A DNA stretch of 34,896 nt from Methanospirillum sp. (GCF_028679455.1 NZ_JAJRBM010000103.1:1-34896); one strand, 5' to 3'; positions 1-34,896 are shown, numbered from the stretch's first letter. The notes: generated by a model not told the origin, from the letters alone. Made by a program: numbers and translations.

Positions 1-1274
1 ACCGGATCCGTGTAATATCTGCCACCTTTTTCAGAAATAACAGGTAAAGAACCTAGAACCTGACTGCATACGAAGCAGACAACAAGAATGGTGCAGATGC
101 TTATGCTTATCACACGCCAGGAGCCGGTTTTAACCTGTGAACATGCACTACGCATAAATGAGAGACATAGTATGACCAAAAACGGGTAAACCGGCAGAAG
201 ATATCGTGTATGAACAGAAGCGATATCCCCCATACCAATTTCAAGTAAAGCGAGCGTGAGTATGTAAATTAGGATATAGGAGATGACGATGCATTTTTCT
301 GAAAGAAAGTGAAGGGCCAACAATTTGAACCGGGTTTTGCCCCCAATATAAACACCATATGTGAGAAAAACTGCAACAACCATCAGAAATGAGAAGATAC
401 CAATGCTCACCCAATCAGAAATCCTTTCAAAAAATAATAACTTGAATGGATTAAGATCAGAGACCATGACTTGTATTAGATCATGAGTTACTCCGGTGAA
501 AATTCCAGAACCAGCACCACGGTCAGCACCACTGAAATGACCGGTGACCTCGATATTGCGAAAAAAGACTAGACAGACCGGAATCGACGAAATTACACCA
601 AATACCAGCGCCGGTATCAAATCAGATAATGTTCTTTTTCGTGATTGAAACACAAGAATCAGAAAGCCGGTCAGAATCAGAGTGATTCCCATATACCGGG
701 TAACAGCACCTGCACCACAGAACAGTACAGACAACACCAATACCCAGTAATTTTTTGTATTCACATACCGCAGCAGGAGATACAACCCGACCAGTGAGAG
801 AAAAATATACGGGATTTCGGTGAGTGCCATTCGGGAGAGTTCCCACAGCGCACTCATACAGAGGATACTGATAGCGCAAAGATACCCCACGAGTGGGGAG
901 TCGATCTCTTTTCCAAAAAAGAATGATACAATTACAATTCCAGCAAACGCTAAAATTTGGATCCACATTGCTGCACTTACCGACGTGAAACCCAGAGTCA
1001 TAAAAGCAGCAATAAGGATTGGATAGAACGGGGGCCAGACAGTTAACGGCCAGAACTTATGAATCGTGGCCGATTCCCATCCACTGACAATTCCTTTTCC
1101 ATCCACAATATTTTCTGCAACGTTGATGTAATCTGATGCATCCCAGTCAATCCAGGGAGCCTGAAAAGTCAGACCAATTCCAAGCACGAGCAAGGCACAA
1201 CAAATGCAAAAAATCCAGGAAACATCCCAGCGATTTATAATAGAGAGATATTGTTGAAGGTTAAATTCAGCCAT
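1..1274 (-). CDS. GT-C fold membrane glycosyltransferase (dolichyl-phosphate-mannose mannosyltransferase-like), C-terminus cut off
   Basis: The reading frame stays open from an ATG at 1274 to the window edge, giving about 424 residues without a stop. A GAGG ribosome-binding site lies about four bases before the ATG. After a first membrane segment the protein has an acidic loop (WIDWDASDYINVAENI), then many hydrophobic helices, and later a RYLLPVYPF motif near residue 345. That layout is typical of GT-C glycosyltransferases of the PMT/ArnT/GT39 type, which transfer a sugar from a lipid-linked donor on the outer face of the membrane. It follows iorB on the same strand after a 54-base gap that holds a hairpin, so it is probably transcribed separately. 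The sugar and acceptor cannot be deduced; a role in surface glycoprotein modification is plausible. Confidence 0.8.
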   Translation of the reverse strand, partial: MAEFNLQQYLSIINRWDVSWIFCICCALLVLGIGLTFQAPWIDWDASDYINVAENIVDGKGIVSGWESATIHKFWPLTVWPPFYPILIAAFMTLGFTSVSAAMWIQILAFAGIVIVSFFFGKEIDSPLVGYLCAISILCMSALWELSRMALTEIPYIFLSLVGLYLLLRYVNTKNYWVLVLSVLFCGAGAVTRYMGITLILTGFLILVFQSRKRTLSDLIPALVFGVISSIPVCLVFFRNIEVTGHFSGADRGAGSGIFTGVTHDLIQVMVSDLNPFKLLFFERISDWVSIGIFSFLMVVAVFLTYGVYIGGKTRFKLLALHFLSEKCIVISYILIYILTLALLEIGMGDIASVHTRYLLPVYPFLVILCLSFMRSACSQVKTGSWRVISISICTILVVCFVCSQVLGSLPVISEKGGRYYTDP

Positions 1275-1297
1275 TCATCCTCATGAAGCAATCAGGA

Positions 1298-1320
1298 TCC
1301 GGGATGGAGGGTGTCCCGGA
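1298..1320 (-). terminator. Intergenic hairpin between iorB and the glycosyltransferase gene
   Basis: A perfect 7-bp inverted repeat (TCCGGGA / TCCCGGA) with a 9-base loop fills the short gap after the iorB stop. No U-run follows it, so it may be a processing or stability hairpin and not a true terminator. Confidence 0.4.
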
Positions 1321-1328
1321 AAAGGTAT

Positions 1329-1907
1329 TCACTGAACTGATCCTGCAGTTTTACCGAGATCAAACGCTTTCAGATTCATCTCGATAGTCTTCTTTGGTAC
1401 AGTCCTGCTGATCGCATCACGAAGAGACTGTTCTTTAAGAGGAAGACATCCCGATGCTGCACCAAGCATCACAGTATTCAGAGTCAGAATACTTCCTGCA
1501 TCTTCAGCCAGTTTCTTTGCATCAATTTCTGTCACCTTTCGATCACCAATCAGGGAGAGGAGCATCTGTTCATCAGGAGCAGGAAAATCCTGCATAAATA
1601 CCGTTGTAGGAGTTACATATTCCCGACAGGTGAAAATTCGCCCTCCTTCTTTGAGATAATGACAGGCACGCGCTGCTTCCATCAGATCAAGGGAGATGAT
1701 AATATCTGCAGTACCAGGAGCAATCAGTGGGCCATACTCCTGACCAATTCGGATCTGACTTTCAACTGAACCACCGCGCTGAGCCATCCCATGGGCCTCT
1801 GCACCACGAACAGGAATCCCTTCAATAACACATGCTTCTCCCAAAATGTTTGAAGTCAGAACGGTTCCCTGACCCCCAATCCCTACGATAAGGACATCAA
1901 AACTCAT
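1329..1907 (-). CDS. iorB: Indolepyruvate:ferredoxin oxidoreductase, beta subunit
   Basis: This is the small, gamma-domain-like subunit (192 aa) of the cytosolic IorAB complex, which oxidatively decarboxylates aryl pyruvates such as indolepyruvate to aryl-acetyl-CoA with ferredoxin as acceptor; in methanogens it can also run in the biosynthetic direction. The N-terminus shows the glycine motif GIGGQGT at residues 10-16, and the segment RGAEAHGMAQRGGSV is typical of this subunit. I place the start at ATG 1907 because it overlaps the iorA stop as ATGA; an upstream in-frame start at 1955 would lie inside iorA and adds residues unlike the family. Translational coupling to iorA is likely. Confidence 0.93.
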   Translation of the reverse strand: MSFDVLIVGIGGQGTVLTSNILGEACVIEGIPVRGAEAHGMAQRGGSVESQIRIGQEYGPLIAPGTADIIISLDLMEAARACHYLKEGGRIFTCREYVTPTTVFMQDFPAPDEQMLLSLIGDRKVTEIDAKKLAEDAGSILTLNTVMLGAASGCLPLKEQSLRDAISRTVPKKTIEMNLKAFDLGKTAGSVQ

Positions 1908-3673
1908 TCCTTCACCTCTCTGGATATGGCTGAAACAGGACAGATCTGAATACAAACCCCACAGCCAGAACAGAGATCGGTAATCTGCGCCAGACCGCTG
2001 TGAAGTTCAATTGCAGGGCATCCAAACTTGACGCATGCCTTACATCCGATGCATTGATCCCGATCAACCATATACTGCCCCCGATTGATCTTTGCCCGGC
2101 GTTCGGTGATGACACAGGGATGTTTGGCGATGATCACTTTCACTCCGGAGCGGGCTTTTGCCTGTTTAAGAACCCCGGTAAACTGAACCAGATCTGAAGG
2201 ACTGACCGTTTCAACAAAGGAGGCACCGCATGAACGGCAGATCATCTCAAGCGATACTGCCGGGCGTTCAACCCCCATTGCCGTGATGCCGGTTGTTGGA
2301 TTTGGCTGATGCCCGGTCATCGCTGTTATCCGGTTATCAAGGATTACCACCGTAATATTTGCATCATTATAAACCGCGTTTATCAGTCCCTGAATCCCGG
2401 TGTGGAGGAATGTGGAATCTCCAATGGTACAGACAATATCATGTGTTTCTCCAGCCTTAGCCATACCTGATGCCAGGGTTATCGAGGCACCCATGCAGAT
2501 CGTGGTATCAACAACACCAAGCTGAATTCCAAGAGTATAACACCCGATATCACTGGGAAATATCCCATCGCGGAAGACTTTTTTGATTGCATACATAGCA
2601 GCCCGGTGCATACACCCTGCACAGAGAATCGGTGGTCTGACCGGTAGGCCGGCAGGTTGCTGAACTGCAGGATATTCATGTTTCACCAGAAGACCTGCAG
2701 CCAGTACATACTGGGCTACCCGTTCAGGAGATAATTCCCCTTCATACGGAACATGACCTGATTTCTTTCCGAATACCGGTATTCCTCCTGCGACCTGTCT
2801 GGCTACTTCTTCGATCACCGGAGCGAGTTCTTCGACAACAAGGATCCGATCATGACCCTGGATAAAGTTGGCCAGCCACTTCTCATCGATCGGATATGCA
2901 CCTATCTTTGCGATAGAAACTGAATCTGCAAGAACCTCCCGGACATAGGACGCAGCAACCCCGCTGGTTATTACTCCGGTTTTCCCTCTGACCTCACTTC
3001 GGTTGTATCCCAGTTCCACCAGACGCTTTTTGAGTGCCGCCTGTTTTTCGTTGAGTTGCTTATGGAGCACCCGGGTATGCGCGGGAGTGGTCACATACCG
3101 TCGGGGATCTTTCTCAAACGAGGCTTTCCGGTCTGATACAATAACATCACCAAGATTCACATCACTTTTCGAGTGACAGATGCGCGTGGTGGGTCGAAAT
3201 AACACAGGCAGATGGAATTCTTCAGACAGAGCAAACCCATCCCGGACCATATCATGTGCTTCCTGAACTGAGCTGGGATCAAGGCAGGGAATTCGTGCGA
3301 AAGCAGCATAAATGCGGCTATCCTGCTCATTCTGAGAGGAGTGTGCAAACGGATCGTCTGCAGAAACGATAATGAATCCACCATTTACCCCGGTATATGA
3401 GGAGGTCATCAGTGGATCCGAAGCAACATTGAGCCCGACATGCTTCATGGTTACCATAGACCGCAATCCACACCAGGAAGAAGCCAAAGCCTGTTCAAAC
3501 GCTACCTTTTCATTCACTGACCATTCCACATAGAACTGACGATCAGGCAAAGCCCTGAGGGTATCAAGAATCTCAGATGAAGGGGTGCCAGGGTATCCAA
3601 ATGCAGTATCAACCGCTGCTTCGAGGCAACCGTGAGCAATTGCCTCATTCCCGAATCGATATTTTACAACCAT
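1904..3673 (-). CDS. iorA: Indolepyruvate:ferredoxin oxidoreductase, alpha subunit
   Basis: The 589-aa catalytic subunit has the usual IorA order. A pyrimidine-binding domain comes first (FGYPGTPSSEI near residue 30). A thiamine-diphosphate domain follows (GDSTFLHTG, then ILDN about 25 residues later). The C-terminus from about residue 541 carries two ferredoxin motifs, CIGCKACVKFGCP and CSGCGVCIQICP. The first motif is slightly non-standard, with an extra residue before the last cysteine pair, as is common in IorA. It passes electrons to ferredoxin and partners IorB, encoded immediately downstream. The start ATG has no strong Shine-Dalgarno sequence. Confidence 0.95.
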   Translation of the reverse strand: MVVKYRFGNEAIAHGCLEAAVDTAFGYPGTPSSEILDTLRALPDRQFYVEWSVNEKVAFEQALASSWCGLRSMVTMKHVGLNVASDPLMTSSYTGVNGGFIIVSADDPFAHSSQNEQDSRIYAAFARIPCLDPSSVQEAHDMVRDGFALSEEFHLPVLFRPTTRICHSKSDVNLGDVIVSDRKASFEKDPRRYVTTPAHTRVLHKQLNEKQAALKKRLVELGYNRSEVRGKTGVITSGVAASYVREVLADSVSIAKIGAYPIDEKWLANFIQGHDRILVVEELAPVIEEVARQVAGGIPVFGKKSGHVPYEGELSPERVAQYVLAAGLLVKHEYPAVQQPAGLPVRPPILCAGCMHRAAMYAIKKVFRDGIFPSDIGCYTLGIQLGVVDTTICMGASITLASGMAKAGETHDIVCTIGDSTFLHTGIQGLINAVYNDANITVVILDNRITAMTGHQPNPTTGITAMGVERPAVSLEMICRSCGASFVETVSPSDLVQFTGVLKQAKARSGVKVIIAKHPCVITERRAKINRGQYMVDRDQCIGCKACVKFGCPAIELHSGLAQITDLCSGCGVCIQICPVSAISREVKE

Positions 3674-3770
3674 ATTTGTTCAGTTCCGAATATGTAGATC
3701 CAAGATTTGATTTCTCATCCTGATATGAACCACGGTAATTTGTTGAAGCACAATCAGACCAATACGGAAG

Positions 3771-3778
3771 ATTTAATA
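3771..3778 (+). promoter_or_regulatory. TATA-like box for tRNA-Ile
   Basis: An AT-rich element (TTTAATAC) is centred about 34 bases before the mature tRNA 5' end, the same spacing as the box before the tRNA pair near 15.9 kb. Assigned by position and composition only. Confidence 0.5.
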
Positions 3779-3808
3779 CAATATAGCATCCACCTAATTA
3801 GAGCCTCT

Positions 3809-3882
3809 GGGCCCGTAGCATAGACAGGTGGTGCACCCGGCTGATAACCGGGAGGTCGTGCGTTCGAATCGCACCGGGCCCA
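3809..3882 (+). tRNA. tRNA-Ile (anticodon GAU)
   Basis: A 74-base cloverleaf: acceptor stem GGGCCCG/CGGGCCC, anticodon stem CCCGG/CCGGG around a CTGATAA loop (anticodon GAT), T-stem GTGCG/CGCAC around TTCGAAT, discriminator A. CCA is not encoded. No intron is visible. It sits between iorA and a small membrane-protein gene. Confidence 0.95.
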
Positions 3883-3920
3883 TTCTTTATTTTTAATAAC
3901 TCTGCAACCAAACGGAGTAT

Positions 3921-4388
3921 GTGAATCAGAATATTATCATTGTTTCTTCTCTCGGCATTCTTCTCACTGCACTCGCGTGGCTGTTCATCGAACCGATAGC
4001 AGCAGGAATGGTATTGATCATCGTTCTTACCATCATCCTTGGCATGGCAATTTCAAATGATGCTGCCAGGCATATGCACCCTGAAATTATCGCCCAATTA
4101 TCCGAAGGTGCAGACACGGTTATTGTAGAAAACATTGGCACTGCTCCGGCAAAATCGGTACAAGTCCGCATTATTCCAGAGGATATCAGGTACGATATTG
4201 GGGATCTGGACACTGACTCAGCTCATCGTCACCAGTTATCAACAATGGTCCGGGAAGCCAAAGCTGCAGTATCCTGGGAAAAACAGGACGGAACTCGTAC
4301 TGAAAAAATATTCCGACTATCAGGATATGCGGATGAAAGTGATCCGCTCAAACCTATTTTTCCCCTTTTTGGCTGGAAAGAAAAATAA
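3921..4388 (+). CDS. Small membrane protein of unknown function
   Basis: A 155-aa protein with two hydrophobic segments at about residues 5-22 and 27-44, then a soluble domain rich in beta-type sequence (VIVENIGTAPAKSVQVRII) that resembles a small immunoglobulin-like or CARDB-like domain. The start is GTG at 3921: a GGAG sits just before it, and the overlapping ATG at 3919 runs straight into TGA. A TATA-like stretch (TTTTTAATAA, 3890-3899) is about 26 bases upstream. I do not recognise a named family. It converges with the next gene, with only 12 bases between the stops. Confidence 0.75.
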   Translation: MNQNIIIVSSLGILLTALAWLFIEPIAAGMVLIIVLTIILGMAISNDAARHMHPEIIAQLSEGADTVIVENIGTAPAKSVQVRIIPEDIRYDIGDLDTDSAHRHQLSTMVREAKAAVSWEKQDGTRTEKIFRLSGYADESDPLKPIFPLFGWKEK

Positions 4389-4400
4389 TGTAGATTTCAA

Positions 4401-4934
4401 TTACGCAGTTTTTTTCAGTAAATCAAGAGTAATCTCAAGAGCGGAAAGGAGTTTTTCTTGTCCTTCCAGATACTGTTTCATCCCCTGATATAACATAAAA
4501 ACGGCCTCGTATCCATAGAGATCGATCAATTGCCTCGGAGTTAGTTCCCCCATATAAGAATCGACCAACAGTTCATCTGCGCTATACATGACCTCATAGA
4601 ACTTGCCATCTTCACTAAGCAGACAAAACTGATCAATAACCTGCCGTGACATATTATCAGGACGGTAGGGGACAGGTTCAGCACTTTTTCCAAGAACAAA
4701 TACCCGTGAGGGGTAATGTCTCGCGTCATAAATCTCTCCCTGATTATCTTTTTTCCCCTTTTCGAGTATGGTGATTCCTACTTTCTGAATCACCGGTGCA
4801 GTTATGATGCCCATCTTGCCTACGATATCAGCATCCTGTGCACGCATTGCTTCAGTGTACTGATCAATCCCTGATTCAGTTGTACGTATGAGCTCCATCA
4901 GGCGGGAATATCCGTTAAGTATCACATCTTCCAT
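4401..4934 (-). CDS. Conserved protein of unknown function
   Basis: A 177-aa soluble protein without membrane segments, cysteine clusters or a recognisable nucleotide-binding motif. It lies 58 bases downstream of the methylthiotransferase gene on the same strand and could be co-transcribed with it. The C-terminal third (YGYEAVFMLYQGMKQYLEGQ, then a leucine-rich helix) looks alpha-helical. I do not recognise the family. Confidence 0.7.
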   Translation of the reverse strand: MEDVILNGYSRLMELIRTTESGIDQYTEAMRAQDADIVGKMGIITAPVIQKVGITILEKGKKDNQGEIYDARHYPSRVFVLGKSAEPVPYRPDNMSRQVIDQFCLLSEDGKFYEVMYSADELLVDSYMGELTPRQLIDLYGYEAVFMLYQGMKQYLEGQEKLLSALEITLDLLKKTA

Positions 4935-4992
4935 GTATTCACCAGATTATAGGTACCCCTCTCCCGGATGAGAGAAAAAACCACTGAAATGG

Positions 4993-6264
4993 TTATGACT
5001 CATGACAGGGAGAGATGACTCTGCCCAGGAGATAATGAGTACGTTCATCAATATATTCAACCAGGTACCGCTTACCTACAGAGAGATCTTCCGGGATCAC
5101 CACCCCAAGATAAGATTTGTTCCGTCCCATTACCGTGCATGGCCTGATCTGTTCAGTGATGATCACCTCTTCAGAATGTCCTATCAGCGCCTGTTTCTGA
5201 TTTTTAATGCCTGAGTACCCAATCCTGATAAGGGCACGGGACCGATCTTTCCGTATCCGGTCAGGAAGTTCTCCGAAACGTGAAATGGTAGAACCTGGCC
5301 GGTATGAATACCGGGTTACATGAATCGCATCAGGTTTGAGCTGTTCGATAAGGGTACAGGTATCGTTAAAGTCAGATTCACTCTCTCCGACAAAGCCCGG
5401 GATAACATCAGTAGCAATTGAGACACCCGGTATTCGATTCCGAAGGGCTTCTACCATCCTGAGATAATCAGATACCCGGTATTCTCTACCCATCCGTTGC
5501 AACACAGAATCTGACCCTGATTGTACAGGGAGATGAACAAAGGAGAAGAAATGATCATTATCCAGGGCATCTGCAACCTCATCGATAATAGGATTCAGGG
5601 TTGCAGGATTCATCATTCCTAGCCGGACATAAAATGTTCCGGGCATCTCCCCTATCTTACGAAGAAGTGATGCAAGCGCAGGTTTGCCCTGATCACACCC
5701 ATATGCGCTCAGATCCTGACCGGTAAGACGTATCTCCACCGCTCCCCCTTGAACTGCTGCATGGATCTGTGAGAGTATCTCATTTTGTGGGATACTCTGG
5801 ATCTTTCCCCTTGCAAGACGGGTGATGCAGTAGGTACAATGACCCAGACATCCGGTGCCAATCTGAATAACCGCAACCGGGCCATACTCTATCTTACCAT
5901 GATCAAGAGGAACTGCGTGAATACTATCTGGTGAAAGGATCCTGACTGCAGGAAATTCACGGAGAAGTTCTGGGCGTGCAGCAGGAAGACAACCCGTAAC
6001 CCAGATCTCACGCCCTCCCAATTCACGCAACAGACGAACCATCTTCCGCTCTGTTTTTTCTATCACAATGCAGGTGTTAAGAATCACTATATCTGCTTCA
6101 TCAGGATTTTCGGTCAGAACAGAGCCGGAACGTATGAGAATAGTGCGGAGACGATCTGAATCACCTTCATTGTATGTGCATCCATACGTCAGGATGCAAA
6201 CCCTCTGTCCGGCAAGAGGATGAACCCATAATGGAAAAGAGAGATCTCCGGATTTTTCACCCAT
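4993..6264 (-). CDS. tRNA N6-threonylcarbamoyladenosine methylthiotransferase (e-MtaB/CDKAL1 type)
   Basis: A 423-aa radical-SAM methylthiotransferase expected to add a methylthio group to t6A37 of ANN-decoding tRNAs. Domain order: an N-terminal UPF0004 domain with its three cluster cysteines (YGCTYNEGDSD, NTCIVIEKTERK, VTGCLP); a radical-SAM core with CLGHCTYC near residue 155, binding the second 4Fe-4S cluster; and a C-terminal TRAM domain over the last 60 residues. The start has a good AGGTGA five bases upstream. In archaea the e-MtaB subgroup is the usual member of the MiaB family, hence this assignment over MiaB or RimO. It is divergent from nadX. Confidence 0.9.
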   Translation of the reverse strand: MGEKSGDLSFPLWVHPLAGQRVCILTYGCTYNEGDSDRLRTILIRSGSVLTENPDEADIVILNTCIVIEKTERKMVRLLRELGGREIWVTGCLPAARPELLREFPAVRILSPDSIHAVPLDHGKIEYGPVAVIQIGTGCLGHCTYCITRLARGKIQSIPQNEILSQIHAAVQGGAVEIRLTGQDLSAYGCDQGKPALASLLRKIGEMPGTFYVRLGMMNPATLNPIIDEVADALDNDHFFSFVHLPVQSGSDSVLQRMGREYRVSDYLRMVEALRNRIPGVSIATDVIPGFVGESESDFNDTCTLIEQLKPDAIHVTRYSYRPGSTISRFGELPDRIRKDRSRALIRIGYSGIKNQKQALIGHSEEVIITEQIRPCTVMGRNKSYLGVVIPEDLSVGKRYLVEYIDERTHYLLGRVISPCHES

Positions 6265-6300
6265 TACCTCACCTATTCAGCTGATAACCTGATAGGAACG

Positions 6301-6320
6301 ACGGTGGAAAAACCCACTGT
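6301..6320. promoter_or_regulatory. Imperfect inverted repeat in the mtaB-type gene/nadX divergent promoter region
   Basis: ACGGTGG and CCACTGT form a 7-bp inverted repeat with one mismatch around a 6-base A-rich spacer. It lies about 10-30 bases upstream of an AT-rich element (6331-6337) placed correctly to be the nadX TATA box. It could bind a regulator of NAD synthesis; no known consensus is matched. Confidence 0.3.
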
Positions 6321-6360
6321 TAGCAAAAATGTTTAATTCCATTTGGCCAATATGTAGGAA

Positions 6361-7119
6361 ATGGTCCGAATTGGGCTCCTCGGTTGTGGGAATGTTGGCA
6401 GGATCATCACAACTCATCAGGATGGCTTTGAGGTTATTGCGGTGTTTGACCAGCTGCCTGAACATGCAGAGAGCCTTGCATCATTGAGCGGAGCAAAACC
6501 CTATTCTGATTTTGATCAATTCATTGCTGAAGATTTTGATATTTGCGTTGAAGCAGCCTCTATCGCAGCAGTACGGGCATATGCACTCACGGCAATAGAA
6601 CGTGGGAAGGATATGGTCATCCTGAGTGTGGGCGCTCTTGCTGACAACGCATTCAGAACTCATCTCATTTCAGTCGCACAGGAACGAAAACGTAAGATCC
6701 ATATTCCAAGTGGTGCTATCATGGGTCTTGACAACCTCAAGGTAGGGCAGATCAGTCAGATCAATACAATTCTTCTGAGAACTACCAAGAGTCCTGAAAG
6801 TCTTGGGATGAGTGTAAACACCCGGACACTTGCCTTTAAAGGAAAGGCAAATGAGTGCGTCAAACAGTTCCCAAAAAACATTAACGTATCAGTAGCTATC
6901 GCTCTGGCAACTGCTCATGAAGTCCAAGTTGAATTATGGGCAGACCCTGCTGTGGATAAAAACATTCATGAGATATTTGTAAGCGGAGAGTTCGGAGAAG
7001 CATATACCAAAATCACGAATCTCCCCTCACCGGACAATCCGGCAACAAGTTACCTGGCTGCTCTTTCCGTTCTCTCCCTGCTCAAAAACATCGACAATCC
7101 TCTGGTGATCGGTGCATGA
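6361..7119 (+). CDS. nadX: L-aspartate dehydrogenase (first step of NAD synthesis)
   Basis: A 252-aa NAD(P)-dependent dehydrogenase that oxidises L-aspartate to iminoaspartate, replacing the bacterial oxidase NadB. The N-terminal Rossmann motif is GLLGCGNVGRI (residues 5-15). The catalytic domain has the family segments IPSGAIMGLDNLK and FPKNINVSVAIALA. Its 3' end overlaps nadA by four bases (ATGA), and nadA overlaps nadC in the same way, so the three enzymes are translationally coupled. An AT-rich box at 6331-6337 lies about 27 bases before the ATG, so the mRNA may be leaderless or nearly so. Confidence 0.93.
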   Translation: MVRIGLLGCGNVGRIITTHQDGFEVIAVFDQLPEHAESLASLSGAKPYSDFDQFIAEDFDICVEAASIAAVRAYALTAIERGKDMVILSVGALADNAFRTHLISVAQERKRKIHIPSGAIMGLDNLKVGQISQINTILLRTTKSPESLGMSVNTRTLAFKGKANECVKQFPKNINVSVAIALATAHEVQVELWADPAVDKNIHEIFVSGEFGEAYTKITNLPSPDNPATSYLAALSVLSLLKNIDNPLVIGA

Positions 7120-8024
7120 TTTCAGATGATGATATCCAGATCATTCATCACTTAAAGATCGAACTCCACGCCAAAATTCTGGCTCATAACTACCAGATCC
7201 CAGAGGTCCATGCAGTCGCTGATATCATCGGCGACAGTCTCGAACTGGCGCTTGCAGCCCGTACCACCGATGCTGAAATATTAGTGGTCTGCGGGGTCAG
7301 TTTCATGGCTGAAACTGCCAAAATTCTGAACCCTGAAAAACGGGTATTCATCCCGGTTCCTGATGCCGGGTGCCCGCTTGCCGAGTATCTGACTCCTGAT
7401 ATCATAGCGAAATACCAACAGAAATATCCGGAGGCTGCAGTGGTAGTGTATGTCAATAGTTCATCAGCATGTAAGGCAGCCACAGATATTGTCTGCACAT
7501 CGGGAAATGCCCTTAGGATTATCAGATCGCTCCCGCATACTACCATCATCTTTGGCCCTGATACTAATCTCGCGGGGTATGTCCGCGAACAAGTACCCGA
7601 TAAGGAGATCATCGCCATACCGGCAAATGGTCACTGTTATGTTCATCAGCAGTTCACCAGTGATGACATCAGAACTGCACGGGAGATGGGGGGAATGATC
7701 CTGGCTCATCCGGAATGCCCTGAACACATCAGACACAACGCTGATATCGTTGCATCAACAGGGAAGATGATACAGATTATTACCGAAACCGATGAACCGG
7801 TCTGGCATATCTTTACCGAGGAAGGGATGGCGAAGCGACTTCAGGCACTCTTCCCAAATAAAAAATTCTACTCAAACAAAAATGCAATCTGCCGGGATAT
7901 GCACAAAACAACCGCCAGTGACATTATCAGATCACTTCAGAATCTCCAGGGTGAGATCATCCTTGATGAGGAGTCTACGAGATCTGCCCGACGAGCTTTG
8001 GAACGTATGCTGAAAGCATCATGA
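7116..8024 (+). CDS. nadA: Quinolinate synthase
   Basis: A 302-aa 4Fe-4S enzyme that condenses iminoaspartate with dihydroxyacetone phosphate to make quinolinate. Visible family signatures include AHNYQIPEV at the N-terminus, the cysteines in DAGCPLAEYL, DIVCTSGNA and HPECPEH that fit the three cluster ligands, and STGKMI near the C-terminus. The length fits the compact NadA type. It starts with ATGA overlapping the nadX stop and ends overlapping the nadC start. Confidence 0.95.
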   Translation: MISDDDIQIIHHLKIELHAKILAHNYQIPEVHAVADIIGDSLELALAARTTDAEILVVCGVSFMAETAKILNPEKRVFIPVPDAGCPLAEYLTPDIIAKYQQKYPEAAVVVYVNSSSACKAATDIVCTSGNALRIIRSLPHTTIIFGPDTNLAGYVREQVPDKEIIAIPANGHCYVHQQFTSDDIRTAREMGGMILAHPECPEHIRHNADIVASTGKMIQIITETDEPVWHIFTEEGMAKRLQALFPNKKFYSNKNAICRDMHKTTASDIIRSLQNLQGEIILDEESTRSARRALERMLKAS

Positions 8025-8878
8025 GATACCCTGAAGTACCGATACATACTCTTCTCCGTTTTATTGAAGAGGATGCACCATTTGGAGACATCACCTCCGA
8101 ATTTATTCTTGATAAGCAGTCATGCCTGGCTGATATTATCGCCAAAGAAGACGCAATTCTTGCCGGGCTTTCAGAAATATCCAGATTATTCAGACATTAT
8201 GGAGTAGAGACCTCATCAGGATATGAGGATGGGAATTCCATTGCGTCAGGAACCGTAGTCCTTTCACTTACGGGTGATGCCCATGCAATTCTTCTGGTTG
8301 AACGAACTGCGCTGAACCTGATGGGACGAATGAGCGGTATCGCATCACAAACCAGAAAGATACAGGAACTGGTGAGTTCAATAAACCCATGCTGTAGGAT
8401 TGCAGCGACCCGCAAGACGGCACCTGGTTTGAGACTGCTCGACAAAAAAGCAGCAATGATCGGAGGGGCAGATCCTCACCGGTTCTCTCTTTCAGACGCC
8501 ATTTTAATCAAAGATACTCATCGTGTGCTCATACCTCTGGGAGAAGCAATCAAACGTGCAAAAACTGCAGGAATCTATCATCTGATTGAGGTGGAAGCAG
8601 AATCATCTGAGGAGGCTGCCGAGGCAGCACAAGCAGGTGCAGACATGATACTCCTTGACAATATGTCACCGGAACAGATCTCATCCACCCTTACTCTCCT
8701 GAAAACCCATGGCCTGCGTGATCAGGTTATGATAGAACTATCGGGAGGAATCACCCCAGATAACATTACCTGGTATGCAGCACTGAAGGTTGATCGGATC
8801 AGCCTTGGAATGCTAACCCACACCGTTAGAAACGCTGATTTCTCTCTTGAGATCCGACCAGGATCTAATGTCCTTTGA
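8021..8878 (+). CDS. nadC: Nicotinate-nucleotide pyrophosphorylase (carboxylating)
   Basis: A 285-aa quinolinate phosphoribosyltransferase that converts quinolinate and PRPP to nicotinate mononucleotide and CO2. Characteristic segments are RTALNLMGRMSGIAS, ATRKTAPGLRLLDKKA, the SDAILIKDTH active-site loop, EVEAESSEEA and LSGGI. It completes the operon nadX-nadA-nadC. Its last 66 bases overlap the 3' end of the convergent OB-fold-like gene on the other strand. Confidence 0.96.
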   Translation: MRYPEVPIHTLLRFIEEDAPFGDITSEFILDKQSCLADIIAKEDAILAGLSEISRLFRHYGVETSSGYEDGNSIASGTVVLSLTGDAHAILLVERTALNLMGRMSGIASQTRKIQELVSSINPCCRIAATRKTAPGLRLLDKKAAMIGGADPHRFSLSDAILIKDTHRVLIPLGEAIKRAKTAGIYHLIEVEAESSEEAAEAAQAGADMILLDNMSPEQISSTLTLLKTHGLRDQVMIELSGGITPDNITWYAALKVDRISLGMLTHTVRNADFSLEIRPGSNVL

Positions 8879-9214
8879 ATTTTTTACCAGAATCTCCCGC
8901 TTTCCTTTCCAGATCTGTATAGTGCCATAGACCTGGATAGTATCACCTGCGACCACATCTATTGCTCCAACTGAAGCAGGGATGAAAAGTTGCACGGCTC
9001 CCATATCCAGAATAGTATTTCCACCAGTGGATGTCACGGTGACCTTTTGTATAATCCCTTGATACGATACCAGTGAACCTTCTGGTGAGTTGATAGTATA
9101 GTTCTGGGCGAACGGACCTTTCCCGAATCCTTCGCTAATCACGGCAAAAACTCCGCATATAACAAGAACCATCAGTAGTATCAGCAATGCGGTGCGTTCC
9201 TGCCTTTCAATCAT
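8813..9214 (-). CDS. Membrane-anchored protein with an OB-fold-like domain
   Basis: A 133-aa protein with a single N-terminal membrane segment (residues about 9-27) and an extracytoplasmic beta-rich domain (YQGIIQKVTVTSTGGNTILDM, IQVYGTIQIWKGKREI) that looks like a small OB-fold of the nucleic-acid-binding/CcmE-like type. No heme-binding histidine motif is present, so CcmE function is not supported. The gene is divergent from the thioredoxin-like/ccdA pair and its 3' end overlaps nadC by 66 bases. The stop inside nadC is clear, so the overlap is real if the gene is expressed. Confidence 0.7.
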   Translation of the reverse strand: MIERQERTALLILLMVLVICGVFAVISEGFGKGPFAQNYTINSPEGSLVSYQGIIQKVTVTSTGGNTILDMGAVQLFIPASVGAIDVVAGDTIQVYGTIQIWKGKREILVKNSKDIRSWSDLKREISVSNGVG

Positions 9215-9278
9215 TATCGTGAATTTGTAACCCGGAATAACATAGGGTTGCCGGTTTATTGATGCATGAACCGGGGAA

Positions 9279-9284
9279 GTTTAT
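9279..9284 (+). promoter_or_regulatory. TATA-like box for the thioredoxin-like/ccdA operon
   Basis: TTTATA lies about 27-30 bases before the ATG at 9310. Archaeal transcription normally begins about 25 bases downstream of the box, so the transcript would start at or within a few bases of this ATG. That favours a leaderless mRNA and the internal start over the upstream ATG at 9259. Confidence 0.5.
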
Positions 9285-9309
9285 ACTCTATCATTACAGA
9301 TGCTTGTAC

Positions 9310-9897
9310 ATGGTTATAATCCGATATCAGAGAGTTCTGATCACCGGGCTCTGCCTTTTTGCTATTCTGATTTCAGGAATTGCCACATCAGAGCAGCCTA
9401 AAGAAATCAGCCGGGAGGTTACAAATCCTGATGTCACCGCGGTAACACCAAGTGACTCCAGCCTTGGCTGGACAAAAATATCAATGACTGATGCTGTCAC
9501 CGGAGAGCAATTTACAATAGATGAACTCGCGAAACAAGGGAAACCAGTGCTTCTTCACACCTTTGCTGTGTGGTGTCCTGCCTGCTCACTCCAACTTCAT
9601 GAGAGTGAGGGGATGCTCGCTGCCTCCCCTGATGCATTCACTATTGTTGGAATTGATATCGATCCGAATGAGAACCAGGACATGGTTAAGCGTCATGTGA
9701 CAAAAGAGAAATATGCCGGGTATTTTGCAACCTCTCCAAAGGAATTAACCCGAGGTCTGGTGGGAACATTTGGAACAGGATTTGCACTTGAACTTCCTCA
9801 AACCGTTATTGTGTGTAATCGTACGGTGAACCACATGGGATCAGGACTGTTCAGAGCACAGATATTAAAAAGCGCCCTTTCCCAGGTCTGTTCATAA
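9310..9897 (+). CDS. Secreted thioredoxin-like thiol-disulfide oxidoreductase (TlpA/ResA-like)
   Basis: A 195-aa protein with an N-terminal signal or anchor segment (residues about 8-25) followed by a thioredoxin fold with active site WCPAC at residues 88-92. It is expected to act outside the membrane on protein thiols. The frame extends up to ATG 9259, but ATG 9310 gives a normal basic n-region before the hydrophobic stretch and fits the upstream TATA box. ccdA begins two bases after the stop, a classic pairing in which CcdA carries reducing equivalents across the membrane to the thioredoxin-like partner. Confidence 0.88.
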   Translation: MVIIRYQRVLITGLCLFAILISGIATSEQPKEISREVTNPDVTAVTPSDSSLGWTKISMTDAVTGEQFTIDELAKQGKPVLLHTFAVWCPACSLQLHESEGMLAASPDAFTIVGIDIDPNENQDMVKRHVTKEKYAGYFATSPKELTRGLVGTFGTGFALELPQTVIVCNRTVNHMGSGLFRAQILKSALSQVCS

Positions 9898-9899
9898 TC

Positions 9900-10577
9900 A
9901 TGGATTTTACTCCGGAGACCTGGATTTTATCATATCTTGCAGGTTTGTATACCCCGCTCGGAGCGATGTGTGTATTGCCACTCTACCCGGGATATCTTGC
10001 ATTCCTGGCAGGGAGGACTGCACATGAAAAGAGGATCTCAACCCTATTACTAGGAGGAGCAGTAACAGCCGGGGTCATCGGTGCAATGCTTGCATTCGGG
10101 GTAGTATTTGTATCAATCCTGCAGGTCTCAACCAGTCTCGTTATCGGATATCTGGGGCCGGTAGTTTACCTGCTACTGGCAATCATGAGTGTCGGAATGA
10201 TCCTTGGTGTTGACATCGGCAGGATATTTCCAACGATTCAGACACCAGAAGCAAAAACACCCTGGATAACCGCTTGTCTCTTTGGTGCTTTTTTTGGTCT
10301 GGTTGCTCTCCCCTGCAACCCTGCTTCGATCATTATGCTTTTTGCACTATCTACGACGACTGCTGATTTTCTTGCAAACTTTATCAATTTTGTAATCTTT
10401 GGGATCGGAATGGCTACACCACTCCTGGTTCTGTCTGCGTTCTCAATTGATGCGAACCGAAGAGTAGTGTCATTTCTGGCCAGGTATCATGGCATAATAA
10501 ACCGGGGAGCCGGAGTTCTGATGCTGATCGTTGCGTTGTATTACCTGATATTCGTCTTTTTGAGTGAATATCTCTAA
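9900..10577 (+). CDS. ccdA: CcdA/DsbD-family transmembrane thiol transporter
   Basis: A 225-aa polytopic protein with about six membrane segments. The two conserved redox cysteines sit in the expected places, one in the first helix (GAMCVLPLYPGYLAFLAG) and one in the fourth (LPCNPASIIM). The family moves electrons from cytoplasmic thioredoxin to extracytoplasmic thiol proteins. It follows the thioredoxin-like gene by two bases and converges with the phospholipase-D-like gene three bases after its stop. Confidence 0.93.
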   Translation: MDFTPETWILSYLAGLYTPLGAMCVLPLYPGYLAFLAGRTAHEKRISTLLLGGAVTAGVIGAMLAFGVVFVSILQVSTSLVIGYLGPVVYLLLAIMSVGMILGVDIGRIFPTIQTPEAKTPWITACLFGAFFGLVALPCNPASIIMLFALSTTTADFLANFINFVIFGIGMATPLLVLSAFSIDANRRVVSFLARYHGIINRGAGVLMLIVALYYLIFVFLSEYL

Positions 10578-10580
10578 TTT

Positions 10581-12275
10581 TTACCTGCGGTGTCTCCACC
10601 AGTACACTGTTCCCAGCATGATGAGTATCATGCAGACCAGACCTAACTTTGCAACATCAGGCCCTGTGTCAGATTGCGGGTGACTTTTCCTGAACCCCTG
10701 CCAGTCCTGCTCAAAAACTGATGAGAAATAGCCTGCCACTGTTTTATCCTGAATGATGAGACCAGCTTCCCGATTAAAACTGGGGGAGTTTTCATTCCAG
10801 TTGATGCTAGAAATAAAAACACTATCATCAGCAATAACACCTTTTGCATGAAGTTTGAGCAACCCGGATCCTGAAAGATCCAATAACCGTGCTTCAATCG
10901 GAAGATCTTCTTTATTAGCTAGAGCAGTGATTTCAGCGGTGATCTCGTCATTATCCTCCTCATCTTCAATATTGTAATAATACGAATCAAGAAGGATCCT
11001 GACATGTACCCCCCTCCTGGCAGCAGCGATAGCAGCATCAAGATAGGGGTTACGTTTTCCATGTGACCAGTGTTTGATATACGCTTCTTCAATCAGGAGA
11101 CGGTTACTGGTTCCATTTATAAGCGATAGAATGAGGTCACTGGTATCAGGAGAGATGACTGGAGTAACAGATGAAGCAGTAAACTGAATTGGGGCATAAA
11201 CCGGAGAATATGATTCTGCCGAGTATGGAGCGATCTCTGACTGACACCCGATAATACCGGATACTCCGGGGCCAGTAAGATCTGAATAAAAGATCTTTGA
11301 GAAGTATGAACTCAGTTCAGGTGAGGACATAAGAATCCCTAACCCGCGATTGCCTGCAAGACCTGTTGGAGGAAATGAATGTGGCTTAAAATTTTCAGTA
11401 GAGAGCAGGAGTTTTTCACCGTCAATTACGAGGTACTTAGCATGATCATACCGGTATGGGGCATGATCTTCTCCTGCACCGGTCATAGCATAAACCGATA
11501 TACCTGAATTGTGTAGTTTTGCAATAACTGCCTGCTCTTCAGGACTTATTCCACCAACCGGACCTCCTTCCAGAAGAACAGTTACCTTCACCCCTCGTAG
11601 CGTCGCCTGGCAGAGTAGATCTGCAAGACCGGGGTCGGTGAACTCATAAACATTTACCAGAATCTCACGGCTCGCAGCGGTGATTGCCTGCTCAAGAACT
11701 GATCTCCCGCAATCCGGAGATACAAATGCAGTTCCTGATACCTGGGTAAAGGTTGCAGACTCAAACCTGCTCGCACCTGATATGAAGACACGACTATCCC
11801 AGATCCCATCCGAACCAAGGATATGTACCTGTCCCTTCCGGGGTTTGAAAGTCCCTGGCCATGTCAGGTTCTGGATTACCAAACCATGATCGATCAGGGT
11901 AAGTTCATCCTTTTTATTTGCCAACTGAAATCGGCCATCGATTACCGGGGTCGGAACACCGGGACTCGTATCAAGAAGTTCATAGCTGGGATATCGCCCG
12001 GTGACTTTATGAAATGCCTCTGCATCGCGGGCTATCGTTATTGAGTCTGATGAAACCGAACCTGCTGGAAATGTGATACGGCCCTCACCGTCAGTAATCT
12101 CAAGAGTATCTAGAGCCCCTTGCCCACTAATAACCAGATATTCATCAGCATCGCCATCCAGATAGGTATCAGGATACACCTCGGTGATCTGGAACGCTGA
12201 ACATATTGGCACGCAAAGAAGTAGGATCAAAATCAGAGGGCAGAGGCGCATACTCCTGATTATAATGGCATTCAT
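10581..12275 (-). CDS. Secreted, membrane-anchored phospholipase D-like protein
   Basis: Counted from the longest possible start (TTG at 12302, 573 aa), it has a signal peptide ending near residue 36 (CVPICSAF), a lamin-tail-like beta domain over residues 38-145, then two PLD domains. Each carries an HKD motif: HAKYLVIDG at 287-295 and HAKGVIADD at 485-493. A C-terminal membrane helix at 551-568 is followed by WWRHRR. This is a complete two-motif active site for phosphodiester cleavage, facing outward; the substrate (lipid or DNA) is unknown. I report the ATG at 12275; ATG 12251 is an alternative that starts directly at the signal peptide. It is divergent from the kinase gene. Confidence 0.85.
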   Translation of the reverse strand: MNAIIIRSMRLCPLILILLLCVPICSAFQITEVYPDTYLDGDADEYLVISGQGALDTLEITDGEGRITFPAGSVSSDSITIARDAEAFHKVTGRYPSYELLDTSPGVPTPVIDGRFQLANKKDELTLIDHGLVIQNLTWPGTFKPRKGQVHILGSDGIWDSRVFISGASRFESATFTQVSGTAFVSPDCGRSVLEQAITAASREILVNVYEFTDPGLADLLCQATLRGVKVTVLLEGGPVGGISPEEQAVIAKLHNSGISVYAMTGAGEDHAPYRYDHAKYLVIDGEKLLLSTENFKPHSFPPTGLAGNRGLGILMSSPELSSYFSKIFYSDLTGPGVSGIIGCQSEIAPYSAESYSPVYAPIQFTASSVTPVISPDTSDLILSLINGTSNRLLIEEAYIKHWSHGKRNPYLDAAIAAARRGVHVRILLDSYYYNIEDEEDNDEITAEITALANKEDLPIEARLLDLSGSGLLKLHAKGVIADDSVFISSINWNENSPSFNREAGLIIQDKTVAGYFSSVFEQDWQGFRKSHPQSDTGPDVAKLGLVCMILIMLGTVYWWRHRR

Positions 12276-12304
12276 ACATGAATCTGTTGAAATATAGTTC
12301 AAGC

Positions 12305-12895
12305 ATGAAACGATATCTGGTGATCAAGATCGGGGGAAGTCTCTTACCACACGCCAAAATTATCATCAGAGTTATTCTTGAGAGTAACAGACCTGCCCTT
12401 ATCCTGCCGGGAGGAGGCATTTTTGCTGATGCGGTACGGAAAACGGAAACCGAGGGAACGATTGCCCATTGGATGGCAATTGCAGGGATGGAGCAGTACG
12501 GGTGGTTTTTATCAGGATTCGGGATTGAAACCACTGTATATCCAGAACTAATCAATAAACCCAGAGTGCTACTCCCATACCGGTACCTGCAAGAGGTTGA
12601 TCCCCTTCCTCACACCTGGGATGTCACTTCTGACACAATCAGTGCGTGGCTTGCTGATCAGATTGGAGCAGAACTCCTGATCCTGAAATCAATTGATCAA
12701 ATACGCGCAATTGATATCCCCCTCGATCAGATTACCAGACCGGTGGAGACTCCTGACCTGGATCCACTGTTTATTCCCTATATTTTAAATCATTCCCTGA
12801 TCGGAAGAATCATTAATGGAACAATACCCGATCGAATTGATCGGGCATTACGTGGGGAGGCGGTTCTCGGAACCTCATTTGGCATCATGGTTTAA
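12305..12895 (+). CDS. mfnE: Amino-acid-kinase-family small-molecule kinase, likely MfnE of methanofuran synthesis
   Basis: A 196-aa member of the carbamate/aspartate kinase superfamily. It shows the first-strand motif VIKIGGSLL, the phosphate loop LPGGGIFAD, and WDVTSDTISAWLADQIGAELLILKS for the nucleotide-binding half. The small size and these segments match the archaeal kinase MfnE, which phosphorylates the aminomethylfuran precursor of methanofuran. The assignment is by family resemblance only. The frame extends to ATG 12278, but ATG 12305 puts the start just before the first beta strand as is normal. Neither start has a Shine-Dalgarno sequence. Confidence 0.72.
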   Translation: MKRYLVIKIGGSLLPHAKIIIRVILESNRPALILPGGGIFADAVRKTETEGTIAHWMAIAGMEQYGWFLSGFGIETTVYPELINKPRVLLPYRYLQEVDPLPHTWDVTSDTISAWLADQIGAELLILKSIDQIRAIDIPLDQITRPVETPDLDPLFIPYILNHSLIGRIINGTIPDRIDRALRGEAVLGTSFGIMV

Positions 12896-12941
12896 GAGGA
12901 TCAAGAAAGAATAAGATAAGCACCTTTGGAGACATCCGAAT

Positions 12942-13103
12942 ATGAGTCAAGAGAAATGTACCTCATGCAACGGCCCAATGGCAGAGCAGGGATCAACTGA
13001 ATTCGGTTGCCCCGCCTGTGGTGTCCGTATCAGCCGCTGCTACCGCTGCCGGGAACAGAGTGTCGAGTACGTCTGCCCGACATGTGGGTTCCGGGGGCCG
13101 TAA
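12942..13103 (+). CDS. Small double zinc-ribbon protein (HVO_2753-like)
   Basis: A 53-aa protein with four CxxC pairs (CTSC, CPAC, CYRC, CPTC), enough for two zinc sites. GGAG at 12928-12931 precedes the ATG by ten bases. aEF1B starts four bases after its stop, and I recall the same gene pair in other archaea, where the zinc protein is called the HVO_2753 family; the association suggests a link to translation. It is absent from normal long-ORF lists because of its size, but the cysteine pattern, ribosome-binding site and tight linkage make it convincing. Confidence 0.88.
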   Translation: MSQEKCTSCNGPMAEQGSTEFGCPACGVRISRCYRCREQSVEYVCPTCGFRGP

Positions 13104-13106
13104 GAT

Positions 13107-13364
13107 ATGGGCGATGTAGCTTTGATCATCAAAGCAATGCCAGAATCACCTGAAGTAAACCGTGAAGAGATCAAGAAAGAGATCCGGGCAAAACTTCCAC
13201 GTGTTCAGGACATTCAGGAAGAACCAATCGGGTTCGGACTTGTTGCACTCAAGATTGTTGTCGTTGTCCCTGATGCAGAAGGACAGACCGATGCAGCTGA
13301 AGCTGCACTGAATAGTATTTCTGGAATTGAACGTGCCGAGATCATCGGGTCAACGCTCGTTTAA
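13107..13364 (+). CDS. ef1b: Translation elongation factor 1-beta
   Basis: An 85-aa archaeal aEF1B, the nucleotide-exchange factor that reloads EF-1alpha with GTP. The segments EEPIGFGLVALKIVVVVPD and the C-terminal NSISGIERAEIIG are typical, and the length is normal. It is co-transcribed with the zinc-ribbon gene upstream. A run of six T residues (13386-13391) just after the stop probably ends transcription. Confidence 0.95.
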   Translation: MGDVALIIKAMPESPEVNREEIKKEIRAKLPRVQDIQEEPIGFGLVALKIVVVVPDAEGQTDAAEAALNSISGIERAEIIGSTLV

Positions 13365-13385
13365 ACTAAAACAGATAACAATCTA

Positions 13386-13391
13386 TTTTTT
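13386..13391 (+). terminator. U-tract terminator of aEF1B
   Basis: A T6 run 22 bases after the aEF1B stop, with no hairpin, as is common in archaea. It overlaps the stop of the convergent mdh gene. Confidence 0.55.
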
Positions 13392-14364
13392 AAGGTTCTG
13401 AATGAGAGGAACCTTCAGATTGCTCCAGGTTTTTGAGAACCTCGGAGGTCAGTTTACGTATACGTTCAACTGAACCCTGAAATGCATGAACTTCAAGCGG
13501 ATCCAACCTGATTGATACAGGAAATACCCCATTCCGGTTTATTCGGGCAGGCACACCGATACAGACATCACCGATGTTATGCACTTCACTTTTCACATAT
13601 GCAGATACCGTTAGAATCCGGTTCTCATTTCCAAGCAATGTCTTGACTATCGTTGCGATTGCATCCCCAGGGCCCCAGACGGTTGCACCTTTACTTGCGA
13701 TAATCTGCTGACCTGATAAACGGACTTTTTCCATGATATCATCAATAGGCAGATCCCCAAACGATGGGAGGTTCGAGATCTGAATACCACCGATAGTGGT
13801 TGCCGACCACAGGGGAACCATACTCTCCCCATGCTCACCTATGATGCGCGTATGTACTTCACTGACATGTACCTGAAAGAATGAGGCAATCAATGATTTT
13901 AGTCGCATTGAGTCGAGGTGAGTGCCGAGACCAAAGACCTGATGTGGTTTTTTCCCCGAATACTGGAGTGCCACTGATGTCATGATATCAACCGGATTGG
14001 TTACCATCATTATCATTGCATCAGGAGCATAATGCTGAACCTTTTTCGAGAGATCTGCTACGATCTTTGCATTCTCATGCGCGAGGTCTAGACGATCCTG
14101 ATCAGGTCTGCGTGAAACTCCTGCAGTGATGATAACAACATCGGATCCCTGCAGATCCGCAAGATCACAACTCCACTTGACCTGACTCGCAGTTCCGGTT
14201 GCAGCAAATGAATCAATAAGATCCCGTGATATTCCATCAAGAAATGACTGAGAGCCATCGCGGCCATACAACTGAATCTCTCGTACATATGGAATACGAG
14301 ATATCGAAAGGGCTGCATACTGACCAACACGCCCGGTAGCTCCAATGATCGTGACTTTTGCCAT
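13390..14364 (-). CDS. mdh: Malate dehydrogenase (LDH/MDH superfamily)
   Basis: A 324-aa cytosolic dehydrogenase interconverting malate and oxaloacetate. It has the Rossmann motif GATGRVGQ (residues 8-15), the second-strand end LYGRDG where a GR pair in place of an acidic residue suggests NADP use, VTNPVDIMT, and the catalytic histidine in IIGEHGESMVPLWS. It lies directly downstream of the SRP RNA gene on the same strand; only about 20 bases separate the RNA 3' end from the ATG. Lactate dehydrogenase activity cannot be excluded. Confidence 0.9.
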   Translation of the reverse strand: MAKVTIIGATGRVGQYAALSISRIPYVREIQLYGRDGSQSFLDGISRDLIDSFAATGTASQVKWSCDLADLQGSDVVIITAGVSRRPDQDRLDLAHENAKIVADLSKKVQHYAPDAMIMMVTNPVDIMTSVALQYSGKKPHQVFGLGTHLDSMRLKSLIASFFQVHVSEVHTRIIGEHGESMVPLWSATTIGGIQISNLPSFGDLPIDDIMEKVRLSGQQIIASKGATVWGPGDAIATIVKTLLGNENRILTVSAYVKSEVHNIGDVCIGVPARINRNGVFPVSIRLDPLEVHAFQGSVERIRKLTSEVLKNLEQSEGSSHSEP

Positions 14365-14378
14365 GAGAATCAGTATCT

Positions 14379-14384
14379 AAAAAA
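14379..14384 (-). terminator. U-tract at the 3' end of SRP RNA
   Basis: Six T residues (minus strand) directly follow the closing GUCCC strand of SRP RNA helix 1, before the mdh start codon. It defines the RNA 3' end. Confidence 0.6.
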
Positions 14385-14692
14385 GGGACACGTTCTCGGT
14401 CGACAGACCGTTGTTGCCTTTGTCTCAAGCCTTCTCCTCCGCCCCGCAACCCCATGGGCGCCGAACGTTCACGGTAAGTCTGCTCCCTTCCGGGCCTGGA
14501 CCAATCTCCGCGACAACAGGTCATTCCTTCCTCCGAAGGTCAGATTCCTGGCCATCGACCTCACAGGACAGGGTTTCTTCGTTGAAAGCATGGAGATTTC
14601 AGGCAATACGTGTAAGCCTTCCTCGAACTTCGCCCCCTGCGTACCGGCGATTTCAGGTAACAGGTGACGTCGATCCACCCGGGCTAGTCCCC
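14385..14692 (-). ncRNA. ffs: Signal recognition particle RNA (7S RNA)
   Basis: Read on the minus strand, the region contains the near-universal SRP domain IV core (CCAGGCCCGGAAGGGAGCAG), where SRP54 binds, and a 5' domain beginning CUAGCCCGGGUGG as in archaeal SRP RNAs. The ends pair as helix 1, GGGAC at the 5' end with GUCCC at the 3' end. The length of about 308 bases is normal for archaea. The RNA scaffolds SRP19 and SRP54 for co-translational targeting. Ends are set by the terminal helix and a following T6 run and may be off by a few bases. Confidence 0.93.
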
Positions 14693-14708
14693 ATAATTAT
14701 GCGGAGAG

Positions 14709-15743
14709 TCAGGGAATAAAAACTTCCCCTCCAACGGAGTGTTCCCAGTTCGAAAAAAATGACTGATTCTGTCTGAACTGCTTTTTATCAAACGGATCAA
14801 AGACAGTCAGAACAGAGGGATCGTGAATCTGGGAATAAAGCAGTTCCATCCTTCCCTGAAAGACTTCAATCCTGTTTTCTGCTCCATACCCCTCAGCAAC
14901 CAGTAGTGGCTCTTCACGTACCTTTTCCCGAGCAAGATGGGAGAAGTCAGTTGAGAAAGTGCATTCATCGAGACTAAGGGCCTTTTTATTAACCTGCATA
15001 TTAAAAGCAGAGAAGAATGCTGCGGCATACCAGGGATCATTGAGCATGATATGGTGAACACCAAGAATCCCCCCTGCAATACCTAATGTTCCCACCCCGG
15101 AACATGCATCCACAAAGAGAGATGGATGGACTTTTTTAATCGCAGCCTCTACTGAACGAATTTTTGGATCAAATCCATGAGGAAACTCAATATGGGCTGC
15201 ACCTTGTTTTTTATACACCACTACCGGACCTTTGCTGGTTGGAAAAAGATCAGCCCTGACATCACAACCACAAAGCACCTGCTGTTCAGAACAAACCGGA
15301 GGAGCATTATCCTGCCGATCACCAATGCCCGGAGGAATAAGACTCTGATTGAGGATACCAGAGACCTGATCAATCTCATGATATGCACGATGCGCGGCAT
15401 CCTCATCAAAAACTGATGATATAAGCAGGAGAGTGCGAGGGGGAAGAAACGGAGGGAAGCGTAGATAAATTCCAGGATCGATGAGCGGCGTCCCGATAGC
15501 AGACAGGGGTTCATCACCGAAGAAGATCCCCTCGTCAACCAGCAAACGATAGAGCCTTACATAGACATCATCGATGAAAACCCTGCCACAATGACAAGGT
15601 GGGGGCGAAGAATCATCAGGAGGCCCTGCTTTATTTTGAATGCGGTGATTACAGTCAGGACACGGGGTAAAAATCTCATGCTTTCTGCTGAGTAGGTCCT
15701 GGGCATCAGAAATATGATCGTTACCACAGACTGGACAATGCAT
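14709..15743 (-). CDS. Zinc-ribbon protein with a SAM-methyltransferase-like domain, function unknown
   Basis: A 344-aa protein that begins with cysteine pairs typical of zinc ribbons (CPVCGNDH, CPDC, then CHCG). The C-terminal half, from about residue 205, has a Rossmann-like block VDACSGVGTLGIAGGILG, then MLNDPWYAAAFFSAFN and later VFDPFDKK. These look like SAM-binding motifs I, II and IV of RNA or protein methyltransferases such as Trm5-type enzymes. I do not recognise the specific family; it may be limited to methanogens. The promoter of the SRP RNA lies inside its last codons. Confidence 0.75.
   Translation of the reverse strand: MHCPVCGNDHISDAQDLLSRKHEIFTPCPDCNHRIQNKAGPPDDSSPPPCHCGRVFIDDVYVRLYRLLVDEGIFFGDEPLSAIGTPLIDPGIYLRFPPFLPPRTLLLISSVFDEDAAHRAYHEIDQVSGILNQSLIPPGIGDRQDNAPPVCSEQQVLCGCDVRADLFPTSKGPVVVYKKQGAAHIEFPHGFDPKIRSVEAAIKKVHPSLFVDACSGVGTLGIAGGILGVHHIMLNDPWYAAAFFSAFNMQVNKKALSLDECTFSTDFSHLAREKVREEPLLVAEGYGAENRIEVFQGRMELLYSQIHDPSVLTVFDPFDKKQFRQNQSFFSNWEHSVGGEVFIP
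14715..14722 (-). promoter_or_regulatory. TATA box of SRP RNA
   Basis: TTTTTATT on the minus strand is centred about 26 bases before the predicted SRP RNA 5' end at 14692, the standard archaeal spacing. It lies within the final codons of the upstream gene. Confidence 0.6.
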
Positions 15744-15791
15744 TCAGGTTAGGATACCATCGGCATAACAAAATAAAAATAATCCGATTTA

Positions 15792-15864
15792 TGGGCCTGA
15801 TGCGATTCGAACGCATGACCGCCCGGTTATGAGCCGGGCGCTCTAACCACTAAGCTACAGGCCC
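15792..15864 (-). tRNA. tRNA with anticodon CAU (elongator Met, possibly Ile2)
   Basis: A 73-base cloverleaf on the minus strand: acceptor GGGCCTG/CAGGCCC, anticodon stem CCCGG/CCGGG around CTCATAA, T-loop TTCGAAT, discriminator A. The anticodon-stem pairs next to the loop are CGG/CCG and not GGG/CCC, so it is not the initiator. Sequence alone does not settle whether it is elongator methionine tRNA or the isoleucine tRNA whose C34 is modified to agmatidine; the acceptor stem resembles that of tRNA-Ile(GAU) in this window. CCA is not encoded. Confidence 0.92.
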
Positions 15865-15875
15865 AAAAAGAATAA

Positions 15876-15948
15876 CGCCGCCAACAGGACTCGAACCTGT
15901 GACATACTGGTTAACAGCCAGTCACTCTACCAACTGAGTTATGGCGGC
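15876..15948 (-). tRNA. tRNA-Asn (anticodon GUU)
   Basis: A 73-base cloverleaf on the minus strand: acceptor GCCGCCA/TGGCGGC, anticodon stem ACTGG/CCAGT around a CTGTTAA loop, T-loop TTCGAGT, discriminator G. It lies 11 bases upstream of the tRNA-CAU gene and shares a transcript with it. Confidence 0.95.
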
Positions 15949-15980
15949 TCTGAGGTGCTCTATAATGTAACACTTTGATG

Positions 15981-15988
15981 ATTATAAA
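15981..15988 (-). promoter_or_regulatory. TATA box of the tRNA-Asn/tRNA-CAU pair
   Basis: TTTATAAT on the minus strand, about 33 bases before the mature tRNA-Asn 5' end, in an AT-rich stretch with no gene. Confidence 0.55.
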
Positions 15989-16007
15989 TATTTTGATTCT
16001 CTTTTAC

Positions 16008-16310
16008 TCACTCCTTCTCCTTTAGCGATTGCATCCCTTTCAGTAACGTTATGATTTCGCCAATATCTGTATCCAGATGTGAGAATAACTCATCAGTTTT
16101 AGTGGTTGTAACTGCACCGGTCGGGGAGGCGCGGATATACCCGAGGCCTTCCATGACACGGAGTGAGTATCTGATCCGGTGCTGAGGGAGTTCCAGAATC
16201 TCTGATAACTTTATGATACCAATCGGCTGGTGCTGCGCGACGGTGGACAGGACCTCAAGGTGTCTCCCAATCAGTTCAATGTCCCCTTTAATTTTTTTAA
16301 GCATTATCAC
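16008..16310 (-). CDS. Winged-helix transcriptional regulator
   Basis: A 100-aa protein. Residues about 15-70 form a winged helix-turn-helix (LSTVAQHQPIGIIKLSEIL, then LPQHRIRYSLRVMEGLGYI, then a short wing ending in TTK). The C-terminal third looks like a helical dimerisation segment. It is encoded six bases after the small membrane-protein gene on the same strand, so the two probably form an operon. The start could be the first or the third residue (MIMLKK). The target is unknown. Confidence 0.8.
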   Translation of the reverse strand: MIMLKKIKGDIELIGRHLEVLSTVAQHQPIGIIKLSEILELPQHRIRYSLRVMEGLGYIRASPTGAVTTTKTDELFSHLDTDIGEIITLLKGMQSLKEKE

Positions 16311-16316
16311 CTCATT

Positions 16317-16544
16317 TCAGGCATTATTATCAAGCCATTCCTTTGTCTTCAGATATTGGTTCCTGAATACAACTGCAAGAAGGAGTGCGATAAGAAGGCA
16401 CACTACAGAGCCAGGCACTCTCCATGGTTGGGGAAAGAGAAAGAGTGCGATAATCCCCACAGCAAAAAAGAGGATAACTCCGTTTAGAATTACTGCAATA
16501 TGCCAGAATTTCCACTTAAACTGCTCTTTGGCAGACTCATTCAT
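16317..16544 (-). CDS. Small two-helix membrane protein
   Basis: A 75-aa protein with two hydrophobic segments at about residues 13-35 and 43-62, a basic and aromatic N-terminus (KEQFKWKFWH) and a polar C-terminus. Located immediately upstream of the winged-helix gene. No family recognised; a membrane partner of the regulator is possible but unproven. Confidence 0.65.
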   Translation of the reverse strand: MNESAKEQFKWKFWHIAVILNGVILFFAVGIIALFLFPQPWRVPGSVVCLLIALLLAVVFRNQYLKTKEWLDNNA

Positions 16545-16603
16545 TATTCATACATCAATGCTATCATAAAAGTACTTGTGGTCTTATCAGCAATGTGTAG
16601 AGG

Positions 16604-17734
16604 ATGGACTATCTCGATGATCTTATTACCCGGTCCGATGCCAGCGCATACTGCCTGTTTGCCTCATCAGACGACCCAGATATGCGTTACCTCACTCATT
16701 TCGTCACCCATGATCCCGTACCGGTGATCAAAAAACCCGGGGAGAAGCCCATCATGATCCTGCCAATAATGGAGGCAGACCGTGCAGAACGCGAATCTAT
16801 CGCGCAAAGTATCACCAGGCAACAGGCAGGCTACCAGGAGATCATAACCTCTGAAAAAGATCCGTACCAAATTACTGCTGCATTGATACACCGGTGTGCA
16901 CAGGGTCCGCTCATCGTTCCCCCTCGTTTCCCCCTTGCACTGGCCCGGGCACTGGAGAAGCATGCGCCTGTTTTTTTGGATAACCAAAGCACAGTTTCTC
17001 GGATCAGATCACAGAAATCCCACGATGAGATCAATGAAATATCCACAGTTCAGCGGGCGGTCGAGGCTGCTATGGAAGAAGCAGTAAGACTCATAAAACG
17101 ATCAACCATCCAGAACGGCGAACTCTGGGACGAAGAAGGGCCCCTGACATCAGAGCGGGTTAAATACGCTATTCACTCGACACTTCTTGCTCACGATTGT
17201 AGCGCTCATGACACCATTGTCTCCTGTGGCGAAGAGACAACTATGCCTCACTGCACCGGAACGGGCCCACTACAACCGTACCAACCAATCGTGATCGATG
17301 TTTTTCCCCGAAGTAATAAGAGTGGGTATCATGCAGATATGACCAGAACTATCTCAAAAGGGGAACCATCGAGATCGGTTTGTGAATTATACGAAGCAGT
17401 CCACAACGCACAGGAACTCGGTGAAAGCCTGGTTTTTGCAGGGGTAAGCGGGGCAGACTGCTATCAGGGAGTCCGTGACTATTTTGATGACCAGGGATTC
17501 AAGACAGACACCGAGGGATTTACTCACAGTCTTGGACATGGAATTGGTCTTGAAGTACATGAACAACCAAGCCTCTCACCTTCGGGAGAAGAATTGAAAG
17601 AATGTCATGTAATTACGATAGAACCTGGTCTTTATTACCGTGGAGTAGGGGGAGTCAGAATTGAAAACATGGGTGTTGTTACTATCAAGGGATTTAACCG
17701 GCTCACAAATTTCCCTGTGGAGATGATTCTTTGA
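16604..17734 (+). CDS. M24-family metallopeptidase (Xaa-Pro dipeptidase-like)
   Basis: A 376-aa cytosolic protein with an N-terminal creatinase-like domain (to about residue 130) and a C-terminal pita-bread domain. All five metal ligands are visible: the two aspartates in VIDVFPRSNKSGYHADMTRT, the histidine in HSLGHGIGLEVHE, the glutamate in TIEPGLYY and the last glutamate in GVRIENM. It is therefore a probable active proline peptidase. The methionine aminopeptidase gene starts inside its stop codon, so the two are coupled. Confidence 0.9.
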   Translation: MDYLDDLITRSDASAYCLFASSDDPDMRYLTHFVTHDPVPVIKKPGEKPIMILPIMEADRAERESIAQSITRQQAGYQEIITSEKDPYQITAALIHRCAQGPLIVPPRFPLALARALEKHAPVFLDNQSTVSRIRSQKSHDEINEISTVQRAVEAAMEEAVRLIKRSTIQNGELWDEEGPLTSERVKYAIHSTLLAHDCSAHDTIVSCGEETTMPHCTGTGPLQPYQPIVIDVFPRSNKSGYHADMTRTISKGEPSRSVCELYEAVHNAQELGESLVFAGVSGADCYQGVRDYFDDQGFKTDTEGFTHSLGHGIGLEVHEQPSLSPSGEELKECHVITIEPGLYYRGVGGVRIENMGVVTIKGFNRLTNFPVEMIL

Positions 17735-18606
17735 ACGAAGAGATTTTTGAACGTTATATACAGGCTGGAAAGGCAGCATCCACAATACTGCGAAAGGGAT
17801 CAGACCTGATAAGACCTGATGCCTCGCTTGCTGAAACTGCAGATCAGGTAGAACAGATGATTATCGATGCCGGACTTGGAGTCGCATTTCCGGTAAATAT
17901 CTCACTGAATGAATCTGCTGCTCATGATACCCCATCACCGGGAGACGAACGGACATTCAATGCAGGTGATATGGTAAAACTTGACCTTGGTGCTCACTTG
18001 GACGGGTACATCGCTGACACCGCAATGACGATCGATCTGGGTGACCAGAAGCAACTCGTGGAGGCCTCTCATGCTGCGCGTGACGCTGCCATTGCATTGG
18101 TACGACCAGGCATTTCCATCGGGGAGCTCGGTACTGCCGTTGCATACGAGATCGGTTCACGCGGGTTTAGACCGATCGCAAATCTCACCGGTCATGGACT
18201 CGATCAGTTCCAACTCCATATGGGACCAAATGTCCCCAATATCGGTGGTGTCGGAGGTGCTGTGCTAGAAGAAGGGATGGCTATCGCAATCGAGCCATTT
18301 GCTACCACCGGAACCGGGTATGTCAGCGATCTCAAACGAGTTGAGATCTATTCACAGCGACTTTGGAGACCGGTCCGGATGCCAGCCTCACGGAAGATAT
18401 TGAGCGAGATTGAGCCATTACAAGGCCTTCCATTTGCCCGAAGGCACCTGAAAACTGCTAAACCTGACTTTGCCCTTACCAGGCTGGTAAGGGAAGGAGT
18501 ATTGCACGCATATCCGGTGCTGGCTGACATCCCTGGATCGTATGTTTCCCAGTCAGAACATACGATGATCGTTACCAGTGACGGATGTATCGTAACTACC
18601 GCATAA
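17731..18606 (+). CDS. map: Methionine aminopeptidase (type II)
   Basis: A 291-aa archaeal MetAP2-type enzyme that removes the initiator methionine from nascent proteins. Metal ligands are present in KLDLGAHLDGYIADTAMTID, LTGHGLDQFQLH, AIEPFAT and SEHTMIV. The start is TTG at 17731, overlapping the stop of the prolidase-like gene (TTGA), which makes it dependent on translation of that gene. The region between the second glutamate and the C-terminus includes the extra helical insert typical of type II enzymes. Confidence 0.95.
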   Translation: MNEEIFERYIQAGKAASTILRKGSDLIRPDASLAETADQVEQMIIDAGLGVAFPVNISLNESAAHDTPSPGDERTFNAGDMVKLDLGAHLDGYIADTAMTIDLGDQKQLVEASHAARDAAIALVRPGISIGELGTAVAYEIGSRGFRPIANLTGHGLDQFQLHMGPNVPNIGGVGGAVLEEGMAIAIEPFATTGTGYVSDLKRVEIYSQRLWRPVRMPASRKILSEIEPLQGLPFARRHLKTAKPDFALTRLVREGVLHAYPVLADIPGSYVSQSEHTMIVTSDGCIVTTA

Positions 18607-18652
18607 ATAACACGTTCATCTGTGATCAACACCAACGATATGAGTTATTGAC

Positions 18653-19930
18653 ATGGCCCGTGACGAGGAGATCCTGGATCTGATCGAACTGCTTCTGGCG
18701 GCCGAGATATTTAACCAGAATCAGAATCTGGATATCAATGATCTGACCCCCATAGCCCGCGAAGTTTTTGGGGTTCAGAGTATGGAAGGGGAACGCGGAC
18801 CAGTGGTGGTATCTGAAAGTGCATTACAACGAATACTTGGGATTCCAGATGCACATCTGCGGCTTGAAAAACATCCGCTCACCGTGTATGAAGAATTTGG
18901 TCATCGGCTCAGAATTAGCACATTACCAGCAGGATTCAGTTGGTTTATCAAACACAGTGCTGATAAACGGATAAAAAAGAACCCGGTTCTTGCATGGTAT
19001 GCAGAAACAAACCATCTTCTGGAAGGTATCTCACATGATGCTGCCCGCGATCTCAATCCCAGATTTGAAGACAGCAGAGTATCACTGGACAGACGAATAT
19101 CAAGGATGCTGGCTGAGGATGACAAGATCAGGGCAGGACTTGATCTCATCATCATCAATGCCCCGGAAGAGGTCGAACAGACCCTGGATGATATTATCTG
19201 TACCGGAGATCAGGTCCAACGAATTCTCAAACTGAAGATTGCACTAGAAAATCTGGAGTTCCTGAGAACGCACCGGGTTTTTGATATCGGAAAACTCCTT
19301 TTTATCGGCCCACCGGGAACCGGAAAGACGTCACTCGCATTTGCACTCTCCCGGGTTTTTCATATGCCAATACTGGAGGTCAGACTCCCGATGGTTACTT
19401 CCCAGTACCTTGGTGAAACGTCAAAAAATATTGACCGGATATTTGAGGTTGCTCGCGCGCTTTCTCCCTGTATCCTCTTCATTGATGAGTTTGATTTTCT
19501 TGCAAAGAGCAGAATTGGTGATGATCATGGAGCGATGAAACGAGCAGTAAATGCACTCCTGAAAAACATCGATCGGATCAGCCTCATCAGAAATAAGGTG
19601 CTCCTGATTGGAGCAACCAATCACCCCCAACTGCTTGATGAGGCAGCATGGAGACGGTTCGATGAGGTAATTCCCTTTGATCTGCCAGATCTGGCAACCC
19701 GTGAACTTATCCTCGGACGGTTACTGCAGGGCTTCTCATCCGGCTGCAATGTGAGTGAGATTGCCCGTGATACAGATGGATATTCAGGAGCAGATCTTAA
19801 GATGGTCATTCGGGAAGCAATACTTACAGCGCTGATTGACGGGAGGACGGAACTCACGGACTCAGATCTGGCTACCGGCGAGAAGCTTATCAAAACCCGG
19901 GATGCAAGCAGAACAAAAACCTGCCTATAA
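18653..19930 (+). CDS. AAA+ ATPase with a distinct N-terminal domain
   Basis: A 425-aa protein. Residues 1-190 form a mostly helical domain I cannot place. The AAA+ module follows, with Walker A GPPGTGKT at 219-226, Walker B ILFIDEFD at 274-281, sensor 1 ATN at 321-323 and an arginine pair at 334-335 that suits the arginine finger. A lid helix domain ends with GYSGADLKMVIREA, as in the classic Cdc48/proteasomal ATPase clade. It has one AAA ring, like katanin or spastin relatives and archaeal Cdc48-like proteins. The metallo-hydrolase gene starts ten bases after its stop. Substrate unknown. Confidence 0.85.
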   Translation: MARDEEILDLIELLLAAEIFNQNQNLDINDLTPIAREVFGVQSMEGERGPVVVSESALQRILGIPDAHLRLEKHPLTVYEEFGHRLRISTLPAGFSWFIKHSADKRIKKNPVLAWYAETNHLLEGISHDAARDLNPRFEDSRVSLDRRISRMLAEDDKIRAGLDLIIINAPEEVEQTLDDIICTGDQVQRILKLKIALENLEFLRTHRVFDIGKLLFIGPPGTGKTSLAFALSRVFHMPILEVRLPMVTSQYLGETSKNIDRIFEVARALSPCILFIDEFDFLAKSRIGDDHGAMKRAVNALLKNIDRISLIRNKVLLIGATNHPQLLDEAAWRRFDEVIPFDLPDLATRELILGRLLQGFSSGCNVSEIARDTDGYSGADLKMVIREAILTALIDGRTELTDSDLATGEKLIKTRDASRTKTCL

Positions 19931-19940
19931 CGAGGTCCGG

Positions 19941-20663
19941 ATGGAAATAACCCTGCTCGGTACAGGTGATGCGGTTGGAACTCCCCATGTAGGATGTGAT
20001 TGTACACAATGCACCTATGCAAAAGAACATGGGGTAGAGCGGCTCCGAACCTCGATCCTCATCACGCATGAAGGCCGGACAATCCTGATAGACACTTCAC
20101 CGGATTTGAGAAGACAACTCTTACACACCGGATCACCAAAGATCGATGCGGTCATCTGGACACATGGACATTATGACCATTTCATGGGATTCGGGGAATT
20201 TTACCGTGTGCAGAAGATCCCACCAGTCTACGCGGCACCTCCGGTTATGGCTTACTGTAGTGAGATTTACGGATTTCTGATTCATCAGAAATATGAAGTG
20301 CCTGCATATACCCCATTCACTCTTTTTGGAATCGAATTCACTCTGGTGGAGGTTACTCATCCTGATGTCTACACCTGTGGAGTCATCTTCTCGGATGGAA
20401 AAGTCAGGGTTGGGTATACCTCAGACACCAATGAGCACCTACCGGAAAAAACCCGCCAGTTTTTAACCGGACTTGATCTTCTCCTTATAGACGGGCTGTT
20501 TCCCTCCTCATTTAAAAAAGTAGCCAAGCATCTGAATTATGAAGAAGCAATCATTATGGCTGACGATCTGAAAGTAAAAGAGTTCCGTGTTGTTCATATG
20601 AGCCATTACCTTCCCTTCCACCTCCCACACCAGGGATATGACGGGGAGCGGTTCGTTCTCTGA
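19941..20663 (+). CDS. PhnP-like metallo-beta-lactamase-fold hydrolase
   Basis: A 240-aa cytosolic hydrolase with the metal motif THGHYDH (H75, H77, D79, H80) and, near the N-terminus, GCDCTQC, matching the structural zinc site of PhnP-type cyclic phosphodiesterases. Later histidines in VTHPDV and VHMSHYLPFH complete the metal ligands. The frame runs further upstream, but those codons overlap the AAA+ gene; ATG 19941 has a GAGGT ribosome-binding site and starts on the first beta strand (MEITLLGTGDAVGTP). It probably hydrolyses a cyclic nucleotide or phosphodiester. Confidence 0.88.
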   Translation: MEITLLGTGDAVGTPHVGCDCTQCTYAKEHGVERLRTSILITHEGRTILIDTSPDLRRQLLHTGSPKIDAVIWTHGHYDHFMGFGEFYRVQKIPPVYAAPPVMAYCSEIYGFLIHQKYEVPAYTPFTLFGIEFTLVEVTHPDVYTCGVIFSDGKVRVGYTSDTNEHLPEKTRQFLTGLDLLLIDGLFPSSFKKVAKHLNYEEAIIMADDLKVKEFRVVHMSHYLPFHLPHQGYDGERFVL

Positions 20664-20705
20664 TAGTTGCTAAGTTTATGAGTTTTGAAGACACACTAAT
20701 CTGGA

Positions 20706-20981
20706 ATGAATATAACCGTTCTTGAACTGAGTGAAGATAAGGTTAAAATAACCCTGATTGGCCAGGGACATACGTTCATGAACGCCCTGATCAGTGAAAT
20801 TCAAAAGGATCCGACTGTTGATGTCGCTAACTATGTCATTGAATTCCAGTTTTCTGATCCGGTTCTTACCGTCACCACGCATGAGAAAAAGGATCCTGTT
20901 GCTCCGATTCTAGCTGCATGCAACCGCATCGCTGCCTCCTGCGACGAACTGCTCAACAACATCGCTGCGATAAAAAAGTAA
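20706..20981 (+). CDS. rpoL: DNA-directed RNA polymerase subunit L
   Basis: A 91-aa subunit of the archaeal RNA polymerase that pairs with RpoD in the assembly platform. The segment LIGQGHTFMNALISEIQKD is diagnostic. A TATA-like element (AAGTTTATG) about 30 bases before the ATG suggests a very short leader. It converges with the aIF2-beta gene; the 16 bases between the stops are rich in T on one strand and A on the other. Confidence 0.95.
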   Translation: MNITVLELSEDKVKITLIGQGHTFMNALISEIQKDPTVDVANYVIEFQFSDPVLTVTTHEKKDPVAPILAACNRIAASCDELLNNIAAIKK

Positions 20982-20983
20982 AA

Positions 20984-20998
20984 TTTTTATTCTTTTTT
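20984..20998. terminator. Terminator region between rpoL and aIF2-beta
   Basis: T5 and T6-7 runs follow the rpoL stop on the plus strand. On the opposite strand the aIF2-beta stop is followed by a T6 run inside the rpoL 3' end (20972-20977). Archaeal termination at U-tracts is expected in both directions. Confidence 0.5.
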
Positions 20999-21609
20999 CA
21001 GGGCTGTTCAGTGAATACGATCGAGCCTGATATTTTTGCAATCCTGACCTTAAGTCGCTGCCCCGGCCTTCCACCTTTTACATACACGATGTATTTCCCA
21101 ATCTTGGCAACACCATCTCCACGCCGTGAAGTAGATTCAATGTTAACCTCAATGATGGTTCCAGGTTCAAGCGTACGTGTCAGTGGTTCAGTCTTTGCCT
21201 TGCGTTTTCTAACCGGACGATGACTGCCGCAGGCTTCACATTTAATAACCAGAACACGATCATCCTTGAACAATTTCGTATCAGGTTTTCCACACTCAGA
21301 ACAGATGACATAGTCATCAACATAACTCTTAATGAGCGGGCTGAACAACGAATCTTCGAACTTACCATTAAAAATAGCACGGTTCCCATCGATCTTACCG
21401 GAAGTTCCCAGTTCTCCAAGAAAAAATTTCATGAGATGATCCTGGTCACGGCGAAGAGCACTGACTAGATCGGTAAAATTCTCAAGGATGGTCGTTTTAC
21501 CCTCGATCGAAATTCGGGGCTCGGGATATGACCAGCGCTCACCATCCTCGGAAGGCTCAGTCACCTCCTCGTATGCCTTATGTAACAGGGCCTCATATGA
21601 ATCGACCAT
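20998..21609 (-). CDS. Translation initiation factor aIF2 beta subunit with C-terminal TRAM domain
   Basis: Counted from ATG 21609 it is 203 aa, against about 140 for a standard aIF2-beta. The core is complete: an N-terminal helix, the central domain (NFTDLVSALRRDQDHLMKFFLGELGTSG) and the zinc ribbon (CSECGKPDTKLF, then CEACGSHRPV). After a basic linker (RKRKAKTEPLTRT) comes a TRAM domain (PGTIIEVNIESTSRRGDGVAKIGKYIVYVKG), an RNA-binding beta barrel. As part of aIF2 it helps deliver initiator tRNA. The frame reaches up to 21645; ATG 21621 is also possible. Confidence 0.9.
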   Translation of the reverse strand: MVDSYEALLHKAYEEVTEPSEDGERWSYPEPRISIEGKTTILENFTDLVSALRRDQDHLMKFFLGELGTSGKIDGNRAIFNGKFEDSLFSPLIKSYVDDYVICSECGKPDTKLFKDDRVLVIKCEACGSHRPVRKRKAKTEPLTRTLEPGTIIEVNIESTSRRGDGVAKIGKYIVYVKGGRPGQRLKVRIAKISGSIVFTEQP

Positions 21610-21645
21610 GATACCTATCATATCTCTCTGGTTTGGGATAAACAT

Positions 21646-22014
21646 AAGGCCCCCAATACCATCGCCACAATAAATAAATGGAAACTCAGTATCCCGCCTG
21701 ATCTCTACCAGGATTCTCTCATTATATTATGAAACCTGACTATGAATTTCAGAAATAAAAACTCTGTTTTGAGTGTTGATGAGACAAACCAACTGATATT
21801 TGTCATATTAATCGCTTAAACTTCATTACAACCATGAGAAAATTATCGGGTCCAAATATCTATGAATGCGTCACCTACTGCCAGGACCGACCCTCGATTT
21901 CAGGACTATTGTAAAAGATTACTCTTTTTTCTATTCAGACAGATAGGCAACCTATTAGTATCTCGAGTACCCAGTTGTAGGAATCAGCTCGATCCCTACC
22001 ATATGAAAGGAGCG
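21646..22014. other. Divergent intergenic region and long mptA leader
   Basis: No gene is supported in these 369 bases. It holds the promoters of aIF2-beta (minus) and mptA (plus). A TATA-like stretch near 21803-21812 would start an mptA transcript around 21835, leaving a leader of about 180 bases. Short pairings are possible in it, for example GGTCC (21849-21853) with GGACC (21884-21888) and ATAGG with CCTAT near 21943-21955. The mptA frame stays open through 21862-22014, but the encoded residues do not look like MptA. Confidence 0.4.
22006..22012 (+). promoter_or_regulatory. Ribosome-binding site choosing the mptA start
   Basis: AAAGGAG lies just before ATG 22015 and just after the in-frame ATG 22003, so it favours 22015 despite a tight two-base spacing. 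Confidence 0.5.
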
Positions 22015-22992
22015 ATGATCATAACGAAAACTGCAGAGCGGTCATTTGTCAGGGAATTACCCGATGTTCAATCTACCACGCCCGATGTACGGATCAACCT
22101 TACCCGGGTGGGCGTAAAAAACGTTAAAAAAATGGTAGAGGTGTCCCGTCCCGGAAAACGTCCGGTCATCTTTATATCAAATTTTGACATCTTTGTTGAC
22201 TTGCCAGGAAGCCTGAAGGGAGCGAATCTATCACGAAATTTTGAGGTGATCGATGAGGTACTTCAACAGGCAATCGAAGGGGAAGTCAAAGAAATCGAAG
22301 AATTATGCAGCATGGTTGCCAGAAAACTCCTCGATAAGCATGAGTATGCTGACCGCACCGAGGTTCTCATGCGAAGTGAGTTTATGGTTGCCGGTGAAAC
22401 ACCGGTCACCCGGACGGTCTGCCAGGAGGTTGTGAAAGTATTTGCGAGTGCAATAGCTAAACGCACCTTCAAAGATCCAATCGTGCGCAAGAGCATCGGT
22501 GCTGAGGTTACAGGAATGACTGCCTGCCCCTGTGCACAAAATATTATGAAAGAACGGGCACGTGAAGTAATGGAAGGGCTCAATATTGAAGCTCCTATCA
22601 TTGAAAAGTTTTTCCAGGAAGTGCCAATGGCAACTCATAACCAGCGGGGAAGGGGTTTTCTTTCGATCGAGACCGATGATGAGAGCCATGTTCCACTTGA
22701 TAAGATCATCAGGATATTAAAGCAGTCAATGAGTACCCCAATCTTTGAGCTACTTAAAAGAGGGGACGAAGGCCATGTTGTCCTTGCAGCCCACAAAAAT
22801 CCTCGCTTTGTTGAAGACTGTGTTCGAGAGATGGCAAGAAGAGTTCACACCGAGTTCGGCGATCTTCCCGGTGATTCGGTAGTGACCATTGCCCAGGATA
22901 ATGAAGAGAGCATTCACCAGCACGATGCATTCGCTGAACGACAGGCGACGATTGCAGAATTATCTGATGAGATAAACGGGGATAGCCCCTAA
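22015..22992 (+). CDS. mptA: GTP cyclohydrolase MptA (type IV), tetrahydromethanopterin synthesis
   Basis: A 325-aa iron-dependent enzyme that converts GTP to 7,8-dihydroneopterin 2',3'-cyclic phosphate, the first step toward tetrahydromethanopterin. It belongs to the FolE2/COG1469 family, visible in the start (TTPDVRINLTRVGVKNVKK), the cysteine motif TGMTACPCAQ, and the histidine-containing MATHNQRGRGF. Its presence identifies a methanogen-type pterin pathway. The frame extends upstream to 21862, but those 51 codons are AT-rich and unlike the family; ATG 22015 with AAAGGAG is preferred over ATG 22003. Confidence 0.94.
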   Translation: MIITKTAERSFVRELPDVQSTTPDVRINLTRVGVKNVKKMVEVSRPGKRPVIFISNFDIFVDLPGSLKGANLSRNFEVIDEVLQQAIEGEVKEIEELCSMVARKLLDKHEYADRTEVLMRSEFMVAGETPVTRTVCQEVVKVFASAIAKRTFKDPIVRKSIGAEVTGMTACPCAQNIMKERAREVMEGLNIEAPIIEKFFQEVPMATHNQRGRGFLSIETDDESHVPLDKIIRILKQSMSTPIFELLKRGDEGHVVLAAHKNPRFVEDCVREMARRVHTEFGDLPGDSVVTIAQDNEESIHQHDAFAERQATIAELSDEINGDSP

Positions 22993-22994
22993 TC

Positions 22995-23510
22995 TCATGA
23001 AAAAATTAAGAGTATTGCGATTACACAGACAAACAGAACAATTCCCACAATAAGAATCATCTGTTTTCTGGTTATCAGAGTAGTCTTGGCAAGTTCTTCC
23101 CGCATCAGCAGTAGATATGATTCATAGCGTGGAAGTGAATCCAAAACCTCTTTCAGATCCTCTTTTGTCACTTCGTGGAAATGGTGTGAGCACTGGTTTC
23201 TGAAATCAACAAGTCTGATCAGATCCTGACGGGTCGCAGGATCAATGATATCATAATCTGAAAGACGTTTGAAGATCACTTTATTTTTGATCTCTTCTTC
23301 GGGGCCGGCATACCCACGAAAATAAACCGTTTCTCTCCCAAGATCAATCAACCGATTTGCCAAAGCAAAAAGAACCATCGAAAGCGCATAGAAATTACGG
23401 CGATCCCGATCATTACGTCCAGGTTGCTGACTGATACTGTGGGCATCCTCACAATATTGATTGATGTCAGATATGATTTTATTCTGTTCCGGAGTTAGTC
23501 CATGACCCAT
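22995..23510 (-). CDS. Membrane-tethered HepT-like protein
   Basis: A 171-aa, largely helical protein. Residues 104-111 read RNQCSHHF, an R-x4-H-x-F motif closely resembling the R-x4-H-x-Y motif of HepT/HEPN RNase toxins, with phenylalanine in place of the tyrosine. A single hydrophobic helix at residues 151-170 ends the protein, so the HEPN-like domain would face the cytoplasm as a tail-anchored protein. No MntA-type nucleotidyltransferase partner is encoded beside it. It converges with mptA two bases apart. The assignment rests on one motif and helical content. Confidence 0.6.
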   Translation of the reverse strand: MGHGLTPEQNKIISDINQYCEDAHSISQQPGRNDRDRRNFYALSMVLFALANRLIDLGRETVYFRGYAGPEEEIKNKVIFKRLSDYDIIDPATRQDLIRLVDFRNQCSHHFHEVTKEDLKEVLDSLPRYESYLLLMREELAKTTLITRKQMILIVGIVLFVCVIAILLIFS

Positions 23511-23795
23511 ATCTCTTTAGTAGTTGGGTATGGATCAGGATAAGCAGATCAGTCTCTGCGATCAAGTACAAAGTTGAGACGAAAATTGACTGGACATGAA
23601 TGAACCTCAATTCCTGGTTTCCAGATTATTCCATATCATATTGTCTATCATTCCTCCTTTGCTTAGTCAACAGTAATCGGATGACATCTTGCATAGTACT
23701 ATCTGATTACTAGGATGAAAAACCCCGTGAACTCCGATACCGAGCTATAATCCAAACAATTTGTTGCAATTGACGGAATTATACCATGATAAATA

Positions 23796-24620
23796 TTATA
23801 GATCGGGATAGATCCCTGAACCATAGTCATACGCCTTTAAAAAGTGAATAATCCCCCCTGTTACAAATGATTTATCAGATACAAAATTATGTGATGAACT
23901 CCGGTTCCATTCATCAGCACCATTCGATCTGGACTCCATAGACGATGCAGAAATCTCAGTCAATACTGAACCAACTGCATAACCCAACCCGGAAGTAGGA
24001 TTTGGAGTGATATCAATGCGATATAAAAGAGCAGCTGGCGTATTGCTACTATCAGAAGCCATCCTGGCATCTGCCTTCGTTGAGATCTGTACACTATTTA
24101 TATTAACCAATGTGCTTCGGGCCGTTACCGTATTACAGAATGCTGGGATAACCTGAGCTGAAGCACTAAATACACAGGATATCGGGTTATCTGATGCTGA
24201 ATAATTACCTACATTACTCAATGAAATTTCCTCATCCGCAAAGAGATGACTCCCATCAATACTTTCGTAGGTGATGAGTTTAGTACTCTCCAGATTATTC
24301 AAACCCCCACGCTGGTCAGATGAATCAAAACCAAATTGTTTGTTCATCATAAGATGACCTCCATTAGTCATGGTTGAATCACGATAAACCAATGAACCAA
24401 CTGCCTCATCCGATTTTACTATTCCAGGACCAAGATATTGATTCGAAAGATCCCAACTCATTATAGTATGATCATCAACCATCCCCACCACATCAATAAC
24501 TGTAGTGATAGAGATCATCTGATTCTCATACGTAGCATTTGGGAGTCACATAGCCTGACAGATGCAGACTGATATTACAAGCAAATAGACAAATAGAATC
24601 AAAATTCGATAGTCCCACAT
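23796..24620 (-). pseudogene. Diverged sheath-like secreted protein, copy 3, interrupted by an in-frame TGA
   Basis: The frame is homologous throughout to the two genes at 25.4 and 26.5 kb. Reading from ATG 24620 gives a signal peptide of 24 residues, then TGA at 24548-24546 as codon 25, then LPNATYENQ and a complete mature domain to the TAA at 23796. Codon 25 is arginine in both intact copies (AGG and CGC), so a CGA to TGA change explains it. Without readthrough only a 24-residue peptide forms; internal ATG 24518 would give a 240-aa product without a signal peptide. The two cysteines (SCVFS and AFCNTV) and the C-terminal block VTGG are kept, so the disruption may be recent. A GGGGTG lies a few bases before the ATG, as in copy 2. 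Confidence 0.8.
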
Positions 24621-24711
24621 AACCCCACCCCACCAGAGTGACGCAATGGGATTTTATCGCGGAGGTTTAATTAGTTGCTCTTAAAAAAATAGGTAAATAT
24701 TAATCTAAAGA

Positions 24712-25269
24712 TTATGACAGTTTAAATAATGGGACCGAGGGCTGCATACTCTTCACATCACTTGAGTTGAACTTCGTTGAAGGCTGCATGCTCTTCACGT
24801 CGCTGGAGTTGAACTTCTCGGAAGGCTGCATGCTCTTCACGTCACTGGAGTTGAACTTCTCGGAAGGCTGCATACTCTTCACGTCACTGGAGTTGAACTT
24901 CTCGGAAGGCTGCATACTCTTCACGTCACTGGAGTTGAACTTCTCGGAAGGCTGCATACTCTTCACGTCACTGGAGTTGAACTTCGTTGAAGGCTGCATA
25001 CTCTTCACGTCACTGGAGTTGAACTTCTCGGAAGGCTGCATACTCTTCACGTCACTGGAGTTGAACTTCTCGGAAGGCTGCATACTCTTCACGTCACTAG
25101 AGTTGAACTTCGTTGAAGGCTGCATACTCTTCACGTCACTGGAGTTGAACTTCTCGGAAGGCTGCATACTCTTCGGGTATAATACATCATCAGCAACGGA
25201 AATGCCAACAATACTTACTATTAAGGCGATTATTACACCCGAAACCATCACCATACTCATACGCTTCAT
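24712..25269 (-). CDS. Secreted protein of tandem 14-residue repeats
   Basis: A 185-aa protein from ATG 25269 with GAGGA eight bases upstream. A signal peptide (residues about 1-27, VIIALIVSIVGISVADD) is followed by ten copies of KSMQPS-E/T-KFNSSDV, an eleventh start KSMQPS, and the ending VPLFKLS. The only residue that varies between units is E or T at position 7 (order E T E E T E E E E T). The mature part is hydrophilic and low in complexity, with many Ser, Lys and Asp, so it may be extended or a linker. It lies between the second and third sheath-like genes on the same strand, suggesting a surface role. No known family recognised. A GTG at 25284 is a possible earlier start. Confidence 0.85.
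   Translation of the reverse strand: MKRMSMVMVSGVIIALIVSIVGISVADDVLYPKSMQPSEKFNSSDVKSMQPSTKFNSSDVKSMQPSEKFNSSDVKSMQPSEKFNSSDVKSMQPSTKFNSSDVKSMQPSEKFNSSDVKSMQPSEKFNSSDVKSMQPSEKFNSSDVKSMQPSEKFNSSDVKSMQPSTKFNSSDVKSMQPSVPLFKLS
24736..25173 (-). repeat. 42-base in-frame tandem repeat array (10 units plus a partial)
   Basis: Ten 42-base units encode KSMQPS(E/T)KFNSSDV, followed by 18 bases of an eleventh. Units fall into two types that differ in a cluster of bases: TCCGAG for the E type and TCAACG for the T type. Other differences are scattered single changes. The unit length is a multiple of three, so gain or loss of units keeps the frame. No spacers are present. Confidence 0.97.
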
Positions 25270-25376
25270 ATCAGGATTCCTCACATAAAGTTGATGGATA
25301 TCCTATTTAATCTTACTATCATGAACAAATAAAAAAACCATCCGATAAAGATTCTTTTCAGAAAACAATCAAAGTG

Positions 25377-25394
25377 CGATGTAAAAGTACATCG
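25377..25394 (-). terminator. Second hairpin downstream of copy 2
   Basis: A perfect 7-bp stem CGATGTA/TACATCG with a 4-base loop, about 45 bases after the copy 2 stop. It may act as a back-up terminator or 3' end stabiliser. Confidence 0.45.
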
Positions 25395-25412
25395 AGGTTA
25401 CCATTACCAATT

Positions 25413-25432
25413 AAAAAAGATCTTAAAAGATC
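25413..25432 (-). terminator. Terminator of sheath-like gene copy 2
   Basis: Directly after the stop, the inverted repeat GATCTT/AAGATC is followed on the minus strand by a T6 run (25418-25413). Confidence 0.6.
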
Positions 25433-25436
25433 AGAG

Positions 25437-26324
25437 TTACACTCTGAATCCTGATTTATACGCGAAACTCTTCTGGAAGTTCTTGATGCCACCAGTTACT
25501 GCAGTACTGTCTTTCCAGATGTTGGTGGCTGCGGTCTTGTTCCAAGTAGCGGTCTTATAATCAGAGGCGGCAGAGCCATCATACCCATAGTTGGTATCAC
25601 CACCATCACGGGCTTCCATGATACTGCCCGCAAACACCGTCTTCACGGTCCCTTCTGCATAACCACTCCCTGAGTTAGTATCAGGAGTAACTGCAATCTG
25701 GTAGTTCAATTCTGCAGGCGTCCCCGCATCAGAAGTTACTGCGCGAATTTGTCCTTTAGTAGAAATCTGAGCGCTATTGATATTGATAAGACTGCTCTTT
25801 GCAGTTACAATATTACAGAAGGCTGGAAGACTATCACCTGCACCAGTCGAGAAAACGCACCTGATATTACCATCACCGCTTGCATAATTCCCAGCTACTG
25901 ATAGAGTATACTCTTCTTCCCCAACCAGATGTGCACCCTCAACACTGGCATAGGTAAGAACTTTCTGGGCTTCAATATTATACAGACCTGTTGACTGATC
26001 CTGTGAGTTGAAATCAAAGTTCTTGTTCATGCTCAATTTCCCACCATTCGTCATGATGGAATCACGGTAGGTGATATCTGCAATCGATTGCGAAGCTCCG
26101 AGAATACCGGTCGGGATCGCTCCAGGTGATCCAATCACCCAGGATAATACGGTATTATCAGATACAAAACCGGTAACATCTATGACTGTACTGATAGAAA
26201 ATACCTGATTTTCAGGGGTCTGATTTGGTAAGCGGTCACCGGCCGCAGAACCCATGAGGGCGATAAAAACCACCAAGACGGCACATATTAATTTTCCATA
26301 TCTCACAATAATTCCCCACACCAT
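25437..26324 (-). CDS. Sheath-like secreted beta-rich protein, copy 2
   Basis: A 295-aa protein with a signal peptide ending near residue 29 (LMGSAAG, then DRLPN), then a mature domain very close to copy 1: FSISTVIDVTGFVSDNT, AIPTGILGA, KNFDFNSQ, EEEYTLSVAGNYA, and two cysteines in RCVFS and AFCNIV, 14 residues apart. The many alternating polar and hydrophobic stretches suggest beta strands. The start is ATG 26324 with a GGGGTG a few bases upstream. I infer export and surface assembly, possibly in the proteinaceous sheath known in Methanospirillum; homology to the characterised sheath protein was not tested. Confidence 0.85.
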   Translation of the reverse strand: MVWGIIVRYGKLICAVLVVFIALMGSAAGDRLPNQTPENQVFSISTVIDVTGFVSDNTVLSWVIGSPGAIPTGILGASQSIADITYRDSIMTNGGKLSMNKNFDFNSQDQSTGLYNIEAQKVLTYASVEGAHLVGEEEYTLSVAGNYASGDGNIRCVFSTGAGDSLPAFCNIVTAKSSLININSAQISTKGQIRAVTSDAGTPAELNYQIAVTPDTNSGSGYAEGTVKTVFAGSIMEARDGGDTNYGYDGSAASDYKTATWNKTAATNIWKDSTAVTGGIKNFQKSFAYKSGFRV

Positions 26325-26478
26325 GCCAGCACCCCGGCATATATGGATACATTATGATCTGGATTATAAGTAGTTTCTTGAACTCAGGAAATGTGCAATT
26401 TGAGGCATAACTTAAGAGTTCAAAACATTCTCTATTTTTAATTTAAGAGAAGAATCACGGAATTAAGACGAGAAATAC

Positions 26479-26513
26479 AAAAAAAGGGAAAACTAAAGAG
26501 TAGTCTTTAGTTT
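26479..26513 (-). terminator. Strong hairpin terminator of sheath-like gene copy 1
   Basis: A perfect 10-bp stem (AAACTAAAGA/TCTTTAGTTT) with a 4-base loop overlaps the stop codon and is followed within a few bases by a T7 run. It is unusually strong for an archaeal gene and suits a stable, abundant mRNA. Confidence 0.8.
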
Positions 26514-27402
26514 AGCTGAGTTTCTGGAAACCAGACTGGTATGCAAATGCCTTCTGGAGAGTCTTGATGCCACCGGTTACAGTGGTAGAATCTTTCCAGG
26601 TGTTGGTTGCTGCGGTCTTGTTCCAGGTTGCAGTCTTGTAGTCTCCGTCTCCACGATCGTCAGTATCTTCTCCGTTACGGTAGTAGTTGGTCTTGCCACC
26701 GTCACGGGCTTCCATGATGCTGCCTGCGAAGACAGTGCTAACAGTTCCTTCTGCAAAGCCGCTACCGGAGTTTGCATCAGGGGTGACTGCGATCTGGTAG
26801 TTCAGAGCTGCTGGAACATCAGCGGTCTCTGCAACTGCGCGGATCTGACCCTTGGTGGAGATCTGAGCGCTGTTTACATTGACAAGGCTGCTCTTTGCAG
26901 AGACAATGTTACAGAATGCTGGCAGGATGCCTCCGTGGTTCTGTGAAAAGACACAGCGGATGTTGTCTGCAGCGGTTGCGTAGTTACCTGCAACGGAGAG
27001 AGTGTACTCTTCCTCGCCAACCATGTGTGCACCTTCGGTGCTGGCGTAGGTCAGGACCTTCTGCTGCTCAATGTTGTACAGACCCTTTAACTGGTTCTGG
27101 GAGTTAAAGTCGAAATTCTTATTCTCGGCGAGCTTTCCACCGTTGGTCAGGATTGCATCCTTAAAGGTTACATCAGCGATTGTCTGACCTGCTCCAAGAA
27201 TACCGGTTGGAATTGCACCTGGACCTGCAATGACCCAGGACATGGTGGTCTTATCATCTACTGCACCAGTGACATCGATTACGGTGTCAATGGAGAAAAG
27301 CTGGTTTTCAGGGGTTGCATTGGGCAGCCTGTCTGCTGCTGCGAACCCGGTGACTGCCACAAGGGCGACCAGTGCAACAATTGCTGCAAATACGAACTTC
27401 AT
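26512..27402 (-). CDS. Sheath-like secreted beta-rich protein, copy 1 (likely main, highly expressed)
   Basis: A 296-aa protein with a clean signal peptide (MKFVFAAIVALVALVAVTG, cut after FAAA) and a mature domain starting DRLPNATPENQ. It shares with copy 2 the blocks IDTVIDVTG, AIPTGILGAGQTIAD, LTNGGKL, EEEYTLSVAGNYA, the cysteines in RCVFS and AFCNIV, and VTGGIK near the end. Expression signals are the strongest in the window: a TATA box, a leader hairpin, AGGAGG six bases before ATG, and a 10-bp hairpin terminator. Codons are visibly more GC-rich than in copies 2 and 3. A major surface or sheath component is the best guess; the function is inferred, not shown. Confidence 0.87.
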   Translation of the reverse strand: MKFVFAAIVALVALVAVTGFAAADRLPNATPENQLFSIDTVIDVTGAVDDKTTMSWVIAGPGAIPTGILGAGQTIADVTFKDAILTNGGKLAENKNFDFNSQNQLKGLYNIEQQKVLTYASTEGAHMVGEEEYTLSVAGNYATAADNIRCVFSQNHGGILPAFCNIVSAKSSLVNVNSAQISTKGQIRAVAETADVPAALNYQIAVTPDANSGSGFAEGTVSTVFAGSIMEARDGGKTNYYRNGEDTDDRGDGDYKTATWNKTAATNTWKDSTTVTGGIKTLQKAFAYQSGFQKLS

Positions 27403-27408
27403 TTATTT

Positions 27409-27414
27409 CCTCCT
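27409..27414 (-). promoter_or_regulatory. Perfect Shine-Dalgarno of copy 1
   Basis: AGGAGG (minus strand), six bases before the ATG at 27402, the best match to the anti-SD in this window. Confidence 0.8.
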
Positions 27415-27421
27415 ACATTTC

Positions 27422-27440
27422 ATGCTGATACTCTCAGCAT
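27422..27440 (-). promoter_or_regulatory. Hairpin in the copy 1 mRNA leader
   Basis: ATGCTGA and TCAGCAT form a perfect 7-bp stem with a 5-base loop, seven bases upstream of the Shine-Dalgarno and near the predicted 5' end (about 27444). A stabilising 5' stem-loop is the likely role. Confidence 0.55.
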
Positions 27441-27467
27441 CAACATAGACACGTTGTCAGTAACGAG

Positions 27468-27477
27468 TTATATATTT
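27468..27477 (-). promoter_or_regulatory. TATA box of copy 1
   Basis: AATATATAA preceded by a purine-rich GAGAA that fits a BRE. It would place transcription start near 27444, giving a leader of about 42 bases. Confidence 0.7.
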
Positions 27478-27523
27478 TCTCAGTTTTAGAAATCGCAAAA
27501 ATAAACTTAAACTGGAATTGAAC

Positions 27524-27529
27524 AAAAAA
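27524..27529 (-). terminator. U-tract after trmI
   Basis: A T6 run on the minus strand, about 20 bases after the trmI stop, separating that operon from the sheath-like genes. Confidence 0.5.
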
Positions 27530-27548
27530 CGGGAGTTTGGAATTTTGA

Positions 27549-28274
27549 TTACTTCCGCATAATCGTGATATACCCGCTATGACAGACACGGGTCGAGGGG
27601 CGTGTCCCTCGTTCACTCCGATCCATATCACGCATAATGCACTCATATGAAGCAGACTCAAAAAACAGGCCATGAGCATTATCATGTGCCAAGATCATCT
27701 GTTCAAAAAAAGGAGTGTAACATACCAGATAACCACCCGGATTGAGTATCGTATGAGCATGGATCACATGTTCTGCTGTCAGACTGAGATCCAGATGAAC
27801 GATATCATAAATCCTGGTTTCCTGAAGAATCTCACCGGTAATAATCTCCAGATTCTCTATCCCGGCCTCCCTGACAGTTACCCTTGCCTGTTGCGCAAAT
27901 TCCTCTTTGCGTTCATATGAAGTAACCTTCCCTGCAACTCCTGCAAAAAATATTGCTGCAATACCACTGCCAGTCCCGGCATCTAGTACCCGGTCTTTTT
28001 TATTCATCCCGGTTAGCCCAATAACGAGGCCAATATCGCGGGGCAACATAGGAGCTCCGGTCCGTTTCGCAAATTCAAAAAAATCGGTAGCCCGGGGAAG
28101 GCGGATGGTAAGTTCCTTTCCGGAATGAGTTTGGATGTTGTCACCGATCTCTTTCCCAATGAGTTGACGAAGATCTACCAGACCCACATCGGTTCCAATC
28201 TTCTCATCACCAGCTTTCACCAGCCATGATTTTCCATACCCGGAGATGAGAACCAGATCAGAGTATTCAATCAT
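27549..28274 (-). CDS. trmI: tRNA (adenine-N1)-methyltransferase TrmI
   Basis: A 241-aa archaeal TrmI, which makes m1A at positions 57/58 in the tRNA T-loop with SAM. It shows an N-terminal barrel domain, LPRDIGLVIGLTGM, then SAM motif I VLDAGTGSGIAA, YERKEEFAQQA and NPGGYLVCYTPFFEQ. The frame begins three codons earlier at a TTG, but ATG 28274 is the normal start; it overlaps the end of the NAC gene by eight bases. It is the last gene of the DHH-PUA-NAC-trmI operon. Confidence 0.92.
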   Translation of the reverse strand: MIEYSDLVLISGYGKSWLVKAGDEKIGTDVGLVDLRQLIGKEIGDNIQTHSGKELTIRLPRATDFFEFAKRTGAPMLPRDIGLVIGLTGMNKKDRVLDAGTGSGIAAIFFAGVAGKVTSYERKEEFAQQARVTVREAGIENLEIITGEILQETRIYDIVHLDLSLTAEHVIHAHTILNPGGYLVCYTPFFEQMILAHDNAHGLFFESASYECIMRDMDRSERGTRPSTRVCHSGYITIMRK

Positions 28275-28608
28275 TTCCGGCAAGTTTCAAAATTGCATCA
28301 GCGATATCACCCTTCGATGTTTCAAGGGTCGATCTGGCCTTTTCTACAGATACGCCCGCCTGCTCTGCGACCAAAATTACATCCTCATCAGGTATCACTG
28401 CAGTTGCCTCTTCAAACCGTGGTTCTCCGGTTATTTGCCAGGTAGTGACACCCTGCATTTTCATGATGGCAACTTCAGCCTGATCAAACACATATCTCCC
28501 TTGCGGAGTGGTGATTACTATCTCCTGAACATCTTCGATTGGACGAACATCCATACCGAGTTGTTTCATCATCTGTTTCATTTTACGGGGATTCATTCCA
28601 GGTATCAT
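28267..28608 (-). CDS. nac: Nascent polypeptide-associated complex protein
   Basis: A 113-aa archaeal homodimeric NAC, a ribosome-associated chaperone. The NAC domain (about residues 30-65, TPQGRYVFDQAEVAIMKMQG) and a C-terminal UBA domain (LVAEQAGVSVEKARSTLETS, ending in AILKLAGN) are both present. The start overlaps the stop of the PUA gene as ATGA, and its end overlaps trmI, so it is tightly embedded in a translation-related operon. Confidence 0.94.
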   Translation of the reverse strand: MIPGMNPRKMKQMMKQLGMDVRPIEDVQEIVITTPQGRYVFDQAEVAIMKMQGVTTWQITGEPRFEEATAVIPDEDVILVAEQAGVSVEKARSTLETSKGDIADAILKLAGND

Positions 28609-29069
28609 TCTTTATCCTCCTGATCTTTTCCTTTTCTTACTGATACAGCAACTCCACATTCAGACAAAAACATCTCTTTTCCGGAGATCATAGCACTTCC
28701 TACTCCCTGTAATGTTCCATCGCCTGATACAACCAGCACCTCATCTCCGGCCTGGATATCCAAAGCAGCATGCATAACATGCTTCGCAAAAACACTCTTT
28801 CCGATCGCTATGTAAGGACAGACATCATCCTGAATCGTGACACGACAACCCGGAGGATTTACTATCTGACACAGGCGTTTTGCCCCGGTAAGTCCAAGGG
28901 TAAGCCTACCATCATGAGCACGGAGGGTGGCAAGTCGCCTGCCATCAAGCATAACCTGACGTACGCCTCCTCTTCTGGAAGTAATAAATCTGCACGATTC
29001 GGGGAACAACTGATTGCCAATGTCTTTTCCAAACTGGTAGTCAGCAAGAATCCGGACTCTTTTGAGCAT
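28605..29069 (-). CDS. PUA-domain RNA-binding protein
   Basis: A 154-aa archaeal protein with a C-terminal PUA domain (about residues 72-148, ending GVGSAMISGKEM and GVAVSVRKG). PUA domains bind structured RNA, and this protein resembles the PUA domain of archaeosine transglycosylase-related proteins. Its start overlaps the DHH gene by 29 bases and its stop overlaps NAC as ATGA. The conserved pairing with NAC suggests a role in tRNA or ribosome maturation; the target is unknown. Confidence 0.85.
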   Translation of the reverse strand: MLKRVRILADYQFGKDIGNQLFPESCRFITSRRGGVRQVMLDGRRLATLRAHDGRLTLGLTGAKRLCQIVNPPGCRVTIQDDVCPYIAIGKSVFAKHVMHAALDIQAGDEVLVVSGDGTLQGVGSAMISGKEMFLSECGVAVSVRKGKDQEDKE

Positions 29070-30441
29070 ATTGCTGCCTTAATATGTGGTTGACTTCTTC
29101 GATAAACTCTCGTTCTGCATCATGTGGAATAAAGGCTCCAGCAGCAATCCGGTGTCCACCACCCGACGAACCATCAAACCGCTCGCATGCGGTACTCAAT
29201 GCCTTCTGAAGATCCACACCTTTATCCACCACTTCCTGCCGGGTCCGCATTGAGATCTTTGTTTTGGTGGGATCCAAAGAGTCCTCGCACATGATCAAAA
29301 TCGGCTTTTCCGGGTTAAGTCGTGACAGGGACATGCCTGCTCCGATCCCAACGATAGTGTCAGGGAACCGATCACCAACATGAATATAGAGGAGGTGTGA
29401 AAGTTCTGACACGCCAGTATCGGTTATATATTCCATTACCTCGCGGATCTTACTCCGGTGGTTTCTGAGCATCTGTTCAGCTTCCCGGAATGCAACAACC
29501 CGATCACCCCGACAGATCTTTCCACCGAGCTCAGGCCTCTTCCACCGCCCGCATGAGTTCAGAAGTGTTGCATATTCAGAGGCATTGCGAAGGGTTGCCT
29601 GCGCCTGATTCTCATCAGGAAAAAGATAATGATCTGCAAATAGCCGATCCAGATTCTTTCCAAAAGCCAGCATCTGATCAATAACGGCACATACCACGGC
29701 CTGTTTGTCCTCAAAAGGAAGAGTTTCCCAAACCGGCCAGCGAGTACCGGATAGTGGTTTTATTCCGATTTTCTCGAGAAAAATCCGTGCACCATCAGGT
29801 ACCTGAGATACTCCGGGAATATCAATATCGTCAGAATAAGCAAGAGCATTTGGCAGTGGTCGGGTGGAAATACCATAGATATTCAAATCATGTTCCCAGA
29901 CTTCAACATTACCATATCCGACACCATCAGCAAGTATTTCATGTGCCGGGCCTGTCAACTTCAGATTCTCCCGGTCCATCATATCACCGATATTACCAAC
30001 AATTGCCAATTTTGCGAGATCACGGTTGATATCATCCATCTCCCGAGCCACTAAGTATGCTACTCCGGCAGCACTCATCTTTTCATACCCATGCAAAAGG
30101 CAGTTCACTTCCAGATAACTGATATCAGCAGGCTGACTCACATGGTGATCGATGATGACAATATCATCCGGGGAGAGGCCTTTTTCCTGAAGCATTGACT
30201 GTTGACCGGACCCGAAATCAGAAAAAATCTTGAGAGATTCATCATCCGGGATCTCATGCAGGGTTAGCGGATCCAATTGTCGGAGGTAGACACTCCTCGC
30301 AGGAATCCCCGCCCTGGATATTGCTTGAGAAAGAATTGATTCACTTGAGATTCCATCTGCATCGATATGAGAGATGACAGTCACTGAATTGCTGGAAAGA
30401 ATTACATCAGCAGCCGACCGTACATCCTGATCAAAACTCAT
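29041..30441 (-). CDS. DHH-family phosphoesterase (RecJ-like, archaeal GAN type)
   Basis: A 466-aa single-strand nuclease-type phosphoesterase. It has the DHH domain motifs SHIDADGIS and IIDHHVSQP, further motif residues in NIGDMMDREN, and a C-terminal DHHA1 domain with SGGGHRIAAGA. Archaeal members associate with the GINS/CMG replication complex or act in RNA decay; the subgroup cannot be settled here. The frame runs up to 30480, but MSFDQDVRSAADVI at 30441 matches the usual family start. No Shine-Dalgarno is visible. Confidence 0.88.
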   Translation of the reverse strand: MSFDQDVRSAADVILSSNSVTVISHIDADGISSESILSQAISRAGIPARSVYLRQLDPLTLHEIPDDESLKIFSDFGSGQQSMLQEKGLSPDDIVIIDHHVSQPADISYLEVNCLLHGYEKMSAAGVAYLVAREMDDINRDLAKLAIVGNIGDMMDRENLKLTGPAHEILADGVGYGNVEVWEHDLNIYGISTRPLPNALAYSDDIDIPGVSQVPDGARIFLEKIGIKPLSGTRWPVWETLPFEDKQAVVCAVIDQMLAFGKNLDRLFADHYLFPDENQAQATLRNASEYATLLNSCGRWKRPELGGKICRGDRVVAFREAEQMLRNHRSKIREVMEYITDTGVSELSHLLYIHVGDRFPDTIVGIGAGMSLSRLNPEKPILIMCEDSLDPTKTKISMRTRQEVVDKGVDLQKALSTACERFDGSSGGGHRIAAGAFIPHDAEREFIEEVNHILRQQYAQKSPDSC

Positions 30442-30574
30442 TAATGTGCATTGGAGATACATGCAGAAAAGGAAGGGCATTCAATGATAGATCGGAATTC
30501 CAATGATGGAAAAATGTGATAGATATAGGAAAATCAGGAAAACTCGACGCAGTGTTTAATTCGATTGATTTATC

Positions 30575-31996
30575 ATGAGATTCTGGGCAGATTTTCAAAA
30601 CATTAAGAGTCATCTTTCCGATGAAGTCATATCTCCTGCTAGAATGCGGGTGATTGATAAAAACGCCATGGCTCTTGGAGTCAGTGATCTGCAATTGATG
30701 GAAAATGCCGGTCATGGTCTCGCAGATATTATCCGGAGTTATCATCCCACATCAGTGCTCATCCTTTGTGGTTCTGGAAATAACGGGGGGGATGGAATGG
30801 TAACTGCACGCCTTCTCGCCCGGGATACTGTAGTGACAGTTCTGTATTATAATAGTCCACATATGTCTGCGGCATGCAGAACTCAACTTTCATCGCTTTT
30901 GTATTGCAGCGTTCAACTCCATGCAATCCGATGTAGAGATGACGTACTCTCCCTACAACACCTCTTCGCACAATCAGATCTTATTCTGGATGCCATGCTG
31001 GGTACCGGGATGGCCGGAGTACTACGTGAACCATACCTGAGTTGTGTACATCTTGCAAATAGTGTAAAAACCACGATCATATCTGCGGATGTGCCAACTC
31101 CAGGAATAAAACCCACAACAGTATGCGCGTTTCATCGGGCAAAGTGTAAAGATGCGGAGGTTATTGATATCGGCATTCCGGTTGCTGCGGAAATCTGTAC
31201 CGGGCCCGGGGATCTTCTCCTAATCCCAAAGCGTGAACAATCCGCACATAAAGGTGTTGGAGGGTCCCTCCTGGTTATTGGTGGGGGCCCATACCAAGGA
31301 GCACCATATCTGGCCGGTATGGCAGCCCTTCGTGCAGGCGCTGACATTGTACGTGTTGCATCACCTTCTCAACTTCAGTTCCCGGATCTGATTCATGAGC
31401 CGGTACAAGGAGACAGGATATCAGTTGATGATACTGAGAATCTTATCAGATTATGCGAACGTTGTGACGTTGTTGTCTGCGGCATGGGACTCGGTTCAGA
31501 AAGTCATGAGGTGGTCAGCGCAATCGCCCCCTACTGTCGAAAGGCAGTATTTGACGCTGACGCCCTGCGCATTCCATCACCAGTAGGAAAAGAGACCATT
31601 TACACCCCACATGCGGGGGAATTTACCCGCATTACCGGAATAAATCCGGGTAACGACATCCTAACTCGGGCAGAAGTTGTTAAAAAAACTGCAAGAGGAA
31701 CAACAATTCTCCTCAAAGGAGAGACAGATATTATTTCAAACGGAGAGCAGATCAGGTTCAACCAGACCGGAACTCCGGCCATGACCACTGGGGGAACCGG
31801 AGATATTCTGGCAGGAGTGTGTGGGGCATTGTTTGTTTCACTTTCTTCTTTTGATGCTGCATGCATCGGAGCGTATGCCTGTGGACGCGCCGGGGAGATA
31901 GTAACAGAAAAGATGGGATACGGGCTGATTGCACAGGATATTCTTTCGGTTATTCCTCAAGTACTGTACCAGAATAATTCAATGGAGAACGAATGA
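30575..31996 (+). CDS. nnr: Bifunctional NAD(P)H-hydrate repair enzyme (epimerase plus ADP-dependent dehydratase)
   Basis: A 473-aa cytosolic enzyme that repairs hydrated NADH and NADPH. The N-terminal epimerase domain (to about residue 215) has LCGSGNNGGDGMVTARLL and DAMLGTGMAG. The C-terminal ribokinase-like dehydratase has GGPYQGAPYLAGMAALRAGAD, TPHAGEFTRI and the nucleotide motif TTGGTGDILAG. Both active sites look intact. The first 18 residues may not be real: the conserved part begins near VISPARM, and no Shine-Dalgarno precedes 30575. moaC starts inside its stop codon. Confidence 0.93.
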   Translation: MRFWADFQNIKSHLSDEVISPARMRVIDKNAMALGVSDLQLMENAGHGLADIIRSYHPTSVLILCGSGNNGGDGMVTARLLARDTVVTVLYYNSPHMSAACRTQLSSLLYCSVQLHAIRCRDDVLSLQHLFAQSDLILDAMLGTGMAGVLREPYLSCVHLANSVKTTIISADVPTPGIKPTTVCAFHRAKCKDAEVIDIGIPVAAEICTGPGDLLLIPKREQSAHKGVGGSLLVIGGGPYQGAPYLAGMAALRAGADIVRVASPSQLQFPDLIHEPVQGDRISVDDTENLIRLCERCDVVVCGMGLGSESHEVVSAIAPYCRKAVFDADALRIPSPVGKETIYTPHAGEFTRITGINPGNDILTRAEVVKKTARGTTILLKGETDIISNGEQIRFNQTGTPAMTTGGTGDILAGVCGALFVSLSSFDAACIGAYACGRAGEIVTEKMGYGLIAQDILSVIPQVLYQNNSMENE

Positions 31997-32460
31997 CAGA
32001 ATTCACACATATCACCGATGACCGGGTTCGCATGGTTGATGTCTCAACAAAAAATGAAGTTAATCGCGAAGCTGTCGCATCGGGAACTATTATATTACGA
32101 CCCGAAACCATCCTGGCAATTACTAGCGGAACAACAGTCAAAGGAAATGTCCTGGCAACTGCGCGGGTGGCAGCAGCGATGGCAATTAAAGATACTTCAC
32201 GGCTCATTCCGATGTGCCATAATATTCCAATTCATGGGATTGATATCGCATTTGAACTGGACGAGATATCCATAACGACGCGTGTGAAGGTGATATCAAG
32301 TGGTAAAACAGGAGTTGAGATGGAGGCACTGGTAGGGGCCAGTACAGCGTTGCTTACGATATGGGATATGGTAAAATCTGCTGAAAAGGATGAGAACGGG
32401 CAGTATCCGGTGACCCAAATCAGAAATATCAAGGTTGATGAGAAACGGAAAGGTAACTGA
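31993..32460 (+). CDS. moaC: Cyclic pyranopterin monophosphate synthase
   Basis: A 155-aa MoaC, which converts the MoaA product to cyclic pyranopterin monophosphate in molybdopterin synthesis, needed for molybdenum or tungsten formylmethanofuran dehydrogenase. Diagnostic motifs are MVDVSTKNEVNREA, LIPMCHNIPI and GVEMEALVGASTALLTIWDM. It overlaps the repair-enzyme gene by four bases (ATGA), an unusual partner for moaC, so coupling seems structural and not pathway-based. Confidence 0.96.
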   Translation: MTEFTHITDDRVRMVDVSTKNEVNREAVASGTIILRPETILAITSGTTVKGNVLATARVAAAMAIKDTSRLIPMCHNIPIHGIDIAFELDEISITTRVKVISSGKTGVEMEALVGASTALLTIWDMVKSAEKDENGQYPVTQIRNIKVDEKRKGN

Positions 32461-32474
32461 CTTGTAAGAGACGC

Positions 32475-32483
32475 CAATAAATA
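32475..32483 (+). promoter_or_regulatory. TATA box of the L15e-rnp3-rnp2-psmA cluster
   Basis: AATAAATAG, about 25-30 bases before a likely 5' end near 32505, just before two hairpins in the leader. Confidence 0.5.
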
Positions 32484-32509
32484 GCAGTGTCCCCCAGATA
32501 ATAAGGAAT

Positions 32510-32549
32510 ACGGGATTTGTCCCGTTAGGTATGTGGCCTGATTTCAGGC
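32510..32549 (+). promoter_or_regulatory. Two tandem hairpins in the L15e leader
   Basis: First hairpin: ACGGGA/TCCCGT with a 4-base loop (32510-32525). Second: GCCTG/CAGGC with a 4-base loop (32536-32549). They fill most of the predicted 60-base leader and end eight bases before the Shine-Dalgarno (TGGAG). A regulatory role is plausible; no protein-binding consensus was recognised. Confidence 0.45.
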
Positions 32550-32567
32550 TGAACCTCTGGAGATATT

Positions 32568-33158
32568 ATGGCAAAATCGATGTATGCATATGTCAGAGAT
32601 GCATGGAAGGTCCCGGCAAAGTCCGGAGTTCGTGCACTTCTCTGGGAGCGTATGCAGGTTTGGCGCAGGGAAGGAAGTGTGGTCAGGGTCAACCGGCCAA
32701 CACGTATTGACCGTGCACGTTCACTCGGATATAAAGCAAAGCAGGGTATTGTTGTCGTCAGAGTAAAAGTTCGCCGCGGTGGTCGGCGGGCATCCAGATA
32801 TGTTCGTGCGCGAAGAACTGCACGAATGGGCGTCAACAAGCGTACCATGGGTAAGAGTATTCAGCGGATCGCAGAAGAGCGGGCCAGCAGAAAATATCCA
32901 AACATGGAAGCATTGAACTCCTATTGGGTTGGTGAGGATGGAAAACAGAAGTGGTATGAGGTTATTCTCGTGGATCCACATCACCCGGCTGTTAAAAACG
33001 ATTCCACCCTCAATTGGATCACTCAATCCGGGCACCGGGGTCGTGCTGAACGTGGAAAGACCAGCGCTGGTATGAAAGGCCGTGGCATGGGCACGCGTGG
33101 AATAGGTACAGAAAAGTGCCGCCCAAGTGTCAGGTCCAATGCCAACCGGGGAAAATAA
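32568..33158 (+). CDS. rpl15e: 50S ribosomal protein L15e
   Basis: A 196-aa basic ribosomal protein. The N-terminal [16 protein letters not shown], the central [22 protein letters not shown] and the C-terminal glycine- and arginine-rich tail are typical. Full length. It heads the conserved archaeal cluster L15e-rnp3-rnp2-psmA. TGGAG at 32557-32561 serves as ribosome-binding site, and the leader carries two hairpins. Confidence 0.97.
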
Positions 33159-33168
33159 CCTTTTTTTG

Positions 33169-33825
33169 ATGCATTGTATTGACGGCTGTACTTTTCCATA
33201 TCCATCAGGCTCCTGTTCAGTTAGCCGGTCAGTTCATGAACTGAAAGCACTCGGATATACTGGAGGGGTCATCTGCAATACCCCGATACCAGAACTTGAG
33301 ACCCCGGATTTTCAAATCATCCCTGCCCGTCATATCAGAAGGGGAAGTGTTCGGGAGCTACAAAAGGACATTCAGGAAACTACCAAAAGGCGGATGTATT
33401 GCATGGTCCAGGCAGGAGAAAACAAAATGAACCGAACGTTTTTGACTATGCCAGGAGTACATGCCCTCTCTGAATTACATACTGCCCCTAAAAATGCATT
33501 TGACAGGTTTTGTGCCCAAATTGCTGCGGAACGAAATGTTGCAGTCGATATCCGGGTCCGGCCACTCTGGGAGTTACGGGGGATATCCAGACAACGGGTG
33601 ATACGACTGTATGAAGAGATCCTTCTTCTGCAAAACCGATATGAATTCCACCTCACCATCTCAAGTGGTGCATTGACACCATTAGATATGCGAGGGCCAC
33701 GAGCAATCGAAACTATTCTCACTGAAATCGGGATGGATCGAGATCTAATTAGAAAATCATTTGACTCAATTCCAAACCTGATGAAAGGATACAAATCAGC
33801 ACGGGAGATTTCTGATGAGACTTAG
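33169..33825 (+). CDS. rnp3: Ribonuclease P protein component 3 (Rpp30)
   Basis: A 218-aa protein of the archaeal RNase P holoenzyme that matures tRNA 5' ends. It is a PHP-like TIM barrel (DGCTFPYPSG at the start, ALGYTGGVICNTP, then SSGALTPLDMRGPRAI near the C-terminus). The frame extends upstream to GTG 33127, inside the L15e gene; ATG 33169 matches the usual family start, although no good Shine-Dalgarno precedes it. It pairs with Pop5, encoded next, whose start lies 11 bases before its stop. Confidence 0.9.
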   Translation: MHCIDGCTFPYPSGSCSVSRSVHELKALGYTGGVICNTPIPELETPDFQIIPARHIRRGSVRELQKDIQETTKRRMYCMVQAGENKMNRTFLTMPGVHALSELHTAPKNAFDRFCAQIAAERNVAVDIRVRPLWELRGISRQRVIRLYEEILLLQNRYEFHLTISSGALTPLDMRGPRAIETILTEIGMDRDLIRKSFDSIPNLMKGYKSAREISDET

Positions 33826-34306
33826 GCCCTCGATGCGGGAGAACTACCGGTACCTGCTTGCCAGGATTGAACCACCAGTGCCCATGGATGCCAAAGAAAT
33901 CTTTTTAGTCATCTCTGACGTCTATTGCTCACTTTTTGGTGAAATTCAGGCATCTTATGCGTGGATCGCGGTAATGGAGTATACGCCCCCTTACGGTATC
34001 TTCAGATGTAGAAGAGGATACGAGCATACAGTCGAAGCAGCGCTATCCTGCGTCACATCAATCAGAGGAATTCCTTCTGTTATACATCCATTCAAAACAT
34101 CCGGTACGATTAGAACCATCAGAGAAAAAATCAACCAGAACAAGGTGGATATAATCCGAACAGGAAAGGTAAAAGTAAATGAGACGTGGATTTCTGTAGA
34201 AATCAATTCAACAGACAGGATAGATCTGAAAGAGAAGGGCATTAATCATAATATGCCCCTCTATATAACGGAAGAGGATATCGAGGACCTGTACTATGAT
34301 GAATAA
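33815..34306 (+). CDS. rnp2: Ribonuclease P protein component 2 (Pop5)
   Basis: A 163-aa RNase P subunit. The N-terminal [17 protein letters not shown] and the central [23 protein letters not shown] are characteristic of archaeal Pop5, which forms a heterotetramer with Rpp30 to activate the RNA catalytic domain. It is longer than the minimal Pop5 because of an acidic C-terminal tail ([13 protein letters not shown]). It overlaps rnp3 by 11 bases and psmA by 11 bases. Confidence 0.92.
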
Positions 34307-34896
34307 TAACCAGGCAGCATATGATCGCGCGATAACCGTCTTCAGCCCAGACGGACGGCTTTACCAGGTAGAGTATGCCCGCGAGGCGGTCAAACGGGGA
34401 ACCACTGCGGTAGGAATCAAATGTCAGGACGGAGTGGTTCTGATTGTCGACAAACGTATAAACTCCCGCCTTCTTGAGGCTAATTCAATTGAAAAAATAT
34501 TCAAAATTGATGAACACATCGGAGTAGCCTCATCAGGTCTGGTGGGTGATGCCCGCGCCCTGGTTGACAGAGCCAGAGTTGAGGCCCAAATCAACCGGAT
34601 ATCATATGATGAACCCGTTGACGTCGAGACACTATCTAAGAAACTCGGGGATCATATGCAGACATATACCCAGTTTGGTGGAGCCCGCCCCTACGGAACT
34701 GCTCTCTTAATTACCGGTATTGCTGATGGAGAGTTCAGATTGTTTGAAACCGATCCGAGCGGTACACTTCTGGAATACAAGGCAACCGGAATTGGAACCG
34801 GGCGTCCAGCAGTAATGAAACTCTTTGAAGAGGAGTATACCTATGAGTGTTCCCTGGATGACTCAATCAAACTTGGATTAAAAGCACTTAACGAAG
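34296..34896 (+). CDS. psmA: Proteasome alpha subunit, C-terminus cut off
   Basis: The first 200 residues of the 20S proteasome alpha subunit. [20 protein letters not shown] is the alpha-type signature, followed by [16 protein letters not shown]; the N-terminal extension gates the pore. The gene is open to the window edge. Start ATG 34296 has GAGGA eight bases upstream; ATG 34299 follows directly and is an alternative. It overlaps the rnp2 stop, continuing the operon. Confidence 0.96.

What the first reader, a model, noticed from the sequence alone, without database searches (positions are those of the whole stretch)
23796..27480. Tandem family of secreted, probably beta-rich paralogs: candidate cell-sheath locus
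Three homologous minus-strand genes share a signal peptide, a DRLPN-type mature N-terminus, a VIDVTG block, EEEYTLSVAGNY, and two cysteines 14-15 residues apart. They are interleaved with a secreted repeat protein. Methanospirillum and Methanothrix are known to live in a proteinaceous, amyloid-like tubular sheath, and Methanospirillum sheath hoops are known to be separated with thiol reductants. A conserved cysteine pair in an abundant secreted beta-rich family fits that. Each paralog could supply a different part (hoop, end plug, minor subunit). The link to the sheath is inference.
Basis: partly seen in the sequence, partly recalled or inferred. Interest (0 to 1): 0.75.

Follow-up and report, generated by a model that had tools for sequence, protein, structure and literature searches.

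The report
Archaeal sheath-protein genes with conserved leader
The three look-alike genes belong to the known family of amyloid-like proteins that build the tubular sheath around Methanospirillum cells, and the main copy carries a previously undescribed, almost unchanging RNA hairpin at the start of its message that marks the strongly expressed sheath genes in at least nine related genera.

Summary
Genes A (26512-27402) and B (25437-26324) are intact secreted paralogs. C (23796-24620) is a diverged paralog broken by an in-frame TGA, so its listed ORF has no signal peptide. The sheath reading is right and already published as a kind. A is 64% identical to the 377-aa M. hungatei JF-1 sheath protein Mhun_2271 (proven by mass spectrometry and cryo-ET), shares its Cys pair and sits at the same chromosomal place. 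A lacks JF-1's ~100-aa cap. A has strong codon adaptation; B and C do not, so A is the likely main subunit and division of labour among the three is unsupported. The repeat protein (24712-25269) is a Methanospirillum-only secreted 14-aa repeat; function open.
New: a 23-nt element, GTTGATGCTGAGAGTATCAGCAT, lies about 42 nt before A's start, 22-26 nt below the TATA box. It is identical before sheath genes of different genera whose flanking DNA has diverged to near chance. Strong hits occur in nine genera, always before sheath genes. Covariation favours a 7-bp RNA stem-loop. It marks the highly codon-adapted copies. Likely role (inferred): a 5'-terminal stem-loop boosting stability or translation of sheath mRNA.

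The parts
26512..27402 (-). Gene A: major sheath-protein (SH/MspA-family) gene, 296 aa, signal peptide about residues 1-23, mature DRLPN..., no cap domain
   Evidence: 64% identity to JF-1 SH, 89% to the syntenic copy in G007; same neighbours as in JF-1; codon adaptation 0.686 vs window mean 0.37 +- 0.028
26911..26955 (-). Conserved cysteine pair of A (Cys150 26955-26953, Cys164 26913-26911), equivalent to Cys257/Cys271 of Mhun_2271
   Evidence: the published disulfide model names Cys257 (PMC10593813) and Cys271 is named in PMC6242892
27422..27444 (-). Conserved 23-nt leader element GTTG-ATGCTGA-GAGTA-TCAGCAT: 7-bp stem-loop at or near the 5' end of the A transcript
   Evidence: identical in 11 SH genes of 4 genera; model R1 hits; all strong hits checked precede SH genes; covariation; no Rfam match
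27409..27414 (-). Shine-Dalgarno AGGAGG of A, within the conserved GAAATGTAGGAGG tail of the leader
   Evidence: sequence
27467..27474 (-). TATA-box-like sequence TATATAAC, centre 26 nt before the leader element
25437..26324 (-). Gene B: second, weakly codon-adapted SH paralog, 295 aa (alternative GTG start at 26306), no conserved leader
   Evidence: 73% to A; counterparts G007_B and G003_B sit at the same place; codon adaptation 0.367
24712..25269 (-). Gene R: secreted 14-aa repeat protein (KSMQPSEKFNSSDV), N-S-S sequon in each repeat; a Methanospirillum-only family
   Evidence: tandem array 24740-25174; family; model poor, pLDDT 45
23796..24620 (-). Gene C: disrupted SH paralog, related to the second SH gene of the JF-1 locus
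   Evidence: in-frame TGA; tree places it with JF1_SH2, support 100/99
24546..24548 (-). In-frame TGA in C, at the position of the Arg of DRLPN

Best explanation
This is the principal sheath locus of a Methanospirillum species. Gene A encodes the main sheath subunit: exported by a signal peptide, folded into a two-sheet amyloid-like core, polymerised edge to edge into rings, with the conserved Cys pair crosslinking neighbouring rings. It does so without the ~100-aa cap domain found in JF-1. B is a weakly expressed duplicate, C a decaying older paralog, and R a genus-specific accessory secreted protein of unknown role. High output of A is supported by a dedicated 5' leader: a near-invariant 23-nt element that most likely forms a 7-bp stem-loop at the very 5' end of the mRNA, just before a strong ribosome-binding site, and raises mRNA stability and/or translation. 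Shown: homology, synteny, Cys conservation, beta-rich model, leader conservation, its specificity to SH genes and its association with codon adaptation. Inferred: sheath assembly in this organism, transcript start, hairpin in vivo, and its effect.
For: SH identity: genome G002 has the published JF-1 length, 3,544,738 bp. Its L052:5901-7034 is 377 aa, 40.5 kDa, Cys257/Cys271, as published for Mhun_2271. A is 64% identical to it. Both lie next to the same methyltransferase, NAC, PUA and DHH genes. A folds as long beta strands, mean pLDDT 76, strands above 90. Main copy: A has the highest codon adaptation of the SH genes found in its genome, 0.686 vs window background 0.37 +- 0.028; B 0.367, C 0.297. 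Positive control: Mhun_2271, the most transcribed JF-1 SH gene (PMC11576556), is also the JF-1 SH gene with high adaptation and the leader. Leader: 23/23 identical across 4 genera while the 40 nt upstream are 25-60% identical between distant members. Every strong model hit checked with a readable ORF precedes an SH gene. In this family 14 checked genomes outside the genus have SH plus leader, 15 have neither, 3 have SH only, none leader only. Stem cells paired 93.6%, 8 cells changed on both sides vs 2.4 in shuffles, 0/500. Leader-bearing SH genes n=21 mean adaptation 0.618, others n=54 mean 0.395, p=3e-10.
Against: No transcript start, proteome or microscopy exists for this genome, which is an incomplete 462-contig assembly. 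The loop is as conserved as the stem, so part of the constraint is on sequence, not pairing. In one paralog group (own C429, G003_23, G007_104, G004_24) the stem is weakened although those genes look highly expressed. Alignments of close relatives alone gave no significant covariation. The shuffle control ignores relatedness, as does the p-value. Genomes outside the home family in the phylum sample show no strong hit, so the leader is not general to archaeal sheaths.
Confidence: 0.8

Rival explanations
1. The conserved 23-nt element is a DNA operator or core-promoter element around the transcription start, read by a transcription factor as an inverted repeat, not an RNA hairpin.
For: It lies 22-26 nt below the TATA box, where initiator elements or operators sit; loop and flanks are conserved too; the 5' half drifts in one expressed paralog group while GTATCAGCAT stays.
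Against: One-sided changes at stem positions often give G-U pairs (17 cells), tolerated by RNA and not by a symmetric DNA site. Some leaders keep a hairpin with a longer or different stem: G013 GCTGATCCTCT/AGAGGATCAGC, G031 11-bp stem. It is followed by a conserved short spacer to the ribosome-binding site.
Confidence: 0.3
2. The leader is identical between genera only because of recent gene transfer or gene conversion among sheath genes.
For: SH genes are known to duplicate and move between lineages (PMC11576556); A is closer to own_C429 than to its positional counterparts, which suggests exchange within a genome.
Against: DNA immediately upstream is 25-60% identical between genera and the compared coding stretch is mostly 20-50%, so there was no recent transfer of a longer segment; a 23-nt tract alone is unlikely to be transferred repeatedly.
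Confidence: 0.07
3. One reading: A, B and C are structural parts with different roles (hoop, plug, minor subunit).
For: B is retained at the same place in G003 and G007; the C lineage is kept as an intact gene next to aglB in five other genomes; the published survey proposes specialised roles for SH variants (PMC11576556).
Against: B and C have background codon adaptation and no leader; C is broken here and absent at this locus in G003 and G007.
Confidence: 0.2
4. The proteins are S-layer proteins, adhesins or secreted enzymes unrelated to the sheath.
For: No Pfam, NCBIfam or PDB family matches.
Against: 64% identity and shared locus with an experimentally established sheath protein; the M. 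hungatei S-layer protein is a different Ig-domain protein, Mhun_2263 (PMC11641113).
Confidence: 0.03

Closest known systems
Methanospirillum hungatei JF-1 sheath protein SH / MspA (Mhun_2271, WP_011449234.1)
   Same: Signal peptide, mature DRLP N-terminus, core sequence (64% identity), the Cys pair 14 apart, genomic neighbours, 5' leader including the 23-nt element, strong codon adaptation
   Different: A lacks the ~100-aa cap domain and has a longer insertion near the C-terminus; JF-1 has aglB between the two SH genes, the window has B and the repeat protein instead
Archaeal SH protein family surveyed in PMC11576556
   Same: Multi-copy, clustered, variable caps, Methanomicrobiales members
   Different: That survey reported no conserved context for the genes; no shared leader is described in the passages read. 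Here the cis element is conserved although gene context is not
Methanothrix thermoacetophila MspA (ABK14853)
   Same: Secreted, associated with purified sheath
   Different: Not compared here; published as lacking structural similarity to the Methanospirillum SH protein and probably not the main sheath protein (PMC11576556)
5'-terminal mRNA-stabilising stem-loops such as the E. coli ompA leader (from general knowledge)
   Same: Hairpin at the 5' end upstream of a Shine-Dalgarno on an abundant envelope-protein mRNA
   Different: No sequence relation; archaeal, nearly invariant in sequence, specific to one protein family

Membership tests
Methanospirillum SH/MspA sheath-protein family | Sequence homology to Mhun_2271 | tested here: met
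   A 64%, B and C also aligned over the core; genome G002 matches JF-1 by length, and the gene by length, mass and Cys positions
Methanospirillum SH/MspA sheath-protein family | N-terminal signal peptide | tested here: met
   A and B by sequence inspection and a predicted N-terminal helix in A; no signal-peptide predictor was available; not met for C as it stands
Methanospirillum SH/MspA sheath-protein family | Core of two beta sheets of antiparallel strands | tested here: inconclusive
   Model of A is nearly all long beta strands with high local confidence; no direct superposition on a JF-1 model was possible
Methanospirillum SH/MspA sheath-protein family | Cysteines able to link neighbouring rings | tested here: met
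   Cys150/164 align with Cys257/271; bond formation not testable
Methanospirillum SH/MspA sheath-protein family | Cap domain (present in JF-1; variable in the wider family, so not strictly defining) | tested here: not met
   About 100 residues absent in A, B and C; capless members are described in the wider family (PMC11576556)
Methanospirillum SH/MspA sheath-protein family | Product present in purified sheath, amyloid-like assembly | not testable with these tools
   Needs proteomics or imaging
Known structured RNA family (Rfam 15) | Match of the leader element to a described family | tested here: not met
   No match in 23500-27700 up to E=1, none at gathering thresholds there
5'-terminal stem-loop leader | Conserved base pairing with compensatory change | tested here: met
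   93.6% of cells paired, 8 compensatory cells vs 2.4 shuffled; the shifted alternative helix fails; controls do not correct for relatedness
5'-terminal stem-loop leader | Located at the mapped 5' end of the transcript | tested here: inconclusive
   TATA-like box 22-26 nt upstream in 11 leaders; no transcript data available here

The most novel reading that the evidence does not exclude
The leader is a dedicated regulatory RNA element, read by an RNA-binding protein or small RNA specific to sheath-forming Methanomicrobiales, that controls the sheath-gene regulon (choosing which of up to ~30 SH copies are made, and coupling sheath synthesis to cell growth), kept almost letter-perfect across at least nine genera.
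Probability: 0.25. Interest if true: 0.78.

Novelty: new variant of a known kind. Interest (0 to 1): 0.55.

Why it matters
How sheathed archaea make one amyloid subunit in bulk from dozens of near-copies is unknown, and the published survey found no conserved gene context to work from. A cis element found only on sheath genes, present on the proven JF-1 sheath gene and on the copies with strong codon adaptation, gives a sequence marker for the main subunit in any genome of the family and a concrete handle on sheath gene expression. If A is confirmed in sheath, the cap domain is not essential for building this kind of sheath.

Tried and rejected
Pfam, NCBIfam and PDB sequence searches of A, B and C gave nothing (PDB for A only); Pfam hits to the repeat protein are matches of repeats to unrelated short families. 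Foldseek of the A model against PDB and BFVD gave no match at E<=0.001, and the listed pore-forming proteins have TM about 0.1. A viral-contig scan found no relative of A at the confirmation threshold, although the literature reports SH-like viral proteins. A second, shifted helix (GUUGAUGC/GUAUCAGC) looked better among close relatives (97.5% paired) but failed in the wide set (79.9%, no covariation), so it was dropped. Covariation on close relatives alone was not significant. Exact-stem pattern hits with other loops (G000:C145, G003:C8, G014, G019) were treated as chance. Weak model hits outside the family (E 0.001-0.05 among about 390 genomes) are what chance would give. Structure prediction of the repeat protein was too poor to use (pLDDT 45). 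dN/dS for C was uninformative because dS is saturated.

Full report
WHAT IS THERE. On the minus strand of 23796-27480 lie, in order of transcription, A (296 aa, 27402-26512), B (295 aa, 26324-25437), a secreted repeat protein R (start ATG 25269, stop at 24712) and C (23796-24620). C does not: its open frame begins at 24518 without a signal peptide. Read from 24620, a signal-like N-terminus runs straight into TGA exactly where A has the Arg of DRLPN, and the homologous reading resumes with LPNATYENQ. C is therefore a disrupted copy in this assembly.

WHOSE GENOME. The window is contig C387 of a 3.1-Mb, 462-contig genome that is 88.65% complete. Same-genus genomes include one of 3,544,738 bp, the published size of Methanospirillum hungatei JF-1, and M. 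stamsii Pt1 (same 285,182-bp contig), so the genus is Methanospirillum.

THE FAMILY IS THE KNOWN SHEATH FAMILY. In the JF-1 genome, L052:5901-7034 encodes 377 aa, 40.5 kDa, with Cys257 and Cys271. The papers describe the JF-1 sheath protein Mhun_2271 as 377 aa, 40.6 kDa, C271 (PMC6242892) and, with a second cysteine, Cys257 (PMC10593813). A is 64% identical to it and its Cys150/Cys164 align with that pair. The two genes also share chromosomal neighbours: a methyltransferase, NAC, a PUA-domain protein and a DHH phosphoesterase (the last three assigned from sequence by eye) lie upstream in the window and in other Methanospirillum genomes. In the JF-1 group the order is SH, then an oligosaccharyltransferase aglB (Pfam STT3 plus AglB domains), then a second SH gene. 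In the group of the window (with G003 and G007) it is A, B, R and no aglB at this place. C groups with the second SH gene of the JF-1 locus (support 100/99), so the window keeps a broken remnant of the ancestral arrangement. This genome holds about a dozen or more family members, in line with 3-31 copies reported for Methanomicrobiales (PMC11576556).

STRUCTURE. A gives a beta-rich AlphaFold model: nine strands, mean pLDDT 76, pTM 0.71, most strand blocks at 85-95. Nothing similar is in PDB or BFVD. The alignment shows that the ~100-residue cap of JF-1 SH is absent from A, B and C, while A has a longer insertion before the last strands. Capless SH proteins are described elsewhere in the family (PMC11576556).

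WHICH COPY MATTERS. Codon adaptation to mcrA and thermosome codons separates the copies. A scores 0.686; ordinary genes of the window 0.37 +- 0.028; B 0.367; C 0.297. The method has a positive control: in JF-1 the experimentally dominant Mhun_2271 scores 0.611 and the other SH genes tested 0.33-0.44. So A is the probable main subunit. B and C look like minor or decaying copies, which does not support a three-part division of labour.

THE NEW OBSERVATION: A CONSERVED LEADER. The 5' flank of A contains GTTG-ATGCTGA-GAGTA-TCAGCAT followed by GAAATGTAGGAGG and the start codon. The first 23 nt are identical in front of A, Mhun_2271 and nine other SH genes from four genera, while the preceding 40 nt are only 25-60% identical between the distant members and the compared coding stretch has mostly fallen to 20-50% (ungapped comparison). 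The element starts 41-44 nt before the start codon and a TATA-like box is centred 22-26 nt before it in all 11, so the transcript most likely begins at or next to the element. That is an inference: no transcript data were available.

SPECIFICITY. An exact-stem genome search of 31 genomes found the GAGTA-loop form at 13 sites, all at SH genes, and none for the reversed control pattern. A covariance model searched in 41 relatives and 394 genomes of the phylum gave strong hits (E<1e-4) only in the home family, in nine genera. Every strong hit checked that has a readable downstream frame precedes a gene that matches the SH profile; the few without a match are reading frames cut off by contig or locus ends. 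In total 77 SH genes with 49 distinct 23-mers were collected (the most distant of these are chance-level resemblances). Among the family genomes checked outside the genus, 14 have SH and leader, 15 have neither (including all members of genus g5), 3 have SH without a strong leader hit, none has a leader without SH.

HAIRPIN OR OPERATOR. RNA folding gives a 7-bp stem with a 5-nt loop (z -3.8 for A, -3.2 for JF-1). Mean z of leaders with the perfect stem is -2.95, against about -0.2 for SH upstream regions without it. On 38 distinct 23-mers the stem has 93.6% of cells paired and 8 cells changed on both sides, against 2.4 in shuffles (0/500), and more than any slid register. Examples are A-U to G-C, U-A to C-G and G-C to A-U. 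The sequences were picked by closeness to the consensus, which works against finding compensatory changes. A shifted alternative helix is not supported. Against a pure RNA reading: the loop is equally conserved and one paralog group weakens the 5' half of the stem. The shuffles also ignore relatedness. An RNA hairpin is favoured; a DNA site is not excluded.

ASSOCIATION WITH EXPRESSION. In Methanospirillum, 21 SH genes with the leader have mean codon adaptation 0.618, 54 without it 0.395 (Mann-Whitney p=3e-10, phylogeny not corrected). In JF-1 the only SH copy found with the leader is Mhun_2271. The simplest mechanism is a 5'-terminal stem-loop that protects the mRNA and presents a strong ribosome-binding site; regulation by a specific binder is the more novel option.

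THE REPEAT PROTEIN. R is a signal peptide, a short DD-x-x-YP segment and about ten 14-aa units, with N-S-S (a possible N-glycosylation site) in nearly every unit. Relatives occur in seven other Methanospirillum genomes, with 2 to about 20 units, and in no genome of another genus apart from one borderline hit at E=0.009. It lies beside the SH genes in the window, G003 and G007 only; in JF-1 it is a tandem pair elsewhere. It is not needed for sheaths in general, since other SH-bearing genera lack it. Its role is open; the phenol-soluble sheath polypeptides of M. hungatei mentioned in PMC6242892 are one candidate identity, untested.

VERDICT. The sheath locus is a member of a known kind, with a capless main subunit. 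The leader element is, as far as Rfam and the paper searches made here show, undescribed.

Noticed in passing
24546-24548 (-): In-frame TGA at the signal-peptide junction of paralog C; the rest of the frame is intact, so the disruption is recent or an assembly error.
   Followed up: partly
24712-25269 (-): Methanospirillum-only secreted 14-aa repeat protein family with an N-x-S sequon in nearly every repeat; unit number varies from 2 to about 20; tandem pair in JF-1 (L063) and M. stamsii (L064).
   Followed up: partly
L052:3219-5741, L053:4477-6906 and equivalents in L054, L055, L056: An aglB-type oligosaccharyltransferase gene sits between the main SH gene and the second SH gene in five Methanospirillum genomes, although the JF-1 main SH itself has no N-glycosylation sequon; the window lineage lacks aglB here and its SH proteins do have sequons.
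   Followed up: partly
9259-10577 (+): TlpA/DsbE-like thioredoxin-fold protein followed by a CcdA/DsbD-type membrane protein, about 13 kb from the sheath genes; possible extracytoplasmic disulfide chemistry.
   Followed up: partly
L161, L036 (G013) and L211 (G031), upstream of SH genes: Some SH genes carry different or longer hairpins at the same leader position (11-bp GCTGATCCTCT/AGAGGATCAGC; GGTGCAC/GTGCATC; TTTCATACTGA/TCAGTATGAAA).
   Followed up: partly
L009:4010-4885 (G000:C429) vs window 26512-27402: A is closer in the tree to another copy in its own genome than to its positional counterparts in sister genomes, suggesting gene conversion among SH copies.
   Followed up: no
32511-32560 (+): Rfam eL15-Euryarchaeota ribosomal protein leader before the L15e gene.
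   Followed up: no
14382-14694 (-): Archaeal SRP RNA gene.
   Followed up: no
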